A DNA stretch of 64,000 nt, taken from the NCBI RefSeq assembly GCF_023074835.1, contig NZ_JALLGW010000001.1, positions 682,001 through 746,000 of the forward strand, read 5' to 3'. How positions within the stretch are numbered: the stretch's first letter is position 1; each line of letters starts with the position of its first letter. The position numbers were made by a program, and so were the translations under genes. The notes beneath the pieces are model-generated. The model searched no databases. It saw nothing but the letters and a program-made list of their open reading frames with translations, and was not told where the DNA came from. Shown here piece after piece: positions 1-64,000 of this stretch. This stretch comes from Halomarina salina (GTDB lineage Archaea > Halobacteriota > Halobacteria > Halobacteriales > Haloarculaceae).

Positions 1-85
1 ACTCGTCTTCGGTCCGGTTCTGCTCGGCGGAACCGTCGCGCTGGCGCTCCTCGAATACGGAGTGCGAACGTCCCTCGGCGGCTGA
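1..85 (+). CDS. C-terminal end of a membrane protein (5' end outside window)
   Basis: Only the last 27 codons are present, reading in frame from base 2 to the TGA at 83-85. The fragment LVFGPVLLGGTVALALLEYG is a hydrophobic segment followed by a short basic tail. The 'GPVLLG...AL' pattern resembles the last membrane helix of AI-2E/PerM-family transporters, a complete member of which lies at 40934-42097, but the fragment is too short to assign. It converges on the citrate synthase gene. Confidence 0.5.
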   Translation, partial: LVFGPVLLGGTVALALLEYGVRTSLGG

Positions 86-141
86 GTCGAGAGACGAACG
101 TCGGAGAAGGGAACCGAAGAGACCGAAAGCGCGGTCGTCGC

Positions 142-1278
142 CTACCGCTCGTCGAGCGGCGTGTAGTCGACGTCCTCGTCGCCGACGTAGCGGGCGCGCG
201 GCCGGATGAGGCGATTGTCCTCGTACTGTTCGAGGACGTGCGCGACCCACCCGGAGACGCGGCTGATGGCGAAGATCGGGGTGTAGATGTCGATGGGGAT
301 GCCCATCTGGTAGTACGTCGAGGCGGAGTAGAAGTCGACGTTCGGCGCGAGACCCTTCTCCTCGGCCATGTACTCCTCGATGGTCGAACTCATCTCGAAC
401 CACTTGCGGTCGCCGGCGGCCTCGCCGAGTTCCTCCGAACGCTCGCCGAGAATCTTCGCGCGCGGGTCCTTGACGTTGTAGACGCGGTGGCCGAACCCGG
501 CGACGCGACGCCCCTCGTCGAGGGCGGTCTCGATCCAGTCGAAGGCGTCCCGGTCGCTGCCGTCGACCTCCTTCAGCATCCGCATCACGTTGGCGTTCGC
601 GCCGCCGTGGAGGCTCCCCGAGAGCGTCCCGACGGCCGACGTGACCGCCGAGTGCATGTCGGCGAGCGTGCTCGCGGTGACCATCGCGGAGAACGTCGAG
701 GCGTTGAGGCCGTGGTCCGCGTGGAGCACCAGCGCCATGTCGAACGTGTCGGCCATGACGTCCTCCGGCTCCTCGTCGTTGAGCATGTAGAGGAAGTTCG
801 CGGCGTGGCTCAGGTCCTGCCGCGGTTCGACCGGGTCGTCACCGTCGCGGGCGCGGGCGAACGCCGCGAGCGCGGTCGGCAGTTTCGCGGTGAGCCGACG
901 GCCCTTCCGGAGGTTCGCCTCGTAGTCGGTCGGGTCGGCGTCCGCGTCCGGGTCGTACGCCGAGAGGTGGGAGGCGACGGTGCGCATCGCGGCCATCGGC
1001 TCCTCGTCCGCCTCGGCGAGCTCCTGCGCCAGTTCGACGATGGCGTCGTCGACGACGCGCTCTTCGGCCATCGACTGCGCGAACGGTTCGAGTTCGTCGC
1101 GTGTCGGCAGCTCCCCGTGCCACAGGAGATAGACGACCTCCTCGAAGCTCGCCTCGCGCGCGAGGTCCTCGATGGAGTAGCCGCGGTAGACGAGTTTGCC
1201 CGCGTCCCCGTCGATGAACGACAGTTCGGATTCAGCGACGAGGACACCTTCGAGCCCCTTCTTGAGTTCGTCAGCCAT
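142..1278 (-). CDS. citZ: Citrate synthase
   Basis: Condenses acetyl-CoA and oxaloacetate to citrate, the entry step of the TCA cycle (cytoplasmic). The 378-aa protein matches the usual size of prokaryotic citrate synthases and carries family motifs: LHADHGLNASTFSA, SLHGGANANVM with the active-site His, GFGHRVYNVKDPR, and a C-terminal RPRARYVG. An upstream in-frame start at 1356 exists, but I chose ATG 1278 (MADELKKGLEGV) because a TATA-like CCTTTTAG (1301-1308, minus strand) lies about 26 nt away, the expected distance for a leaderless haloarchaeal transcript. Transcribed divergently from the PhoU/RCK_C gene with only 135 nt between them. Confidence 0.95.
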   Translation of the reverse strand: MADELKKGLEGVLVAESELSFIDGDAGKLVYRGYSIEDLAREASFEEVVYLLWHGELPTRDELEPFAQSMAEERVVDDAIVELAQELAEADEEPMAAMRTVASHLSAYDPDADADPTDYEANLRKGRRLTAKLPTALAAFARARDGDDPVEPRQDLSHAANFLYMLNDEEPEDVMADTFDMALVLHADHGLNASTFSAMVTASTLADMHSAVTSAVGTLSGSLHGGANANVMRMLKEVDGSDRDAFDWIETALDEGRRVAGFGHRVYNVKDPRAKILGERSEELGEAAGDRKWFEMSSTIEEYMAEEKGLAPNVDFYSASTYYQMGIPIDIYTPIFAISRVSGWVAHVLEQYEDNRLIRPRARYVGDEDVDYTPLDER

Positions 1279-1300
1279 GGTCGAGTTTCCCGAGGCGAGT

Positions 1301-1308
1301 CTAAAAGG
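1301..1308 (-). promoter_or_regulatory. TATA-like box of citrate synthase
   Basis: CCTTTTAG on the minus strand, centred 26 nt upstream of ATG 1278. It fits the archaeal TATA-to-TSS distance and decides the start codon. Confidence 0.5.
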
Positions 1309-1382
1309 ATTGTTATACAGGGAAATGCTGAACGCGGGGCTCAGGGCGACGACCACCCGGTTTCCCTCGGCGCTGGAGACAA

Positions 1383-1390
1383 CCCTTTAG
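1383..1390 (+). promoter_or_regulatory. TATA-like box of the PhoU/RCK_C gene
   Basis: CCCTTTAG centred 27 nt upstream of ATG 1414, consistent with a leaderless mRNA. Confidence 0.45.
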
Positions 1391-1413
1391 CCGCAGGCGT
1401 TCGACTCGGGGGT

Positions 1414-2640
1414 ATGAGCGAGGTGGAGTACGAACCCGTGTCGGTCAAGGAGGTGCTGGCGGAGATGAAAGACACCGCCGAACTCCTCATCGACCTGTCG
1501 TACTCCGCCGTTCTCCTGGGGAGTGACGACATCGCCGAGGAAGTGCTCGAACTCGAACACCGGATGGACATCCTCCAGATGAAAGCTCGGATGAGCCTGC
1601 TGATGGCCGCGCGCAACCCCGAGGATGCCGAAGCGCTCGCGCCCGTCCTCGGCGTCGTCGGGGCCGCCGAGAAGATAAGCGACGCCGCGGGCGACATCGC
1701 GAAGGTCGTCCTGGAAGATATCGGCCTGCCCGAGGCGATGCGCGCGGCGCTCCCGGAGGCCGTGGAGACGTTGGTCCGTGCCCGCCTCACCGAATCGTCG
1801 CCGCTCGCGGGCCGCGACCTCGGCGACGTCTCGCTGGAGACGACCACGGGCGTCCGCGTCATCGCCATCCGCCGCGAGGGCGGGTGGCTGGTCGACCCCG
1901 GCTCCGAGACGCGACTGGAGGCGAACGACGTCCTCCTGCTCCGCGGCCCCGAGGAGGCCGTCGGCGACGTGTACACCGACGCGACGGACCGCGAGTTCGT
2001 CCCGGCCGACGCCCCGGAACCGGCCATCGACGACCTCGAACGCGCCGTCGACTCCATCGTCCTGATGAAGAACATGAGCGAACTCGCCGTCGACCTGGCG
2101 TACGGCGCGGTGCTGTTCGACAGCACCGACGTCGCCGAGGAGGTGCTGGAACTCGAAGCCGAGGTCGACGCCCTCCAGTCGCGCTTCGAGGCGTGGACGC
2201 TCCAGGCCGCCGCCCGCGTGGACGACCCCGTCTCGCTGCGCGGTCTCGTCCAGCTCGCCAGCGCGACCGAGGTCATCTCGGACGCCGCCCTGGAGATAAG
2301 CGAAGGCGTCCTGCGGGGCCTCGGCACCCACCCGGTGGTCGCAGAGGCCGTCCGCGCGAGCGAGGAGATGATCATCCGACTGACCGTCGCGCCGGGGAGC
2401 ATACTCGACGGTGCGACCCTGCGCGACGAGATGGTCGGCACCGAGACGGGGATGCGCGTCATCGCCGTCCGTCGTGGCGACGAGGGGTCGACGACGCAGG
2501 GGCGGTTCGGCCGCGACCAGGGCGAGTGGGTCGTCTCGCCGCGTGCGAACACGCAGCTCCACGAGGGCGACATCGTCATCGCGAAGGGGACGCCCGAGGG
2601 AGCGGCCCGACTCGGCGAACTCGCGGGCGACACCAGCTAA
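1414..2640 (+). CDS. Tandem PhoU-like / RCK_C (TrkA-C) domain protein
   Basis: The 408-aa protein is an internal duplication. Each half has a PhoU-like helical part (about residues 5-110 and 210-320, with matching VLEMKDTAELLIDLSYSAVL-type and LMKNMSELAVDLAYGAVL-type openings and EEVLELE motifs), then an RCK_C/TrkA-C domain (about 125-190 and 325-400: 'LxxTTGVRVIAIRR...LEANDVLLLRG' and 'TETGMRVIAVRR...LHEGDIVIAKG'). RCK_C domains bind small ligands and usually gate K+ channels or other transporters, so a cytosolic regulatory subunit is likely; the partner is not in this window. No membrane segment. ATG 1414 was chosen over longer in-frame extensions because TATA-like CCCTTTAG (1383-1390) is centred 27 nt upstream. 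Confidence 0.85.
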   Translation: MSEVEYEPVSVKEVLAEMKDTAELLIDLSYSAVLLGSDDIAEEVLELEHRMDILQMKARMSLLMAARNPEDAEALAPVLGVVGAAEKISDAAGDIAKVVLEDIGLPEAMRAALPEAVETLVRARLTESSPLAGRDLGDVSLETTTGVRVIAIRREGGWLVDPGSETRLEANDVLLLRGPEEAVGDVYTDATDREFVPADAPEPAIDDLERAVDSIVLMKNMSELAVDLAYGAVLFDSTDVAEEVLELEAEVDALQSRFEAWTLQAAARVDDPVSLRGLVQLASATEVISDAALEISEGVLRGLGTHPVVAEAVRASEEMIIRLTVAPGSILDGATLRDEMVGTETGMRVIAVRRGDEGSTTQGRFGRDQGEWVVSPRANTQLHEGDIVIAKGTPEGAARLGELAGDTS

Positions 2641-2668
2641 TCCGGAAGTCGAGTCGAATCGGAACCCG

Positions 2669-2977
2669 TCAGTCGAGTTCTCGTGCCCGCCTGGCGGCCG
2701 ACCGGACGGTGAGGCCGAGCGTGACCAGCAGTGCGACGCCGCTGGCGAGGACGAACGCCAGCATCAGGAAGTACAGCGAGCCAGCGGAGTCGGGGGCCGG
2801 ACCGAGCAGTTCGAACACCCGGACCGCGTACACCACCGCGGCGAACACGACGCCGACGCCGACGCCGATACGGGCGTTTCGTCGGACGTTCAGCGCCCTG
2901 ACGAAGTTCGCGGTGCCGGGGCGTTCGGGGACAGTCTCGCCGGGCGTTCCGGGTGCGGGGTCGTCGGACTCGGCCAC
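2669..2977 (-). CDS. Small haloarchaeal membrane protein, two TM helices
   Basis: A GTG at 2977 gives a 102-aa protein (VAESDDPAPGTPGET...) with an acidic N-terminus, a first TM segment (ARIGVGVGVVFAAVVYAVRV) and a second (LYFLMLAFVLASGVALLVTL), then a basic end. An ATG at 3064 would add 29 Arg-rich residues (MTVRRRRRSVRR...) that are unlike a haloarchaeal N-terminus, so I prefer the GTG. Function unknown. It converges on the PhoU/RCK_C gene (28-nt gap) and is divergent from the aspartoacylase-like gene. Confidence 0.7.
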   Translation of the reverse strand: MAESDDPAPGTPGETVPERPGTANFVRALNVRRNARIGVGVGVVFAAVVYAVRVFELLGPAPDSAGSLYFLMLAFVLASGVALLVTLGLTVRSAARRARELD

Positions 2978-3140
2978 AGTCGTGGTTCGTGGGCGACCGC
3001 CAAAGCGTCTTCGTGACGGCGGTGCGTCCCGCCGAACGCTCCGTCTCCGACGGCGAACGGTCACGACTCCGACGGCGAACGGTCACGAGTCCGTCGAGAA
3101 AGCGGACGAACGTCCTGCGGAGAGGGGTTCCGAGACCGAA

Positions 3141-3150
3141 CTGCATAAGA
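3141..3150 (+). promoter_or_regulatory. TATA-like box of the aspartoacylase-like gene
   Basis: CTGCATAAGA, centred about 28 nt before ATG 3175. Confidence 0.4.
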
Positions 3151-3174
3151 GCGTGTGCGTGCCGCCTAGAACCG

Positions 3175-4131
3175 ATGACTACGCTCGGTACCGCGACCGC
3201 TGCTCCCGGGGAGTTCGCGACGGGGCACCTGCCCGTCGGGGAGGCCCGCGACGGCAGCGAAGTCGCCCTCCCTGTCGCGGTGCTCAACGGCGCTCGCGAC
3301 GGGAAGACGCTCTACCTGCAGGCCGTCAGCGACGGCGACGAACTCAACGGCGTCGGCGTCCTCCAGACCCTCGTCCCGCAGCTCGACCCCGCCGAACTCG
3401 CCGGACAGATTCTCGTCGTCGGCATCGTCAACATCCACGCCTTCCACGTTGCCGAGCACCGCAACCCCATCGACGACACGAAGATGAACCGGGCGTACCC
3501 CGGCGACCCGAACGGCACCTCCAGCGAGCGCATCGCCGCCGCGACGTTCGAGGCGGGCCAGCGCGCCGACCTCATCCTCGACCTCCACCAGGGGTCGACC
3601 TCGCGCATGATAAACGAGACGCGGGTCCGCTGTGGCCCGCGCCACCGGATGCACGACGACTGCCTCGAACTCGCCCGCGTGTTCGACGCGGGCTACATCC
3701 TCGACCAGAAGGGACCGGACGGCCAACTCGCCCGCGCCGCCCCCGACGAAGGCATCCCGACCATCGACCCCGAACTCGGCGGCTGCGTCGGCTGGGACCA
3801 GCACTCCATCGACGTCGGCGTCCAGGGGGTGAAGAACGTCCTCGTCCACTACGGCTTCATCGACGGCGAGACTGACCCCGGCGAGCAGACCCGCGCCAGC
3901 GGCTTCGAGCAGTACGGCGCACCCGCGGGCGGCCTCGTCTCGTTCCGCAAGGACCTCGGCGAGCACGTCACCCGGGGCGAACCGCTGTTCGACGTGACCG
4001 ACCCGTTCGGCGCGGTGAAGTCGACCGTCACCGCGGACTCCGACGGCATCTTCTGGCGCACGCGCCGCCTCCCGCAGGCGGCGACCGGCGAGTACGTCTG
4101 CTCGGTCGGGACGGACCTCGACACGGTCTGA
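3175..4131 (+). CDS. Succinylglutamate desuccinylase / aspartoacylase family protein
   Basis: 318-aa protein of the AstE/AspA zinc-carboxypeptidase-like deacylase superfamily. Visible features: an N-terminal catalytic domain with SDGDELNGVGVL, NIHAFHVAEHRNPIDDTKMNR (substrate-carboxylate region), DLHQGS (second zinc-ligand region), and a C-terminal beta/biotinyl-like domain (about 245-318: 'GGLVSFRKDLGEHVTRGEPLFDV'). In most members the first metal motif is HGxE; here the His position reads S-D-G-D-E, so the zinc site may be altered, or this is a haloarchaeal subfamily trait. The substrate cannot be told from sequence. The start is supported by the TATA-like box 28 nt upstream. Confidence 0.8.
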   Translation: MTTLGTATAAPGEFATGHLPVGEARDGSEVALPVAVLNGARDGKTLYLQAVSDGDELNGVGVLQTLVPQLDPAELAGQILVVGIVNIHAFHVAEHRNPIDDTKMNRAYPGDPNGTSSERIAAATFEAGQRADLILDLHQGSTSRMINETRVRCGPRHRMHDDCLELARVFDAGYILDQKGPDGQLARAAPDEGIPTIDPELGGCVGWDQHSIDVGVQGVKNVLVHYGFIDGETDPGEQTRASGFEQYGAPAGGLVSFRKDLGEHVTRGEPLFDVTDPFGAVKSTVTADSDGIFWRTRRLPQAATGEYVCSVGTDLDTV

Positions 4132-4210
4132 ATTCCCCGTTCTCGACCGCTGCCGCGCACCCCCTGATACGACCGAAACCCACACCTCACGCGCCCGCGG
4201 AGCGTCGTCC

Positions 4211-5311
4211 ATGCTCCGCTGTCCCGCTTGCGGGTCCGAGTACGAGGACCGCTGGCGCTGCACCTGCACCCACCAGCTCGACTTCGCGAACCCGCCGCGA
4301 CCCGCCCCGTACGCCCCCGACGCCCGGTCCGGGCTGTGGGCGTTCGCCCCCTTCCTTCCGGTGGAGAACCGGGTCTCGCTCGGCGAGGGGTACACGCCAC
4401 TGACCGACGCGCCGCACTGGAACGCGCAGTTCAAACTGGAGTACGTCTTCCCGTCGGGCAGTTTCAAGGACCGCGGCGCGACGCTGACGCTCTCGCGGGC
4501 GCTCGACGTGGGTGCCGAGCGGGTCGTCGAGGACTCCTCGGGGAACGCCGGGGCGGCCATCGCCACCTACGCCGCGCGGGCGGGCCTCGACTGCGAGATA
4601 TACGTCCCGGCGTCGGTGAAGGCCTCGAAACTCCGGGCCATCGAGCGCGCCGGGGCCGACGTGGTCCGCGTCGAGGGCTCCCGGCAGGCGGTCACCGACG
4701 CCTGCGTCGAGGCCGTCGAGTCGGGCGCTGGCTGGTACGCCAGCCACGCCTGGAACCCGGCGTTCTTCGCGGGGACGGCGACGTTCGCCTACGAACTCGC
4801 CCACCAGCGCGACTGGGAGGTTCCCGACGCCGTCGTCTGTCCCGTGGGTCACGGGACGCTCTTTCTCGGCGCGTACCGCGGCTTCCGAGCGCTCCGCGAG
4901 GCAGGGTGGACCGACTCGGTGCCCCGACTGCTCGGCGTGCAGGCGGCCGGGTACGACCCCATCGCCCGCGAGTTCGAGTCGAAAGGAAGGGGTTCGGGAG
5001 ACGGTGACGTGGCGAGCGGTGACGGGACAGATAGTGGGGAGTCGAACGACATCGCAGACGGCATCCAGATTCTCGACCCCGCTCGCGGCGACCAGATTCG
5101 GGCGGCCATCGAGGCGACGGACGGCGACTGCATCAGCGTCGACGCGGCCGCTACGGAACGCGAACTCGACGCCCTCCACGAGCGGGGCTTCTACACGGAA
5201 CCGACGTGCGCCGTCGCTCCGGCTGGGTTGCGCGAGTACCGCGAGCGCGGGGTGCTGGACGAGGCGAGCGACGTGGTCATACCGCTCACCGGGAGCGGTC
5301 TGAAGGGGTAG
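4211..5311 (+). CDS. Threonine synthase-like PLP-dependent enzyme with N-terminal zinc ribbon
   Basis: 366-aa fold-type II PLP enzyme. It opens with a cysteine cluster (MLRCPACGSEYEDRWRCTC), typical of archaeal threonine synthases. The PLP lysine is in GSFKDRGAT, the phosphate/substrate loop is DSSGNAGAA, and the C-terminus has the PLTGSGLKG motif. Threonine synthase converts O-phosphohomoserine to threonine. Family members also include other beta-eliminating or -replacing enzymes, so the exact reaction is inferred. Residues about 258-278 (GRGSGDGDVASGDGTDSGES) are a low-complexity insertion. It is followed convergently by the DUF192 gene. Confidence 0.8.
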   Translation: MLRCPACGSEYEDRWRCTCTHQLDFANPPRPAPYAPDARSGLWAFAPFLPVENRVSLGEGYTPLTDAPHWNAQFKLEYVFPSGSFKDRGATLTLSRALDVGAERVVEDSSGNAGAAIATYAARAGLDCEIYVPASVKASKLRAIERAGADVVRVEGSRQAVTDACVEAVESGAGWYASHAWNPAFFAGTATFAYELAHQRDWEVPDAVVCPVGHGTLFLGAYRGFRALREAGWTDSVPRLLGVQAAGYDPIAREFESKGRGSGDGDVASGDGTDSGESNDIADGIQILDPARGDQIRAAIEATDGDCISVDAAATERELDALHERGFYTEPTCAVAPAGLREYRERGVLDEASDVVIPLTGSGLKG

Positions 5312-5343
5312 CGGAGCGTCCGGCGGCGGGGCGAACGAGCGGT

Positions 5344-6024
5344 TCAGTCCTCGCCGTCGAGCCCCGAGAACTCGACCTGCGTCCCCGGACCGACACCCGT
5401 CCGGTTCGCGAACCCACGGTTCACCTCGACGACGTACTGCGCTGGCCCGTCGCTGACGTAACTCCCGTAGTCGGAACTCCCCTCGGGCGGGACGTCGGCG
5501 TGTTCGACGTTCAGCACCGTGCCGTTGGCCGCGACGAACACCATGTCCAGCGGGATGAGCGTGTTCTTCATCCAGAAACTGCGCGTCGCCTCGCCGCCGT
5601 AGACGAACACCATCCCGTGGTTCTCGGCGAGCGACTCACGGTGCATCAGCCCCTGAGCGCGCTCGCTGTCGTTGTCGGCGATCTCCAGCGAGACGGTCGC
5701 CAGCGTCTCCCCGTCTTCGACGAACGCTGCCGTCGCGTTGCCGGGCGTGGCGGTGGGCGACGCAGTCGCCCCTGTCGTGGTCATCTGCTCCGTCGTGGTA
5801 CCGGTCGACGACGTGTTGGTGCTGTTCAGTGCGCTCGTCGTGGTCGCGTCGGTGCCGTCGGTCGGTGCCGTCGTGGCCGAGTCCGTCGGAACGTCCGTCG
5901 ACGTCGCCTCCGGCATCGACGTCTCGGTCGAACTGCCGTCGTCCAGTACGCCGGCGCATCCCGACAGCGCCACCGTCAGCGCGACGGCGACGAGGAGGGC
6001 GGTCGTTCGCGTGGAGCGAACCAT
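5344..6024 (-). CDS. DUF192 lipoprotein
   Basis: 226 aa. Signal peptide with lipobox (LLVAVALTVALSGC, Cys about residue 23), then a long Thr/Ser/Asp-rich linker (about 25-105) typical of haloarchaeal surface proteins, then the DUF192 domain (about 110-225) with the family signatures RAQGLMHRESLAENHGMVF and FWMKNTLIPLDMVFV. DUF192 proteins are small extracytoplasmic beta proteins of unknown function. The gene lies 81 nt downstream of tiaS on the same strand, with possible read-through but no sign of functional linkage. Confidence 0.9.
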   Translation of the reverse strand: MVRSTRTTALLVAVALTVALSGCAGVLDDGSSTETSMPEATSTDVPTDSATTAPTDGTDATTTSALNSTNTSSTGTTTEQMTTTGATASPTATPGNATAAFVEDGETLATVSLEIADNDSERAQGLMHRESLAENHGMVFVYGGEATRSFWMKNTLIPLDMVFVAANGTVLNVEHADVPPEGSSDYGSYVSDGPAQYVVEVNRGFANRTGVGPGTQVEFSGLDGED

Positions 6025-6105
6025 ACCGCGTCACCGCGTGCCGGGGACTTCGGTGTTCTGAACCGGTCCGGTCGCGGTGGCAACGAGGCGGACGACGGAG
6101 ACGGA

Positions 6106-7497
6106 CTATCGCTCGGGGTGGGTCGGCGCGTCGAACCCGCCGCGGACGAGGGGCCGGGCGACGTGGCGGCGGGCGCAGGGCGGCACCTCGTACCAGCCCC
6201 GTTCGATACCGCGGTCGAGCGACCGCTCGGCCTTCCCGTCGCGACTCGTCGAGCAGTCCCGACAGCGATACCCCTGGTTCCGGCCCGCGCTCTCCATCCG
6301 GCGGCCGCAGTCGGGGCAGTCGGGGACGACGAGTTCGGTCGTCTCCAGTTCCCTGACCGCGAACTTCTCCAGTTTGACCGTCCCGTCGCTCACCTCGCCG
6401 CAGACCGTGAGTCGGTCGCCGGGGCGGAGCGCGCGGACCCGGTCGCGGAAGCGTTTGGTCGGCTCGAAGGCGGCGCACTGGAGTGTCGGGACAGTAGCGC
6501 CGTCGTCCGAAGCGGAGTCGTCGTCTGCACCGGTCCCTCCAGCGAGCGTGAAGAAGACGTGGCCGCCGCGTCGCGTCTCGGGTGCCGTCTCGACGACGCC
6601 GTCGAGTCGGTACGCCCGACCGTCGAGCGCGTCCGCGACGGTGCCGTCCCGGAGGTGGGCGTCGGTTCCCTGGTTCGTGACGAACGTCTCGGCGCAGGCG
6701 GTCGGTTCCGCGTCGATGGCGGCGGCGACGCGTTCGGCGGTCGCCGCGTCGTCGCCGCGGATACCGAACAGCACCGGACCGGGCGTGCGCGGGACGCAGA
6801 CCGCCTCGTTCTCCCCCCGGTCGACGGTGTCCCAGACGGTCGGGTACGCGTCGTCCGCGGCGGCGAACACCGAGTCGGCGTCCACCTCGCGGGGCGTCCC
6901 CCAGCGCTCGCGTTCGCGGTACGCGATGCGCTCGTACGTCCAGTCGCCGAAGACGCGGTCGGTCGGTCGGTCGCCAGGGTCCTCAGTAGCGGCAGGGCCG
7001 TCAGCGGCGGCGAGCGTGTCCAGTCCCGCCGCCCAGGCACCCACGGCGGCGAGCGCGCCGATTCGCCCGCGGCCGTTCCCCCATCCCTTCGCGTGGAACC
7101 CAGCGTGGTCGAGCAGCGACTCGGCGTCGGCGAGCGAGAGGTGGTCGCGGACGGCGGCGCGAGCGAAGCGGACGACGGCGTCGTGCGGACCGACCGTGGC
7201 GTCCGGGTCGCCGGGCGCGACGACGACGCCGGGGTTCGTCTCGGGGTCCTCGTCGACGGCCGACGCATCGACGACGTCGCGAGCGACGGCGAACGCCTCG
7301 TCGGCGGGGACGTCGGTGTGAATCGCGAGCGCGGCGTTCCCGCGGGTCTTGTGTTCGACCGCGGGGTTGAGACGGACGAGGAGCAGGCGCTCGACGGTCC
7401 CGCTGTCGCGCAGGCGGTCGGCCACCCGGTGGGCGACGTACGTGGTGCACATCCCGCGGTCCCGCGAGTCGGTGTCGTCGAGGCCGATGACGGTCAC
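6106..7497 (-). CDS. tiaS: tRNA(Ile2) 2-agmatinylcytidine synthetase TiaS
   Basis: Archaeal enzyme that modifies C34 of tRNA-Ile(CAU) to agmatidine so that it reads AUA. The 463-aa product begins VTVIGLDDTDSRDRGMCTTY, the N-terminal signature of TiaS, has HAKGWGNGRGRIGALAAVG in the middle, an OB-fold (about 365-415), and a C-terminal zinc ribbon (CPDCGRRMESAGRNQGYRCRDC). The GTG at 7497 is chosen because the family starts at this V/M-T-V-I-G-L-D-D-T-D-S motif; the ATG at 7674 would add 59 non-homologous residues running into the neighbour's promoter. Confidence 0.95.
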   Translation of the reverse strand: MTVIGLDDTDSRDRGMCTTYVAHRVADRLRDSGTVERLLLVRLNPAVEHKTRGNAALAIHTDVPADEAFAVARDVVDASAVDEDPETNPGVVVAPGDPDATVGPHDAVVRFARAAVRDHLSLADAESLLDHAGFHAKGWGNGRGRIGALAAVGAWAAGLDTLAAADGPAATEDPGDRPTDRVFGDWTYERIAYRERERWGTPREVDADSVFAAADDAYPTVWDTVDRGENEAVCVPRTPGPVLFGIRGDDAATAERVAAAIDAEPTACAETFVTNQGTDAHLRDGTVADALDGRAYRLDGVVETAPETRRGGHVFFTLAGGTGADDDSASDDGATVPTLQCAAFEPTKRFRDRVRALRPGDRLTVCGEVSDGTVKLEKFAVRELETTELVVPDCPDCGRRMESAGRNQGYRCRDCSTSRDGKAERSLDRGIERGWYEVPPCARRHVARPLVRGGFDAPTHPER

Positions 7498-7673
7498 TGA
7501 CGGTGCTGGGCGGCCGACCGGGTAAGGAGTTTCGTCACCGTCCGTCGGGTCCTGTACGACGGGAGGCGCGCGTCCGGTCGGCCCGGTCGCCGCGAGTCGT
7601 GAGCCGACCGCCCACTTAAATCCGGTCGCGCTCGGGGGCGAAACCGCCGGACGGGGCGTTCCGAACTGACACA

Positions 7674-7684
7674 ATATATATATG
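7674..7684 (+). promoter_or_regulatory. TATA box of the HTH regulator gene
   Basis: ATATATATATG, the clearest TATA box in the first 10 kb, centred 29 nt upstream of ATG 7708; leaderless transcript expected. Confidence 0.6.
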
Positions 7685-7707
7685 CGGACAGGCGCTTACG
7701 ACCATCT

Positions 7708-8688
7708 ATGTCACGGTCAGCACTGGTCGGCAACGTGACCGCGATGCTCGACGACGCGGGGTTCGTCGTGAGCGACCGGTGCGCCGTCCGTCCGAAGAGC
7801 TTCGACGTCGCCGCCCGCCGACGTGACGACGTCATCCTCCTGAAGGTGCTCGGCAACGTCGACTCCTTCGACGCGGCGACCGGCGCGGAGATGCGTCGAC
7901 TCGGCACGTACCTCGACGCGACGCCGCTGGTCATCGGCCTCCGGACGCGCGACGAGGAGCTGAAACCGGGCGTCGTCTACTTCCGACACGGCGTCCCCGT
8001 CCTCTCGCCCGACACGGTGATGGACCTGTTCATCGAGGGCGTCCCGCCGCTCATCTACGCCGCGCCCGGCGGTCTCTACGTCAGCATCGACGGCAGCGTC
8101 CTCGCCGACAAGCGACAGGAGCGCGAGTGGTCGCTCGGCCGCCTCGCCAGCGAACTCGGCGTCTCACGGCGCACCGTCTCGAAATACGAGGACGGGATGA
8201 ACGCCAGCGTCGAGGTCGCCGCACGGCTCGAAGAGCTGTTCGGCGCGGGGCTGTCGAACCCCGTCGACGTATTCGAGGGCGAGGAACGCCCCGACGCCGA
8301 ACCGATGCCGGAGGACCCCGAGGCCGACCCCGACGACGAACCGCTCGTCTCCGTGCTGACGCGCGTCGGCTTCGAGGTCCATCCGACGCTCCGCTCGCCG
8401 TTCAAGGCCGTCAGCGAGGACGGCGACGAGCGGAGCCAGGACGAGACGGGGACGATGCTCACGGGCCACTCGACGTTCGACCGGACCGCGGAGAAGCGCG
8501 CCCGTATCATGAGTTCGGTGGGCGAGGTGACCCGCACCTCCGCCATCTACGTCGTCGACCGCGCCCGTCGGGACAGCGTCGACCGCACCGTCCTCATCGA
8601 GCAGGAGGAGATGGACGACATCGAGGACGCAGAGGACCTCCGCGAACTCGTTCGCGAGCGCACCGACGGGTCGGAGTCTGAAGCCTAG
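7708..8688 (+). CDS. Archaeal HTH-type transcriptional regulator (COG1395 type)
   Basis: 326 aa. The N-terminal part (1-125) resembles an endonuclease-like fold and includes [22 protein letters not shown] lambda/Xre-type HTH sits at about 133-190 ([35 protein letters not shown]). The C-terminal half (195-326) is acidic and ends in a predicted helix of alternating E/D. This architecture matches the widely conserved 'putative HTH-type transcriptional regulatory protein' of Euryarchaeota; its target genes are not established as far as I know. It is monocistronic with its own TATA box. Confidence 0.85.
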
Positions 8689-8816
8689 TCCGTCGGGGCC
8701 GCGCTGAACCCCTTCGATTCCCGGAACCGAGTCGTCGAGGAGTGCCGAGTGCCCGTGAGTCACTGGTAACGCCGCCCTAGCGGGACGTTAGCGCTTCGCA
8801 GTTCCTGTTATTGCCG

Positions 8817-8827
8817 CTATACTTATC
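8817..8827 (+). promoter_or_regulatory. TATA-like box of the 8851 gene
   Basis: CTATACTTATC, centred 28 nt upstream of ATG 8851. This favours 8851 over an in-frame GTG at 8830, which would lie too close to the box. Confidence 0.5.
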
Positions 8828-8850
8828 CCGTGGTACGCCACCACACGTTC

Positions 8851-9285
8851 ATGGATGTAGAGGTCACGGATTCCGAACTGTTCCACGAACGACGCGCGGG
8901 TGCGCTCCACAGTGCCGTCTTCGGCACCGTGCGCGCCTGGGACGGCGTCGAGCGCGGGACGGTCGCTGGCTGTCCAGCGTTCCTCGTCGACGGGTCATCC
9001 TTCGCCGTCGTCAGCGACGGCGGACTCGCCCTGTCCGGGCTCTCGGAGGCGGACAGCGAGCGACTGCGCGTCCGCTGGTCGGCGCTGACGTTCGACCCGG
9101 GCGACCGGTCGGCGGACGAAGGGGGTATCACCACGGATGGGCGATGCGTCCAGTCCGACGGCGGTCGCGACCAGTGGCCGCTCGTCCCCGTCGGTGGGAA
9201 CGATCTAGTCCTGCTCCGGCCGTTCCTGCGCCTCAGCTACGACGGCGCTCGGCGTCGCTCAGCAGGGGCACGGACTGCCGACTAG
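8851..9285 (+). CDS. Haloarchaeal hypothetical protein (144 aa)
   Basis: I do not recognise a family. The product (MDVEVTDSELFHERRAGALH...) is soluble and mixed alpha/beta by appearance, with no Cys cluster or TM segment; the last 20 residues are Arg/Ser-rich. Codon use and acidity fit a genuine haloarchaeal gene, and a TATA-like box is well placed. It converges on the glutaredoxin-like gene. Confidence 0.65.
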   Translation: MDVEVTDSELFHERRAGALHSAVFGTVRAWDGVERGTVAGCPAFLVDGSSFAVVSDGGLALSGLSEADSERLRVRWSALTFDPGDRSADEGGITTDGRCVQSDGGRDQWPLVPVGGNDLVLLRPFLRLSYDGARRRSAGARTAD

Positions 9286-9373
9286 CGGTTCGTCACGCGG
9301 AAAATCGAGGAAGTGGGTCGGGGAGTCGGGCCAGTCGGTCGGTTCGCGCGGCCGCTCAGGTGTTCGCGGCCGC

Positions 9374-9637
9374 TCAGGCGCTCGCTTCCTGCTCGCCGTA
9401 GGTCTCTTCGAGGTAGGCGACGATGTCGTCGGACTCCGCCATCCCGTCGACGCCGTGGTCGGGGTCGACGAGCACCGGGACGCCCGTCTGGCCGCTGACC
9501 TCCTCGACTTCGGTCCGTTCGCTGTGGGAACTCGGCACCATGTGGGACTCGTACTCCAGACCGAGTTCGTCGAGTTTCGACGTTACCTTCGCGCAGTAGG
9601 GACAGCCCTCCAGTTCGTAGAGTTCGAGGTTTGCCAT
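9374..9637 (-). CDS. Glutaredoxin-like / GST N-terminal domain protein
   Basis: 87-aa thioredoxin-fold protein: NLELYELEGCPYCAKVTSKL carries the redox C-P-Y-C motif, GVPVLVDPDHG has the cis-proline (V-P), followed by MAESDDIVAYLEETYG. Size and order match glutaredoxins and the GST N-terminal domain. A role in thiol-disulfide exchange is inferred; haloarchaea use gamma-glutamylcysteine rather than glutathione. ATG 9637 gives the canonical beta-strand start; GTG/ATG extensions to 9664 add nine unlikely residues. Confidence 0.88.
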   Translation of the reverse strand: MANLELYELEGCPYCAKVTSKLDELGLEYESHMVPSSHSERTEVEEVSGQTGVPVLVDPDHGVDGMAESDDIVAYLEETYGEQEASA

Positions 9638-9755
9638 CGCTGGCGATACGTCCGGGAGCGACAAGAAGCCGACGCCGTCGTGTCGGGCGAGCGCATCTCC
9701 GCGCGTCGTTCATCCGGTGCGCTCGACCGACGGTCAGGTGCCGTCCGACCGGCTC

Positions 9756-10541
9756 TCAGTCGTCTGCCAGCTGTTCGAACGTCTTCTCGGCCCAGCGGAC
9801 GGCGTACTCCGCGCCCGCGTCACGGTACGCCTCCGTGTCGAGCGCACCGAACGGCGTCGGGAGGTCACAGCCGTGTTTGACGCCGCTACAGGCGAGTTCG
9901 GCCGCGGCGGGGAACGAGGTCCGGCCCGTCGCCACCTCGCGTGACATCCCGTCGAGTCGCGGCTGGAGACGGTCGCCAGCGTCGCGCCACGCCTCGTGCA
10001 GTCGCGGCAGGTCGTCGGCCCACTCGCGGAACGTCTCGCGCGTGTGCAACCCGAGGTACGCGTCGTACAGCGCGACGGCTAACTGGTAGGTGTCGGTCGG
10101 TGAGAGCGTCGTCGCCTCGGCGAGGTTGGGGTACCGCTCGCCGAAGAAGCCGAGGAAGTGCTCGGGGTGACCCGACCCCGCCTCCACGAGCGCTTCCGCG
10201 ACGAGGAAGTCGCGGAACGCGTCGGGCGACCCCGCCGTCCGTGCCTTCACGAGCACCACGGGTGGCGTGGTCTGTGCGGTCCACGTCACGCCGCCGTCGC
10301 CGGGCATCCCGACGGTGAACGGTTCGCCCGCGTACCGCCGGAGCAGTTCGGGTGCGTCGGACGGCACCCACGACTCGGGGTACGACCGTGGCTCCAGCGA
10401 CTCGACGAACAGACCGAGCGTCTCCGCTCGCTCTGGGCCGAGCGTCTCGAAGTCGTTCTCGCAGTCCAGTACGACCGCTCCCGGCGCGTGCGACTCGCGA
10501 ACCGTCTCCAGGTCCGTCGAGAGGTCGCGTGCCTCGAACAT
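9756..10541 (-). CDS. Conserved haloarchaeal hypothetical protein (261 aa)
   Basis: Soluble acidic protein (MFEARDLSTDLETVRESH...). I see no catalytic motif that I can name. The C-terminal half is helical and has two Cys near SGVKHGCDLPTPFGALD. It is probably restricted to haloarchaea. It lies 4 nt downstream of the 28-residue membrane microprotein gene and is very likely co-transcribed with it. Confidence 0.7.
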   Translation of the reverse strand: MFEARDLSTDLETVRESHAPGAVVLDCENDFETLGPERAETLGLFVESLEPRSYPESWVPSDAPELLRRYAGEPFTVGMPGDGGVTWTAQTTPPVVLVKARTAGSPDAFRDFLVAEALVEAGSGHPEHFLGFFGERYPNLAEATTLSPTDTYQLAVALYDAYLGLHTRETFREWADDLPRLHEAWRDAGDRLQPRLDGMSREVATGRTSFPAAAELACSGVKHGCDLPTPFGALDTEAYRDAGAEYAVRWAEKTFEQLADD

Positions 10542-10545
10542 CGAA

Positions 10546-10632
10546 TCAGACGGCCAGCATGACGATGAGTGCGACCGAGAGGACCGCGGCGATTCCGACC
10601 GTACCGACCACGACTTTGGTAGCTCCGCTCAT
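10546..10632 (-). CDS. 28-aa single-TM membrane microprotein
   Basis: ATG at 10632 and TGA at 10546-10548 give MSGATKVVVGTVGIAAVL followed by SVALIVMLAV: one uninterrupted hydrophobic helix with a single Lys near the N-terminus. The stop codon is 4 nt before the start of the 261-aa gene, a spacing typical of a translational unit. Such microproteins are often missed by gene finders. Function unknown; it could be a small membrane partner or a leader peptide. Confidence 0.6.
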   Translation of the reverse strand: MSGATKVVVGTVGIAAVLSVALIVMLAV

Positions 10633-10803
10633 GGAAACCGGTTCGCGGCCGACCGGTTAAGTCCTGCCGGGTTCGACTCGGGCGCTCGTCCTGGCCACCA
10701 ACCGACCCACCGAGCGGACGGCAGACGTGTCTAACCGTCGTCGAGACCGGGAGAACGGGACCGAACGCGCCAATTCGAAACGGTACTCGTCGGGCACGTT
10801 CTA

Positions 10804-10828
10804 CACCCCTCTGTTTCGACTGGAGAAC
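10804..10828 (-). repeat. ORB-like origin repeat (outlying)
   Basis: On the minus strand it reads TTCTCCAGTCGAAACAGAGG followed by GGTGT. It matches the core ORB in the origin (TCCAnnCGAAACgnAGGGG), and is downstream of oapC, 2.6 kb left of the main origin core. Confidence 0.6.
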
Positions 10829-10897
10829 CACGATACAGCGAGACTACGTTGGTGATGAACAGGGACAGTTCGACCGGGGTTGTTCGGGTCTCCGAGG

Positions 10898-10919
10898 AGG
10901 CCTCCGTTTCGACTCGAAC
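10898..10919 (-). repeat. ORB-like origin repeat (degenerate)
   Basis: Minus strand GTTCGAGTCGAAACGGAGGC. It keeps the CGAAACGGAGG core but lacks the full G-run. Just downstream of the oapC stop codon. Confidence 0.45.
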
Positions 10920-10927
10920 GTCGTCGC

Positions 10928-12088
10928 TCAGTCGGGCCGGTCGCCGATCCAGTCCTCGGGCATCTGGATGACGTAGCGGCCGTTCTCCTGCAGCGCGATG
11001 ATGTACTCCTGGCGGTCGTACAGCTCCATCAGGTTGAGTTCGTACTGGCCGGGTTCGACGATCTTGATGGACTCGAACTTGTCGTTCAGTTCCGCCCGGA
11101 GTTCGGCCATGTCGGGTTTCTCCCCGGTCGGTTCGCTGACGACGCGACCGGACGTCGGCGGGTCCGGCTCCTCTCGCGGCGGGAGTTCGTCGGGACGGGC
11201 CATCTCGCTCCGGGCACTCGCCTGCGCGGTGTCCTCGGTGTTCGCGTCGACGGGCTCCTCGTCGGCGACGATGACGCCGTCCTCGTCCGGTTCCGGTGCT
11301 CCGTCCTCGGTCGGTTCGTGACTGACTGGTTCCGCCTCGTCCGATGGCTCGACGTCGACGTCCTCCTCGGATTGCTCCGGAGTGCGGCGTCTCGCTCGAC
11401 CCTGTTCGGAGGGACTCTCTCGAACGTGGCTCACGTCCGGCGGGTCCGGCCAGGCCGTCGACGGTGCCTCGTCTTCGGACCGAGTATCGGCCGCCGTTCG
11501 TTCGTTCTCTGCCGACTCCACGTCCGCCGGCGTCTGCTCGGCGTTCGTGGAGGCCGGGTCGGGCTGTGAAGACTCCTCGGCAGACGGGGCTGGCGTGTCG
11601 TCCGGGTTCGAACGTTCCGGAGACTCGCTGTCCGCCGCCGTCTCCTCGGGTCGCGTCTCGGCAGTCGGAATTTCGGACGTGGTTCCGGAGGAAGGTGTGT
11701 CGGATGAAGGTGTGTCGGATGAAGGTGTGTCGGAGGCAGGAGCGCCGGACTGGGTGACGGACGACGGTCTGTCGGCGGCCGACGAGTCGGTCGGGTCGTC
11801 GGTTCCACCCGAATCGGGGGGGTCGTCGCTGTGCATCCAGTCGCGCATCGCCGTCGCGGTCCGGCCCACCCGCTCGGCGACGCCGCCGGAGTCGCGTTGG
11901 GGGGGCGTTTCGGATGCACGCTCGGACGGTTCGTCGTCGGTCGCGTCGGTGTTCGTCGCGTCACCGTCCTCAGCAGCACCGCTCGGGCGGAACTGGAACG
12001 TCGTGCCACCGCAGCTGGGACAGCCCGAGAGCATCTCCTTCGACCCGTCCTCGAACGTGTGTCCGCAGGCGGTACACTGGTGCGGCAC
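10928..12088 (-). CDS. oapC: Origin-associated zinc-ribbon protein OapC
   Basis: 386 aa. The N-terminal zinc ribbon (C5, C8, C23, C26; HQCTACGHTFEDGSKEML...GCPSCGG) is followed by about 250 residues of very acidic, Ser/Thr/Pro-rich low-complexity sequence and a folded C-terminal domain of about 75 residues (PDMAELRAELNDKFESIKIV...ALQENGRYVIQMPEDWIGD). Its place next to oapB and oapA beside orc1/cdc6 is the conserved haloarchaeal oriC1 gene order, which gives the gene its name. The linker contains a 15-bp tandem repeat. It lies 3 nt downstream of oapB; one operon running away from the origin. Biochemical role not established to my knowledge. Confidence 0.85.
   Translation of the reverse strand: MPHQCTACGHTFEDGSKEMLSGCPSCGGTTFQFRPSGAAEDGDATNTDATDDEPSERASETPPQRDSGGVAERVGRTATAMRDWMHSDDPPDSGGTDDPTDSSAADRPSSVTQSGAPASDTPSSDTPSSDTPSSGTTSEIPTAETRPEETAADSESPERSNPDDTPAPSAEESSQPDPASTNAEQTPADVESAENERTAADTRSEDEAPSTAWPDPPDVSHVRESPSEQGRARRRTPEQSEEDVDVEPSDEAEPVSHEPTEDGAPEPDEDGVIVADEEPVDANTEDTAQASARSEMARPDELPPREEPDPPTSGRVVSEPTGEKPDMAELRAELNDKFESIKIVEPGQYELNLMELYDRQEYIIALQENGRYVIQMPEDWIGDRPD
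11691..11735. repeat. Three tandem 15-bp repeats inside oapC
   Basis: GAAGGTGTGTCGGAT occurs three times head to tail (11691, 11706, 11721; the last copy ends GAG). On the coding strand it encodes repeated SDTPS units in the disordered linker; probably a slippage-prone in-frame repeat of variable length. Confidence 0.8.
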
Positions 12089-12091
12089 GGG

Positions 12092-12496
12092 TTACCTCCG
12101 TGTGACCAGCGCGCTGATGAGGTTCTCGTCCTTGTGGAGGGTCTCGATGCGGTTCGCCGGACCGATGACGGTCAGTTTGTTGTCGTTGTCCGAACTCTTG
12201 CCCATCAGGCGGTTGAACAGGCCACCGTCGTTCGACGGGCGGGGGTAGGTCTCGATCTCGATGCCCGTGAACCCGTCCGGGCTGATCTCGCTCATCGTCA
12301 CCTCGATGAGTTTCGACTCCTCGTCGGGCGAGAGGCCGTCCTCGAGGATGACGATGTTGCCCTCGTGGACGCTGTCGAGGATGGTCCGGATCTTCTCCAT
12401 CGTCCGGAGGTTCGACATCCGCCCGGCACTGATGAGGTCAATCTGGACCCCGTCCGGGGTCTCGGGTGCGCCGTCGGAGGATTGGAATCCCGACAT
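12092..12496 (-). CDS. oapB: Origin-associated DUF2073 protein OapB
   Basis: 134 aa from ATG 12496 (MSGFQSSDGAPETPDGVQID...), or 136 aa if the GTG at 12502 is used, which overlaps the oapA stop as GTGA. It matches the DUF2073 family: LISAGRMSNLRTMEKIRTIL, VHEGNIVILEDGLSPDEES and a C-terminal KLTVIGPANRIETLHKDENL. It is part of the conserved oapA-oapB-oapC cluster at haloarchaeal oriC. No enzymatic motif is seen; a partner of the OapA GTPase is a reasonable inference from the overlap and constant linkage. Confidence 0.88.
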   Translation of the reverse strand: MSGFQSSDGAPETPDGVQIDLISAGRMSNLRTMEKIRTILDSVHEGNIVILEDGLSPDEESKLIEVTMSEISPDGFTGIEIETYPRPSNDGGLFNRLMGKSSDNDNKLTVIGPANRIETLHKDENLISALVTRR

Positions 12497-12498
12497 GG

Positions 12499-13143
12499 TC
12501 ACCCGAAGTACTCCGCTATCTTGTCGTACACTTCGTCCATGTTGTCGCCTTCGAGCGCCGACAGCGGGACCGTCTCGTGCTGTGGGAACGCGTTGGCGAT
12601 CTGCTGGACGCTCGACTCCTCCAGGTCGATCTTGTTGGCGAAGATGAGGACGGGAAGGTCCTTCGACTCGATGATGCCGATGAGCATCGTGTTGACCTGC
12701 GTGAACGGGTCGTCGGCGCTGTCGAGCACGTAGATGACGCCGTCGACGTCCTCGCGAAGCCAGTGCATCGCCTCGGCGACGCCCTCGGTGGCCTCCCGGG
12801 AGCGACGCACGGCGTCCTCCTTCTCGATGTCGTGTTCGAGGAACTCCTTGTAGTCGACCTTCGTGGTCACGCCCGGCGTGTCGACGATGTCGATGCTGAC
12901 GCTCTTGCCGTTGCGCTTTATCTCGACGTTCTCCTTCCTGCGTGCGCGACGGGTCTCGTGGGGGACGTGACTCTCCGGCCCGACGGCGTCGCCGGTCCAG
13001 TCACGGGCGATTCGGTTCGCGAGCGTCGTCTTCCCGGCGTTCGGAGGGCCGTAGATGCCGATGCGTTTCGGCCCCGAGTCGGGGGCGAACAGCTTCGACG
13101 TCACACGCGAGATGCTTGATCTAAGTTCAGTTAGCAGTCCCAT
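12499..13143 (-). CDS. oapA: Origin-associated Era/Der-like GTPase OapA
   Basis: 214-aa small GTPase. G1 is GPPNAGKTT (about 32-40), G3 is DTPGV (about 87), G4 is NKID (about 170) and G5-like SALEG; the early segment MGLLTELRSSISRVTSKLF is an amphipathic helix. Its DNA side faces the replication origin and it is divergent from orc1/cdc6. The family is TRAFAC-class GTPases annotated as OapA in haloarchaea; a link to replication or cell-cycle timing is suggested only by location. ATG 13143 is preferred because longer starts (13407) run through origin repeats. Confidence 0.9.
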   Translation of the reverse strand: MGLLTELRSSISRVTSKLFAPDSGPKRIGIYGPPNAGKTTLANRIARDWTGDAVGPESHVPHETRRARRKENVEIKRNGKSVSIDIVDTPGVTTKVDYKEFLEHDIEKEDAVRRSREATEGVAEAMHWLREDVDGVIYVLDSADDPFTQVNTMLIGIIESKDLPVLIFANKIDLEESSVQQIANAFPQHETVPLSALEGDNMDEVYDKIAEYFG

Positions 13144-13400
13144 CCTGACGTATCCTCCCCGTACCCAGAAGGTCGGGTCTATCTGCCATACCCGACCCGA
13201 CCCACTTAACACTGCGTCAGACACGTATCGGTTTTCAGGTACTTCTCGCGGGCACGCGACGCCGTCGGGCCGAATGTCGAGACCATCCCCTCGGAGGCTG
13301 GCGGTTCGATTTCGAGTGCAGGACCCCAGCCGGGCAGATACGACAGGCGAGGTACCGTCCGTACGAACCGTCGTGTTCGAGACGACAGAACCCACGGAGA

Positions 13401-13430
13401 CCCCCACCCCTTCGTTTCGAGTGGAACCGG
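13401..13430 (-). repeat. ORB repeat, full match (left of core)
   Basis: Minus strand GGTTCCACTCGAAACGAAGG then GGTGGGGG. Full ORB with G-string; orientation opposite to the copies right of the core. Confidence 0.85.
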
Positions 13431-13480
13431 GTGAGCCCCCAGGGTGGGATGCGTGGTGAACCCGGTCGAACCGCCAGACT

Positions 13481-13570
13481 CGTTTCTAGAACTAGAAAGA
13501 AACCGTGCAGAACTAGTTCTCTACACAACCAAACACTAGAAACAAACTAAACTAGCCCGGTTGCTTCTAG
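13481..13570. other. AT-rich unwinding element with six CTAG sites
   Basis: An A/T-rich block in an otherwise GC-rich genome, placed between inverted ORBs, so the likely DUE. CTAG occurs at 13486, 13492, 13513, 13536, 13552 and 13567. Two related units, ACTAGAAAGAAAC (13491-13503) and CACTAGAAACAAAC (13534-13547), give a short direct repeat. Confidence 0.75.
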
Positions 13571-13660
13571 TGCGGGTCCGGTTCGATGGACATGCATATG
13601 AATGTTTCTGTCGCTAGCCACTGTCGTCACGTGGACCACCCCCCACCCCGCCTTATCCGC

Positions 13661-13690
13661 GTTCCACCCGAAACGAAGGGGTGGGGGGGT
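13661..13690 (+). repeat. ORB repeat, full match (right of core)
   Basis: GTTCCACCCGAAACGAAGGG then GTGGGGGGGT. Same sequence as the left ORB but inverted relative to it, on the other side of the AT-rich core. Confidence 0.85.
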
Positions 13691-13928
13691 TCGGCAGTCG
13701 GTCGGCCCTCACATCACCGCCCCCGAGCATTGCGTGGACCGGCGTCCGACCCATCCGTCCAATCCGTCGGGTCCGAACCGAGAGCGACTCCGGGCTGTGG
13801 GAACGTCCGCACGTTGGAACAGCATCACATAGCCACTCGGACTACACAGCTAGCCAGGCGGGGCCCGCCGACCCCGAGCGTGGTATCGTCGTGGCTCCAT
13901 CGAGGGCGGATTCTCGCTGCTCTGTCCT

Positions 13929-13950
13929 CGCGCACACGAAACGGGGGGTC
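13929..13950 (+). repeat. ORB-like repeat
   Basis: CGCGCACACGAAACGGGGGG: keeps CACnCGAAACG and the G-run. Confidence 0.6.
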
Positions 13951-14061
13951 GAGTCCGCGGAGAATCGGGTAACGACTCCTTTCGGGGTCGAGGAACTCGA
14001 AAACAGTAGCGAGAGTGTCTGTGAACGTGTACCGAATACGGGACCGTCCACGATACCACAA

Positions 14062-14072
14062 TACTTAATTGA
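14062..14072 (+). promoter_or_regulatory. Candidate TATA box of orc1/cdc6
   Basis: CAATACTTAAT is the best TATA-like sequence before the gene. It would give a leader of roughly 120 nt containing an ORB, or an alternative promoter lies closer. Confidence 0.35.
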
Positions 14073-14183
14073 TACCTCGGCATGGTGTTCTCCTGCATCA
14101 ACTGGACGCACTACGGCGATCCGAATCCGAACAGCGACCTTCTACGGGGGACTGATGGCGGTTTCGTCGGGTGCGTAGGGGAT

Positions 14184-14210
14184 ACTCCACCCGAAACGGA
14201 GGGGTTGTGG
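14184..14210 (+). repeat. ORB repeat directly upstream of the orc1/cdc6 start
   Basis: ACTCCACCCGAAACGGAGGG then GTTGTGG, ending 4 nt before ATG 14215. A near-perfect ORB positioned where bound Orc1 could block its own expression. Confidence 0.8.
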
Positions 14211-14214
14211 AATC

Positions 14215-15936
14215 ATGGACTCAGACTCGGAAACCGACGACGACCCGCCCGCGCGTGCCGAGACGGACCGCACGGCGCGTAGTGACGGGACCGACCGAAC
14301 TGCGGCCGACGATGGGAGCGACACCACCGATGGCGACACCACCGATAGCGATGCCACCGTCAGCGACGCCACCGCCGGAGGCGACGAGGACGACGTCGGC
14401 CGAAGCGACGTCGCCGAGAACGGCATCGGTCAGAACGGCGTGAGTCGGACCGAACTGACCACCGAGGGGGAGATACACCCCGACGTCGATCTGGACGTGG
14501 GCGAGGGCCAGTCGGAGGCGTCGTCGCCGGAGGCGGAACCCGACGAGGCGTCGCCGGGGCTGTTCGACGACCTCCTCAGCGGCGAACCGATCTTCGAGAA
14601 CAAGGAGGTGCTCCGGCCGTCGTACACGCCACGGCGACTCCCGCATCGCGAGGAGCAGATCAACAACATGGCGACCATCCTCGTCACCGCGCTGCGCGGG
14701 GACACGCCGTCGAACATCCTCATCTACGGGAAGACCGGGACCGGGAAGACGGCGAGCGCGAAGTTCGTCAGCGACGAACTGGAGACCACCTCCCAGAAGT
14801 ACGAGGTGCCCTGCGAGGTCCAGTACATCAACTGCGAGGTGACCGACACGCAGTACCGCGTGCTCGCGCAGCTCGCGAACAAGTTCATCGACCAGAACGT
14901 CGACTACATCGACGACGAACTGGACCGCCTGCACGGCGTCCGCGAGGCCGTCGACGAGGGGAAGACGACAGTCGAGGAGACGTCGTTCACGGACGGCGAG
15001 GCGCTCGACGAACGTATCGACGACCTGGAGGACGACCGCGAGGAGTTCGAACCCGTCCCGATGACGGGGTGGCCGACCGACCGCGTCTACTCGACGTTCT
15101 TCGAGGCCGTCGACTACCGCGAACGCGTCGTCGTCATCATGCTCGACGAGATCGACAAACTCGTCGAGAAGTCCGGCGACGACACGCTGTACAATCTCTC
15201 GCGGATGAACTCCGAACTGGAGAACTCCCGCGTCTCCATCATGGGCATCTCGAACGACCTGAAGTTCACCGACTTCCTCGACCCGCGCGTGAAGTCGAGT
15301 CTCGGCGAGGAGGAGATCGTCTTCCCTCCCTACGACGCGACCCAACTGCGCGACATCCTCCAGCACCGCTCCGATATCGCGTTCAAACCCGACACGCTCT
15401 CGGATGACGTCATCCCGCTGTGTGCGGCGTTCGCCGCCCAGGAACACGGCGACGCGCGACGCGCACTCGACCTGCTCCGAACGGCGGGCGAACTCGCCGA
15501 GCGCGACCGGACCGAGAACATCCACGAGGAACACGTCCGTCGCGCCCAGGAGAAGATCGAACTCGACCGCGTCGTCGAGGTGGTCCGCACGCTCCCGACG
15601 CAGTCGAAACTCGTCCTCTACGCCGTCATCCTGCTGGAGGAGAACGGCGTCCACAACATCAACACCGGCGAGGTGTTCAACATCTACAAGCGCCTCTGTG
15701 CGGAGATCGACATGGACGTGCTCACCCAGCGCCGCGTCACCGACCTCATCTCGGAACTCGACATGCTCGGCATCGTCAACGCCGTCGTCGTCTCGAAGGG
15801 CCGCTACGGCCGCACGAAGGAGATGAGCCTCTCGGTCCCGCTCGACGAGACCAAGAGCGTCCTCCTCGCCGACTCCCGTCTCGGCGAAGTCGAGGACGCC
15901 CAGCCGTTCGTCCAGGCGCGCTTCGACGACTCGTAA
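14215..15936 (+). CDS. orc1: Orc1/Cdc6 replication initiator
   Basis: 573 aa, longer than the typical ~400-aa archaeal Orc1/Cdc6 because of an acidic disordered N-terminus (about 1-115). The AAA+ core follows: sensor/linker PSYTPRRLPHREEQI, Walker A YGKTGTGKTASA (about 170-181), Walker B VVIMLDEIDKLVE (about 305-317), sensor 1 SIMGISNDLKFTDFLDPRV, arginine region EHGDARRALDLLRTAGELAE. A C-terminal winged helix (about 460-573) would bind ORBs together with the AAA+ initiator-specific motif. Position beside the ORB-containing origin and divergent from oapABC marks it as the initiator of this origin. An ORB lies just before its start codon. Confidence 0.96.
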   Translation: MDSDSETDDDPPARAETDRTARSDGTDRTAADDGSDTTDGDTTDSDATVSDATAGGDEDDVGRSDVAENGIGQNGVSRTELTTEGEIHPDVDLDVGEGQSEASSPEAEPDEASPGLFDDLLSGEPIFENKEVLRPSYTPRRLPHREEQINNMATILVTALRGDTPSNILIYGKTGTGKTASAKFVSDELETTSQKYEVPCEVQYINCEVTDTQYRVLAQLANKFIDQNVDYIDDELDRLHGVREAVDEGKTTVEETSFTDGEALDERIDDLEDDREEFEPVPMTGWPTDRVYSTFFEAVDYRERVVVIMLDEIDKLVEKSGDDTLYNLSRMNSELENSRVSIMGISNDLKFTDFLDPRVKSSLGEEEIVFPPYDATQLRDILQHRSDIAFKPDTLSDDVIPLCAAFAAQEHGDARRALDLLRTAGELAERDRTENIHEEHVRRAQEKIELDRVVEVVRTLPTQSKLVLYAVILLEENGVHNINTGEVFNIYKRLCAEIDMDVLTQRRVTDLISELDMLGIVNAVVVSKGRYGRTKEMSLSVPLDETKSVLLADSRLGEVEDAQPFVQARFDDS

Positions 15937-16070
15937 TCGTCTCCACGGTCCTGACACCGTATCGCCCCCGACCACCGACTGACCGTCGCTCTCCACGGTC
16001 GCGCTCCGTCCTACGTTCCGTTCTGCGCGCTCTCAGGATAGCCTCGCCGTGCGCGAAAACACCCCACGGC

Positions 16071-16094
16071 ACCCGTTCGTTTCGTGTCGAGAAC
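16071..16094 (-). repeat. ORB-like site downstream of orc1
   Basis: Minus strand TCTCGACACGAAACGAACGG: core CGAAACGAA kept, AGGGG degenerate. In the convergent orc1/signal-peptidase spacer. Confidence 0.4.
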
Positions 16095-16164
16095 CGAAAC
16101 TGAACCGGTGGGACGGCTCGGATTGGGGTTCAAAAGCGATGTAAGTGGTTGCAGAACGATAGTG

Positions 16165-16187
16165 GGTTCCAGTCGAAACGGTCCTCT
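16165..16187 (+). repeat. ORB-like site downstream of orc1
   Basis: GGTTCCAGTCGAAACGGTCC: left half and core of the ORB, G-run missing. Paired with the opposite-strand site at 16071-16094 in the same 272-nt spacer, which otherwise holds nothing recognisable. Confidence 0.45.
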
Positions 16188-16208
16188 ATGGCGCGCGACC
16201 TGTCCAGT

Positions 16209-16997
16209 TCACAGGCCGGACCGGGAGTCGAACGCCAGCGCCAGAGCGCCGGTCAGTCCGGCGGCCACCGTCGCCAGCGTCTGGACGCTCCCGCCGAGCA
16301 GTCCGAACAGGAGGCGGATGTGTCCGAGCCACGGGATGCGGAACTCGGCCGTCCCGATCACCCAGGCGGGTTTGACGGGGTCGTCGGCGATACCGGCGAC
16401 CTGGTCGTACATCCCGTTGGTCGCCTCGTTGTCACCTTTCGTGATGAACCCGGCGTTCGGCGCGGGGCAGGCGGGGAGCGCGGTGTCCGTCGACGGGTCG
16501 TCGTCCGCTTCACACTGCTGGTACCGACCGACGTAGTCCGGGTTCGCGCGGTCGTACCAGTTCTCGCCGCTCTCGACCCAGAATCGCGCTCGGTGGATGA
16601 TGGGCGTCGCCGACGGACTCCCGTCCGGTCGATAGACGATGACGTCGCCGGGTTCGGAGAACTTCGCGTACCCCGTCTCCTGGCCGGTCGCGTACGTGAC
16701 GATACCGGTCGACCCTTCGCCAGTCATCGTCGCCGCGCCGTCGGCGAAGCGGTGTTCCTCCATCACGAAGACGAGGTCGCCCTTCTCGATGTGGGGTTCC
16801 ATGCTCTCGCTCTCGATGGCGACGAGCGGCGGCCAGACGCCACTGATAGCGAACAGGAGTGCGCCGACCAGCGCGACCGCGGCGACACTGCCCGCGACCT
16901 CGCGGACGTAGACGACAGCCTCGTGGTCGGTGGTGAAGAGCCAGCGAATCCAACCGAGTCCGACCGGTCGGTCGCGCTCTTCACCGGGGTCTTTCAT
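16209..16997 (-). CDS. sec11: Signal peptidase I (archaeal Sec11 type)
   Basis: 262-aa membrane protease that removes Sec signal peptides. N-terminal TM helix (about 36-58: VAAVALVGALLFAISGVW), then the catalytic Ser motif ESESMEPHIEKGDLV (Ser about 65), box with HRA (PIIHRARFWVESG; His as in Sec11-type enzymes), and the Asp motif FITKGDNEATNG. C-terminal TM helix (LLFGLLGGSVQTLATVAAGL). An insertion of about 45 residues between the HRA and GDNE boxes contains two Cys (CEADDDPSTDTALPAC), common in haloarchaeal enzymes. It is divergent from the PolD DP1 gene and convergent with orc1. Confidence 0.92.
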   Translation of the reverse strand: MKDPGEERDRPVGLGWIRWLFTTDHEAVVYVREVAGSVAAVALVGALLFAISGVWPPLVAIESESMEPHIEKGDLVFVMEEHRFADGAATMTGEGSTGIVTYATGQETGYAKFSEPGDVIVYRPDGSPSATPIIHRARFWVESGENWYDRANPDYVGRYQQCEADDDPSTDTALPACPAPNAGFITKGDNEATNGMYDQVAGIADDPVKPAWVIGTAEFRIPWLGHIRLLFGLLGGSVQTLATVAAGLTGALALAFDSRSGL

Positions 16998-17127
16998 CGT
17001 GTGCCTCTATCTCTCCGTGGCGTTTCAACCTTCTGTTGCTCGAACCAGACGACCGAACCGTCCTGCACGGCGCCGTCGAACGGTCACGCGGACGAACGAC
17101 TCCCCCACGCGACTGTCGGGAGACGCT

Positions 17128-17137
17128 ACGTTTTTGC
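17128..17137 (+). promoter_or_regulatory. TATA-like box of polD small subunit
   Basis: TACGTTTTTG, centred about 28 nt upstream of GTG 17160; supports that start. Confidence 0.45.
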
Positions 17138-17159
17138 CGTCGCCCGCGGAGGAGTGAGT

Positions 17160-18722
17160 GTGCCACTGGAGACGCCCCAGCGTATCGTCACCGAACTCGC
17201 GAGTCGCGGCTACAACGCCGACCGCGAGGCGGTGACGCTGCTCGCGGGCACCTCCGACCCCGAACGAGCGCTGGCGGCGGCGCTCGACACGGTCCCTGAC
17301 CACGCGCTGAAACTCTCCGCCGACCACGTCCGCGAGACGCTGGACCGCGGCGTGGTCCCCGACCCGACCGAGGCCCCCACCGACGCGCCGCCGAAACCTG
17401 CCTCGTCGGGCGGGTCGGACCCCCCTGTTTCCGATGCAACTCCCGAACACGCCGAGACAACGGCCGGAAACGGAGTTGCAGTGGAAGCGGAGGGGTCGGC
17501 GGTCGGTGGTCGGTCACCACCGCCGGCCGTCATCGACGGCGACATCACCGGTCAGTCGACCGGAACCGGCGAGTACGACGAGTTCGTGAAGGTGTTCCGC
17601 GACCGCTACGAGCGCCTCTCGAAGGTGCTGCGCGGTCGGGTCACCCACCGCCCCACCGGGTCGCTGGAGTCGAGTCCTGGCGGCGAGGACGCCGCGCTCA
17701 TCGGGATGGTCAACGACGTCCGCTCGACCGCCAGCGGTCACTGGCTCATCGAACTCGAGGACACGCAGGGGGTGTTCCCCTGCCTCGTGATGAAGGACAA
17801 GCCCATCGCGGACCTCGTCGACCAGCTGCTGATGGACGAGATCATCGCCGTCGACGGGGCGCTGAGCGGCGACAGCAGCATCCTGTTCGTCGACTCGCTG
17901 CACTTCCCGGACGTCCCCCGGACGCACCGACCGAACACCGCCGACCGCGAGGTGCAGGCGGCGCTCGTCTCGGACGTCCACGTCGGCAGCCAGGAGTTCA
18001 TGGGCGAGGCGTGGTCGCGGTTCGCCTCGTGGCTCCACACCGAGGAGGCCGAGCGGGTCGAGTACCTCCTCATCGCGGGCGACATGGTCGAGGGCGTCGG
18101 CGTCTACCCGAATCAGGACGAGGAGCTCTCCATCGTCGACATCTACGAGCAGTACGAGGCGTTCTCGGAGTTCCTCAAGGAGGTGCCCGGCGACATGGAG
18201 ATCGTCATGATTCCGGGGAACCACGACGCGGTCCGCCTCGCCGAGCCACAACCGGGGTTCACCGAGGAACTGCGCGACATCATGACCGCCCACGACGCCC
18301 GCATCTCGGGGAACCCCTCGACCGTCTCTATCGAGGGCGTGAACGTCCTGATGTACCACGGCGTCTCGCTCGACGAGGTCATCGCCGAACTCCCCGAGGA
18401 GAAGGCCAGCTACGACGAACCGCACAAGGCGATGTACCAGCTCCTCAAGAAGCGCCACGTCGCGCCGCAGTACGGCGGCCACACCCGCCTCGCCCCCGAA
18501 GAGCGCGACTACCTCGTCATGGAGCAGGTGCCCGACGTCTTCCACACCGGTCACGTCCACAAACTCGGTTACGGGAAGTACCACAACGTCCTCGCCATCA
18601 ACTCCGGCTGCTGGCAGGAGCAGACCGACTTCCAGAAGTCCGTCAACATCGTCCCCGACCACGCCTACGCGCCTATTCTGGATCTGGACACGCTGAACCT
18701 CACCATCAGAGACTTCAACTGA
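17160..18722 (+). CDS. polD1: DNA polymerase D small subunit DP1 (3'-5' exonuclease)
   Basis: 520-aa small subunit of the archaeal D-family replicative polymerase. An N-terminal helical domain ([20 protein letters not shown]) and a disordered linker (about 65-140) are followed by an OB fold (about 155-250) and the calcineurin-type phosphodiesterase domain with all metal motifs: [31 protein letters not shown] and GHVHKLGY. These support active proofreading. GTG 17160 ([10 protein letters not shown]) fits both the family N-terminus and the TATA-like box. Close to the origin (3 kb), consistent with clustering of replication genes. The large subunit DP2 is not in the window. Confidence 0.96.
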
Positions 18723-18746
18723 GGGGTCACCGGTTCGCTCCGGGAC

Positions 18747-18755
18747 GCTTACAAC
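18747..18755 (+). promoter_or_regulatory. TATA-like box of pyrE
   Basis: GCTTACAAC, centred 27 nt upstream of ATG 18778. Confidence 0.4.
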
Positions 18756-18777
18756 CTCGCCTCGCCCAGCCTCCGCC

Positions 18778-19311
18778 ATGACCGACACCCAGCGACTCAT
18801 CGACGCGCTCCGGGCCGCCGAGGCGGTCCGGTTCGGCGAGTTCGAACTCTCCCACGGCGGTACGAGCGACTACTACGTCGACAAGTACCTGTTCGAGACG
18901 GACCCGACCTGTCTGGAACTCATCGCGGAGTCGTTCGCCGAGCGCGTCTCGGACGTGTCCACGCTCGCGGGTGTCGCGCTGGGCGGCGTCCCGCTGGTCG
19001 CGGCGACGAGCGTCGAGACGGGGAAACCGTACGTCATCGCTCGGAAGAAGGCCAAGGAGTACGGCACGGCGAACCGCGTCGAGGGCCGCCTCTCGGAGGG
19101 CGAGGAGGTCGTCGTCCTGGAGGACATCGCGACGACGGGTCAGAGCGCGCTCGACGCCGCGGAAGCGCTGCGCGAGGCGGGCGCGGTCGTGAACCGCGTC
19201 CTCGTGGTCGTCGACCGGGAGGAGGGCGCACGCGAACTGCTCCACGAGCACGACCTGGAACTCGAATCGCTCGTGACGGCGTCGGACCTGCTGGCCGACG
19301 AGGAGCAGTAG
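18778..19311 (+). CDS. pyrE: Orotate phosphoribosyltransferase
   Basis: 177 aa, the usual size for archaeal OPRTase (orotate + PRPP to OMP, pyrimidine biosynthesis). [20 protein letters not shown] is the N-terminal substrate segment; [32 protein letters not shown] carries the catalytic loop Lys; [19 protein letters not shown] is the PRPP-binding loop. It lies 55 nt downstream of polD1 with its own TATA-like box, so it may be both co-transcribed and independent. Confidence 0.95.
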
Positions 19312-19387
19312 CGGACTGCTGTCGGGCGTCGCTCCTCACCTGCCGACGCCACTACTCTCTAGTCGCTGCTGAATTACCACTCGCTAG

Positions 19388-19411
19388 AGGGCATCGTTTC
19401 GACTGGAGACC
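19388..19411 (-). repeat. ORB-like site between pyrE and pdhC
   Basis: Minus strand GTCTCCAGTCGAAACGATGC: TCCAGTCGAAACG core like the 10804 site, G-run degenerate (GATGCCC). The 155-nt convergent spacer holds nothing else recognisable. Confidence 0.4.
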
Positions 19412-19466
19412 ACTCGACTGCGGCGCTCTCCACGAGCGAGACGACCGAAAAATGTTGATTGACAGA

Positions 19467-21041
19467 CTACTCCAGCAACAGGAGCGACGGGTTCTCCAGG
19501 TACTCCATCACGCGGTTCGTGAACGCGGCGGCCTGCGCGCCGTCGATGATGCGGTGGTCGATGGAGAGCGAGAGCGTCATCACGTGGCGCGGGACGACCT
19601 CGCCGTCCACGACGCGCGGTTTCTCCTTGATTGCCCCGAGCCCCAGAATCGCGGTCTCGGGGAAGTTGATGATGGGCGTCGCGTACTCGCCGCCGATGGC
19701 CCCGAAGTTCGTGATGGTGAACGTCCCGCCCTGCATCTCCTCGCGGGTGATGGAGCGCTCGCGGGCCTTCTCGACGAGTTCGTTCATCTCCGAGGAGAGC
19801 TGGAGCATCCCCTTCCGGTCCGCGCCCTTGACGACCGGGACCATCAGGCCCGCGTCGGTGCCGACGGCGACGCCGACGTTGTAGTCCTTCCGCAGGACGA
19901 TCTCCTCGTTCTCCTCGTCGAGCGTGGAGTTGAGGTACGGGAACTCCTTCAGCGCCGCGACGACCGCCTCGATGACGAACGGCATGTACGTCAGTTTGAT
20001 GCCGCGGTCCTCGGCGACCTCCTTCAGTTCGCCGCGCGTCGCGACGAGTTCCGTCACGTCCACCTCGTCGTGGTGGGTGACGTGCGGCGCGGTGTACTTC
20101 GAGCGCGCCATCTGCTTGCCGATGGTCCGTCGGACGCCGCGGTACGGGACGCGCTCGTCCTCCTCGCTCACGCCGACATCGGCCTGCACGGCCTCGGTGT
20201 CTGCCTCCTGTGCCGCCTGCTGGGCCTGCGCGTACTGCGTGACCTGCTCGGGCGTGACGAACGCCTGGCCGTCGCGCTCCTCGTCGGTCGGGACGGCGTT
20301 GAGGTCGACGCCCTCGTCCTCGGCGAGTTTGCGCGTGGCGGGCGCGGCGAGCGTCCGGTCGCGGTCCGCCGACTCGACGGTCGCCTGGGTAGCGGTCGGC
20401 GTCGATGCGCCAGGCTCGCTCTCGGTATCGTCACCGCCGACCCGTCGCGTAGCGGATTTGACGCCGTCGTCGGAGACCTCGGGGGCGCCGCTCTCCGTGC
20501 TCTCCTCGGCCGATTCGTCACCGGACTCGGCGTGAGCGCGCACGTCGGCGTCGCTCACGCGCCCGCCGGGGCCGGAGCCGTCGACCCGCGCGATGTCGAC
20601 GCCGAGTTCGCGGGCGAGGCGGCGCGCGCTCGGGGCGGCGAACACGCGCCCCTCGGGCGTCGAGACCTCCTCGCCGCTCGCGCCGTCGGTGTCGGTCGCG
20701 TCGCTCGCGGTCTGGGTCGCCGTCGTCTCCTCGGTGTCGCCCGGCGCGACGCCCTCGTCGGATTCGCTGGTGGACGCCGACGCCGATTCGTCCGCGCCGC
20801 CCTCGGTCTCGAAGACGATGATGACGTCGCCGACCGGCACCATCTCGCCGGCCTCGGCGCGTATCTCCTTGACCGTCCCGTCGACGGGCGACGGCACCTC
20901 GACGACCGCCTTGTCGGTCTCGGCCTCGGCGACCGGCTGGTCCTCGCTGACCGGGTCGCCCTCCTCGACGAGCCAGTTGACTATCTCCGCTTCCGTCAGC
21001 CCCTCGCCCACGTCGGGCAGTTTGAACTCGCGGATGCCCAT
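19467..21041 (-). CDS. pdhC: 2-oxoacid dehydrogenase E2 (dihydrolipoamide acyltransferase)
   Basis: 524 aa. Lipoyl domain (1-80) with the lipoylated Lys in AETDKAVVE (K44); acidic Ala/Thr/Asp linkers; a peripheral-subunit-binding domain (about 137-173, PSARRLARELGVDIARVDGS); a second PSBD-like segment (about 242-272, APATRKLAEDEGVDLNAV...FVTPEQV); and the catalytic acyltransferase domain (about 295-524) ending in the HxxxDG motif (SIDHRIIDGAQ). It transfers acyl groups to CoA in a pyruvate or branched-chain 2-oxoacid complex. The E1beta stop codon directly abuts its ATG. No E3 gene follows. Confidence 0.93.
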   Translation of the reverse strand: MGIREFKLPDVGEGLTEAEIVNWLVEEGDPVSEDQPVAEAETDKAVVEVPSPVDGTVKEIRAEAGEMVPVGDVIIVFETEGGADESASASTSESDEGVAPGDTEETTATQTASDATDTDGASGEEVSTPEGRVFAAPSARRLARELGVDIARVDGSGPGGRVSDADVRAHAESGDESAEESTESGAPEVSDDGVKSATRRVGGDDTESEPGASTPTATQATVESADRDRTLAAPATRKLAEDEGVDLNAVPTDEERDGQAFVTPEQVTQYAQAQQAAQEADTEAVQADVGVSEEDERVPYRGVRRTIGKQMARSKYTAPHVTHHDEVDVTELVATRGELKEVAEDRGIKLTYMPFVIEAVVAALKEFPYLNSTLDEENEEIVLRKDYNVGVAVGTDAGLMVPVVKGADRKGMLQLSSEMNELVEKARERSITREEMQGGTFTITNFGAIGGEYATPIINFPETAILGLGAIKEKPRVVDGEVVPRHVMTLSLSIDHRIIDGAQAAAFTNRVMEYLENPSLLLLE

Positions 21042-22046
21042 CTAGAACTCCACCGCCTCGCGGATGCCGTCGGCCACGCGGGCCTTCTCCGGCAGGTAGT
21101 AGTCTTCGAGCGCGTACAGCGGGAACGGCACGTCGAAGCCGGTGATGCGCTCGACCGGTGCCTCCTGGTAGAGCAGCGCCTCCTCCTGGATGGTCGCGAT
21201 GATCTCGCCGGCGAGACCGCCCGTCTTGGGAGCCTCGTGGACGACGGCCGCGCGACCGGTCTTCTCGAACGACTCGACGATGGCGTCGGTGTCCATCGGC
21301 GAGAGCGTCCGCAGGTCGACGACCTCCACGTCGATGCCCTCCTCGGCGAGGTCCTCGGCGGCTTCGAGCGTCGGGCGGGTCATCGCACCCCACGTGAACA
21401 CCGAGATGTCGGTGCCCTCGCGGCGGACCGCGGCCTTCCCGAGTTCGACGGTGTACGTCTCGTCGGGCACCTCCTCGCGGAACGCGCGGTAGATGAGCTT
21501 CGGTTCGAGGAAGATGACGGGGTCGGGGTCGCGGATGGACGCCGCGAGCAGGCCCTTCGTGTCGTACGGCGTCGACGGAACGACGACGTTCAGGCCCGGT
21601 TCGTGGACGTAGAACGCCTCCTTCGACTCCGAGTGGTGTTCCGGTGCGCGGATGCCGCCGCCGTAGGGTGCGCGGACGACCATCGAGGCCGTGTAGCGAC
21701 CCCGCGAGCGGTTACGGAGGCGGGCCGCGTGGCTCACTATCTGGTCGAACGCCGGGTACATGAACCCGGAGAACTGCATCTCGGCGACCGGCTTCAGCCC
21801 GTAGGCGGCCATGCCGACGGCCGTCCCGGCGATGCCGGACTCGGCCAGCGGCGTGTCGATGACGCGGTCGTCGCCGAAGTCGTCCCACAGGCCCTCCGTG
21901 GCCCGGAAGACGCCGCCGTTCTTCCCGACGTCCTCGCCCATGACGATGACGTCGTCGTCCCGTTCCATCTCGCCGCGCAGGCCGTCGCGCACCGCCTGCA
22001 CCAGCGTCAGATTCTGTGTCGACTGCTGTTGTTCCTGAGAGCTCAT
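21042..22046 (-). CDS. pdhB: 2-oxoacid dehydrogenase E1 beta subunit
   Basis: 334 aa from ATG 22046, which overlaps the E1alpha stop (ATGA). Transketolase-type beta subunit: [51 protein letters not shown], a cation-binding central region, and the C-terminal swivel domain ([20 protein letters not shown]...[20 protein letters not shown]). It forms the alpha2beta2 thiamine-diphosphate E1 with the upstream gene product. Substrate (pyruvate or branched-chain keto acid) cannot be fixed from sequence. Confidence 0.95.
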
Positions 22047-23146
22047 TCGAGGAGTGCCTCGTCGCCGTGGCGTTCGCGTAGCTGTTCGAGGTAGTCGAGC
22101 TGTTCCTGAAGGCGTTTCGGCATCTCGGCGTAGACGTCGGCGAACATCTCTGCGGGGTCGGGCCGTTCTGCGGCCTCGGCCGCCGAGATGGCCTCGGCCA
22201 CCTCGTCCTCGACGGACTGCGTGATGGCGTCGACCGACTCGTCGTCGAGCAGGCCGTTGTTCCGGAGGTACCCCTCCAGTCGCGGGATGGGGTCTTTCGC
22301 CTTCCACTCCTCGACCTCGTCGTCCTCGCGGTAGACGCTCGGGTCGTCGGCGGTGGTGTGCGCCCCGAAGCGGTACTGGACCGCCTCGATGAGCGTCGGG
22401 CGGAGTTCGCCCTCGCCGGGGTTCTTCGCCTTCTCGACGGCGTCTCTGGTCACCTTGTACACCGCGAGCGGGTCCATCCCGTCGACCTGCACGCCCTCGA
22501 AGCCGTAGGCGACGGCCTTCTGGGCGATGGTCTCGCTGGCGGTCTGGCGCTCGCGCGGCACCGAGATGGCCCACTGGTTGTTGTTACAGAAGAAGATAGA
22601 CGGGGCGTCGAACACGCCCGCGAAGTTGAGGCCCTCGTGGAAGTCGCCCTCCGAGGTCGCCCCGTCGCCGAAGTACGTGAGGAACGCCTTCTCCTCGCCT
22701 TTCAGCTTCGAGGCCCACGCCATCCCCGCGCCGTGGAGAATCTGCGTGGCGATGGGGACGGCGATGGTGAACACGTTCTGCTCGTCCATCCGGTTGGCGC
22801 GTTCGTCGCCCATCCAGTAGCGCAGCGACTGGTCGAGGCCGACGCCGCGGACGTACACCGAGGCGTGCTCGCGGTACGACGGAATGACCCAGTCGTCCGG
22901 TGCGAGCGCCGCCGCACTGCCCACCTGTGCCCCCTCCTGGCCCGACATCGGTGGGTAGGTGCCCATCCGACCCTGGCGCTGGAGGCTGACCGCGCGCTGG
23001 TCGAAGTGGCGCGCGGTCCGCATCGCACGGTACATCGAGACGAGCGTCTCGTCGTCGAGGTCCGGTACCGTCGCTCCGTCGCGCACACGGCCGTTCTCGT
23101 CGAGAATCTGGACGCGTTCGCGCGGGTCGCGTTGTAGCGTACTCAT
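22043..23146 (-). CDS. pdhA: 2-oxoacid dehydrogenase E1 alpha subunit
   Basis: 367 aa, first gene of the E1alpha-E1beta-E2 operon. Thiamine-diphosphate motif [20 protein letters not shown]...[11 protein letters not shown] (GDG-x26-NN) and the phosphorylation-loop-like [14 protein letters not shown]. The 4-bp overlap with pdhB implies translational coupling. Upstream, a T/A-rich stretch (23186-23200, minus strand TTTTACGAAAAC) is a possible TATA box, giving a leader of some 25 nt. Confidence 0.95.
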
Positions 23147-23464
23147 ACCGCCCTCCGTGACATACGCCGACTTCCACTAGCCTGCCGCTTAGTGTTTTCG
23201 TAAAACGGTTTCGTTCGTGCGATATCTTGCCACTCAGGCCCGTCTCCGTGCGAAACCGTTCCGGGACACGACCGAATAATCGGAACGTCTCCGGTTCGAC
23301 GGCGAGAAACTGGACACATCGGGGAAGTGACGAGTCCCTTCGGCTGGATACCAAACGAACGTTCACCGAGGATCCGGATACCAGCGCTGGCCGAACCCTG
23401 ATACGGGTCGCTGGTGATATCGAACCGTGATGGACCCCGACTGTCGCGACTCTCGACTGGGCCG

Positions 23465-24838
23465 ATGTCGCTGAGCGCCGTCATCGAGGGGCACCGGCTC
23501 AACGCTCGACTCGCGTGGGCGGTCGTCCTCGGACTGACGGCGGTCGCAGCCGTCGACTTCGCACTCGGCGACCCTGTGTGGGCGGTGTTCGCGGCTGCTG
23601 GGGTCGTCGTCGCCGTCTCGCCGGCGGTCAGGAGCCGCGACGCGACGCGCATGCCGCCGTGGGAGGTCCTCGTCGTCGTGCTCGTGCCGCCGCTCGTTCA
23701 GTTGGTCGACGTCCCGGCCCCGCTCGAAGAGGTGACGGCGTCGGTCGCGGTCGCCGCGCTCGCGCTGGTCGTCGTCGTCGAACTCCACGTCTTCTCGTCG
23801 GTCGAACTGACACCGACCGTCGCCGTCGCGCTCGTGGTCGTCACCACCACGGCGGCGGTCGGTCTCTGGACGATACTCCGGTTCGCCTCGGACGCGTTCC
23901 TCGGAACGGGGTACATCGAGGGCAAGGTCCAGTTGATGTGGAGCATCGTCTTCGCCACGGCGGGGGGCGTCCTCGCCGGTCCGCTGGCGTTCGCCTATCT
24001 GCGGCGACACGAGTCGGTGGGTCGACGGGGGTTCGACCTCGGCGACGGCGAGACGGGCGGGGCCGACGCCGTGACCGACGACGAGGGCGACGGCGGAGCG
24101 TCGGCCACGGACGACGGGGCAGAGATGGCCGATGAATCGGAGACGGATGACGGGATGGAGACGGAGGAGGGGACCGAGACGGACGAGGACACGGGCGTCG
24201 GCGAGGTACCGAACGACGGTGACGGCACGGGAGAGCGGTCGCTCGTCCTCGCGGTTCGCGCGATGCAGCTAGCGCTGGTCGGTCTCGTGCTGTTCGGGGT
24301 CGCGACGTTCCGGTGGGGGCTGGTCGTCAACGCCGGCGTCGCGCTGGCCGTGACGTTTCTGCCGGGGGTGCTGGAGCACAACCTCGCGCTCCCGATGAAC
24401 GCGGGACTCGCCGCGTGGATCACGCTCGCGGTGTTCCTCCACGGCGTCGGCGCGGTCGGCCCCTACGAGTGGTTCGGCTGGTACGATTCGGTGACGCACA
24501 CGCTGTCGGCGACCGTCGTCGCTGGCGCGGGCTACGCCAGCGCGCGCGCCGTCGACCTCCACTACGACCGACTGACCGTTCCGACGGCGTACATGGGTGC
24601 GTTCATCGTCGTCTTCGTCCTCGCGTTCGGGGTCGTCTGGGAGATAATGGAGTTCGCGACGGGTGGGGTGGCGAGCGTCGTCGGCGGCGAACCGGTGCTC
24701 GCGCAGTACGGCTCCCGCGACATCGTCCTCGACCTCGTGTTCAACAGCCTGGGAGCCGTCCTCGTCGCGGTACTCGGGACCTCGCGACTCAGAGGGGTCG
24801 CCGGCGACCTGGCGTCGCGACTCGGGTCGAGGGGCTGA
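23465..24838 (+). CDS. Polytopic membrane protein with DUF2238/YjdF-like C-terminus
   Basis: 457 aa from ATG 23465. Four or so N-terminal TM helices (1-185), then a strongly acidic cytoplasmic stretch (about 200-258: DGMETEEGTETDEDTG...), then further TM helices (about 262-450). The C-terminal segment has features of the DUF2238/YjdF family: GWYDSVTHTLSATVVAG, FVLAFGVVWEIMEFATGG and DIVLDLVFNSLGAVLVAVLG. Function unknown. The 318-nt upstream spacer (23147-23464) carries the pdhA promoter on the minus strand and otherwise nothing I recognise. It converges on lipA. Confidence 0.7.
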   Translation: MSLSAVIEGHRLNARLAWAVVLGLTAVAAVDFALGDPVWAVFAAAGVVVAVSPAVRSRDATRMPPWEVLVVVLVPPLVQLVDVPAPLEEVTASVAVAALALVVVVELHVFSSVELTPTVAVALVVVTTTAAVGLWTILRFASDAFLGTGYIEGKVQLMWSIVFATAGGVLAGPLAFAYLRRHESVGRRGFDLGDGETGGADAVTDDEGDGGASATDDGAEMADESETDDGMETEEGTETDEDTGVGEVPNDGDGTGERSLVLAVRAMQLALVGLVLFGVATFRWGLVVNAGVALAVTFLPGVLEHNLALPMNAGLAAWITLAVFLHGVGAVGPYEWFGWYDSVTHTLSATVVAGAGYASARAVDLHYDRLTVPTAYMGAFIVVFVLAFGVVWEIMEFATGGVASVVGGEPVLAQYGSRDIVLDLVFNSLGAVLVAVLGTSRLRGVAGDLASRLGSRG

Positions 24839-24917
24839 GCCGACGGACCGCGCGGTCGTCCGATAGTGACGACCGGCAGTCCGTTCCGACACCCGACGAC
24901 CGGTACTCGTCGGCCGC

Positions 24918-25853
24918 TCAGTCGCTCGACCCGGCGCGGGCGACCGTGCGGGCCTCCTCGACGCTCGCGCCGTCGCGGACCAGCGCCTCGACGAACAGTT
25001 CGCCCGCCTTGTACGACGAGCGGACCATCGGTCCAGACGCGCAGTACAGCACGTCGAACTCCTCCTCGGCCACCCGCTTCCAGACGTCGAACTTGTCGGG
25101 GTGGACGTACTCCGACACTTCGAGGTGCGAGCGCGAGGGCTGGAGGTACTGACCGAACGTCACCACGTCCACGTCGGCCTCGCGCAGGTCCGAGAGCGTC
25201 TGGTACACCTCGTGGTCGTACTCGCCGACGCCGAGCATCAGCGACGTCTTCGTGTAGATGTCGGACTCCTCGGTCACCTGTTCGAGCACGGCCAGCGACT
25301 GGTCGTACGTCGCCCTGCGGTCTCTGACCGGCCACTGGAGCCGCTCGACGGTCTCGACGTTGTGCGCGACGACGTCCGGCCCGGCCTCGACGATGCGGCG
25401 GACGGCCTCCCGGTCGCCGCCGAAGTCGGGGATGAGCACCTCGACCAGGGTGGTGGGGTCGCGGCGCTTTATCTCTCGGATGGTCTCGGCGAAGTGCGCC
25501 GACCCACCGTCCGCTAAGTCGTCGCGGTCCACGCTCGTGAGGACGACGTACTCCAGTCCGATCTCGGTGACCGCCTCGGCGACGTTGGCGGGTTCGTCGG
25601 GGTCGAGCGCCTCCATCCCGCCGGTCTTCACGTCGCAGAAGTTACAGCCCCGAGAGCAGCGGTCGCCCAGCAGCATGAACGTGGCCGTCCCCGGCCCGTC
25701 GCGACCCGACCAGCACTCGCCGAGGTTCGGGCAGTTGGCCTCCTCACAGACCGTGTGGAGGTCGTGGTCCCTGAGCGTCTGCTTGATCTCGGTGTAGCGC
25801 TGCCCCGACGGAGGCCGCATCTTCAGCCAGTCGGGTTTGCGCCGGTAGCTCAT
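24918..25853 (-). CDS. lipA: Lipoyl synthase
   Basis: 311-aa radical SAM enzyme that inserts two sulfurs into protein-bound octanoyl groups. Auxiliary [4Fe-4S] cysteines in CEEANCPNLGEC; radical-SAM CxxxCxxC in RCSRGCNFCDV; and a C-terminal SSYKAGELF with the conserved serine of the auxiliary cluster. Located about 1.8 kb from the pdhABC operon, whose E2 needs lipoate, a sensible functional neighbourhood. Monocistronic by appearance; 94 nt downstream of otsB on the same strand. Confidence 0.96.
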   Translation of the reverse strand: MSYRRKPDWLKMRPPSGQRYTEIKQTLRDHDLHTVCEEANCPNLGECWSGRDGPGTATFMLLGDRCSRGCNFCDVKTGGMEALDPDEPANVAEAVTEIGLEYVVLTSVDRDDLADGGSAHFAETIREIKRRDPTTLVEVLIPDFGGDREAVRRIVEAGPDVVAHNVETVERLQWPVRDRRATYDQSLAVLEQVTEESDIYTKTSLMLGVGEYDHEVYQTLSDLREADVDVVTFGQYLQPSRSHLEVSEYVHPDKFDVWKRVAEEEFDVLYCASGPMVRSSYKAGELFVEALVRDGASVEEARTVARAGSSD

Positions 25854-25947
25854 GGTCGACAGTTCGTCGGTGGACGCAAAAACGTGCGGATTGCTCGGGT
25901 GACGGGTACTCCGGCGACCGGTCGGGCCGCGTCGTTCCCGACCCGAA

Positions 25948-26811
25948 TCAGTCGGCAGCCAGTCGGTCGACGCCCTCCGTCGCCAGCCAGTCCAGCAGGT
26001 CGCTCACGGCCTCGGGCGACGCCACGTGGTGGGCGTCGTCGGGGCCGTCCTCGCCGACGTAGACGGCGATGCCGCGCTCCGCGGCGGTGCGGAGCGCCGA
26101 CTGGTCACTCTGGTCGTCGCCGACGTAGACGACGAGTGCATCGCTCGACGCGACAGGTTCGCCGTCCGAGGCAGCAGCCTCGCTGTCGGCGAGTGCCGCG
26201 ACGGCGGCCCCTTTGTTCGCGTCCGTGTCGGGCCCGACTTCGAGCACTTCGTGGCCCCGCGAGACGTGCAGGTCGCCGACCCGGTCGGCGATGCGACCGA
26301 CCGTCTCCGCGACCCGGTCCTGGTGGTCGTCGGGGACGTCGCGGGTGTGGACCGCGAGCGACCAGCGCTTGTCCTCGACGGAGACGCCCGACGCCCACCC
26401 GAGTCGGTCGACGAGTGCCTCGCGCACGCGCTCGAGACGCTCCTCGGTCCGCTTCGCGTCGGGGTGGACGATGATGCCGTCGCCGTCGACGCGTTCGAGG
26501 CCGGCGTTGCCGACGTAGCCGATGCCGTCGACGCCGACCCGGCCGCGGACGTCGTCGAGCGCTCGGCCGCTGACGACGGCGACGGTCACCGCCGGGTGGT
26601 CGCGGAGCGCTCGAATCGACTCGCGATTGCCCGCCCGAATCGCGGCGTCGTCGGGGTTCTGGACGATGGGTGCGAGCGTCCCGTCGAAGTCGAGACACAG
26701 CACGAGTCGTTCGTGGGTCGCGAGTTCGGTCTCGAACGCCTCGCGGATGGCGTCCGTGTCTGCGCCGTTCGTCTCGTCGTCGGTCGGGGTCGTCGCGTTT
26801 CCCTCGCTCAT
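25948..26811 (-). CDS. otsB: Trehalose-6-phosphate phosphatase
   Basis: 287-aa HAD-superfamily phosphatase. The nucleophile motif is CLDFDGTLAPI (about 38-48), followed by VVSGRALDDVRGR and the acidic metal motif VYVGDDQSDQSA near the C-terminus. ATG 26811 overlaps the otsA stop (ATGA), so the two are co-translated. It dephosphorylates trehalose-6-P made by OtsA. Trehalose is a compatible solute in some haloarchaea, complementary to the salt-in strategy. Confidence 0.95.
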   Translation of the reverse strand: MSEGNATTPTDDETNGADTDAIREAFETELATHERLVLCLDFDGTLAPIVQNPDDAAIRAGNRESIRALRDHPAVTVAVVSGRALDDVRGRVGVDGIGYVGNAGLERVDGDGIIVHPDAKRTEERLERVREALVDRLGWASGVSVEDKRWSLAVHTRDVPDDHQDRVAETVGRIADRVGDLHVSRGHEVLEVGPDTDANKGAAVAALADSEAAASDGEPVASSDALVVYVGDDQSDQSALRTAAERGIAVYVGEDGPDDAHHVASPEAVSDLLDWLATEGVDRLAAD

Positions 26812-28313
26812 CGTTCTCGTGCCATCCGTACCTGCCGGGCCTCCTCGAAGATGTCGGCCATCCACTGGTCGACGTCGTTGGCGGCGACGGCCGCGCGCAG
26901 GTTCGCCATCCGCTCGCGGCGTTCGTCCTCCGCCATCGTCACCGCCTGCTCGATGGTGTCGGCGAACGACGCGGTGTCGTAGGGGGCGATGGAGAGGGCG
27001 AACTCGCCGAGTTCGTCCTCCGCCCCCGCGAGTTCGCTCAGCAGGAGGACGCCGGGGTCGTCCGTCTGTGCGGCGACGTACTCCTTGGCGACGAGGTTCA
27101 TCCCGTCGCGAACGGGCGAGACGAGCGCGATGTCCGCACGCCGGTAGAGGCCGTACAGTTGCGTCGTCGTCAGGTGGCTGTCGAGGCGGACGACCGGTTG
27201 CCAGTCGTCGGTCGCGAAGCGGCCGTTGATGCGCTCGATGGCCTCCTCGACGCGGTCCGCGACGTCGCCGTACGCCGGGATGCGCGAGCGACTCTCGCTG
27301 AGCTTCTGGACGTGCGTCAACTCGCCCTGCCAGTCGGGGTGTTCCTCGAAGAACCGTTCGAGCGCGGCGAGGCGCTCCGGGATGCCCTTGGTGTAGTCGA
27401 GGCGGTCGACGCCCACCGAGAGCGTCACGTCGGGGTCGATGCCGATCTGCTCGGCGAACTCGACCCACTCTTCGTCGGTGCAGGCGGCCGCCTCCTCGTC
27501 GATGCGGTCCACGTCGACGCCCATCGGGAACGCACGGACGCGCGTCGTCTCCGACCCGCGCTGGACCTCCCCGGTGGACTCGTTGACCACGGCGTCGTCG
27601 AAACACGCGTCGACGCAGCCCAGGAAGTTCTCGCAGTATCGAGGGACGTGGAAGCTGAGCAGGTCGTTGGCGAGCAGTCCGTCGAGGACCTCCTCGCGGA
27701 CCGGGCACGCGCGGAACGTGTCCCAGTCGGGCCACGGGATGTGCCAGAACTGCATCAGCGTCGGACCGGGTGCGCGCTCGCGGACGAACCGCGGCGCGAG
27801 GGCGAAGTGGTAGTCCTGGAACCAGACGAGCGAGTTCTCGCCGGCGTTCTCGGCGACGGCCTCGGCGAACACCTCGTTGACCTCGCGGTACTGCTGCCAG
27901 TGGTTCTCCTGGTACTCCATCGTCCCGACGAGGCCGTGGCTGAGCGGCCAGAGCACGCGGTTCGAGAAGCCGTAGTAGTAGCCCTCGATATCCTCGTCGT
28001 CGAGCCAGACGCGTCGCAGGGTGTACGAGGGGTCGTCCGGCGGGACCCGGACGCAGTCGTCCTCGTCGACCATCTCCTCGTCGGCGTCGCCGTCGCCCCA
28101 CGCGACCCACGTCCCGTCGACGCGCTGGACGACCGGGTCGAGACCGGCGGTCAGGCCGCCGACCGGCTGGTCGGTGACCACCTCGCCGTCGTCGTCGTAT
28201 CGGTGGCGGTAGGGCTGTCGGTTCGAGATGACGAGCAGGTCGTCGTGGACGCTCGCAGCGTCGCTCTGTTCGTCGGCCGTGACGGTCCGGGACGTCCCGG
28301 AGAGTTCCCTCAT
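26808..28313 (-). CDS. otsA: Trehalose-6-phosphate synthase
   Basis: 501-aa GT20 glycosyltransferase joining UDP- (or other NDP-) glucose to glucose-6-P. Motifs: LLVISNRQPYRH, GGLTAGL, LVWFQDYHFAL, FWHIPWPDWD, GVDRLDYTKGIPERL and VSPVRDGMNLVAKEY. I used ATG 28313 (MRELSGTSRTV); the family core starts about 28 residues later, and an extension to 28388 is possible. A good minus-strand TATA box lies at 28530-28540, which would give an unusually long leader of about 200 nt. Confidence 0.95.
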   Translation of the reverse strand: MRELSGTSRTVTADEQSDAASVHDDLLVISNRQPYRHRYDDDGEVVTDQPVGGLTAGLDPVVQRVDGTWVAWGDGDADEEMVDEDDCVRVPPDDPSYTLRRVWLDDEDIEGYYYGFSNRVLWPLSHGLVGTMEYQENHWQQYREVNEVFAEAVAENAGENSLVWFQDYHFALAPRFVRERAPGPTLMQFWHIPWPDWDTFRACPVREEVLDGLLANDLLSFHVPRYCENFLGCVDACFDDAVVNESTGEVQRGSETTRVRAFPMGVDVDRIDEEAAACTDEEWVEFAEQIGIDPDVTLSVGVDRLDYTKGIPERLAALERFFEEHPDWQGELTHVQKLSESRSRIPAYGDVADRVEEAIERINGRFATDDWQPVVRLDSHLTTTQLYGLYRRADIALVSPVRDGMNLVAKEYVAAQTDDPGVLLLSELAGAEDELGEFALSIAPYDTASFADTIEQAVTMAEDERRERMANLRAAVAANDVDQWMADIFEEARQVRMARER

Positions 28314-28838
28314 CGGTCCGTCACCCCCCCGAAACGACACGGACCGTCGTGACGGGGTCGAGCATCGCGGTTCGGCACTCGTCGACACTGCTCTCCGTTC
28401 GAATCCGGACGACAGCTGCGGGCGGCGTTCGCCCGTCGACCTCTGTCGGTTCTCTGTGTCATGCCTTGTCTGTCAAACACCGGAGAGCAAATAACCCCCT
28501 TCTGCCTGTGTGAGCCAATCGTTTTTATATGCTCTTTACCGACGAGAACGTCCCGTCGGGCGACTTGCGGACGCGCACTCGGAGTCGTCGGAACGACCGG
28601 TAGCGTCGACGACGGCGCCCCGACGAGAGGCTCCGATCCGGTGACGTCGCTCGGAGTGACCGACGACGGCGAACTGTTGTGACCCGATTCCATATCTGTC
28701 CTATGATTATCTAGTACTCTTATATATCTGTTCTCTGAAACATGTGCTCGCTGTCAGGTGTCGGCGACTCCGACTGTCCACGACGTTCACGACGAAAATT
28801 GCAAAAATTAATAACGTGTGTGGTAAAATCGAGCATAG
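28314..28838. other. 525-nt divergent intergenic region between otsA and the MATE gene
   Basis: Holds AT-rich promoter-like blocks: GTTTTTATATG (28530-28540; on the minus strand CATATAAAAAC, candidate otsA promoter), CTTATATATCTG (28725-28737), and AAAAATTAATA (28803-28813, MATE promoter). Reading frames in it are Arg-rich and not acidic, so I do not call a gene. Confidence 0.6.
28803..28813 (+). promoter_or_regulatory. TATA box of the MATE gene
   Basis: AAAAATTAATA, centred about 31 nt upstream of ATG 28839; leaderless or nearly leaderless transcript. Confidence 0.5.
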
Positions 28839-30278
28839 ATGTTCGACCTCTCGTCAGACGACATCACCGAGGGGCCCGTCCTGCGGGCGATGCTCGTGCT
28901 GGCGGCCCCGCTGCTGATTCAGAACCTGGTCCAGGTCGTCCAGCAGGTCGTCGATCTGTTCTGGGTCGGTCGTCTCGACGACGCCGCGGTCTCGGCCATC
29001 GCGCTCGCGTTCCCGGTGGTGAACCTGCTGTTCTCCTTCACCGCCATCGCGCCGTTCGTCGGGACGCAGATCCTCGTCTCCCAGCGCGTCGGTGCGGACG
29101 ACACGGCCGGTGCGCGCCGCGCGCTGTTCACCGGGCTGTTCACGACGACGGTCCTCGCCGTCGTGGTCGGGGCGCTGATGTTCGTCGGCGCGCGTCCCTT
29201 GCTCGACCTGCTCACGCTCGTCCGGCCGGACGTCGACGGGGGGTCGGCGGCCATCGACTTCGCGACGACGTACGTCGCCGTGACGGCGCTGGGTCTCCCG
29301 CTCCTCCTGCTCTCGGACGTCACCGAGGCCGGGTTCCTCGGGTGGGGCGACTCGAAGACGGCGATGCGGATGAACGTCGTCGCCGTCGCGGTCAACGTCG
29401 TCCTCGACCCGCTGCTCATCTTCGGGTTCGACGTCGGCGGGTTCGCGTTCGGCGGGCTCGACATCGCGGGCGCGGCGCTCGCGACCATCCTCGGCTACAC
29501 CGTCGGCGGCTGTTACGGCTACGTTCGCCTCGCTCGCGGTGCACACGGCGGGATGCTCTCGCGAGCGACCGCGACCGTCGACCTCGGGGAGATACGCGAA
29601 CTGCTCGGCGTCGGCGCGCCAATCGCGGGGCAGAACGTCGCGAAGCAGGCAGTGGACGTCGTCCTCGTCACCGTCGCGTTCGTCGCGGGCGGCGCACCCG
29701 CCCTCGCGGCGTGGGCCGTCGGCGTCCGCGTCGCATCCCTCGCCGTCATCCCCGCCGGTGGCCTCCAGCAGGCCGCCCAGAGCGTCATCGGGCAGAACCT
29801 CGGGGCGGGGTACGTCGGTCGCGCCCACCGTGCGACGTGGCAGGGTGCGGTCGTCGCTGCGGTCGGCCTCGGCGCGCTCGGGGTCGTCCAGTGGGTCGTC
29901 CCCGGTCTCATCGTCACGACGTTCGCGCCGACGCTGTCGACGGCGGGGATGGACCTCGCCGTCGAGTACCTCCGGGTACTCGCGGTCGGCTACCCGGCGA
30001 TGGGCGCGATGTACCTGTTCCAGGCCGGGTTCAACGGCGCGAGTCGGACGAAGACGAGTTTCGCCGCCAGCATGGCCCAGTACTGGGGCGTCCGCCTCCC
30101 GTTCGCCGTCGTCGGGGCCGGAGTGGTCGGCATCGCTGCGTTCGACCTCGGCGTCAGCGCCGTGTTCTGGGCGGTCACCATCTCCAACGTGGCCGCCGCC
30201 ATCGGACTGGCCGGCTACTACTACTACTCGGCCGAACAGGGGATGCTCGACCGGGCCGCCGAGGCGGCAGCGGCGTGA
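28839..30278 (+). CDS. MATE family efflux transporter
   Basis: 479 aa with 12 predicted TM helices in two similar halves, beginning ITEGPVLRAMLVLAAPLLIQNLVQVVQQVVD, a MATE/NorM-type N-terminus. The second half restarts at EIRELLGVGAPIAGQNVAKQAVD and contains GGLQQAAQSVIGQNLGAG, a family hallmark. Probably a Na+- or H+-coupled exporter of cationic or organic compounds; the substrate is not predictable. Independent promoter; no clear operon partner. Confidence 0.93.
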   Translation: MFDLSSDDITEGPVLRAMLVLAAPLLIQNLVQVVQQVVDLFWVGRLDDAAVSAIALAFPVVNLLFSFTAIAPFVGTQILVSQRVGADDTAGARRALFTGLFTTTVLAVVVGALMFVGARPLLDLLTLVRPDVDGGSAAIDFATTYVAVTALGLPLLLLSDVTEAGFLGWGDSKTAMRMNVVAVAVNVVLDPLLIFGFDVGGFAFGGLDIAGAALATILGYTVGGCYGYVRLARGAHGGMLSRATATVDLGEIRELLGVGAPIAGQNVAKQAVDVVLVTVAFVAGGAPALAAWAVGVRVASLAVIPAGGLQQAAQSVIGQNLGAGYVGRAHRATWQGAVVAAVGLGALGVVQWVVPGLIVTTFAPTLSTAGMDLAVEYLRVLAVGYPAMGAMYLFQAGFNGASRTKTSFAASMAQYWGVRLPFAVVGAGVVGIAAFDLGVSAVFWAVTISNVAAAIGLAGYYYYSAEQGMLDRAAEAAAA

Positions 30279-30441
30279 CGAAGGGTCCGAGGTTCGAGAG
30301 GCGCTTCTGACAGCGGTCTTCGGACGCCTCGGGGCGTGGGGTTACGAAAGCTGTCCTCGTTTTCCCCGCCGCCGACGATTCACACGATTCTGTACGCACT
30401 TCGCTGCCCAACGAGGGTCGTCCTGGCATCGACGTACTCAT

Positions 30442-30455
30442 GTTCGTGCATACCC
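30442..30455 (+). promoter_or_regulatory. Candidate purine operator before the PRTase-type regulator gene
   Basis: GTTCGTGCATACCC, 12 of 14 identical to the sites at 31205 and 62408. It lies 11-24 nt before ATG 30466, overlapping the expected TSS region, where bound protein would repress (autoregulation). Confidence 0.6.
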
Positions 30456-30465
30456 GTCGGGGCAC

Positions 30466-31179
30466 ATGAACCGCGCCGAGAAGGCGACCCTCCAGTTGCG
30501 GGCGGTCGCCGTCCTGCGGACGCTCAAGCGGACGCGCACGTACGACGAACTCGCCGAGGAGACGGGGCTCCCGGCCGGCGACCTGAACCGGTACGTCAAC
30601 GGCCACGTGCTCCCGGGCGAGGCTCGCGCGAGGGGGATCGTCACAGAGACGGGATACGAGGCGCTCGCGGCCGAACTCGAATCCCGCATCCGCCACGACG
30701 ACGAGGGGTACGTCGACAACTCCGACGCCGTCTTCGACCAGCCGTTTCTGGACCTCGTCGCGCCCGTCGTCGCCGAGCGCTTCGAGTTCGAGACGCCCGA
30801 CGTGGTGCTCACCGCCGCGACCGACGGCATCACGCTCGGGTCGGCGATGGCCCGGCACTTCGACGCACGCCTCGCGTACGCGAAGAAGTCGAAGGAGACG
30901 GCCGTCGAGGAGTTCGTCGAGGCGCGCAAGCGATTCGAGTCCGGCATCGAACTCACCTACTACCTCCCGGAACACGCGCTGGCGGCCCGCGACAGCGTCC
31001 TCGTCGTCGACGACCTCATCCGCTCCGGGGAGACGCAGGAACTGCTGCTCGACATCGCGACGCAGACCGAAGCCGACGTCGTCGGCGTGTTCGCACTCAT
31101 CGCCGCCGGAACCGACGGCGTGGAGGTCGCGCAGTCCCGGACCGACGCCCCCGTCGGTGCGCTGACGACGCTCGACTGA
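30466..31179 (+). CDS. HTH-phosphoribosyltransferase regulator (putative purine regulator)
   Basis: 237 aa. The N-terminal 65 residues form an HTH (RAVAVLRTLKRTRTYDELAEETGLPAGDLNRYVNGHVLPG). The rest is a type I PRTase fold: PDVVLTAATDGITLGSAMARHF, AYAKKSKETAVEEFVEARK and the PRPP-binding loop DSVLVVDDLIRSGETQ. Haloarchaeal GfcR and bacterial PurR share the HTH+PRTase plan and are regulators rather than enzymes. The N-terminus here differs from GfcR as I recall it, and the next gene is a purine permease, so I infer a PRPP-responsive purine regulator. The same motif lies before this gene, the permease and purO. Confidence 0.8.
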   Translation: MNRAEKATLQLRAVAVLRTLKRTRTYDELAEETGLPAGDLNRYVNGHVLPGEARARGIVTETGYEALAAELESRIRHDDEGYVDNSDAVFDQPFLDLVAPVVAERFEFETPDVVLTAATDGITLGSAMARHFDARLAYAKKSKETAVEEFVEARKRFESGIELTYYLPEHALAARDSVLVVDDLIRSGETQELLLDIATQTEADVVGVFALIAAGTDGVEVAQSRTDAPVGALTTLD

Positions 31180-31204
31180 GCGGTTCTCGTCGGTACGAAT
31201 CCAC

Positions 31205-31218
31205 GTTCGTGCATACTT
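31205..31218 (+). promoter_or_regulatory. Candidate purine operator, permease promoter (distal)
   Basis: GTTCGTGCATACTT, identical over 14 nt to 62408-62421 in front of purO. It lies 51-64 nt upstream of ATG 31269, just upstream of the TATA-like CCTAAG (31231-31236). Confidence 0.65.
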
Positions 31219-31239
31219 CGTACGGAAACGCCTAAGTCG

Positions 31240-31258
31240 GTATGCGGAAGTATGCTCA
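31240..31258 (-). promoter_or_regulatory. Candidate purine operator, permease promoter (proximal, inverted)
   Basis: Contains AAGTATGC (31248-31255), the reverse complement of GCATACTT in the distal site, plus another GTATGC at 31240-31245. It lies between the TATA-like box and the start codon, so occupancy would hinder initiation. Confidence 0.5.
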
Positions 31259-31268
31259 CACGTGATCC

Positions 31269-32741
31269 ATGGGGGCCACTGATACACAGTCGGGCGAGTC
31301 GTCGAGTGGCGTGCGCGGGAGCATCCGCGAGTTCTTCGAGTTCGACCGGTACGGGACGGACCTCGGCACCGAAATCACCGCGGGAATCACGACGTTCCTG
31401 ACGATGAGCTACATCGTCATCCTCAACCCGGCCATCCTCGGTCCGGCCATCACCGTCTCCGGGATGAGCGACGCCGCGGTGACGTCGATGCTCGCCGTCG
31501 TCACCATCCTCTCGGCGTTCGTCGCGACGAGCATCATGGCGCTGTACGCCAACCGACCGTTCGGGCAAGCGCCCGGTCTGGGCCTGAACGCGTTCTTCGC
31601 GTTCACGGTCGTCCTCGGACTCGGCGTCCCGTGGCAGACGGCGCTCGCCGCCGTCGTCGTCGAGGGGTTCGTCTTCATCCTCCTCACCGTCTTCGGCGCG
31701 CGGAAGTTCATCATCGAGGCGTTCCCCGAACCCGTCAAGTTCTCCGTCGGGGCCGGCATCGGCGCGTTCCTCGCGCTCATCGGCCTCGAAGAGATGGGCA
31801 TCGTCGTCAACAGCGACTCGACGCTCGTCACGCTCGGCAACGTCGCCAGCGACCCCGTCGCCATCATGTCCATCGTCGGCCTGTTCCTCACGCTCGCGCT
31901 CTACGCGCGCGGCGTTCGCGGGTCCATCCTCCTCGGCATCCTCGGCACGACGTTGCTTGGCTGTCTGGTCACGTTCGCCGGACTCGTGGCTCCCGGCACC
32001 GTCGCCCCCGGCTTCGTCCTGGACGGCAGTATCGACGTGGCGGCCCTCCAGAACCAGCTGCTCGGCGCGCAGTACGACATCTCGCCGCTGGCGGGTGCGT
32101 TCGTCACCGGGCTGACCGGCGTCGAACCGTTCGCGTTCTCGCTCGTCGTCTTCACGTTCTTCTTCGTCGACTTCTTCGACACCGCCGGCACCCTGACCGG
32201 CGTCGGACAGGCCGCCGGGTTCCTCGACGAGGACGGCGACCTCCCCGACATCGAGAAGCCGCTGATGGCCGACGCCGTCGGCACCACCGTCGGCGGGATG
32301 CTCGGCACCTCCACCGTCACCACCTACATCGAGTCCGCGACGGGCGTCGAGGAGGGCGGTCGGACGGGCATGACGGCGCTCGTCGTCGCCCTGCTGTTCC
32401 TCGTCTCGCTGGTGTTCGTCCCGCTGGCGACCGCGATTCCGCTGTACGCCAGCCACATCGCGCTGGTCGTCATCGCCGTCGTGATGCTCGGCAACATCGC
32501 CGCCGTCGACTGGGACGACATCACCCACACCGTCCCGGCTGGTCTGACCATCCTCGTCATGCCGTTCACGTACAACATCGGCTACGGCATCGCCGCGGGC
32601 ATCATCTCGTACCCGCTCGTGAAGGCCGCCGTCGGCGAGTGGCGGGACGTCCGCCCGACGCAGGTGGTGCTCGCGCTGGCGTTCGTCGTCTACTTCGTCG
32701 TCGCCACCGGCGGCGTCCTCGACGCCGCGGTCGGGTCCTGA
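31269..32741 (+). CDS. Purine permease, NCS2/AzgA (PbuG/GhxP) type
   Basis: 490 aa, 12-14 predicted TM helices. N-terminal signature FFEFDRYGTDLGTEITAGITTFLTMSYIVILNP, then NRPFGQAPGLGLNAFFAFTVV, and FFFVDFFDTAGTLTGVGQAAGF, which are typical of AzgA-like guanine/hypoxanthine/adenine permeases within NCS2. It imports purine bases, probably with H+ or Na+. It lies 89 nt downstream of the PRTase-type regulator, with its own operator-bearing promoter. The exact base is not predictable. Confidence 0.9.
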   Translation: MGATDTQSGESSSGVRGSIREFFEFDRYGTDLGTEITAGITTFLTMSYIVILNPAILGPAITVSGMSDAAVTSMLAVVTILSAFVATSIMALYANRPFGQAPGLGLNAFFAFTVVLGLGVPWQTALAAVVVEGFVFILLTVFGARKFIIEAFPEPVKFSVGAGIGAFLALIGLEEMGIVVNSDSTLVTLGNVASDPVAIMSIVGLFLTLALYARGVRGSILLGILGTTLLGCLVTFAGLVAPGTVAPGFVLDGSIDVAALQNQLLGAQYDISPLAGAFVTGLTGVEPFAFSLVVFTFFFVDFFDTAGTLTGVGQAAGFLDEDGDLPDIEKPLMADAVGTTVGGMLGTSTVTTYIESATGVEEGGRTGMTALVVALLFLVSLVFVPLATAIPLYASHIALVVIAVVMLGNIAAVDWDDITHTVPAGLTILVMPFTYNIGYGIAAGIISYPLVKAAVGEWRDVRPTQVVLALAFVVYFVVATGGVLDAAVGS

Positions 32742-32833
32742 ACCGACCGGTCGACCGCCCCACTCCCGCTCCTGCCCGCCTCCCCTCCTTTCCCCACTCA
32801 CCCGACCCGTGCGAACGCGGCGCACGAATCTTG

Positions 32834-32842
32834 TGATTTAAG
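32834..32842 (+). promoter_or_regulatory. TATA-like box of the RecA/KaiC-like gene
   Basis: TGATTTAAG, centred 27 nt upstream of ATG 32866. Confidence 0.45.
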
Positions 32843-32865
32843 ACAGCAGGGGACGGGTTCGGCGT

Positions 32866-33447
32866 ATGGACTACGAGCTCGCCATCGAGACCACACCAGA
32901 GACCGTTCCGGGGGGGACCGGAATCATGCTGCTCCATCCGTCCACCGGCGAGACCGACCGCATCGACACCGACTTCTTCAAGACCGACACCGACCACCTG
33001 TTCATCCTCTCGACGCGCACCACCGCCCGCGAGGTACAGCAGAAACTGGAGTACTACGAGGTCGACGAGACGAAGGCGACCATCCTCGACACGCTCTCCA
33101 TCGAGCGCGGCTACTCGCGGCGCTCCGGGCAGAACATCCGATACGTCCCCGCACCGGACGACCTGGACGGGATGGTCGAAGCCATCGAGACGTTCCTCCA
33201 GAGCCACGACGGGAAGCTCCGCATCTCCATCGACTCCGTGACGGAGATGGCGTACTACGCCGACGAGGAGCGCGTCCGGACGGCCGTCGAACAGATCCTC
33301 GACCTGCTCGACGAGTACGACGCCATCGGCCTGTTCCACGTCGCCGAGGAGGTCCACGAGGGCGACGTCGTCGAGGGCTACCGCGACCTGTTCGACGGCG
33401 TCATCGAACTCGAAGAGGACGGTCGCGTCGAGTCGCAGTTCAAGTAA
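32866..33447 (+). CDS. RecA/KaiC-superfamily-like protein without Walker A
   Basis: 193 aa, conserved-haloarchaeal in appearance. The pattern resembles the ATPase core of RecA/KaiC-like proteins: GTGIMLLHPSTGE in place of a P-loop (no GxxxxGKT/S), a Walker-B-like strand (LRISIDSVTEM), and the terminal GLFHVAEEVHEGDVVEGYRDLFDGVIELEEDG, like the KaiC 'D-G-V-I-x-L' ending. It is probably a nucleotide-binding-deficient signalling or regulatory relative. Function unknown; in its own transcription unit. Confidence 0.7.
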   Translation: MDYELAIETTPETVPGGTGIMLLHPSTGETDRIDTDFFKTDTDHLFILSTRTTAREVQQKLEYYEVDETKATILDTLSIERGYSRRSGQNIRYVPAPDDLDGMVEAIETFLQSHDGKLRISIDSVTEMAYYADEERVRTAVEQILDLLDEYDAIGLFHVAEEVHEGDVVEGYRDLFDGVIELEEDGRVESQFK

Positions 33448-33549
33448 CGCGACTTCGCTTTTCGGACTCATCTACTCCTCTGGACGAGCAACTGCGATAG
33501 CCGGCCAGACGAACAGTCGTTCCGTTCCGCCGCGAGCGAACGCAGTGAG

Positions 33550-33690
33550 CGAGCGGGGTGACTGAACCGTCGAGTGAGCGCCGAAGGCGCGAGCGAGGCG
33601 GTGAGGGAATCCTTTTAATCCAGCTTTTGCCCTCCGGGGGTGAGTGACCGAAGGGAACGAACCCCCGGTCGGGTACAAAAGGTGGGTGCT
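33550..33690 (-). repeat. Dispersed haloarchaeal repeat, copy A, in a convergent gene junction
   Basis: Shares three blocks with copy B (53722-53880, opposite strand): GAGCGGGGTGACTGAACC, GGTGAGGGAATCCTTTT..TCCAGCTTTTGCC, and CAAAAGGTGGGTG. On the minus strand the last block, CACCCACCTTTTG, begins right after the stop codon of the gene at 33689-34129. Between the blocks are palindromic CGAGCG-type sequences that differ between copies. The spacer 33448-33688 contains no gene. Confidence 0.75.
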
Positions 33691-34129
33691 AGAACACGGA
33701 GTCCGCCGTCGCCGCGCCCACCACGGAGAAGATGGCACCGACGGCGGTGGCCTTGAGCGTGAAGAAGACGAGCCCCATCATGTTCGGCGTGTCCTCGAAG
33801 AAGTCTGCGGCGAACGTGTTCGGTGCGTTGAACGCCAGCGCGAGGACGAGCACCGACCCGAACGAGACGGCCATCAGCGAGACGAACCGGGCGGGGACGC
33901 CGCCGACCTCCACCTCGCGGTCGGGGTCCCGGCCGGCGTCGGCCTTGTACAGCGCACCGTAACCGATGCCGAAGACGATGCCGACGGTGGCGAGGACGTG
34001 GTACCAGCGCATGTTGGTCGCCAGTTGCCACACCTCCGCGGTGACGACGAACGGACCCGCGAGGAGGAAGCCGCCGACCAGCTGCTGGGCGACGTCGGCG
34101 GTCTTGAAGCGGCGACGCGGTCCGACCAT
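33689..34129 (-). CDS. Integral membrane protein (DUF2391-like)
   Basis: 146 aa from ATG 34129 with four predicted TM helices: LVGGFLLAGPFVVTAEVWQL, WYHVLATVGIVFGIGYGALY, FVSLMAVSFGSVLVLALAF and GLVFFTLKATAVGAIFSVVG. The opening RRRFKTADVAQQLVGGF and overall layout resemble the DUF2391 family of integral membrane proteins; function unknown. A start at 34501 would overlap the divergent methyltransferase gene extensively and is rejected. Its stop codon is followed at once by repeat copy A. Confidence 0.75.
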   Translation of the reverse strand: MVGPRRRFKTADVAQQLVGGFLLAGPFVVTAEVWQLATNMRWYHVLATVGIVFGIGYGALYKADAGRDPDREVEVGGVPARFVSLMAVSFGSVLVLALAFNAPNTFAADFFEDTPNMMGLVFFTLKATAVGAIFSVVGAATADSVF

Positions 34130-34256
34130 GCCGGTGACTGGGTGTGGGGTCGTATAACGCTCCCGCCTTCCGTCGGGCGGTTGCCGTCGGCCTGCCGCTG
34201 TATCAGTCTCCCGCGCGCTTCGCAATCGGTTTGCACCCCGACCACGGCAATCGCAC

Positions 34257-34937
34257 ATGAGCGTTCGGCAGGAGTTCGACGCGTGGGCGGCCGACGGCCG
34301 CGACAAGGGGATGGAAGAACGCCACTGGCACACCGCGAAGCACGCGCTGGCGCGGATGCCCGTCGAGGACGGCGACGCCATCCTCGACCTGGGCACCGGG
34401 TCGGGGTACGCGCCGCGTGCGCTCCGGGAGGCGACCGACGCGGGTCGGGTGTACGGCCTCGACGGGTCACCGGAGATGACCGCGAACGCGCGGTCGTACA
34501 CCGAGGACGATGCAGTGGGCTTCGTCGTCGGCGACTTCGACTCGTTACCGTTCGCCGACGACTCGCTGGACCACGTCTGGTCGATGGAGGCGTTCTACTA
34601 CGCCGCCGACCCGAACCACACGCTGGAGGAGGTCGCGCGGATTCTGAAGCCCGGCGGCACGCTGTTCTGTGCCGTGAACTACTACGAGGAGAACGAGCAC
34701 TCCCACGACTGGCAGGACAACATCTCGGTGGAGATGACCCGCTGGTCGCGCGAGGAGTACCGCGAGGCGTTCCGCGACGCCGGCCTGCACGTCGCCGAGC
34801 AGGACACCATCCCGGACGAGGAGACGGAGATACCCCCCGAGAGCGAGTTCCCCCACGAGGGCTGGGACAGTCGGGAGGCGATGGTCGAGCGCTACCGCGT
34901 CTACGGGACGCTGTTGACGGTCGGCGTCGCACCGTAG
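34257..34937 (+). CDS. SAM-dependent methyltransferase
   Basis: 226-aa class I methyltransferase. Motif I ILDLGTGSGYAPRAL, post-I VYGLDGSPEM, motif II DSLPFADDSLDHVWSMEAFYY, motif III ILKPGGTLFCAVNYYEENE. The conserved EFPHEGWDSREAMVERYRVYGTLLTVG ending suggests a defined subfamily, but I cannot name the substrate. It is divergent from the DUF2391-like gene and convergent with the M3 peptidase (27-nt gap). Confidence 0.85.
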   Translation: MSVRQEFDAWAADGRDKGMEERHWHTAKHALARMPVEDGDAILDLGTGSGYAPRALREATDAGRVYGLDGSPEMTANARSYTEDDAVGFVVGDFDSLPFADDSLDHVWSMEAFYYAADPNHTLEEVARILKPGGTLFCAVNYYEENEHSHDWQDNISVEMTRWSREEYREAFRDAGLHVAEQDTIPDEETEIPPESEFPHEGWDSREAMVERYRVYGTLLTVGVAP

Positions 34938-34964
34938 CGCTCAAAATCGGTTCCCCGGACCGTC

Positions 34965-36719
34965 CTACGCCAGTTCGTCGAGGTAGCCGTCGTACACGTC
35001 GAGGGCGTCCTCGACGGCTGTGACGGGGTCGAGACCGAGTCGCTCGAAGGCGTCGTCGGGGCTCAGCGCCCCGCCCTCGCGGAGGACGCCGTGGTACGTC
35101 TCCGGGGCCAGAGCACCTCGATGCAGTCGGTCTGCCAGTGCGAGGCCACAGGACGTGCCGAGGACGTACAGGTAGCTGAAGTGCGGGTCGCGAGAGAGGT
35201 GCTCGACCATCCAGCCGCGTTCGTCGCCCTCGCCGAACTCGACGCCGGGTCGCTGAGCGCGCTGGACCTCGACGTAGGTCTCGCCGAGCCGGTCGGCGGT
35301 CAACTCCCGACCCGCGTCGAGGTGGTCGTACACCGCGTCGACGAAGCTCATCCAGCGCACGCCGACGAACAGCGGAATCTTCCCGAGTGCCGTGTCGAGG
35401 ACGTGCCCCGCCGGGTAGCCGGTGTCGAGGAGATACCGGGTCAGGAGCGCCTCGTGGGTGAAGCTGAACACCTCTACGAGATGGTCGGGGAACACGCCGT
35501 CGAGCGCCGTCGCCTCGCTGGAGACGGCGTGCATCGCGTGACCGAGTTCGTGGCAGAAGAAATACAGCGAGCGCAGGTCCTCGGCGTAGTTGAGGTGCAA
35601 GAACGCCTCGCCCCGGTCCGTGGCGAGCGCCATGCCCCGCACCTCGGTCAGTTTCTCTCGCGTCTCGTAGACGTCGACACGACGCTCGCTCAGGAGCGAC
35701 TCGACCCGGTCTTGGTACGTCTCGCCGAGCGGTTCGAGCGCCGACACGACGATATCGCACGCCTTGTCGTACGGAATCTCGGGCCCCTCGCCCTCGGTGA
35801 ACGGCATCCGGGTGTCCCACTCGTGGAGCGTCTCGACGCCCAGCCGCTTCGAGAGCAGGCTGTTCCGGCGCTCCAGCGGGGCGAGGTTCTCGACGACGGT
35901 CTTGCGGAGGGCAGCGTGCAGGTTGGGGTCGAACGTCCCGCCGAGGGCCTCGTCCAGTGCGGAGTCGTAGCCACGGATCGACGCTCGGGCGTCGTGGCCC
36001 TGCAGGTGGTCGCTGAACGCCTGCGCCCTCGTGCTGCGGGCTTCGGCCAGTTCGTCGAGGTACGCCTCGTGGACGCGTCGTCGGAACGCGCGGTCGGGAT
36101 GCCGGAGCAGTCGCTGCCGGGTCTGGCTGGTCACCGTCGCCTCGCTCGCGTCCGGGCGCTCGACGGTCGGTGCGTCGAAGTCGGCGTTCTTCAGGGTGGT
36201 CAACGTCCGCCCTGGCGCGTCGAGTGCGGCGTCCAGATCCGCCAGCGTCTCCAGGACCTCGGTGCTCGGTGCGTGGGCCGCCTCGCGGAGTCGCTCGTCG
36301 AGGAAGGAGCTGTAGCGTTCGAGGCCCTCCGTCGCCCCGACGAACGATTCGATACGCTCCCGGCCCGCGTCGGCCAGTGCACCGTCGAGGTAGCTCACCG
36401 CCTTCTCTCGTTCTCCGTGGAGAGACCGGAACCGGCGCATCCGGGCGGCGGCGTCCTCGTCGGTGGTGTCCTGCAACGTTCCCATCCGGGCGTGGACCCA
36501 GAGTCGCGACTCCTTCGCCTGGATGGACTCGTAGCGGTCGAGCATCGCCAGGAGCGTCTCGCCGTCGTCGGTCACGCGTCCCTCGAACGCCCGCAGGTCG
36601 TCGAGTGCTTCGGCAAACGCATCGGCCTCGTCGTCCCACGCTTCTGGGGAGTCGAACAGGTGCTCGCGCCGCCAACGATACTCGGGGGGAAGTCCGTCGC
36701 GCGTGGGGACCTCACTCAT
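34965..36719 (-). CDS. pepF: M3-family oligoendopeptidase (PepF type)
   Basis: 584-aa zinc metallopeptidase, typical length for oligoendopeptidase F. The catalytic zinc motif is FCHELGHAMHAV (about 390) with the downstream EVFSFTHEALLTRYLL region that supplies the third ligand. Cytoplasmic: no signal peptide. It degrades small peptides. Its 5' end (MSEVPTRDGLPPEYRW) is well defined by family similarity. Separate from the thi operon downstream on the same strand (84-nt gap). Confidence 0.93.
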   Translation of the reverse strand: MSEVPTRDGLPPEYRWRREHLFDSPEAWDDEADAFAEALDDLRAFEGRVTDDGETLLAMLDRYESIQAKESRLWVHARMGTLQDTTDEDAAARMRRFRSLHGEREKAVSYLDGALADAGRERIESFVGATEGLERYSSFLDERLREAAHAPSTEVLETLADLDAALDAPGRTLTTLKNADFDAPTVERPDASEATVTSQTRQRLLRHPDRAFRRRVHEAYLDELAEARSTRAQAFSDHLQGHDARASIRGYDSALDEALGGTFDPNLHAALRKTVVENLAPLERRNSLLSKRLGVETLHEWDTRMPFTEGEGPEIPYDKACDIVVSALEPLGETYQDRVESLLSERRVDVYETREKLTEVRGMALATDRGEAFLHLNYAEDLRSLYFFCHELGHAMHAVSSEATALDGVFPDHLVEVFSFTHEALLTRYLLDTGYPAGHVLDTALGKIPLFVGVRWMSFVDAVYDHLDAGRELTADRLGETYVEVQRAQRPGVEFGEGDERGWMVEHLSRDPHFSYLYVLGTSCGLALADRLHRGALAPETYHGVLREGGALSPDDAFERLGLDPVTAVEDALDVYDGYLDELA

Positions 36720-36803
36720 GGCCGACCGTTCTCTCGGTGGACACTTATCGATGTGTCTCGGCGCGAGGGGTGTGCGAAGGCGCCGTCCGCAGTACCGTCC
36801 GAT

Positions 36804-37901
36804 TCAGAGCGGCCGTGCTGCTTCGGGCGGGAACGAGACGGCTACGCGCCCCTCGGGCGTCGCGTCAGCGCCGACGCGAACGACCAGCGTGTAGCCGTCG
36901 CAGTCGAGCGTGAGACGCGTCGCGGTGCCGAGAAACTCGGTGTCGCGGAGCCTCCCCTCGACCCGGTTGGTCGGGGGTGGACCGCTCCCCGAGTCCAGCG
37001 CGAACGACTCGGGACGGACCGAGAACGCGACCTGCTCGCCGACCGCGCCGTCGTGGGCGACGGTGACAGTCGCGTCGAGGCTGTCGAGGCGGACGCGCGC
37101 GAACGAGGAGCGCTCGCTTCCGCCGCCGTCCGCGGCGGCTGTCACGCCGTCGGTCGAGACGCGCTCGACCACCTCCCCGTCGAACAGGTTGTTCTCGCCG
37201 ACGAACGCCGCCGCGAACCGCGTCGCGGGGGCGTCGTACACCTCGCGCGGCGTGCCGACCTGCTCGACGCGGCCGTCGTGCATCACCGCGACGCGGTCGG
37301 AGATGGCAAGCGCCTCCTCCTGGTCGTGGGTGACGTAGACGGTCGTGACGCCGAGTTCGCGCTGGATGCTCCGGACTTCGCGTCGAAGGCGCTCGCGAAG
37401 GCGGGCGTCGAGCGCGCTCATCGGCTCGTCGAGCAGGAGCAGGTCGGGGCTCGGCGCGAGCGCACGGGCGAGCGCCACGCGCTGGCGCTGGCCGCCCGAG
37501 AGGTCCTCCGGGTCGCGGTCGCCCAGTCCCGTCAGGCCGACGAGGTCGAGCAGTTCGTCGATCCGTGCTTCCGCGTCGCCGCCGGGTGGCTCGCGGAACT
37601 TCAGCGCGTAGCCCACGTTCTCGCGGACGTCCATGTGGGGGAACAGCGCGTACTGCTGCGGGACGACGCCCACGTCGCGCTCTTCGGGCGGGACGCCCGC
37701 CATCGACCGGCCGCCGATGGTCACCTCGCCCGCCGTCGGCTCCTCGAACCCGGCGACGAGTCGGAGCGTCGTGGTCTTGCCACACCCCGAGGGGCCGACG
37801 AGCGTGAAGAACTCGCCGTCCCGGACGTCGACGTCGACCGGGCCGAGCGCTCGGGTGTCGCCGTAGCGCTTCTCGACGCCCGACAGTCCCACGTCAGCCA
37901 T
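36804..37901 (-). CDS. thiQ: ABC transporter ATP-binding protein (thiamine/iron-type, ThiQ/FbpC-like)
   Basis: 365 aa. Walker A GPSGCGKTTTL, Q-loop, signature LSGGQRQRVALARALA, Walker B LLLLDEPMSALD, H-loop TVYVTHDQEEALAI, and a C-terminal TOBE-like domain (about 240-365). ATG 37901 overlaps the permease stop by 8 nt; an ATG at 37910 is an alternative. Last gene of thiB-thiP-thiQ. Specificity is inferred from ThiB; the ATPase alone also resembles polyamine/iron importers. Confidence 0.85.
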   Translation of the reverse strand: MADVGLSGVEKRYGDTRALGPVDVDVRDGEFFTLVGPSGCGKTTTLRLVAGFEEPTAGEVTIGGRSMAGVPPEERDVGVVPQQYALFPHMDVRENVGYALKFREPPGGDAEARIDELLDLVGLTGLGDRDPEDLSGGQRQRVALARALAPSPDLLLLDEPMSALDARLRERLRREVRSIQRELGVTTVYVTHDQEEALAISDRVAVMHDGRVEQVGTPREVYDAPATRFAAAFVGENNLFDGEVVERVSTDGVTAAADGGGSERSSFARVRLDSLDATVTVAHDGAVGEQVAFSVRPESFALDSGSGPPPTNRVEGRLRDTEFLGTATRLTLDCDGYTLVVRVGADATPEGRVAVSFPPEAARPL

Positions 37902-39663
37902 CGAACGCACCTCCGAGGCGGTCGATGACGACGAAGCTCACGGCGGTGACGAGCAGGAGGACGGTACCCATCGCGCTCGGCGGGCCGAGCGCTCGCTCGC
38001 TCCCGAGGTAGCGCTGGATGACGACGGGCATCGTGTAGCTGTTCGACCCCTCCGCGAGGATGACCGTGGCGTCGAACTCGCCGACGGAGATGGCGAACGC
38101 GAACGCCGCGCCCGCCAGCACGCCGCCGAACACGAGCGGGAGTTCAACGTCCCAGAGCGCACGCAGGCGACTCGCTCCGGCCGCTCGCGCCACCTCGGGC
38201 AGCGCCGGGTCCAGCCTGGAGAGCAACGGCGAGACGCTCCGAGTGACGAACGGGTAGCCGCTGACGGCGTGGGCGGCGACGATGGCGACGGCCCCGGTGA
38301 CGACGATACGGTGGCCGAACAGGACGGTGCCGTAGACGAGCGACTGGAGCAGGCCGAGACCGACGACGACGCCGCTGACGGCGAACGGGACGAACGCGAG
38401 CGTCCCGCCGAGTTGCGCGAGGCGGCCCTCGCGGGCGGTCAGCAGCGAGACGGTGACGCCGAGGGGGACGGCGACGACGAGCGTCCCCGCGCCGAACACC
38501 AGCGAGTTACGGACCGCGGTCAGCGGCTTCGTCTGGAAGCTCTGGGCCGTCGCCTGCCGTTCGAGCAGGAACCGGTAGTAACGCAGCGTCATCCCGTTCG
38601 GTCCGACGACGCTCTCGGCGACCATGCTCGCCAGCGGGAGGCCGAACACGACGAACGCGAGCACGCCGTACGCGCCGACGGCGAGTCGGGTGCGGCGGGT
38701 CGCCGCGCCGAACGGGATGCGGTCGAGCCTCCGGCCACCGGTGTCGCGGGCCTGTCGCGCCTCGTAGCGCAGGTAGGCGTAGGTCAGCGCGAGCGAGACG
38801 GCCGCCTCGACGGTGGCGAGCGCGGCGGCCTCCTGCAGGTCGAACGAGCGCACGAGGCTGAACACCCACACCTCGACGGTGGCGAGTTCGAGGCCGCCGA
38901 GCGCGAGGACGATGGCGAACGACTGGAAGGTGAACACGAACGTCAGCAGCGCGGCGGTGCCGAGTGCGGGCAGGAGTTGGGGGACGAGCACGTCCCACGC
39001 GGCCCGCCAGCGCGACGCGCCGCTGGCGCGGGCGACCTCCAGCGTCCGCGTGTCGAGTCGTTCGGCGGCGGCGCTCACGATGCGGACCACGAGCGGCGCG
39101 TTGTAGAAGGCGTGGGCCAGCACGACGAGTTCGAGCGTGAACACCAGCGAGAACCGGGGCAGGCCGACGGCCGCGAACGCGTCGCTGACGGTTCCGTTGC
39201 CGCCGAACGTGGCGACGAACCCGACCGCGACCATGATCGAGGGTAACACGAACGGGACGGCCGTCAGCGACCGGACGGTCTCGCGGCCGGGGAACTCGAA
39301 CCGCGCGAGGACGTACGCGCCGGGGAGGCCGAGCGCGAGGCTCGCCAGCGTCGAGAGGAACGCCTGCCACGCGGTGAACCCAAGGAGGCCGAACCCCGGC
39401 CACGTGAAGCCGTTCGCAGCCCACGCGGCGAGTCCCGCGAACAGGTCGCCAGGCGTGCCGAGCAGGCCCCCCAGCGCACCCGTGTAGAACGGGTCGGTGA
39501 GGACGGCGACGACGGGCGCGAGGCTCGGGCGGCCGTCGACGGTGACGGCCTCCTCCAGCACGCTCGCGACGGGGTAGTACAGCATCACCGTCAGGAACGC
39601 GCCGACGACGAGCGTCGCCAGCAGGCGACCGAGACGCTCGCGGCCCACCGTTCCGCCGCTCAC
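37894..39663 (-). CDS. thiP: Fused ABC permease, two BPD domains (ThiP/FbpB-like)
   Basis: 589 aa starting from GTG 39663; two permease domains in one chain, each with about six TM helices and an EAA loop (first: EVARASGASRWRAAWDVLVPQLLPALG; second: EVARAAGASRLRALWDVELPLVFGG). This ThiP/FbpB arrangement is used for thiamine or Fe3+ uptake. The start lies 13 nt after the thiB stop. It forms the membrane channel for the substrate delivered by the lipoprotein at 39677-40813. Confidence 0.88.
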   Translation of the reverse strand: MSGGTVGRERLGRLLATLVVGAFLTVMLYYPVASVLEEAVTVDGRPSLAPVVAVLTDPFYTGALGGLLGTPGDLFAGLAAWAANGFTWPGFGLLGFTAWQAFLSTLASLALGLPGAYVLARFEFPGRETVRSLTAVPFVLPSIMVAVGFVATFGGNGTVSDAFAAVGLPRFSLVFTLELVVLAHAFYNAPLVVRIVSAAAERLDTRTLEVARASGASRWRAAWDVLVPQLLPALGTAALLTFVFTFQSFAIVLALGGLELATVEVWVFSLVRSFDLQEAAALATVEAAVSLALTYAYLRYEARQARDTGGRRLDRIPFGAATRRTRLAVGAYGVLAFVVFGLPLASMVAESVVGPNGMTLRYYRFLLERQATAQSFQTKPLTAVRNSLVFGAGTLVVAVPLGVTVSLLTAREGRLAQLGGTLAFVPFAVSGVVVGLGLLQSLVYGTVLFGHRIVVTGAVAIVAAHAVSGYPFVTRSVSPLLSRLDPALPEVARAAGASRLRALWDVELPLVFGGVLAGAAFAFAISVGEFDATVILAEGSNSYTMPVVIQRYLGSERALGPPSAMGTVLLLVTAVSFVVIDRLGGAFDG

Positions 39664-39676
39664 CGCACCACCTCGC

Positions 39677-40813
39677 TCAGCCCTGTGCGATCTGACGCGC
39701 CCACTGCTCGACCCATTCGTCCACGTTCCCCTTGAGTTCCTCGTAGGTGAACGTCACGGGCTCCTCCGGTTCGAAGGTGTACTTCTCGAACTCCGCCGGG
39801 AGCTCCGCGTCCGTCGTCGCGGGGTACTGGACGTTGCGCTGGGCGATCTGGCCCTGTGCCTCGGGAGTCAGCAGGAACTCCACGAACGTCTTCGCCAGCT
39901 CCTGCTGGTCGGAGTCGGCGAACCGCGCGATGCCCTCCGGCTGGGCGTACGCCTGGTCGTTCAGGAAGCCGACCTGGTGGCGCGAGAGGTCCTGTCCGGC
40001 CTGGTGGGCGTACACCTGGTCGGTCGAGTAGGAGACGACCATCGCCGCCTCGCCGTTCTCGTAGGCGGTGTAGGAGTCGTCCCAGTTGCCGAGGATGCGC
40101 GTCCCGTTGTCCGTCAGGTCGCGCCAGTAGTCGAGGTAGCCGTCGGCGCCCTTCGCCTTCACCGTGTGGAGCATGAACGCGCGACCCGTCGCGCTCGACT
40201 GGGCGTTCTGGGCGAGCAGTTCGCCCCGGTACTCCTCGGCCAGCAGGTCGTCGAACGTCGCTGGCGGCTCGATGGCGTTCTCGTCGTAGACGAGGCTGAT
40301 GTAGCCCGTGTCGTACGGGACGGCCCGGCCCTGAGGGTCGAACTGGAGGCCCTCCTTTACCGGCGCGTCGACCGACAGCGGCGTCAGCACCTCGCCGTCG
40401 ACCTTCTGGTCGAGCGTGATGAGTTCGTCGACGTTCAGCCCGAGGTAGAGGTCGGCGTCGATGGGCGCACCCTGCGCGGCCCGGCCGAGGTAGTAGTTGA
40501 ACCGCGACTCCGGAGTGGTGTACTCGACGGTCGCGTCGTGCTCGGCCTCGAACTGCTCTTTCACCCACGTGCCCGCCGGACTGTCGCCCTCGACCCACGT
40601 CGGGTACGTGGCGACGACGAGGTTCCCGCCGGACTGCTCGGTACTACCGGTCGTCGTCCCCGTCTGCTCGGTGCCGTCGCCCGACTCGGTCGTTCCGGTT
40701 CCGTCCGACCCGTCCGCCCCGGTGGTCGTCGTGTCGCCGCCGTCGTCGCCGAGACAGCCAGCCAGTGCGGCGGCTCCCGCACCCGTGCTCAGGAGGAACG
40801 TCCGTCGTTTCAT
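39677..40813 (-). CDS. thiB: ABC substrate-binding lipoprotein (thiamine-type, ThiB-like)
   Basis: 378 aa. Tat signal with lipobox (MKRRTFLLSTGAGAAALAGC), a Gly/Thr/Asp linker, then a class II binding protein: GNLVVATYPTWVEGDSPAGTWVKEQFEAEHDATVEY and PIDADLYLGLNVDELITLDQK. The last region and the 'VPYDTGYISLVYDENAI' strand resemble thiamine-binding ThiB/TbpA; Fe3+-binding relatives are the main alternative. First gene of the thiBPQ operon and divergent from the AI-2E-family gene. I see no riboswitch upstream. Confidence 0.85.
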   Translation of the reverse strand: MKRRTFLLSTGAGAAALAGCLGDDGGDTTTTGADGSDGTGTTESGDGTEQTGTTTGSTEQSGGNLVVATYPTWVEGDSPAGTWVKEQFEAEHDATVEYTTPESRFNYYLGRAAQGAPIDADLYLGLNVDELITLDQKVDGEVLTPLSVDAPVKEGLQFDPQGRAVPYDTGYISLVYDENAIEPPATFDDLLAEEYRGELLAQNAQSSATGRAFMLHTVKAKGADGYLDYWRDLTDNGTRILGNWDDSYTAYENGEAAMVVSYSTDQVYAHQAGQDLSRHQVGFLNDQAYAQPEGIARFADSDQQELAKTFVEFLLTPEAQGQIAQRNVQYPATTDAELPAEFEKYTFEPEEPVTFTYEELKGNVDEWVEQWARQIAQG

Positions 40814-40933
40814 TACTCGGTTGTTTCTCTCGGTGGTACTTACGTCCCGCGGTGTCGATCCCGCGACGCTCGGTCCATCGCGTCCCCTCCGCGAGGCACA
40901 CCGATTAGTAGTTACGACCCGTCAGCAGTTCCC

Positions 40934-42097
40934 ATGGAGTTCGCCCGCCGTCGACGGAACGTCCTCGCCGTGTTGCTGGTGGTGTTCTCGCTGCTCGCCG
41001 CGGCCGTGCTCTGGGAGGTCGTCGGCACGGTGTTCTTCGCCATCACCGTCGCCTACGTCCTCGTCCCGGCACGCAACCGCCTCGTGAACCGGGGACTGTC
41101 GAGACGCGTTTCGAGCGGGCTCGTCACGCTCGGCGCGTTCGGCGTCGTCTCGTTCGTCGTCGCGGCGATGGGCTACCTGCTGTACCAGCGCCGCGACTCC
41201 GCGCTGGCGCTCATCGAGTCGCTCCCGGACAGCCTCTCGGTCGACGTCGCGGGGATGACATACGCCGTCGAACTGTCGGAGATCGTCGCGGTCGTCACGG
41301 CCTCGATACAGGGCATCGCGACGGGGCTCGCGCCGGTCCTGCCGGTCCTCGCGCTGAAACTCGTCCTGTTCGCCATCCTCCTGTTCGGCCTGCTGTTGCG
41401 CCCTGGCGCGACCGGCGACGGGTTCCGGCGCGTCGTCCCGAACGAGTACCACGACATCCTCGTCTCGCTCAACGAGCGCATCCGCCAGACGCTGTACGGT
41501 ATCTACGTCCTCCAGGCCGCGACGGCGTTCGGGACGGGACTCGTCGCGCTGGTCGTCTTCGTGGTCCTGGGCTACGAGTCGGTGTTCACGCTCGCCATCA
41601 TCGCCGGTCTCCTCCAGTTCATCCCCGTCCTCGGCCCGAGCGTCCTCGTCGCCATCCTCGCCCTCGTGGACCTCGTCGGCCCGACGCCGGACCCGACGCG
41701 GGCCGTCCTCGTCCTCGTGGGCGGCGGCGTCCTCATCGGCGCGGTGCCCGACGCCGTCATCCGCCCGCGACTGGCGTCCTGGGCGGCGGACCTACCGACC
41801 AGCCTCTACTTCATCGGCTTCGTCGGCGGCATCCTCACGGTCGGTGCCGTCGGGTTCATCGCGGGGCCGCTGGTCGTCGCCCTGGTCATCGAGGTGGTCG
41901 AACTGCTCTCGGCCGAACAGGGGGCCGCCAGCGACGGCGACGACGGCGTGGGTCCGGACGTCGACCCGACGGGTGGTGGCGGAGCGGGGGCCGTTCCAGA
42001 CTCGGACGACCCGCCGGCCCCACCGACCGACACGCCCGACGCTACCGACTCACCAGAGTCCGTTCCCGACACCGACGGCGACGGGACGCCGCAGTGA
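40934..42097 (+). CDS. AI-2E/PerM family membrane transporter
   Basis: 387 aa. Two N-terminal TM helices (NVLAVLLVVFSLLAAAVLWEVVGTVFFAITVAYVLVPARNRL), a soluble middle part, then the characteristic TM block with LNERIRQTLYGIYVLQAATAFGTG and GLLQFIPVLGPSVLVAILAL, the family signature. The tail (about 330-387) is acidic, Pro/Asp/Thr-rich and probably cytoplasmic. Family substrates range from AI-2 to Na+/Li+ and are not predictable here. Confidence 0.9.
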   Translation: MEFARRRRNVLAVLLVVFSLLAAAVLWEVVGTVFFAITVAYVLVPARNRLVNRGLSRRVSSGLVTLGAFGVVSFVVAAMGYLLYQRRDSALALIESLPDSLSVDVAGMTYAVELSEIVAVVTASIQGIATGLAPVLPVLALKLVLFAILLFGLLLRPGATGDGFRRVVPNEYHDILVSLNERIRQTLYGIYVLQAATAFGTGLVALVVFVVLGYESVFTLAIIAGLLQFIPVLGPSVLVAILALVDLVGPTPDPTRAVLVLVGGGVLIGAVPDAVIRPRLASWAADLPTSLYFIGFVGGILTVGAVGFIAGPLVVALVIEVVELLSAEQGAASDGDDGVGPDVDPTGGGGAGAVPDSDDPPAPPTDTPDATDSPESVPDTDGDGTPQ

Positions 42098-42360
42098 CGC
42101 CACGCTCACCTGAGTGAACGAGCCGTCGGCCTGCTTCGCGGTTCGCTCACAGGTCGTTCCACGCTCCGCTCGCACCCGTGGACTCCGTGCGTCACCGGCG
42201 ACTCCGTCGCCGGTTGCACGCGAGACCTTCGGTCTCGCTCTGGTCGTCCACGCACTGCTCCCTGCTCCGTTCGAGGCCTCGTGCGCTGGCGCTTACTCGG
42301 CCTCGCCCTGCTCGCGGGCCGGTGGCCCGCTCGCTATTTCCGAGGCGGCGTTCGCTCCGC
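42098..42360. repeat. Palindrome-rich spacer at a convergent junction
   Basis: 263 nt between the ends of two converging genes. It contains a succession of perfect or near-perfect short hairpins, e.g. CCGGCGACTCCGTCGCCGG (42193-42211), CGAGACCTTCGGTCTCG (42220-42236) and GCGGGCCGGTGGCCCGC (42314-42330). No credible ORF. Probably a bidirectional terminator or a structured repeat element. Confidence 0.65.
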
Positions 42361-43164
42361 TCACCCCGCCTCGCTCTTCTCTAGCGGTCGCCCCTGTTCC
42401 TCCCACTCGGTGAGCGACCCCTCGTAGAACGCGAGGTCGTCGTAGCCGAGGTGTCGGAGGACGATGTAGGTGTGACTGATGCGCCGGGCGGTGTTGCAGT
42501 AGAGGACGACGCGGCGGTCCGTGTCGATGCCGCGCTCGACCAACAGGTCCAGCACGTCGTCCTCGTGACGCAGGCCACGGCTGTCGGTGTCGACCAGTTC
42601 CTGCCAGTCGAGGCGAACCGCACCGGGCAGGTGGGCCTCGTCGAACTCCCACTGCTCGCGCGTGTCGACGACGACGCTGTCGGGGTCGTCGAGCGCCTCG
42701 GCGACGACGTCCGCCTCGACGAGCGGCCCGTCGGGGTCGAACGTCGCTTCGTACGTCGTCGGGTCCGGTTCGACCGCCTCCTGACTGACCGGGTGGTCGC
42801 GCGCCCACGAGGAGTAGTCGCCGTTCAGCAGGTGCAGGCGCTCGGGCGGGTGGCCGTACAGTTCGCAGGTGACGAGCAGGCGCGCCGCGAACACGCCGTG
42901 GGTGTCGTCGTACGCCACCACGTCGTCCTCGCGCGAGACGCCCGCCGCGCCCATCACGTCCGCGAACTGCTCCGCGCCGGGGAGCATCCCGACCTCGCCC
43001 TCGCCCCCGTCCGAGGCGTGGCTCTCGGCCCGGTACGTGTCGAACGGGACGTTCACCGCGTCCGGCAGGTGACCGATACCGTCGTACTCCCACCCGTCGC
43101 GAACGTCGACGCGACACACCGCCTCTCCCTGCTCCTCGACCCAGTCGGCGTCCGCGATGTCCAT
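42361..43164 (-). CDS. Sulfurtransferase (two-domain rhodanese)
   Basis: 267 aa, tandem rhodanese domains. The N-terminal domain (1-115) is the non-catalytic one. The C-terminal domain (about 140-267) has the active-site Cys in RVVLYCNTARRISH (about C223) and ends with the substrate strand GYDDLAFYEGSLTEWEEQ. The loop CNTARR differs from the CRxGxR of classical thiosulfate sulfurtransferases and of the neighbour. ATG 43164 (MDIADADWVEEQG) fits the family; an in-frame ATG at 43194 adds ten residues. Divergent from the second rhodanese, 212 nt apart. Confidence 0.9.
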   Translation of the reverse strand: MDIADADWVEEQGEAVCRVDVRDGWEYDGIGHLPDAVNVPFDTYRAESHASDGGEGEVGMLPGAEQFADVMGAAGVSREDDVVAYDDTHGVFAARLLVTCELYGHPPERLHLLNGDYSSWARDHPVSQEAVEPDPTTYEATFDPDGPLVEADVVAEALDDPDSVVVDTREQWEFDEAHLPGAVRLDWQELVDTDSRGLRHEDDVLDLLVERGIDTDRRVVLYCNTARRISHTYIVLRHLGYDDLAFYEGSLTEWEEQGRPLEKSEAG

Positions 43165-43376
43165 GCAGTGTGCTACAGGCGGTCGGGACTTCATGGTTCC
43201 CCGCTCGGAGATGGCGGCACGTATCGCCGGTTGTTGGCCGTCGTGGCCGTGGCGAGGGTACTCGGGAGTTCCACCGGGGTGACAACCAGTAAAAATTTCC
43301 CCGACTCGGAACGAGCGGCGAATCCCTCCGGCAGTAACACCGATATAGCCCCGCTGACGTAACGTTCCGGTGCATT

Positions 43377-44237
43377 ATGAGCGATTACGCCAAGGACGTA
43401 CTGGTGTCCGCGGACTGGGTCGAGGACCACCTCGACCAGTTCCAGAGCGACGACCCCGAGTATCGACTGGTCGAGGTCGACGTCGACACCGAAGCGTACG
43501 ACGAGGGCCACGCCCCCGGCGCCATCGGGTTCAACTGGGAGACGCAACTGCAGGACCAGACCGAACGCGACGTGCTGGAGAAGGAGGACTTCGAGGACCT
43601 GCTCGGCAGCCACGGCATCTCGAACGACTCCACCGTGGTCCTCTACGGCGACAACTCGAACTGGTTCGCCGCCTACACCTACTGGCAGTTCAAGTACTAC
43701 GGCCACGAGGACGTCCGCCTCATGAACGGCGGCCGCGACTACTGGCTCGACAACGACTACCCGACGACGACCGACGTGCCGGAGTTCCCCGAACAGGAGT
43801 ACACCGCAGACGACTCCGACGAGGGCATCCGCGCGTACCGCTCGGACGTCGAGGAGGCGATGGAGCAGGGCGTCCCGATGGTCGACGTCCGCTCGCCCGA
43901 GGAGTTCCGCGGCGAGATTCTCGCGCCGCCCGGACTGCAGGAGACCGCCCAGCGCGGCGGCCACATCCCCGGCGCGTCGAACATCTCGTGGGCCGCGACG
44001 GTCAACGACGACGGGACGTTCAAGTCCGCCGACGAACTCCGCGACCTGTACGCCGAGGAGGGCATCGACGGCGACGAGGACATCGTCGCGTACTGCCGTA
44101 TCGGCGAGCGCTCCTCCATCGCGTGGTTCGCGCTGCACGAACTGCTCGGCTACGACGACGTGACGAACTACGACGGGTCGTGGACCGAGTGGGGGAACCT
44201 CGTCGGTGCGCCGATAGAGAAGGGCGAAGCCGAGTGA
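43377..44237 (+). CDS. Thiosulfate/3-mercaptopyruvate sulfurtransferase (two-domain rhodanese)
   Basis: 286 aa. N-terminal rhodanese (1-140) and C-terminal catalytic domain with active-site loop CRIGERSS (C240), the classical thiosulfate-sulfurtransferase form CRxGxR. MSDYAKDVLVSADWVEDHL, RLVEVDVDTEAYDEGHAPGAIG, VRSPEEFRGEI and GYDDVTNYDGSWTEWGNL are family landmarks. It transfers sulfane sulfur to acceptors such as cyanide or thiols. A T-run (ATATTTTTC, about 44268-44276) 31 nt after the stop could terminate it. Confidence 0.93.
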   Translation: MSDYAKDVLVSADWVEDHLDQFQSDDPEYRLVEVDVDTEAYDEGHAPGAIGFNWETQLQDQTERDVLEKEDFEDLLGSHGISNDSTVVLYGDNSNWFAAYTYWQFKYYGHEDVRLMNGGRDYWLDNDYPTTTDVPEFPEQEYTADDSDEGIRAYRSDVEEAMEQGVPMVDVRSPEEFRGEILAPPGLQETAQRGGHIPGASNISWAATVNDDGTFKSADELRDLYAEEGIDGDEDIVAYCRIGERSSIAWFALHELLGYDDVTNYDGSWTEWGNLVGAPIEKGEAE

Positions 44238-44267
44238 GCGCCACGCAGTAGACGACCTTCGACTCCG

Positions 44268-44276
44268 ATATTTTTC
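44268..44276 (+). terminator. Possible T-run terminator after the rhodanese gene
   Basis: ATATTTTTC, one of few T-runs in this GC-rich region, 31 nt downstream of the stop at 44237. Archaeal terminators are often simple T-runs. Confidence 0.35.
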
Positions 44277-44473
44277 GACACGACGGACGCCACAGCAGCG
44301 CGGAGTGGCACTCGTATCGCGAGACCGCTCCCGGTGAGCCCGTGGCGAGACGACGGCGAACCCGGACCATTAATCTCGCGCTGTCCCCACGAGCCTCCAA
44401 TGAGGGACGTGGCGAGCGAATCGCGAGGCCGCACACGACGGCTCCGACCCCGGAGTCCGGTGGTGAACGTGGC

Positions 44474-45157
44474 GTGACCCGGACGCTCGACCACTTCTCC
44501 TATCCGGTTCGCGGGGCCCACCGTGGCGACGCCCTCGTCGCCGCCTGGGCGCTCGTGCTGGCCCACGGCATCGTCCCGTTCGTTCCGCTCCTCCCTCTCG
44601 TCGGGGTCCTGCTCCGCGTCCTCGTCCGGAGCGCCGGCGGGGGCGACGACCCGCCGTCGGTGCTGGACGCTCCCGTCGACCTGCTCCGGCGGAGCGTCGG
44701 GGCCGCGCTCGTCGCGCTGGTGTACGTCGGTCCGCCGCTCGCGTTCCTCGTCGGGATGGTCGAGGTCGTCTCGGGGTCCGGCGGGGTCGAGGGAGGGTCG
44801 TTCCCCGTGCTCGCGGCGGCGACGGTCGGCGGCATCGCGATGCTCGTCGCGACGTACCTCCTGCCCGTCGCGCTCGCCAGCTACGTGGCGTCCGGGTCGC
44901 TCCGGGCGGCGTTCGACCGGACCCGACTCCGCCGGGGCGCTCGCTCGGGCAGCTACCTCCTCGGCTGGCTCGTCGCCGTCGTCGCCCTCGACGCCGGACT
45001 GCTGCTCGCCGGGTGGCTGGGCGGAGCCACGGTTCGGGGCGTCCTCGGGGCGCTGGTCGTGGCGTACTCCCTCGTCGTCGCCGCCCGTCTCGTCGGTGCC
45101 GGCCTGTCGTCGTCCGGACTGGTCGATGGTGGCGGCCCGTCGACCTCCCGACGATAG
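44474..45157 (+). CDS. DUF4013-like membrane protein
   Basis: 227 aa from GTG 44474 (VTRTLDHFSYPVRGAHRGDAL...). The 'FSYPVRG...' start and four to five TM helices (e.g. ALVLAHGIVPFVPLLPLVGVLL, AAALVALVYVGPPLAFLVG, VLGALVVAYSLVVAARLVG) with a YLLPVALASYVASGSLRAAFD stretch resemble the DUF4013 family of haloarchaeal membrane proteins. Starts further upstream (44342) give a non-acidic Arg-rich extension and are disfavoured. Function unknown. Confidence 0.7.
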   Translation: MTRTLDHFSYPVRGAHRGDALVAAWALVLAHGIVPFVPLLPLVGVLLRVLVRSAGGGDDPPSVLDAPVDLLRRSVGAALVALVYVGPPLAFLVGMVEVVSGSGGVEGGSFPVLAAATVGGIAMLVATYLLPVALASYVASGSLRAAFDRTRLRRGARSGSYLLGWLVAVVALDAGLLLAGWLGGATVRGVLGALVVAYSLVVAARLVGAGLSSSGLVDGGGPSTSRR

Positions 45158-45250
45158 GTCGTTCGTCGGCGGTCGCTCGTCCGATCCCGTGCCTCGCATC
45201 GTGCGCGAACGTGGCCGTTGCATCCCGCAAACCGGTAACTCACTAATGCG

Positions 45251-45262
45251 AATGTTTATTGT
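45251..45262 (+). promoter_or_regulatory. TATA-like box of the sugar ABC operon
   Basis: AATGTTTATTGT, centred about 45256. The expected TSS near 45283 lies downstream of the ATG at 45271, favouring the ATG at 45301 for the first gene. Confidence 0.45.
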
Positions 45263-45300
45263 GATAGTCGATGGATGAGGCAGTGGACTGGGATTTACTC

Positions 45301-46662
45301 ATGGACGAGTTAAACGACGAATCCGGCGTCGACGGCGGCCGTCGACGGTTCGTGAAAGCGGTTTCCGCGACGGGAATCGCGACGATGCTTGCAGGGTGTA
45401 CAGGTGGCGACGACGGCGGCGACGGAGGCGACGGCGGTGGCGGCGGAAACGGGAGTGGTAACGGCTCGGGCGGTGGCGGCGAGTCGGTGACCGGTACCGT
45501 CGAGGCGCTCCACGGCTGGACCGGCGGCGACGGGGAGACGGCCGCCAACGCGCTGGCGGAGGCGTTCGCCGAGTACGACACCGAGGTCGAAGTCGAGATG
45601 AAACCCATCGGCGGCGGTGGCAACCAGAACCTCGACGCGGTCGTCGCGAACCGCCTCCAGAGTCAGGACCCGCCCGGTTCGTTCGCGAACTGGCCCGGGA
45701 AGAACCTCCTCCGCTACGAGAACGTCCTCGGGACCGTCGACGACGTCTGGGAGCGGAACGACTTCGAGAACGTGATGGTCGAGGAGGCCGTCGAACTGCA
45801 CAAGCTGAACGGGAGCTTCCGGGCGGTGCCGCTCGGTTCGCACCGGCTGAACTGCCTGTTCTACAACGTCTCGGTCGTCGAGGAGGCGGGCATCGACGTC
45901 GAATCGCTCAACAGCGTGTCGGCGCTCCTCGACGCACTCGACACCGTCAACAGCGAGACCGACAAGATTCCGATGACCCAGGCGATGGCCGGAACGTGGA
46001 CCATCACGCAGCTCTGGGCCGCCATCATGCTCGGCCAGAGCGGCTACCAGCCGTACATGGACTTCATCGAGGGCAACGGCTCCGAGGACGCCGTCCGGAG
46101 CGCCTTCGAGTCGCTGGCGACCATCCACGAGAACTACATCCCGAGCGACGCGTCGTCGCTCGACCTCACCGCGTCGAACCAGAACATCATCAACGGCAAC
46201 GCGGCGTTCATCCACCAGGGTAACTGGGCGGCCGGGGCGTACCGCAACACGGAGGACTTCGACTACGACGAGGACTGGGGCTTCAAGACGTTCCCCGGGA
46301 CCGAAGGGATGTACACGCTCCACTTCGACTCGTTCCTCTACCCGGCGAACAACCCGACGCCCGAGGCGTCGAAGGTCTGGGAGGGCTTCGTCGGCAGCAG
46401 CGAGGCCCAAATCGCGTTCAACCAGTACAAGGGGTCGATTCCGACCCGGACCGACGTCAGCATGGACGCGTTCGGGCCGTACCTGCAGGAGACCGCCGAG
46501 GACTTCGCGAACGCGGAGGAGCGCCCGCCGACGCTCCAGCACGGTCTCGCGGTCGAGTCGTCGGTGATGACGGAGCTGAACGAGGTCATCTCCTCGGAGT
46601 TCACCGGACCGTACAACGTCGACGCCGCGACGCAGGGCTTCCTGAACGCGGTCTCGAACTGA
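45301..46662 (+). CDS. ABC transporter sugar-binding lipoprotein
   Basis: 453 aa from ATG 45301 (463 aa if ATG 45271 is used). Tat signal and lipobox (GGRRRFVKAVSATGIATMLAGC), an Asp/Gly-rich linker, then a MalE/UgpB-like class I binding domain (VEALHGWTGGDGETAANALAEAF...KPIGGGGNQNLDAVVANRLQ). Conserved features near the middle and end include NAAFIHQGNWAAGAY and FLYPANNPTPEASKVWEGFV. The TATA-like box argues for the later start. First gene of a four-gene carbohydrate importer; the substrate, perhaps glucose as in haloarchaeal Tsg systems, is inferred from family only. Confidence 0.88.
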   Translation: MDELNDESGVDGGRRRFVKAVSATGIATMLAGCTGGDDGGDGGDGGGGGNGSGNGSGGGGESVTGTVEALHGWTGGDGETAANALAEAFAEYDTEVEVEMKPIGGGGNQNLDAVVANRLQSQDPPGSFANWPGKNLLRYENVLGTVDDVWERNDFENVMVEEAVELHKLNGSFRAVPLGSHRLNCLFYNVSVVEEAGIDVESLNSVSALLDALDTVNSETDKIPMTQAMAGTWTITQLWAAIMLGQSGYQPYMDFIEGNGSEDAVRSAFESLATIHENYIPSDASSLDLTASNQNIINGNAAFIHQGNWAAGAYRNTEDFDYDEDWGFKTFPGTEGMYTLHFDSFLYPANNPTPEASKVWEGFVGSSEAQIAFNQYKGSIPTRTDVSMDAFGPYLQETAEDFANAEERPPTLQHGLAVESSVMTELNEVISSEFTGPYNVDAATQGFLNAVSN

Positions 46663-46719
46663 CTCCTCAGGCGCACATGCCCGAAACCGTCTTTCAGCGG
46701 ACGACTGTCTGCACCAGCT

Positions 46720-47709
46720 ATGACTGATTCGCCAGGGGACCGACCGGTGAGGACGGACGGTGGCTCCGTCACGGACGAGGGAGGGACCGGACGGGGCCCG
46801 TTGAGCCGACTCTCGGCGGGGCTCGACGGTCGCTTCGGGAGCGACTTCCTCGAATCCGCACCGTTCTGGCTCCCGCCGTTCCTGCTGATGGCGCTGTTCG
46901 TCTACGGCGCCATCATCTGGAACCTGATGATCTCGTTGACGGACTACTCGGGGCTCGGTGGGTCGCCGGACTACTCGAACCTCGACTTCGAGATGTACTC
47001 CCGGGCGCTCTCCGACCCGGGGTTCCGGGAGGCGGCGCTCAACACCGTCATCCTCCTGGTCGCGTTCACCGCCGCGACGTTGCTCGTGGGCCTCGTGCTC
47101 GCGATCCTCGTCGACCGCGGCATCCGCTTCGAGAACACGTTCCGGACGCTGTACCTCCTCCCGATGAGCCTCTCGTTCGTCGTCACGGCCCAGTTCTGGC
47201 TGTGGATGTACAACTACAACAACGGGATGGTCAACGGGTTCCTCGGAACGTTCGGCCTCGGCCCGTTCAACTACATCGGCAACCAGGACATCGTCCTCTG
47301 GGCGGTCATCTTCGCGCTGGTGTGGCAGTTCTCCGGGTACGCGATGGTCGTCTATCTGGCGGGGCTCAGGGCCATCCCGACGGAGCACTACGAGGCGGCG
47401 CAGGTCGACGGCGCGTCGACCATCAAGATGTACTGGCGGGTCATCATCCCGCAACTCAAGGGAGCGACCATCAGCGCGGCCGTCGTCCTCATGGTGTTCG
47501 CGCTGAAGGCGTTCGACTTCCTCTACTCGCTCGTCTCGGGGTACCGACCCCCGAACGGCGCTGACATCCTGGCGACGAAGATGGTCCGAGAAGCGTACGC
47601 GAACCTCAACTGGTCCTACGGGGCCGCCATCGCCATCTTCCTCTTCGCCATGGCCCTGGCCGTCATCGGACCGTACCTCTACTACGAGTACCGGAGGGGG
47701 CACCTATGA
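46720..47709 (+). CDS. Sugar ABC transporter permease (MalF-like)
   Basis: 329 aa, six predicted TM helices after a Gly/Asp-rich soluble N-terminus (1-45). The EAA loop is EHYEAAQVDGASTIKMYWRVIIPQLKGAT, as in MalF/UgpA-type permeases. The stop overlaps the next start (ATGA at 47706-47709), implying coupled translation with the second permease. Confidence 0.92.
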   Translation: MTDSPGDRPVRTDGGSVTDEGGTGRGPLSRLSAGLDGRFGSDFLESAPFWLPPFLLMALFVYGAIIWNLMISLTDYSGLGGSPDYSNLDFEMYSRALSDPGFREAALNTVILLVAFTAATLLVGLVLAILVDRGIRFENTFRTLYLLPMSLSFVVTAQFWLWMYNYNNGMVNGFLGTFGLGPFNYIGNQDIVLWAVIFALVWQFSGYAMVVYLAGLRAIPTEHYEAAQVDGASTIKMYWRVIIPQLKGATISAAVVLMVFALKAFDFLYSLVSGYRPPNGADILATKMVREAYANLNWSYGAAIAIFLFAMALAVIGPYLYYEYRRGHL

Positions 47710-48647
47710 GCACACAGAACGACGATTCGAACAACGACGGGACGGGAAGCGGCGGTGTCGGAGCGCGAACACGCGGCCTGAGTCCGGGCCGAATCGGACT
47801 GTACGCCGTCCTGCTGGCGATGCTGGCGTTCTATCTCGTCCCCATCGAGACCGGGCTGATGACGTCCATCAAGACGAACGGGGCGGTCATCGAGACGCTA
47901 CCGTACGCTCCCCCCGGTCCGGACGGCTTCACGCTCCAGAAGTGGGAGCGTGCGTCGAGCACGCTCCTCCGCGGGATGGGCAACAGCATGCTGTACGCCG
48001 TCCCGGCGACCGTCCTCTCGGCGTTCTTCGGGAGTCTGGCCGCCTACGGTCTGACCGTGGCGGACTGGGACGAGCGCTACAAGGCAGTGCTCCTCGCGCT
48101 GTTCGTCGCCGGCATCTTCATCCCGTACCAGGCGGTCCTCGTCCCGCTCTCGCAGTTCTGGGGACAGTACGTCCAGCTCGAACAGCTGCTGGGCTTCGTC
48201 TGGGACCTCGGCATCGACAGCGACTACACGGGAATCATCGAGCTCGTCATCACGCACGTGGCGTACGGGATTCCCATCTGTACCGTCCTCTTCCGGGCGT
48301 ACTACAAGACGCTCTCCGACGAGATGATCGAGTCGGCGCGACTCGACGGAGCGTCGCTCCGCCGGGTCTACCGGCGCATCGTCCTGCCGCTCTCGACGCC
48401 GATGTTCGCCGTGGTGCTCATCTACCAGTTCACCCAGATCTGGAACGACCTGCTGTTCACGCTGGTGCTGGTCGCCACGGAGTCGAGCGCCGCGGCCCCG
48501 GTGGTGCTGATACTGGCGGGACTCGGGACGGGGATGGAGGGGACGGACTTCCCGCTCCGGATGGCCGGCGCGTTCTTCACCGCGCTTCCGACGCTCGCCG
48601 TCTACATCCTGTTCGGCGAGGAGTTCGCCGAGGGGGTGACGACGTGA
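47706..48647 (+). CDS. Sugar ABC transporter permease (MalG-like)
   Basis: 313 aa, six TM helices. EAA loop DEMIESARLDGASLRRVYRRIVLPLSTPMFAV, typical of MalG/UgpE-type permeases, and FTQIWNDLLFTLVLVATE near the end. It starts inside the stop codon of the MalF-like gene. It pairs with it to form the channel. Confidence 0.92.
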   Translation: MSTQNDDSNNDGTGSGGVGARTRGLSPGRIGLYAVLLAMLAFYLVPIETGLMTSIKTNGAVIETLPYAPPGPDGFTLQKWERASSTLLRGMGNSMLYAVPATVLSAFFGSLAAYGLTVADWDERYKAVLLALFVAGIFIPYQAVLVPLSQFWGQYVQLEQLLGFVWDLGIDSDYTGIIELVITHVAYGIPICTVLFRAYYKTLSDEMIESARLDGASLRRVYRRIVLPLSTPMFAVVLIYQFTQIWNDLLFTLVLVATESSAAAPVVLILAGLGTGMEGTDFPLRMAGAFFTALPTLAVYILFGEEFAEGVTT

Positions 48648-48770
48648 CGGTCTCACTCGGTGGCCCGAACCGTTCGACTCCGACTCGCATTCGGGTGACC
48701 GGTCGACGAGGAGACGGACGCATCGGAGGGAACAGCCCTCGACGAACGAACGACGGAGTGCAGTGATATC

Positions 48771-49916
48771 ATGGCAACACTCGAACTCGATTCAGTGACG
48801 AAGGCGTATCAGGACGGGGACAACAGCATCGTCGCCGTCGAGGACCTCTCGATGGCCATCGACGACGGGGAGTTCCTCGTCGTCGTCGGCCCGTCGGGCT
48901 GTGGGAAGTCGACGACGCTCCGGATGATCGCTGGCCTGGAGACGATCACGAGCGGAACCATCCGGCTGGACGACAGGGTCATCAACGACGTCAAATCGCA
49001 GGACCGCGACATCGCGATGGTGTTCCAGTCCTACGCGCTCTACCCGCACATGAGCGTTCGGCAGAACATGGCGTTCGGACTGGAGGAGTCGACGGACCTC
49101 TCGGACGACGAGATCGGCCGTCGCGTCGAGGAGACCGCCGAACTGCTCGCGATACCCGAACTACTCGACCGGAAGCCGAAGGAACTCTCCGGCGGGCAGC
49201 AACAGCGGGTCGCCCTCGGCCGCGCCATCGTCCGCGACCCGTCGGTGTTCCTGATGGACGAACCGCTGTCGAACCTCGACGCGAAGCTCCGGGCGCAGAT
49301 GCGGACGGAACTCCAGCAGTTGCAGGAGGACCTCGACACGACGACCATCTACGTCACCCACGACCAGACGGAGGCGATGACGATGGGCGACCGCATCGCC
49401 ATCCTCAACGACGGCGAACTCCAGCAGGTGAGCACGCCGCTGGAGTGCTACGAGCAGCCCAACAACCAGTTCGTGGCGGGGTTCATCGGCGACCCGGCGA
49501 TGAACTTCTTCGACGTCGGGCTGGAGGGCAGTCGCCTCGTCGGCGACGGCTTCGAGTACCCCATCTCGGACGACACGCGCGCGGACCTCGACGGGACGAC
49601 CGACCTCGTCCTCGGCATCCGTCCCGAGGACATCTCGGTGCGAGACCGCCCCGAGGACGACCACGACTTCGACGCGGTGGTCAGCGTCGTCGAACCGCAC
49701 GGGAACATCAACGACGTCCACCTGACGTTCGCCGGGCAGGAGTCCACGGAGGAGACGAGGTTCACCATGGCGACCCGCCGACTGACGACCGCGGAGTCGG
49801 GCACGGAGGTGGTCATCCACATCCCCGAGGAGGCCATCCACGTCTTCGACCGGGCGACCGGTGACGCGCTCCACCACCGCACGGAGCGGAACGTCGAACA
49901 GTCGCCGGTCCGGTAG
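48771..49916 (+). CDS. Sugar ABC transporter ATP-binding protein (MalK/UgpC-like)
   Basis: 381 aa. Walker [19 protein letters not shown], signature [20 protein letters not shown], Walker B LMDEPLSNLDAKLR, H-loop TTIYVTHDQTEAMTMGD, then the MalK-type C-terminal TOBE/regulatory domain (about 235-381: LVLGIRPEDISVRDR). A 123-nt gap separates it from the permeases, so an additional promoter is possible. Completes the importer encoded at 45301-49916. Confidence 0.92.
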   Translation: MATLELDSVTKAYQDGDNSIVAVEDLSMAIDDGEFLVVVGPSGCGKSTTLRMIAGLETITSGTIRLDDRVINDVKSQDRDIAMVFQSYALYPHMSVRQNMAFGLEESTDLSDDEIGRRVEETAELLAIPELLDRKPKELSGGQQQRVALGRAIVRDPSVFLMDEPLSNLDAKLRAQMRTELQQLQEDLDTTTIYVTHDQTEAMTMGDRIAILNDGELQQVSTPLECYEQPNNQFVAGFIGDPAMNFFDVGLEGSRLVGDGFEYPISDDTRADLDGTTDLVLGIRPEDISVRDRPEDDHDFDAVVSVVEPHGNINDVHLTFAGQESTEETRFTMATRRLTTAESGTEVVIHIPEEAIHVFDRATGDALHHRTERNVEQSPVR

Positions 49917-50128
49917 ACGCACCGCTGTCCGAGTCGGCTCGTCGCGGTCGAGAGAACACACCGTGCGGTTCACGGTCGTCGTCGGTTCTTCGTCGAACGT
50001 CGGGTCCGACGAGTCGCGACGGTCTGCGGTCGCCCGCATCCGTCGTCTCCGGTCGTCTGCTGGGGGCGCGCTGCTACGGGGTACGACACGACTCTGCTAG
50101 CTGCATCGATGGTCTCACGACCGACAGC

Positions 50129-50302
50129 TCACCCCGGCACGCTGTCGGTGGGGCCGCTGTTCGGGTCGGCGACGTCGAACGACGCGTTGCCACAGCGGCA
50201 CGTGTTGTCCGCGAGCGGAAGGACGACCGACCCGTCCTCGTTGATGCGCCCGGAGATAACCTGTTCGCAGTCCGTACAGACCAGTATTCGTCGTTCCGTC
50301 AT
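50129..50302 (-). CDS. 57-aa zinc-ribbon-like microprotein
   Basis: ATG at 50302 and TGA at 50129-50131. The product starts MTERRILVCTDCEQVISGRI and has a second cysteine pair in NTCRCGNASFDV: C-x2-C ... C-x-C, a zinc-ribbon-like arrangement around a small beta core. Haloarchaea encode many such short zinc-finger proteins, several of which affect growth or stress in published work, but this one's role is unknown. It lies 151 nt downstream of coxA on the same strand. Confidence 0.7.
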   Translation of the reverse strand: MTERRILVCTDCEQVISGRINEDGSVVLPLADNTCRCGNASFDVADPNSGPTDSVPG

Positions 50303-50453
50303 ACCCTCTAGTACCGTCCCCGGACTGGTACCCTGTGGGGTTGCGAATGCCGAAACCGACGCCGCCGCCGTCTTGCGATTCGCTCTTGCAAGCTCCCGTT
50401 GATATGTAAGGGGCTTTCCTCTCCGAGTTCTGAGGGAGGTAATTTCGGGCGTC

Positions 50454-52220
50454 TCAGTCGTCGTCCGAGGGAGGCCTGTCGAACCCGCGACGCTCCTGCA
50501 ACTGCCGCTCGAACCACTGCCACTCGCGGGTGAACTGGTTGGTCTCCTTCAGACCCCACACGTCGGCGTCCATGACGATGGGACCGGTCCGCAGTGACTG
50601 GACCATGTTGACGAGCCACATCGTCACCGAGGTCATCATGATGTACGCGCCGATGGTCGACACCTGGTTGAGCAGGGTGAACTGCTCGGGGTACTCCGCG
50701 TACCGCCGCGGCATCCCGAGGTAGCCCAGCAGGAGCTGACTCGTGAACGTGATGGTGACGCCGACGATGAGCACGAGCGCCTGGGCCATCGCCAGTCGCC
50801 GGTCGTACATCCGCCGGGTGAGGATGGGGTACCAGTAGTAGCTCGCGGCGAGCATCGACATCGCGATGATGCCCATGATGATGAAGTGGAAGTGGCCGAC
50901 GACGTAGTAGGTGCCCTGGAACGCCATGTCGACGGGGATGGAGCCGAGGAAGACGCCCGTGACGCCGCCGACGATGAACGTCCCGATGCCACCGATGAGC
51001 AGCACCATCGGCGCGGTCAGCTTGATGGCTCCCTCCCACATCGTCGTCATCCAGTTGAACGTCTTCACCGCCGACGGCACCGCGATGGCGATGGTGACCG
51101 CCATGAACGACGCCTTGATGCGGGGGTCCATCCCGGTGGTGAACATGTGGTGGGCCCAGACGCCGAAGCTCATCACGCCGATGGCGAGCGTCGAGTAGAC
51201 GATGAACTTGAACCCGAACAGCTTCCGGCCCGCGAACTTCGGGAGGATGAGGCTCGTCAGCCCCGTCGCCGGGAGGAACAGTATGTACACCTCCGGGTGC
51301 CCGAAGAACCAGAACAGGTGTTGCCAGAGGAGCGGCCCGCCGCCCTCCAGCGCGAAGAACGTGGTGCCGAAGCTCCGGTCGAGCAGGAGCATGATGAGCG
51401 CGCTCCCGAGCATCGGGAACGCGAACAGGATGAGCCCCGAGGTGGTGAGCATCGTCCACGAGAAGATGTCGAGGTTCGCCCAGTTGACGCCCTCACCGCG
51501 CTCGGCGAAGATGGTGACGATGATGTTGATGGCCCCGAGCACCGTCGCGATACCCGACAGGTGGAGCCCCAGCAACAGCAGGTCGACCTGCGGGTTCGTC
51601 TGCGCGAGCGACAGCGGCGTGTACATCGTCCACGACGTCGACGGCGGCCGGAGCGCGAACAGCGGGTCGACGAGCGACCCGAGCGCCGGGGCGACGATCT
51701 TCGCGAACACCTCGGTGATGAGGCCGCCGCGCACCAGCAGGAACGCCGGCGGCAGCAGCCAGAACGCGATGGCGTTGATGCGCGGGAACGCCATGTCGTC
51801 GGCGTCGATGAGCAGCGGCAGGAAGTAGTTCGCGATGCCCGTGAACACCGGCGTCACGAAGAAGAACAGCATCGTGATGCCGTGGGTCGTGAACAGCGCG
51901 TTGTACGTCTCGTTGCCCCAGATGGTCTCGGCCGCCGTGAGCAGCTCCGTCCGCGCCATCATCGCGTCGGTCCCGCCCCACAGCGCGGCGGCCGCCCCGA
52001 AGAAGATGTACAGCAGTCCGATGTCCTTGTGGTCGACCGTCGTCAGCCACCGGAGGATTCCTGCGGGTTTCGCCGTCTCGGTCGCCGTCTCGCCCGGGCT
52101 GGCGTATCCACCGTCGGAGGCCGTCCGTCGCCCCGGCGACCGGTAGTAGCCGACGAGAACGAGGACGGACAACAACGCTCCGGCGATGAGGAAGCCGGGA
52201 ATCGTCTGGACAGATACCAT
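50454..52220 (-). CDS. coxA: Heme-copper (aa3-type) oxidase subunit I
   Basis: 588 aa, about 13 TM helices. Features: WLTTVDHKDIGLLYIFFG, low-spin heme His (THGITMLFFF), the D/K-channel Glu and covalently linked His-Tyr (WFFGHPEVYILFLP), CuB histidines (WAHHMF), and the last heme ligands (VVGHFHFIIMG). The Glu in GHPEV and Tyr in VY point to the A family. It starts at ATG 52220; a GTG at 52253 is possible. Subunit II and assembly genes are not adjacent, so it is an orphan subunit I here. Terminal oxidase of aerobic respiration. Confidence 0.93.
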   Translation of the reverse strand: MVSVQTIPGFLIAGALLSVLVLVGYYRSPGRRTASDGGYASPGETATETAKPAGILRWLTTVDHKDIGLLYIFFGAAAALWGGTDAMMARTELLTAAETIWGNETYNALFTTHGITMLFFFVTPVFTGIANYFLPLLIDADDMAFPRINAIAFWLLPPAFLLVRGGLITEVFAKIVAPALGSLVDPLFALRPPSTSWTMYTPLSLAQTNPQVDLLLLGLHLSGIATVLGAINIIVTIFAERGEGVNWANLDIFSWTMLTTSGLILFAFPMLGSALIMLLLDRSFGTTFFALEGGGPLLWQHLFWFFGHPEVYILFLPATGLTSLILPKFAGRKLFGFKFIVYSTLAIGVMSFGVWAHHMFTTGMDPRIKASFMAVTIAIAVPSAVKTFNWMTTMWEGAIKLTAPMVLLIGGIGTFIVGGVTGVFLGSIPVDMAFQGTYYVVGHFHFIIMGIIAMSMLAASYYWYPILTRRMYDRRLAMAQALVLIVGVTITFTSQLLLGYLGMPRRYAEYPEQFTLLNQVSTIGAYIMMTSVTMWLVNMVQSLRTGPIVMDADVWGLKETNQFTREWQWFERQLQERRGFDRPPSDDD

Positions 52221-52536
52221 GGTAATCGAGTCGCGAGGACCCGTGTCGGACACTCCGGGCGCGGGGGGGAAATACCTTGAGGCAGCGTGGAGTGGTGCGG
52301 TTTCGTATCAGCGAGTGGACCCCATCGCTCGGTGAACCGTCTCGTCGTATCGGTCGTGTGAACTCCCCACGAACGAGTGGCTACCACCCTGTCGGGCGAT
52401 TCGAGCGAGAGAAGTGACCGACCGCTCCGGTGTCGGGTTCGCGGTGTTCGTCGTCCTGCAGGGCCACTTACCGTCGTCTCCCTGGGTAGTCTGGCCGGCG
52501 TCGTCCGAGTCGGGCTGTCCCGCCGTCTGTCCCCGT
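52221..52536. other. 316-nt intergenic region between coxA and the 148-aa membrane gene
   Basis: Both neighbours are on the minus strand. I see no credible ORF, only GC-rich sequence. An AAATACC element (about 52269-52275; minus strand GGTATTT) near the coxA end could be part of its promoter, with no stronger TATA box evident. Confidence 0.5.
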
Positions 52537-52983
52537 TCAGCCGTAGGTGTACTCCTCCTGCGGCAGTTCGGTCCCGCCGTGGAGGTGCGCGTACACCGCG
52601 CCCATCACCCAGCCGTAGGCGACGTGCGCGACGAACGTCAGCGCGATGTAGACGAGGAGCAGCGGTCCCGCGATGTCGCCCCGCCCCGCGATGTCGAACG
52701 CTATCCAGAGCGGAATCGAGAGGACGACGCCACGGGCGGCCGGGTCCGGGCCGCCGGGGATGTAGTCCTCGATGGCGAGGAACACCAGCGGCCACGCGAC
52801 GATACCCGCGATCAGGAAGATGACGAACCCGACGGTCTGCTGGCCGGGGACGCCGACGAACCGGGCGATGACGTCGAAGACGAGTATCTGCTCGCGCGTC
52901 TGGACCTCCAGCAGAATCAACAGCAGCGAGAGGACGGCGGTTCCGGCCACCCCACCGGCGATGACGCTTGGCACGCGGTCCAT
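52537..52983 (-). CDS. Four-TM membrane protein (DUF6789-like)
   Basis: 148 aa with about four TM helices: VIAGGVAGTAVLSLLLILLE, TVGFVIFLIAGIVAWPLVFLA, GVVLSIPLWIAFDIAG and PLLLVYIALTFVAHVAYGWVMG. The conserved LVYIALTFVAHVAYGWVMGAVY pattern resembles DUF6789-type proteins often found near oxidase genes in haloarchaea. It is upstream of coxA on the same strand but separated by 316 nt. Function unknown. Confidence 0.7.
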   Translation of the reverse strand: MDRVPSVIAGGVAGTAVLSLLLILLEVQTREQILVFDVIARFVGVPGQQTVGFVIFLIAGIVAWPLVFLAIEDYIPGGPDPAARGVVLSIPLWIAFDIAGRGDIAGPLLLVYIALTFVAHVAYGWVMGAVYAHLHGGTELPQEEYTYG

Positions 52984-53095
52984 ACCCCGCCCACTCGTCG
53001 CGTGGACAAAACGCTATTCCCATCGTCGCTCTCCCGGCGGGTCCGAACCGGAGCTATCCCGGTGGCTACAAACCCGCGCCAGTCGTACGTCCCCC

Positions 53096-53722
53096 ATGAC
53101 CGCTGACGAGTTCGCCGACCGGATTCGCGAGGACAACCGCACCGCCCTCTCCCGACTCGGATCGTCGAAGGCGCTGTACGCCGACACCGAGGGGGACATC
53201 GAGCGCGACACCGTCCTCCGGGCCACCGCCGAGGCCGAACGGGCCGCGTGGGAGACGTACGAGTCGTGGGCCGAGAGCGAGGGCGGCGAAGCGGGGGAGG
53301 CGTTCGCCGACACCGCCGCCGAGGAGGAGGAGCACTACCGCACCGTCGCCGACCTGCTCGGCGAAGAGGTGGAGGTGAGCGAGGTGCCCGCCATCCAGCA
53401 GTATCTCCGCGACCGCGAGGACACCCTCGACCGCGCTGGCGGCTTCCTCGGGCGGACGCTCGCCGCCGAGAAGTCGAAGGACCAGCTCGTCGGCTTCTTC
53501 GTCGGGCAGGCCGACCCCTCGACGACCCGCGAGATTCGCGCGATGAACGAGGACCTCGACGACCAGCTCGACCGCGCGCTCGCGCTCCTCGAGTCGGTCT
53601 GCGAGAGCGACGACGACTGGGACCGGGCCGCCGAGGCCGCCAGCGGTGCGATTCAGGCCGCCTACGAGGAGTACACCGACCGACTGGAGGGGATGGGCGT
53701 CAACCCGAAGCCGGTCTGTTAA
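53096..53722 (+). CDS. Ferritin-like / rubrerythrin-type protein
   Basis: 208 aa, mostly helical and acidic. EAERAAWETYESWAESEG and AAEEEEHYRTVADLLGE carry the E/H spacing of a ferritin-like diiron four-helix bundle (ExxxxxxH-like with Glu-Glu-His), followed by DRAGGFLGRTLAAEKSKDQLVGFFVGQADPSTTREIRAMNEDL and a final helix. Possibly iron or oxidative-stress related; residues are consistent but not all diiron ligands can be confirmed by eye. The stop codon is followed at once by repeat copy B. Confidence 0.75.
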   Translation: MTADEFADRIREDNRTALSRLGSSKALYADTEGDIERDTVLRATAEAERAAWETYESWAESEGGEAGEAFADTAAEEEEHYRTVADLLGEEVEVSEVPAIQQYLRDREDTLDRAGGFLGRTLAAEKSKDQLVGFFVGQADPSTTREIRAMNEDLDDQLDRALALLESVCESDDDWDRAAEAASGAIQAAYEEYTDRLEGMGVNPKPVC

Positions 53723-53880
53723 CACCCACCTTTTGCTGCGCTCGCTCGTCAGGGACACGCCTCGCTATCGCTCGGCGGTCACTGACGGCTCGCTGGCAAA
53801 AGCTGGACCAAAAGGATTCCCTCACCCTCTCAGTCGCTCGCTTTGCTCGCTCCTTCGAGGGTTCAGTCACCCCGCTCGTT
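53722..53880 (+). repeat. Dispersed haloarchaeal repeat, copy B, in a convergent gene junction
   Basis: Starts right after the TAA at 53720-53722 with ACACCCACCTTTTG. It also has CAAAAGCTGGACCAAAAGGA..CCCTCACC and GGTTCAGTCACCCCGCTC. It is the inverted counterpart of copy A (33550-33690). Palindromic GCGCTCGCTCG-type sequences fill the gaps. The whole spacer 53723-54006 contains no gene. Confidence 0.75.
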
Positions 53881-54006
53881 CGGCGCAATACGCCTCACTC
53901 GCGGTACGACACACTACCACCCCGCACAGCACCGCTACAGCCACCACACCCTAACCGCACCGCTCACCGGACGACGGTCTCCTCGTCGTCGTCTCCTAAC
54001 CCGTGT

Positions 54007-54390
54007 TCAGGAGGCCAGCCGGTAGCGAACGGTCTCCGTCCCCTCGAAGCGTGGGCCGGTGCCGTCGCTCTCGAACCCGTGGTTCTCGGCCGCGTCTCGA
54101 CGGCTGTCGTCGTGCTCCGGGAGGAGGAGTTCGACGGCCATCGACTCGCTGCGTGCGAACCGGATGGGCTCTTCGAGGAGTCGTTCGTACGCGTCGCACT
54201 CGCCTTCCAGCTGCGTGACGTACACCGTGTCGCGCTCCGCGTCGAAGCTCACGAACCCGGCGATGGCCTCGTCCGCTATCCCCACGCGCACCGTCCGGTC
54301 GTGGACGAGGTTTCGCATCACGTCTCGTGGTCGGCCCGTCAGTTCGGCGAGGCGCTCGGCGTCGGCCTCGACTGCGTCCCGCACCTGCAT
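54007..54390 (-). CDS. GNAT-like small protein (127 aa)
   Basis: From ATG 54390 (MQVRDAVEADAERLAELTGRPRDVM...). The beginning (xVRDAxEADAExLAELT) and the strands DEAIAGFVSFDAERDTVYVTQLEG resemble the start of GNAT acetyltransferases. The usual acetyl-CoA loop (Q/RxxGxG/A) is not evident, so an inactive or divergent relative is possible. A TATA-like TGATTTATCC (54415-54424, minus) lies about 30 nt upstream and supports this start over 54426. Confidence 0.65.
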   Translation of the reverse strand: MQVRDAVEADAERLAELTGRPRDVMRNLVHDRTVRVGIADEAIAGFVSFDAERDTVYVTQLEGECDAYERLLEEPIRFARSESMAVELLLPEHDDSRRDAAENHGFESDGTGPRFEGTETVRYRLAS

Positions 54391-54414
54391 CGTCCCCTTG
54401 CTAGTTCCTGCCAC

Positions 54415-54424
54415 GGGATAAATC
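54415..54424 (-). promoter_or_regulatory. TATA-like box of the GNAT-like gene
   Basis: Minus strand TGATTTATCC, centred about 30 nt upstream of ATG 54390. Confidence 0.4.
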
Positions 54425-54610
54425 ACCCGCCGACGATGGCCCGCGGCAAGCCTTCGTTGAATACCGTCGGTTTATGCCCGACCGGGGCCTGTTCACGACA
54501 ATGTTTGACACGCCTGAGTCGCGGACGACGCTGGGGTCGTCTCGACGGTCACCCGACGACCGACTGCGGAACCGAGGAGTCGACCGCCGCTTGCGGAATC
54601 GAGGAGGAGT

Positions 54611-55795
54611 ATGCGGGTCGTAGCGAAGTTCGGCGGGACGAGCCTCGGTAACGGCGACCGCATCAACCGGGCGGCCGACTCCGTCGCCAAGGCCGTCGAG
54701 GAGGGCCACGAGGTCGCCATCGTCGCCAGCGCCATGGGGAGCACGACCGACTTCCTCCTCGAAGCCATCTCGTTCGACGCCGACGAGAAGGACCGCGCCG
54801 AGATCGTCTCGATGGGCGAGCGGACCTCGGTCCGGATGCTGAAGGCTGCGCTGGCCGCCCGCGGCGTGAACGCGCTGTTCCTCGAACCCGGCAGCGACGC
54901 GTGGCCGGTCATCACCAACGCCCGCGGCGAGGTGGACGTCGAGGAGACGAACCGCCGCGCGAAGGCGCTCGCCGACCGCCTGGAGGACACCGTCCCGGTC
55001 CTGACGGGCTTCCTCGCGCAGGACCACGCGGGCAACGTGACGACGCTCGGTCGCGGCGGCTCGGACACGAGCGCCGTGATGCTGGGCAACTACATGGACG
55101 CCGACGAGGTGGTCATCGTCACCGACGTCGAGGGCGTCATGACCGGCGACCCCGCCGTCGTCGAGGGAGCGCGCAACGTCGGCCAGATCACCGTCGACGA
55201 ACTCCGGAACCTCTCGTTCCGCGGCGCGGAGGTCATCGCGCCGTCGGCGCTGTCGTACAAGAGCGAGACGCTCGGGGTCCGCGTCGTCCACTACCAGCAC
55301 GGCAACCTGCTATCGGGGGGGACGAGCGTCGAGGGCCAGTTCGAGAACCTCATCGACCTGCGGGAGGACCCGCTGGCGTGTCTCACCATCGCGGGACGTG
55401 CCATCCGGAACCAGCCGGGCATCCTCGCCCGACTGTCGGCCGCGCTGACCGAGGGCGACATCAACATCGACGCGGTCGCCAGCGGCATGGACTCCATCAC
55501 CTACTACGTCGACCAGAGCCTCGCCGAGGAGGCCGAGACGGTGCTCCACGACGAGGTGGTCGACGAGCCGACGCTGTCGAGCGTCACCGTCGACCCCGCC
55601 GTCGCCGTCATCCGGGTGACGGGCGGCGAACTCCCGAACCGGCCCGGCGTCATCCGGCAGATAGTCGACCCGCTGGCCGACGCGCACATCACCATCCACG
55701 ACCTGCTCACCAGTGCGACCAGCGTCGCCATCTTCGTCCGGTGGGACGACCGCGAGCAGGCGCTCCGCATCGTCCAGGAGGAGTTCGCGGAGTAG
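54611..55795 (+). CDS. lysC: Aspartate kinase
   Basis: 394 aa. Kinase domain starts MRVVAKFGGTSLGNGDRI (the KFGGTS ATP-binding motif), with LGRGGSDTSAVML and TDVEGVMTGDP. Two C-terminal ACT domains (about 255-325, ACLTIAGRAIRNQPGILARLSAALTEG, and 330-394, AVIRVTGGELPNRPGVIRQIVDPLA) suggest feedback control by amino-acid end products. First step of the Lys/Thr/Met pathway (Asp to aspartyl-phosphate); Thr is the other end of the same pathway as the threonine-synthase-like gene at 4211. 220 nt of noncoding upstream, divergent from the GNAT-like gene. Confidence 0.95.
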   Translation: MRVVAKFGGTSLGNGDRINRAADSVAKAVEEGHEVAIVASAMGSTTDFLLEAISFDADEKDRAEIVSMGERTSVRMLKAALAARGVNALFLEPGSDAWPVITNARGEVDVEETNRRAKALADRLEDTVPVLTGFLAQDHAGNVTTLGRGGSDTSAVMLGNYMDADEVVIVTDVEGVMTGDPAVVEGARNVGQITVDELRNLSFRGAEVIAPSALSYKSETLGVRVVHYQHGNLLSGGTSVEGQFENLIDLREDPLACLTIAGRAIRNQPGILARLSAALTEGDINIDAVASGMDSITYYVDQSLAEEAETVLHDEVVDEPTLSSVTVDPAVAVIRVTGGELPNRPGVIRQIVDPLADAHITIHDLLTSATSVAIFVRWDDREQALRIVQEEFAE

Positions 55796-56102
55796 TCTCG
55801 TCGCCCTCGGATACTGACTGCGCTCTGCGAGGGAGTGAGGAGCGAGCACGGACCGCGCGGGCAGGGGGTAGTGCCCGCGCGGGCGTCGCGAAGCGGCGGC
55901 GCGCCGACCCGGCGAGGAACGACGGACTGGAACGGACAGGCCTGGGTCGTCGGTGGCGTGACGCGCCACCTGAACCGTGCCCACTCTTCGTAAAGAAGCT
56001 CGCTAAGAGGCCTCTATCGACCTACTGTCGGCTCCCCTCGGCTGGGGATTCGCCGTCGCGGGTGCCGCTCTCACCGCCGAGTACCGTCGAGGTTCGACCG
56101 GG
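55796..56102. repeat. GC-rich structured spacer at a convergent junction
   Basis: 307 nt between lysC and the methyltransferase ends. Contains a strong hairpin with CGCGCGGGCA...TGCCCGCGCGGG (about 55856-55880), then a second stem GGCGTGACGCGCC (55955-55967) and AGAGGCCTCT (56007-56016). No ORF. The composition resembles the palindrome-rich spacers at 42098 and 53722; probably a termination or repeat element rather than a gene. Confidence 0.5.
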
Positions 56103-56876
56103 CTACTCGGCGTGGGCGACGACGCGGAGTCGCCGGTAGTCGGCGACCCACGTCCCCTCGCGGAACAGGTCGTCGCGGAGGCGCGCTTCGACGCCCGCGA
56201 CCACCGCCGACCGCTCTCCCTCGGGGACCGCCGAGAGCAGGCCGTCGCCGAACATCTCGAGCCAGTTGGCGAGGCCGTCCGCGCCGTCGTCGAGGTCCGT
56301 CGGGCGGTCGAAGAGGCGTGCGTACCGCGTCTCGAGCCCGTGCGATTCGAGCCTCGTGGCGTACTCGCCGACGCTCGGGAAGTACCACGGACTGTCGACG
56401 TCGTAGCCGCGAGCGGCTGCCTCCTCGCGGACCGCGCCGACGATGGCGGCGACGTTCCCGGCCCCGCCGAGTTCCGCGACGAACCGGCCACCGGGGCGGA
56501 GCGCGTCCGTGACCGAGTCGAGGACGGCGTCCTGGTCGTGGATCCAGTGGAGCGCCGCGTTGGAGAACACCGCGTCGAACGGCCGGTCGAACGAGAACGA
56601 CCGGGCGTCGGCGTGGACGAACTCGCAGTCGGGGTAGCGCTCGCGGGCCTCCGCGACCATCGGTTCCGCGGCGTCGAGGCCGACGACCGTCGCTCCCGAC
56701 TCGGCGATGCGTGCCGTCAGGTGACCCGTTCCACAGCCGAGGTCGAGGATGCGTTCGCCCTCGTCCGGTTCCAGCAGGTCGACCACGCGCTCGCCGTACT
56801 CGAACACGAACGAGTGCCCGTCGTCGTAGGCGTCGGCGTCCCACTCGTTTCCGGTTCGGTCGTTCGACTCGTCCAT
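56103..56876 (-). CDS. SAM-dependent methyltransferase (Tam/BioC-like)
   Basis: 257-aa class I methyltransferase. Motif I ILDLGCGTGHLTARIAESG, post-I VVGLDAAEPMVAEARERYP, motif II FDAVFSNAALHWIHDQDAVL (the NAALHW trait of trans-aconitate methyltransferase/BioC relatives), motif III ALRPGGRFVAELGGAGN. The C-terminal helices (about 170-250) match the same subgroup. Substrate unknown. It lies 108 nt downstream of pstB on the same strand, separate from the pst operon by function. Confidence 0.85.
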   Translation of the reverse strand: MDESNDRTGNEWDADAYDDGHSFVFEYGERVVDLLEPDEGERILDLGCGTGHLTARIAESGATVVGLDAAEPMVAEARERYPDCEFVHADARSFSFDRPFDAVFSNAALHWIHDQDAVLDSVTDALRPGGRFVAELGGAGNVAAIVGAVREEAAARGYDVDSPWYFPSVGEYATRLESHGLETRYARLFDRPTDLDDGADGLANWLEMFGDGLLSAVPEGERSAVVAGVEARLRDDLFREGTWVADYRRLRVVAHAE

Positions 56877-56984
56877 CGCCCCGAGGTACCGAGAAGAGCT
56901 ATTTCTACCTGTCGCCCGTCGTCACGCCGGTCCGGGGCGACGTCGGGGCCGACGTGCCGACAGTCCGCGCGTCGCCGCGTCGCC

Positions 56985-57860
56985 TCATCCGAACTTGCCG
57001 GTGATGTAGTCCTCGACGCGGTCGTTCTCGGGGTTCTCGAAGATTTTCTGCGTGTCGTCGAACTCGACGAGTTCCCCGCCGGTGAGGAAGACGGCCGTCT
57101 TGTCCGAGATGCGGGCGGCCTGCTGCATGTTGTGCGTGACGATGGCGACGGTGTACTCCTCGGCCAGGTCGTCGATGAGGTCCTCTATCTGCGAGGTGGC
57201 GATGGGGTCGAGCGCCGAGGCGGGTTCGTCCATCAGCAGGACCTCGGGGTCGGGGGCGATGGCGCGGGCGATGCAGAGGCGCTGCTGTTGCCCGCCGGAG
57301 AGTTCGAGGCCGGACTCGTCGAGGCGGTCCTTGACCTCGTCCCAGAGCGCCGCCCGCTTCAGCGACTCCTCGACGACCTGGTCGTAGTCGGCCTGGATGC
57401 CCTGTACCTTCAGGCCGTAGAGGACGTTCTCGCGGATGGACTTCGGGAACGGGTTGGGTTTCTGGAACACCATCCCGACGCGGCGGCGGAGCGCGACCGG
57501 GTCGACGTCCGCGTCGTAGACGTTCTTCCCGCCGAGGTACAGGTCGCCCTCAACGCGGGCGGCGTCGATGAGGTCGTTCATCCGGTTGATACACCGGAGG
57601 AACGTCGACTTCCCACACCCCGAGGGGCCGATCATCGCGGTCACCTTGTGCTCGGGGATGGCCAGCGTGATGTCGTCGAGCGCCTGGTCGTCGTCGTACC
57701 AGACGCTGATGCCCTCGGCGCGGACGATGGGGTCGTCCGGTCGCGTCGACCGGTCGCCGCCCTCCAGCCCCGAACTGACGTCCGTGTCGACGAGCGTCTC
57801 GCCGGTGGGGTCCTTCGACTCGTCCGATGCTACCGTCGTCTCCGATTCGTTGTTGTTCAT
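56985..57860 (-). CDS. pstB: Phosphate ABC transporter ATP-binding protein PstB
   Basis: 291 aa. ATP-binding domain with Walker [22 protein letters not shown], the PstB signature [37 protein letters not shown], and H-loop [21 protein letters not shown]. It has a 40-residue acidic N-terminus unlike bacterial PstB. Last gene of pstS-pstC-pstA-pstB, 9 nt after pstA. No phoU gene follows it in this window, whereas many archaea and bacteria have one. Confidence 0.96.
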
Positions 57861-57869
57861 GGTCGTGTG

Positions 57870-59528
57870 TTAGTTCTCGCGCTGATAGCGGTTCCGCAGG
57901 ACGATAGCCGCCGAGTTCATCGCCAGCAGGACGACGACGAGGACGACGACGCCCGCCGGGACGGCGCGCTGGTAGAAGTCGTCGCTGGCGAACGTGCTCG
58001 CCCACACGTACACCTGCATCGGCATCGCCGTCATCTTGTCCGAGAGCTGTCCCGGCAGGTTGTACTGGACGCTCGCCACGCCGACCATGATGAGCGGAGC
58101 CGTCTCACCGATGGCGCGACCGAGCGCGAGGATGGTTCCGGTCAGGATACCGGGGAACGCCCGCGGCAGGACGACGTTCCGGACCGTCTGCCAGCGGGTC
58201 GCCCCCATCCCGTAGGAGGCTTCGCGCATGTCGCTGGGGACCGAGCGGATGGCCTCGCGAGAGGAGATGATGACGATGGGCAGGATGAGCAGTCCCAGCG
58301 CCGCCCCGGCGACGAACAGCGACCCCGAGGGCTGGTCGAGGTACGTGACCAGCAGCCCCAGCCCCAGCAGGCCGTAGACGACCGACGGGACGCCCGCGAG
58401 GTTCGAGATGTTGACGTCGATGATACGGGTGAAGCGGTTGTCCGGGGCGTACTCCTCGAGGTAGACCGCCGCACCGACGCCGACGGGGAACGAGAGGACG
58501 GCGACGACGACCATCAGCATGATAGAGCCGCCGATGGCGGGGTAGAGCCCCGCGTCTACCGCCGTCGAACTGTGGGCGCTGGTGAGGAACTGCCAGTCGA
58601 CCCACGACTGTGGCCCCGCGAAGCCGAGCGTCGCGACGACGTACGCGCCGAGGTACGCGCCGCCGAAGAGAATCGCCGACAGGAGGAGACCGACCCGTAG
58701 GTCGGGTCTGTTGACGGCGACGTTGGCGGCGTACGCCCCGGTCGGAACGACGGCCATCGCGGCGAGAATCGTCGCGGGGACCGGCGTGAACCCCAGGTAC
58801 GGTCCGACGACACCGGCGGCGACGGTCACGGCGAACGCCACCACGGCCGCGACGCGACCCGCCCGTGTCCCGTTCGCGCGGGTGAAGAACCCGCCGACGA
58901 CGAGTGCGACCGGGAGGCCGAGGGTGAGTGCCATCGTCATCGGACGCGTCGGGATGTACGGCACGTACAGGACGACGATGGCGGAGAGCCTCGGCACCAC
59001 CTGCGGGAGCCCCACCTGCCAACCGAGCGGGCCGAAGAGGCCGAAGTACGACAGGTAGAAGAGACCGACCGTCAGTCCGAGTCGCGCGAGGAACGGTATC
59101 CGGTGGTCGAGGCGGACGATGCCCACGACGAGTGCCGCGGGGACGAGCGTCGCCAGAACGACCCCGAGCCAGGCGAGCGGCGAGATGATGTCGACGAAGA
59201 TGAGCGACGCCCCCGCCGCGAACATCAGGGCGACGACGAGGAGTCCGATGACGCTGAGGCCAATCCCGAGCGCTGCCGGGTTCGTGTACGCGAGATACCC
59301 TCCGACGACCAGCGACGGGAGGACGAGCACCGCGAAGAACGTCAGGTGCCAGCCGGGGTCGGCGGTCAGCGGCTGGATGGCGTCGTTGGCGACGTACACC
59401 AGCAGTATGCCGAGGACGACGATGCCGAACAGCGTCGCCGCCAGCAGCACGTACCGGAACACGGTGCCGACGGTGCGGCTGACCTGACCGAACCCGTCGA
59501 CTGCGCTGGTGTCGGTGTCGGTCGCCAT
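57870..59528 (-). CDS. pstA: Phosphate ABC transporter permease PstA with long N-terminal extension
   Basis: 552 aa against roughly 280-300 in bacterial PstA. The C-terminal half (about 325-552) is the standard permease: LSFPVGVGAAVYLEEYAPDNRFTRIIDVNISNLAGVPSVVYGLLGL, SDMREASYGMGATRWQTVRNVVLPRAFPGILTGTILALGRAIGETAPLIMVG. The N-terminal half holds about seven extra TM helices (VGTVFRYVLLAATLFGIVV..., VFVDIISPLAWLGVVLAT..., and others) with a central membrane span. Such extended PstA proteins occur in haloarchaea; the extension's role is unknown. It starts 1 nt after pstC. Confidence 0.94.
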   Translation of the reverse strand: MATDTDTSAVDGFGQVSRTVGTVFRYVLLAATLFGIVVLGILLVYVANDAIQPLTADPGWHLTFFAVLVLPSLVVGGYLAYTNPAALGIGLSVIGLLVVALMFAAGASLIFVDIISPLAWLGVVLATLVPAALVVGIVRLDHRIPFLARLGLTVGLFYLSYFGLFGPLGWQVGLPQVVPRLSAIVVLYVPYIPTRPMTMALTLGLPVALVVGGFFTRANGTRAGRVAAVVAFAVTVAAGVVGPYLGFTPVPATILAAMAVVPTGAYAANVAVNRPDLRVGLLLSAILFGGAYLGAYVVATLGFAGPQSWVDWQFLTSAHSSTAVDAGLYPAIGGSIMLMVVVAVLSFPVGVGAAVYLEEYAPDNRFTRIIDVNISNLAGVPSVVYGLLGLGLLVTYLDQPSGSLFVAGAALGLLILPIVIISSREAIRSVPSDMREASYGMGATRWQTVRNVVLPRAFPGILTGTILALGRAIGETAPLIMVGVASVQYNLPGQLSDKMTAMPMQVYVWASTFASDDFYQRAVPAGVVVLVVVLLAMNSAAIVLRNRYQREN

Positions 59529-59529
59529 C

Positions 59530-60489
59530 TCAGTACTCCTCCCGGTAGCGTGCGGCGATGAAGTCGCTAGCGATGTTCATGATGAGCGTGATCGCGAACA
59601 GGGTGAGGCCGACGGCGAACGCGGCGCGGTACTCGATACCGCCGCCGGCGAAGTCGCCGGTCAGCAGTTTCACCATCGACGCCGTCATCGGCAGCGCCCC
59701 TTCGAGGTACGACGTGGGGTTCAGCGGGTTGAGGAACTTCGCCTGCGACCCGGCGGCGATGGTGACGGCCATCGTCTCGCCGATGGCGCGGGAGAGCGCG
59801 AGGATGAACGAGGAGAAGATACCGGAGACGGCCGCGGGGACGACGATACCCGTCGAGACGTCGAACTTCGTCGCGCCCATCCCGTAGCCCGCCTGCCGGA
59901 GTTCGTCGGGCACGGCGGACATCGCGTCCTCGCTGATGGAGGCGACCATCGGGATGATCATGATGCCGACGACGATGCTCGCCGCCAGGACGTTGAAGAA
60001 CTGGATGTTCGGGAACACGACCTCCAGCGCGGGCGTGATGTAGATGAGCGCGAAGAAGCCGTAGACGACCGTCGGGACGCCCGCGAGTATCTCGAGTGCG
60101 GGCTTCAGCACCGACCGGACCCGGTTGCTCGCGTACTCGCTCAGGTAGATGGCCGTCGCCACACCCAGCGGGAGCGCGATGAGCGCAGAGCAGATGGTGA
60201 TCATCAGCGTCGCCGAGACCAGTGCGAGGACGCCGAAGTCGCCCGCCGACGCCCGCCACTCGGTTCCGGTCAGGAAGTCGACGACGGAGACGGTCTCTCC
60301 CTCGATGCCGACCAGCGGCGCGCTGAAGGTGAAGAACTTCGCGGCCTCCGTCGCGAGCAACGCGACGATACCGAACGTCGTCGCGATGGACAGCGCGGCA
60401 CAGAGGAAGAAGAACGAACGCGAGAGAAGCTCTCTGGGGGAGTTTTCTGTTCTCCTCGTAAGGTCACTTTCGATGTCGTCGGTGCTCAT
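59530..60489 (-). CDS. pstC: Phosphate ABC transporter permease PstC
   Basis: 319 aa, six TM helices. Typical PstC sequences: LPLGVATAIYLSEYASNRVRSVLKPALEILAGVPTVVYGFFAL, the EAA-like DELRQAGYGMGATKFDVSTGIVVPAAVSGIFSSFILALSRAIGETMAV, and a C-terminal ARYREEY. Partner of PstA for the channel. It is 65 nt downstream of pstS in the pst operon. Confidence 0.95.
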   Translation of the reverse strand: MSTDDIESDLTRRTENSPRELLSRSFFFLCAALSIATTFGIVALLATEAAKFFTFSAPLVGIEGETVSVVDFLTGTEWRASAGDFGVLALVSATLMITICSALIALPLGVATAIYLSEYASNRVRSVLKPALEILAGVPTVVYGFFALIYITPALEVVFPNIQFFNVLAASIVVGIMIIPMVASISEDAMSAVPDELRQAGYGMGATKFDVSTGIVVPAAVSGIFSSFILALSRAIGETMAVTIAAGSQAKFLNPLNPTSYLEGALPMTASMVKLLTGDFAGGGIEYRAAFAVGLTLFAITLIMNIASDFIAARYREEY

Positions 60490-60554
60490 CTTTTGCCTGG
60501 TAGATTCCCTCCTGTTCGAAAAAGCGCTTCGTTCGACGGTAGCGCACCTGTCGC

Positions 60555-61622
60555 TCAGTTGCCCTGAGCTTCGTCGATGGCTTTCTGGAGCGTCTCCATC
60601 TGGGCGCTCGCCTCCTCCTCGGAGTTCGGGACGTAGCCGACCTGGTCGGCGACGACCTCCCTGTTCGTCGACTGCTCGACGAAGTACGTCGCAAACTCGG
60701 CGACGTGCTCCTCCGCGAGGGACTCCTTCGCGGCGTAGGTGAACAGCGGGCGGGCGAGCGGTGCGTACTCACCGCTCTTCGCGGTCTCCAGCGACGGCTT
60801 GACCGGACCGTCTCCGTCGTCGATACCGAGTGCCTTCACCGAGTTCTCGTTCTCGCTGTAGTAGGCGAAGCCGAGGTAGCCGATCGCGTACTTGGAGTTC
60901 TGGACGCCCTGGATGATGGTGCGGTCCTGCTCGGTCGCAGAGTAGTCGGTCCGGTGGCCCGGTCCCTCCTCGCCGATGACGGCCTCGATGAAGTAGTCGT
61001 ACGTCCCCGAGGCGTCGGTCGGGCCGAACAGTTCCAGGTTCTCGTCCGGCCAGTCGGAGTTGATGTCGCTCCACGTCTCGGGCGGACTCTCGGCCGACCA
61101 GACCTGCTTCAACTGGTCGACGGTCATGCTGTCGACCCAGTCGTTCTCCGGGCTGACGACGACGGTGAGCGCGTCCGTCGCCACCTTCAGTTCGACCGGC
61201 GTGACGTCGTTGCTCTCGCACTGGGCCTTCTCCTCCTCCTTGATGGGCCGCGAAGCGTTGTTGAACTGCGTGTTGCCCGGGCAGAAGTGGTTCGCGAACC
61301 CACCGCCGGACCCCGTCGAGGAGACGTTTATCTTCACGTCCGGGTGTTCCCCGCGGAACTCCTCGGAGACGGCCGTCGCCAGCGGGAACACGGTCGAACT
61401 GCCCGCGATGTCGATAGAGCCCGAGAGCGAGCCACTCCCGCCCGACCCGCCGTCGGTGGTGCCGTCGCCACCGTTCTCTCCACCCGCCGAGTCCCCTGCG
61501 GACCCGCCACCGGCACCTGCGTTTGGATTACGCGTACACCCAGCGAGCGCCAGTGCACCGGCCGTCCCCGAGGCAGCGATGAACGTGCGACGCGAGATGC
61601 GAGTGGACGAGTTCTCTGTCAT
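60555..61622 (-). CDS. pstS: Phosphate-binding lipoprotein PstS
   Basis: 355 aa from ATG 61622 (GTG 61625 also possible). Tat signal and lipobox (SRRTFIAASGTAGALALAGC), Gly/Asp linker, then PstS core: SGSIDIAGSSTVFPLATAVSEEF, VSSTGSGGGFANHFCPGNTQFNNASRPI (phosphate-binding STGSGGG loop), and DASGTYDYFIEAVIGEEGP. A lipoprotein anchored outside the cell that delivers phosphate to PstCA. First gene of the operon; AT-rich TATA box and inverted repeat upstream. Confidence 0.96.
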   Translation of the reverse strand: MTENSSTRISRRTFIAASGTAGALALAGCTRNPNAGAGGGSAGDSAGGENGGDGTTDGGSGGSGSLSGSIDIAGSSTVFPLATAVSEEFRGEHPDVKINVSSTGSGGGFANHFCPGNTQFNNASRPIKEEEKAQCESNDVTPVELKVATDALTVVVSPENDWVDSMTVDQLKQVWSAESPPETWSDINSDWPDENLELFGPTDASGTYDYFIEAVIGEEGPGHRTDYSATEQDRTIIQGVQNSKYAIGYLGFAYYSENENSVKALGIDDGDGPVKPSLETAKSGEYAPLARPLFTYAAKESLAEEHVAEFATYFVEQSTNREVVADQVGYVPNSEEEASAQMETLQKAIDEAQGN

Positions 61623-61663
61623 CACTCCTGTATCGCTCCGTTCCCAATATCAAGGTTCCGACT

Positions 61664-61692
61664 CAGATATATATTTTTAGGAAAAATATTGC
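61664..61692 (-). promoter_or_regulatory. AT-rich TATA region of the pst operon
   Basis: Minus strand AAAAATATATATCTG. Centred near 61672, so TSS about 61645 and a leader of some 22 nt. Confidence 0.6.
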
Positions 61693-61704
61693 TACCTCGC
61701 TATT

Positions 61705-61732
61705 GGTATCCGGTTATCTCGATACGGCTACC
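61705..61732 (-). promoter_or_regulatory. Imperfect inverted repeat upstream of the pst TATA box
   Basis: GGTATCCG (61705-61712) and CGGCTACC (61725-61732), arms matching 7 of 8, with a 12-nt centre. It lies upstream of the TATA box, where an activator could bind under phosphate limitation. Candidate only. Confidence 0.35.
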
Positions 61733-61812
61733 GAGACCTACCCGTGTTGGTGATTACCAGTGCAGGAGACAGTCGGCTCGGACCGTCTCGACGACGACCG
61801 GAGAGCGGTCAG

Positions 61813-62403
61813 CTACTCGTTGACGAACGCGCTGTCGACGCCCTCGCCGCCCGCGCCGACCGTGACGCCCGCCGCGCAGACCGCGTGTTCGAACTCGTGG
61901 TCGTACAGTTCGCGGGCAGCGCCCGCCGCGTCGTCGGCGTCGAGGGCGAACGGTTCGGGGTCGTCGGCCTCGTAGGTGGCGACGAGCGTCGGTTCGTCGA
62001 CTTCTCGAACGACCAGTCCATCCCGGCGGACCGTGGCGACGGTGGCCGTCTCCGCCCCCACGACTCCGGCGACCCGCGGCGTGTCGTAGTCGTCCTTCTC
62101 GAAGTCCAGCGCGAGCAGGGAGAGCGCTAGCGCGTCGCGAGCGGGGTAGCCCAGCCCGAGCTTCTCGGTGACGGGATCGACGTGCGACCCGTTGCCGACG
62201 ACCGCCACGGGGCCGTCCGCCCGGTCGACGGTCCGCAGGCAGTTGTACGAGACGTACGGGTTGTCCGTGGGCGGCGCGTCCGGCGTGGGCGCGACGGTGA
62301 GCGTCCCGTCCCGGTCGGCGACCCGCCGGTTCGGGAACGACCGCGAGGAGACTCGATACCCACCGATGCCGGGACCGACGACGACGAAGCGACCGACGTA
62401 CAT
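61813..62403 (-). CDS. purO: IMP cyclohydrolase PurO
   Basis: 196 aa, the archaeal-type IMP cyclohydrolase (FAICAR to IMP, last step of purine synthesis). The [26 protein letters not shown] opening is a family hallmark; further conserved stretches are [27 protein letters not shown] and [11 protein letters not shown]. The TATA-like box on the minus strand (62424-62434) is about 26-28 nt upstream of ATG 62403, and the 14-nt motif shared with the purine permease promoter is between them. Confidence 0.93.
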
Positions 62404-62407
62404 ACGT

Positions 62408-62421
62408 GTTCGTGCATACTT
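62408..62421 (-). promoter_or_regulatory. Candidate purine operator before purO
   Basis: GTTCGTGCATACTT on the plus strand (AAGTATGCACGAAC in gene direction), identical to 31205-31218. It lies 5-18 nt upstream of the purO start, between TATA box and TSS, a repressor position. Confidence 0.65.
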
Positions 62422-62423
62422 CA

Positions 62424-62434
62424 CGCTCAAGTAG
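62424..62434 (-). promoter_or_regulatory. TATA-like box of purO
   Basis: Minus strand CTACTTGAGCG, centred about 27 nt upstream of ATG 62403. Confidence 0.4.
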
Positions 62435-62449
62435 CTGACGAAGATGCAC

Positions 62450-62473
62450 GTTCGACCCGAAACGAAGGGGTCG
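62450..62473 (+). repeat. ORB-like site far from the origin
   Basis: GTTCGACCCGAAACGAAGGG then GTCG: a near-full match to the origin ORBs at 49 kb from the origin core, in the purO/tRNA-Gln spacer. Confidence 0.5.
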
Positions 62474-62501
62474 AGGTCGAGCGTCGACGCGGAACCACGA
62501 C

Positions 62502-62511
62502 GTTTTAATAT
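62502..62511 (+). promoter_or_regulatory. TATA box of tRNA-Gln
   Basis: GTTTTAATAT, centred 28 nt upstream of the mature tRNA 5' end at 62535. Confidence 0.6.
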
Positions 62512-62534
62512 CCGGGCTCCTTCGGTTGAACTGC

Positions 62535-62607
62535 AGTTCCATGGGGTAGTGGCCAATCCTGTTGCCTTCTGGGGGCAACGACCCAGGTTCGAATCCTGGT
62601 GGAACTA
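62535..62607 (+). tRNA. tRNA-Gln (CTG anticodon)
   Basis: 73 nt. Acceptor stem AGTTCCA pairs with TGGAACT, discriminator A; the 3' CCA is not encoded. The anticodon stem-loop TTGCC-TTCTGGG-GGCAA has CTG at its centre (reads CAG). T-arm CCAGG-TTCGAAT-CCTGG. The D-arm GGGTAGTGGCCAATCC matches archaeal tRNA-Gln. No intron. A TATA box sits at the right distance. Confidence 0.93.
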
Positions 62608-62690
62608 CTTCTTCCGCGCCCGACCGCCGAGCGCCGTTGCCGTCGGGTGAAACCCCGACGTTGAAATCCTCCCCCGCCGTGGAGGGTGGT

Positions 62691-64000
62691 ATGACTGCCT
62701 CAGACCTCGCTTCGCGGGTCACCGAGGTCCTCTCGGTCGACGCCGAGGAGTTCCAGCGCCGGGTCGAGCGGGAAGCCGACGACCTGAAGCGCGAGGTCCA
62801 GGCGGGGACGTTCGACAACCCGCAGGGCATCGTCGGACTGGAGTACGAGTTCTACGGCGTCGACACCGACGACCACTCGCTGAAGCGCGTCCCGCGTCGC
62901 CTCCTCCAGTACATCGGCTTCGAGAAGGAACTCGGCCTCCACAACGCCGAGATGCAGACGACGCCACAGCCGCTCTCGAAGTACGGCCTGCGCGCCCAGA
63001 CCGCGGAGGTGCAGGCGCGCCTCGACGCGGCGCTCCGCGAGACGCGCTCCTCGGGCATCGACCTCGTCTCGGACGGCATCTGGACGGTCCCGCCGGTCGG
63101 CGAGACGGCGCGCTCGTACCTCTCGGACAGCGTCGAGGACGCCGACGTCCGCATCGCGACGAACATGTCCGACGCCGTGCGCTACCACGCGATGGCGAAC
63201 GTCGGCGACGGCATCCGGATGGAACTCGACCTCCCCCACGTCTCGCTGTCGGCGGACACCGTCATGCCCGAGAGCCTCATCACGTCCATCCAGCCCCACT
63301 ACCAGGTCTCGCACGCGCCCGACCTGCCGGGGTACTTCGCCTACGCGCTCCGCATCGCGGGGCCGCTGCTCGCACTCGGCGTCAACTCGCCGTTCGTGCC
63401 GCCGGAGCTGTACGACGCCGACCCCGAGACGGTCCTCGACGACGGCTGGATGGAGAGTCGCGTCGGCGTCTTCGAGTCGTTCCTCAACACGGGCGGCGAG
63501 AACAAGGTGCGGTTCCCGCCGGACTTCGACAGCGTCGAGGAGGCCATCGACGACATCGCCGCCGACCACACCGTCGTCCCGATGCTCATCGACGAGCAGG
63601 GGCGGTTCGACGACCAGTTCGCGCACTTCCGGCACACCCACGGCTCGTACTGGCGGTGGGTCCGCCCGGTGTTCGACGGGCCGACGAAGTCGGCCGCGAA
63701 CGCCCGCATCGAGTTCCGTCCGATTCCGGGCCAGCCGACCGTCCGCGACTCGATGGCGTTCATGGCCGCCTACGCCGGCCTGCTGGAGAGCCTCCACGCC
63801 CGCGACCACCCGCTGGTCGACTTGCCGTGGGAGGCCGCCCGCGACAACTTCTACGCCGCCGTCCGCGACGGCCTCGACGGCGAGTTCCGGTGGGTCACCG
63901 CCGACGGCGAGGAGACGACGGACTCCGACGTGCTGTTCGACGAACTGCTGGAGTACGCCCGCGACGGCCTCTCGCTCCGGGGCCTCTCCGAGCGCGAGAT
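62691..64000 (+). CDS. GCS2-like glutamate-cysteine ligase superfamily protein (3' end outside window)
   Basis: 436 codons in frame from ATG 62691 to the window end with no stop. The N-terminal IVGLEYEFYGVD matches the 'G-x-E-x-E-F' substrate/metal motif of glutamate-cysteine ligase family 2. FEKELGLHNAEMQTTPQPLS, GIDLVSDGIWTVPP and IEFRPIPGQPTVRDSMAFMAAY (cf. E-x-R-x-x-x-x-P-T-v-x-D) also fit. Haloarchaea make gamma-glutamylcysteine, but the known haloarchaeal GshA may be a different branch, so only superfamily membership is claimed. A GGAGGG 5 nt before the start is a possible Shine-Dalgarno sequence. Confidence 0.7.
   Translation, partial: MTASDLASRVTEVLSVDAEEFQRRVEREADDLKREVQAGTFDNPQGIVGLEYEFYGVDTDDHSLKRVPRRLLQYIGFEKELGLHNAEMQTTPQPLSKYGLRAQTAEVQARLDAALRETRSSGIDLVSDGIWTVPPVGETARSYLSDSVEDADVRIATNMSDAVRYHAMANVGDGIRMELDLPHVSLSADTVMPESLITSIQPHYQVSHAPDLPGYFAYALRIAGPLLALGVNSPFVPPELYDADPETVLDDGWMESRVGVFESFLNTGGENKVRFPPDFDSVEEAIDDIAADHTVVPMLIDEQGRFDDQFAHFRHTHGSYWRWVRPVFDGPTKSAANARIEFRPIPGQPTVRDSMAFMAAYAGLLESLHARDHPLVDLPWEAARDNFYAAVRDGLDGEFRWVTADGEETTDSDVLFDELLEYARDGLSLRGLSERE

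Follow-up and report, generated by a model that had tools for sequence, protein, structure and literature searches.

The window, by which we mean the whole 64-kb stretch of Halomarina salina DNA that was analysed, carries a gene at 30466 for an HTH-phosphoribosyltransferase protein, the gene for an NCS2-family permease directly downstream and, further along on the opposite strand, purO (Table 1). The initial annotation identified the three products in the same way, and the family models agree with it. It had also drawn attention to a 14-mer, GTTCGTGCATACTT, which is indeed exact at 31205-31218 and 62408-62421 and has a 12/14 copy at 30442-30455. The inverted partial copy reported at 31248-31255 is present as well; it extends as an 11/14 match on the minus strand to 31248-31261 and forms the left-hand half-site of another, weaker candidate operator before the permease. 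Where the annotation was off is in the boundary of the motif. Judged by comparison of the sites, the repeated 14-mer takes in one half-site and the centre of an 18-bp inverted repeat with the consensus TATNCACRWWYGTGNATA, or, written as half-sites, TATGCACG-NN-CGTGCATA, and this palindrome is the true unit in front of the regulator gene, the permease gene and purO.

Table 1. Genes and candidate operators in the window (window coordinates)
Feature	Position	Strand	Remarks
Candidate operator before the regulator's own gene	30435..30452	.	TACTCATGTTCGTGCATA; 13 bp from end to ATG
Predicted purine regulator, 237 aa	30466..31179	+	N-terminal HTH (~residues 15-58) + type I phosphoribosyltransferase domain
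Candidate permease operator 1	31198..31215	.	AATCCACGTTCGTGCATA; 22.8 bits, top site of the window
Candidate permease operator 2	31251..31268	.	TATGCTCACACGTGATCC; weak, 5.4 bits; adjoins ATG
NCS2-family (xanthine/uracil type) permease, 490 aa, predicted target	31269..32741	+	PF00860 130.6 bits
purO, archaeal IMP cyclohydrolase, predicted target	61813..62403	-	TIGR01922 210.8 bits, cut-off 158
Candidate purO operator 1	62401..62418	.	CATACGTGTTCGTGCATA; overlaps purO start codon
Candidate purO operator 2	62443..62460	.	one good half-site (GATGCACGTTCGACCCGA); weak

In Halomarina rubra and H. oriensis, the operator before the regulator gene lies at almost the same position, and permease operator 2 is stronger in the Halomarina relatives, with its spacing to operator 1 unchanged. 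At purO, operator 1 is kept at -15 in many regulator-bearing haloarchaea, and the conserved -57/-58 position in relatives points to operator 2. One further matrix match in the window, at 57854 (12.7 bits), lies over the start of an ORF without a purine link and was not counted, since the reversed window holds a chance match of 15.0 bits.

The repeat had originally been judged too rare to arise by chance, a calculation that is valid only for a 14-mer chosen beforehand. Over all 14-mers, 64 kb should contain about 15 repeats by chance (64000^2/2 pairs x 2 orientations / 4^14), and 15 of 100 shuffles of the window reach four matches with up to three mismatches. Thus, the motif had to be tested beyond the window, and it is the whole-genome and comparative tests, rather than the repeat itself, that make it significant.

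Distribution of the palindrome in haloarchaeal genomes

The 4.46-Mb genome of H. salina was covered by pattern searches, with the reversed pattern as the control. The exact matches to GTTCGTGCATACTT are at the NCS2 permease and purO, the one-mismatch match is at a second nucleobase permease related to pbuX, and the two-mismatch matches include the regulator, purF and gcvPA along with others that have no purine link. All five occurrences of the 12-mer GTTCGTGCATAC are before purine genes (reversed control, 0). The palindrome with up to three mismatches is found at eight places, seven of which are purine promoters, namely those of the regulator, the NCS2 permease, the pbuX-like permease, purF, purL, purC and the divergent purNH/purB pair, and a refined consensus with up to two mismatches is found at six places, five of them purine promoters; the control gave 0 in both cases. 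The site at gcvPA, which serves glycine cleavage and one-carbon supply, scores 14.3 bits (L005, C1:2139042). The survey of pur genes in this genome left out purM, purD, purE, guaA, guaB and hpt. Two palindrome matches, one at the start of a glycosyltransferase-like gene (L094) and one on contig C5 (L308), were set aside as chance, with no purine gene nearby. Elsewhere in the genome, an alpha/beta-hydrolase-like gene stretch appears twice about 40 kb apart (C2:405004, L008; C2:444922, L009), identical in gene coordinates and in sequence over the parts compared.

For comparison between species, a matrix trained only on eight H. salina sites was applied upstream of orthologues at a threshold of 10 bits. 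A purF site was found in 18 of 20 regulator-bearing genomes, a set that like every such set in this test includes H. salina itself, versus 0 of 10 genomes without the regulator and 0 of 20 in the reversed control, and the best purF score in regulator-bearing genomes had a median of 16.2 bits versus 2.6 bits in the reversed control. The corresponding figures for purNH were 24 of 26 and 0 of 4, so that no site of at least 10 bits was found at purF (n=10) or purNH (n=4) of the tested regulator-less genomes. Among regulator-bearing genomes, the regulator's own promoter has a site in 23 of 30 and purO in 16 of 29. With a refined matrix, a second panel gave sites at 20 of 20 promoters in Halobacterium-genus genomes versus 2 of 20 in regulator-less ones, and both of the latter were at purO. 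Counted over whole genomes, palindromes numbered 588 versus 367 in the control for the 94 regulator-bearing genomes and 51 versus 105 for the 22 genomes without the regulator (Mann-Whitney p = 3e-9 between groups, a value that is indicative only, since the genomes are related and the counts not independent). The gene is missing from several separate lineages (f1 g2/g3/g5/g7, f3 g28, f4 g43, f5 g18 and f8 g29), and the association of site with regulator therefore rests on more than one event. The shared operator and purine regulon put forward in the initial annotation are strongly favoured by this enrichment at purine genes in related genomes.

What speaks against this reading is purO, which lacks the site in some regulator-bearing genomes and keeps it in two regulator-less ones. 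In those two (G084 and G051; L364, L365), a site of 11.7-11.8 bits is located at -15, and it may be a relic or show that the start region is constrained. In most regulator-less relatives, and also in the regulator-bearing G050, purF is directly behind a small zinc-ribbon, ribosomal-protein-like gene (L133, L135, L136, L141, L144, L149, L152, L154, L156 and L157), so that operator loss goes with a rearranged promoter. The purN-purH fusion was recovered as two separate matches, as if split, in G032 (C1:2816812-2818293) and G043 (C1:38102-39565).

Regulator, permease and purO stand as predicted members of the regulon first described, and the regulon appears to be much wider than those three genes. 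In a whole-genome search of three Halobacterium-genus genomes, where gene names came from reading translations rather than from model searches, the best sites were before purK, purS-purQ, purL, purA, gcvPA, serA and a gene resembling 5'-nucleotidase; gcvPA carries its site in two genomes of this genus (L376, L126) and serA in G023 (L125). In further genomes, purC and a permease have sites as well. The predicted regulon comprises the regulator, nucleobase permeases, purF, purL, purSQ, purK, purC, purNH, purB, purO, purA, gcvPA and serA, with membership that varies by species, and it would cover de novo purine synthesis, nucleobase uptake and one-carbon supply. As far as sequence allows, the comparative evidence establishes both the regulon and its operator. 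In G018, a good site separates the 5'-nucleotidase-like gene from a divergently oriented neighbour (C7:41014, L371), which suggests control of nucleotide scavenging.

Many of the promoters carry two sites. The regulator, permease, purO, purNH and purF regions together gave 182 site pairs versus 16 in reversed sequence, and the spacings pile up at 42/43, 50-53 and 61-63 bp, or about 4, 5 and 6 helical turns. The window pairs are spaced 53 bp at the permease (31198, 31251) and 42 bp at purO (62401, 62443), the second site of each being weak. The downstream site of a pair extends to the start codon or adjoins it, and in many genomes the two purO sites have a T-rich stretch between them. Since the sites are 4, 5 or 6 helical turns apart, two dimers would sit on the same face of the DNA, and the layout fits a pair of dimers that flank and close the promoter.

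The 30466 protein and known regulators

The 30466 protein is a full-length member of NF006328/PRK08558 (333.6 bits, cut-off 184, residues 1-236), a family that carries the NCBI name adenine phosphoribosyltransferase, and it also matches PF00156 (36.8 bits). Among 148 genomes of the phylum, NF006328 is above cut-off only in haloarchaea; 2 of 14 named control genomes are above it as well. The PRPP loop of the phosphoribosyltransferase domain is intact (VLVVDDLIRSGETQ), with DDLIRSGET invariant in 12 orthologues. Residues 1-75 are similar to HTH_3/HTH_31, scoring just below the Pfam cut-off in six of seven orthologues; they are as conserved as the rest of the protein, and the LPAGDLNRYVNGHVLPG stretch within them is invariant in the same number of orthologues as the loop (12). 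While the family name denotes an enzyme, the analysis points to a transcription factor, and the name is probably misleading across haloarchaea (30466-31179 and orthologues L031-L060). No description of PRK08558 or of a haloarchaeal purine repressor was found in the open-access literature, subscription papers being outside the search.

The closest known system is PurR of Bacillus subtilis (TIGR01743; 1o57, 1p4a, 7rmw), which likewise joins an HTH to a type I phosphoribosyltransferase domain with a PRPP loop and acts through paired operators on purine synthesis and transport genes, the targets here being deduced from predicted operators. PurR (1p4a/1o57) is the best match in a PDB sequence search (E 2e-7, residues 75-217) and is among the top fold matches of an AlphaFold model; the model is weak (12 sequences only, mean pLDDT 69, N-terminus 36-52), and its fold matches thus serve as support only. 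However, the 30466 protein scores 43.6 bits against a TIGR01743 cut-off of 258.7, the alignment with PurR begins only at residue 75, and a short HTH_3-like HTH, itself below cut-off, appears to take the place of PurR's N-terminal winged-helix domain. The PurBoxes of Bacillus are 14 bp long with a 16-17 bp spacer (PMC8789054), whereas here 18-bp palindromes are 42-63 bp apart. By model score and operator layout, the system is predicted to be a haloarchaeal PurR analogue outside the PurR family.

GfcR is also a haloarchaeal transcription factor with a PRTase domain, an activator of sugar genes (PMC11519228), but as an identity for the 30466 protein it is ruled out by a PRK02277 score below cut-off (23.7 bits against 115). 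TrmB of Halobacterium salinarum is comparable in that it, too, regulates metabolism in a haloarchaeon, and it binds weakly at purine genes; its effect there was judged indirect, and its motif, TACT-N7-8-GAGTA, does not fit the palindrome, which excludes TrmB as the factor (PMC3794607, PMC4540570). A Pfam search of the 30466 protein gives only Pribosyltran, so that a LacI-type PurR is excluded.

The E. coli PurR, a LacI-family protein that binds hypoxanthine/guanine, controls pur genes, nucleobase transport and glycine cleavage, and the predicted haloarchaeal regulon is alike in content.

A candidate purine switch

The same palindrome stands before the 30466 gene itself and before most purine genes, and it is mostly absent there in relatives without the gene, which makes the gene a probable purine switch. 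We consider it highly probable that its product is a haloarchaeal purine repressor that works like Bacillus PurR on TATNCACRWWYGTGNATA. The 30466 protein is very likely the binding factor, in keeping with the original proposal for the adjacent HTH-PRTase protein, which both the co-occurrence of site and regulator and the domain make-up support, and repression by it is likely. A dimer would bind the 18-bp palindrome via the N-terminal HTH; at many promoters, two dimers on the same DNA face, the first on the upstream side of the TATA region and the second at the start site, would hold the promoter shut. The phosphoribosyltransferase domain would be the sensor, in whose pocket PRPP as inducer and a purine nucleotide or base as co-repressor probably compete, so that the genes would open when PRPP is high relative to purines.

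Purine-gene expression has been studied in H. salinarum, to which the genome G018 is tied by a bacteriorhodopsin identical to the PDB protein of that species at 230 of 230 residues. G018 carries the regulator followed by an NCS2 permease, and sites precede these two genes as well as purF, purO and purNH. Two studies of H. salinarum concluded that its purine genes answer to a regulator other than TrmB, and one of them could find no PurR homologue; the genes respond to glucose with an immediate increase and are likewise high with purines and PRPP both low (PMC3794607, PMC4540570). Their expression correlates negatively with purine levels, independently of TrmB (PMC4540570). The 30466 family protein is the natural candidate for this regulator. 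The earlier suggestion that PRPP signals sufficiency is doubtful, as PRPP is the inducer that removes Bacillus PurR from its operators, with ppGpp competing against it (PMC8789054). Neither PRPP alone nor PRPP as a sign of sufficiency explains both H. salinarum responses, and for that reason a sensor of the PRPP-to-purine ratio is proposed; such sensing would explain them and is the least certain step.

An alternative is that some other conserved DNA-binding protein acts on a real operator and that the 30466 product is a regulated salvage enzyme, an adenine phosphoribosyltransferase with a decayed HTH. The family name, the intact PRPP loop, the HTH score below cut-off and the fact that a salvage enzyme is a natural regulon member would all agree with this. 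We nevertheless regard it as quite improbable, given that the 75 N-terminal residues are conserved like the rest, that the operators vanish with the gene in several separate lineages that keep the de novo purine genes, and that the closest solved relative by sequence is a repressor and not an APRT. It is also unlikely that the protein binds the sites but activates some or all of its targets. GfcR sets a precedent for an activator of the PRTase type (PMC11519228), and the purF sites, well upstream of the start codon (~-90), would suit one; however, the purO and permease sites overlap or adjoin the start codon, where a bound protein blocks polymerase, haloarchaeal genes being mostly leaderless, and the purine genes of H. 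salinarum go up as purine levels drop (PMC4540570).

A coincidental 14-mer, or a generic promoter element unrelated to purines, would account for the repeats and near-matches expected within 64 kb and reached in shuffled windows, but it is refuted by the comparative tests: the genome-wide specificity for purine promoters with zero control matches, and the way in which sites come and go with the regulator, leave it a vanishingly small probability.

If the 30466 protein is the purine repressor proposed here, haloarchaea may, separately from Firmicutes, have built a repressor from an HTH_3-like domain and a PRPP-binding phosphoribosyltransferase, with ratio sensing that does without ppGpp, a phase-locked two-dimer clamp and perhaps an enzyme activity still in place; we put this fuller picture forward tentatively, as a speculative possibility. 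In its last part, it would unite salvage enzyme and repressor in one protein. The analysis supplies genetically tractable haloarchaea with a named gene, a candidate operator and a list of predicted targets; for H. salinarum, published work had inferred a non-TrmB regulator. If correct, it would also amend a database name, adenine phosphoribosyltransferase, behind which a transcription factor is hidden, and would add a clear archaeal example of the fold of a salvage enzyme put to use as a purine sensor.
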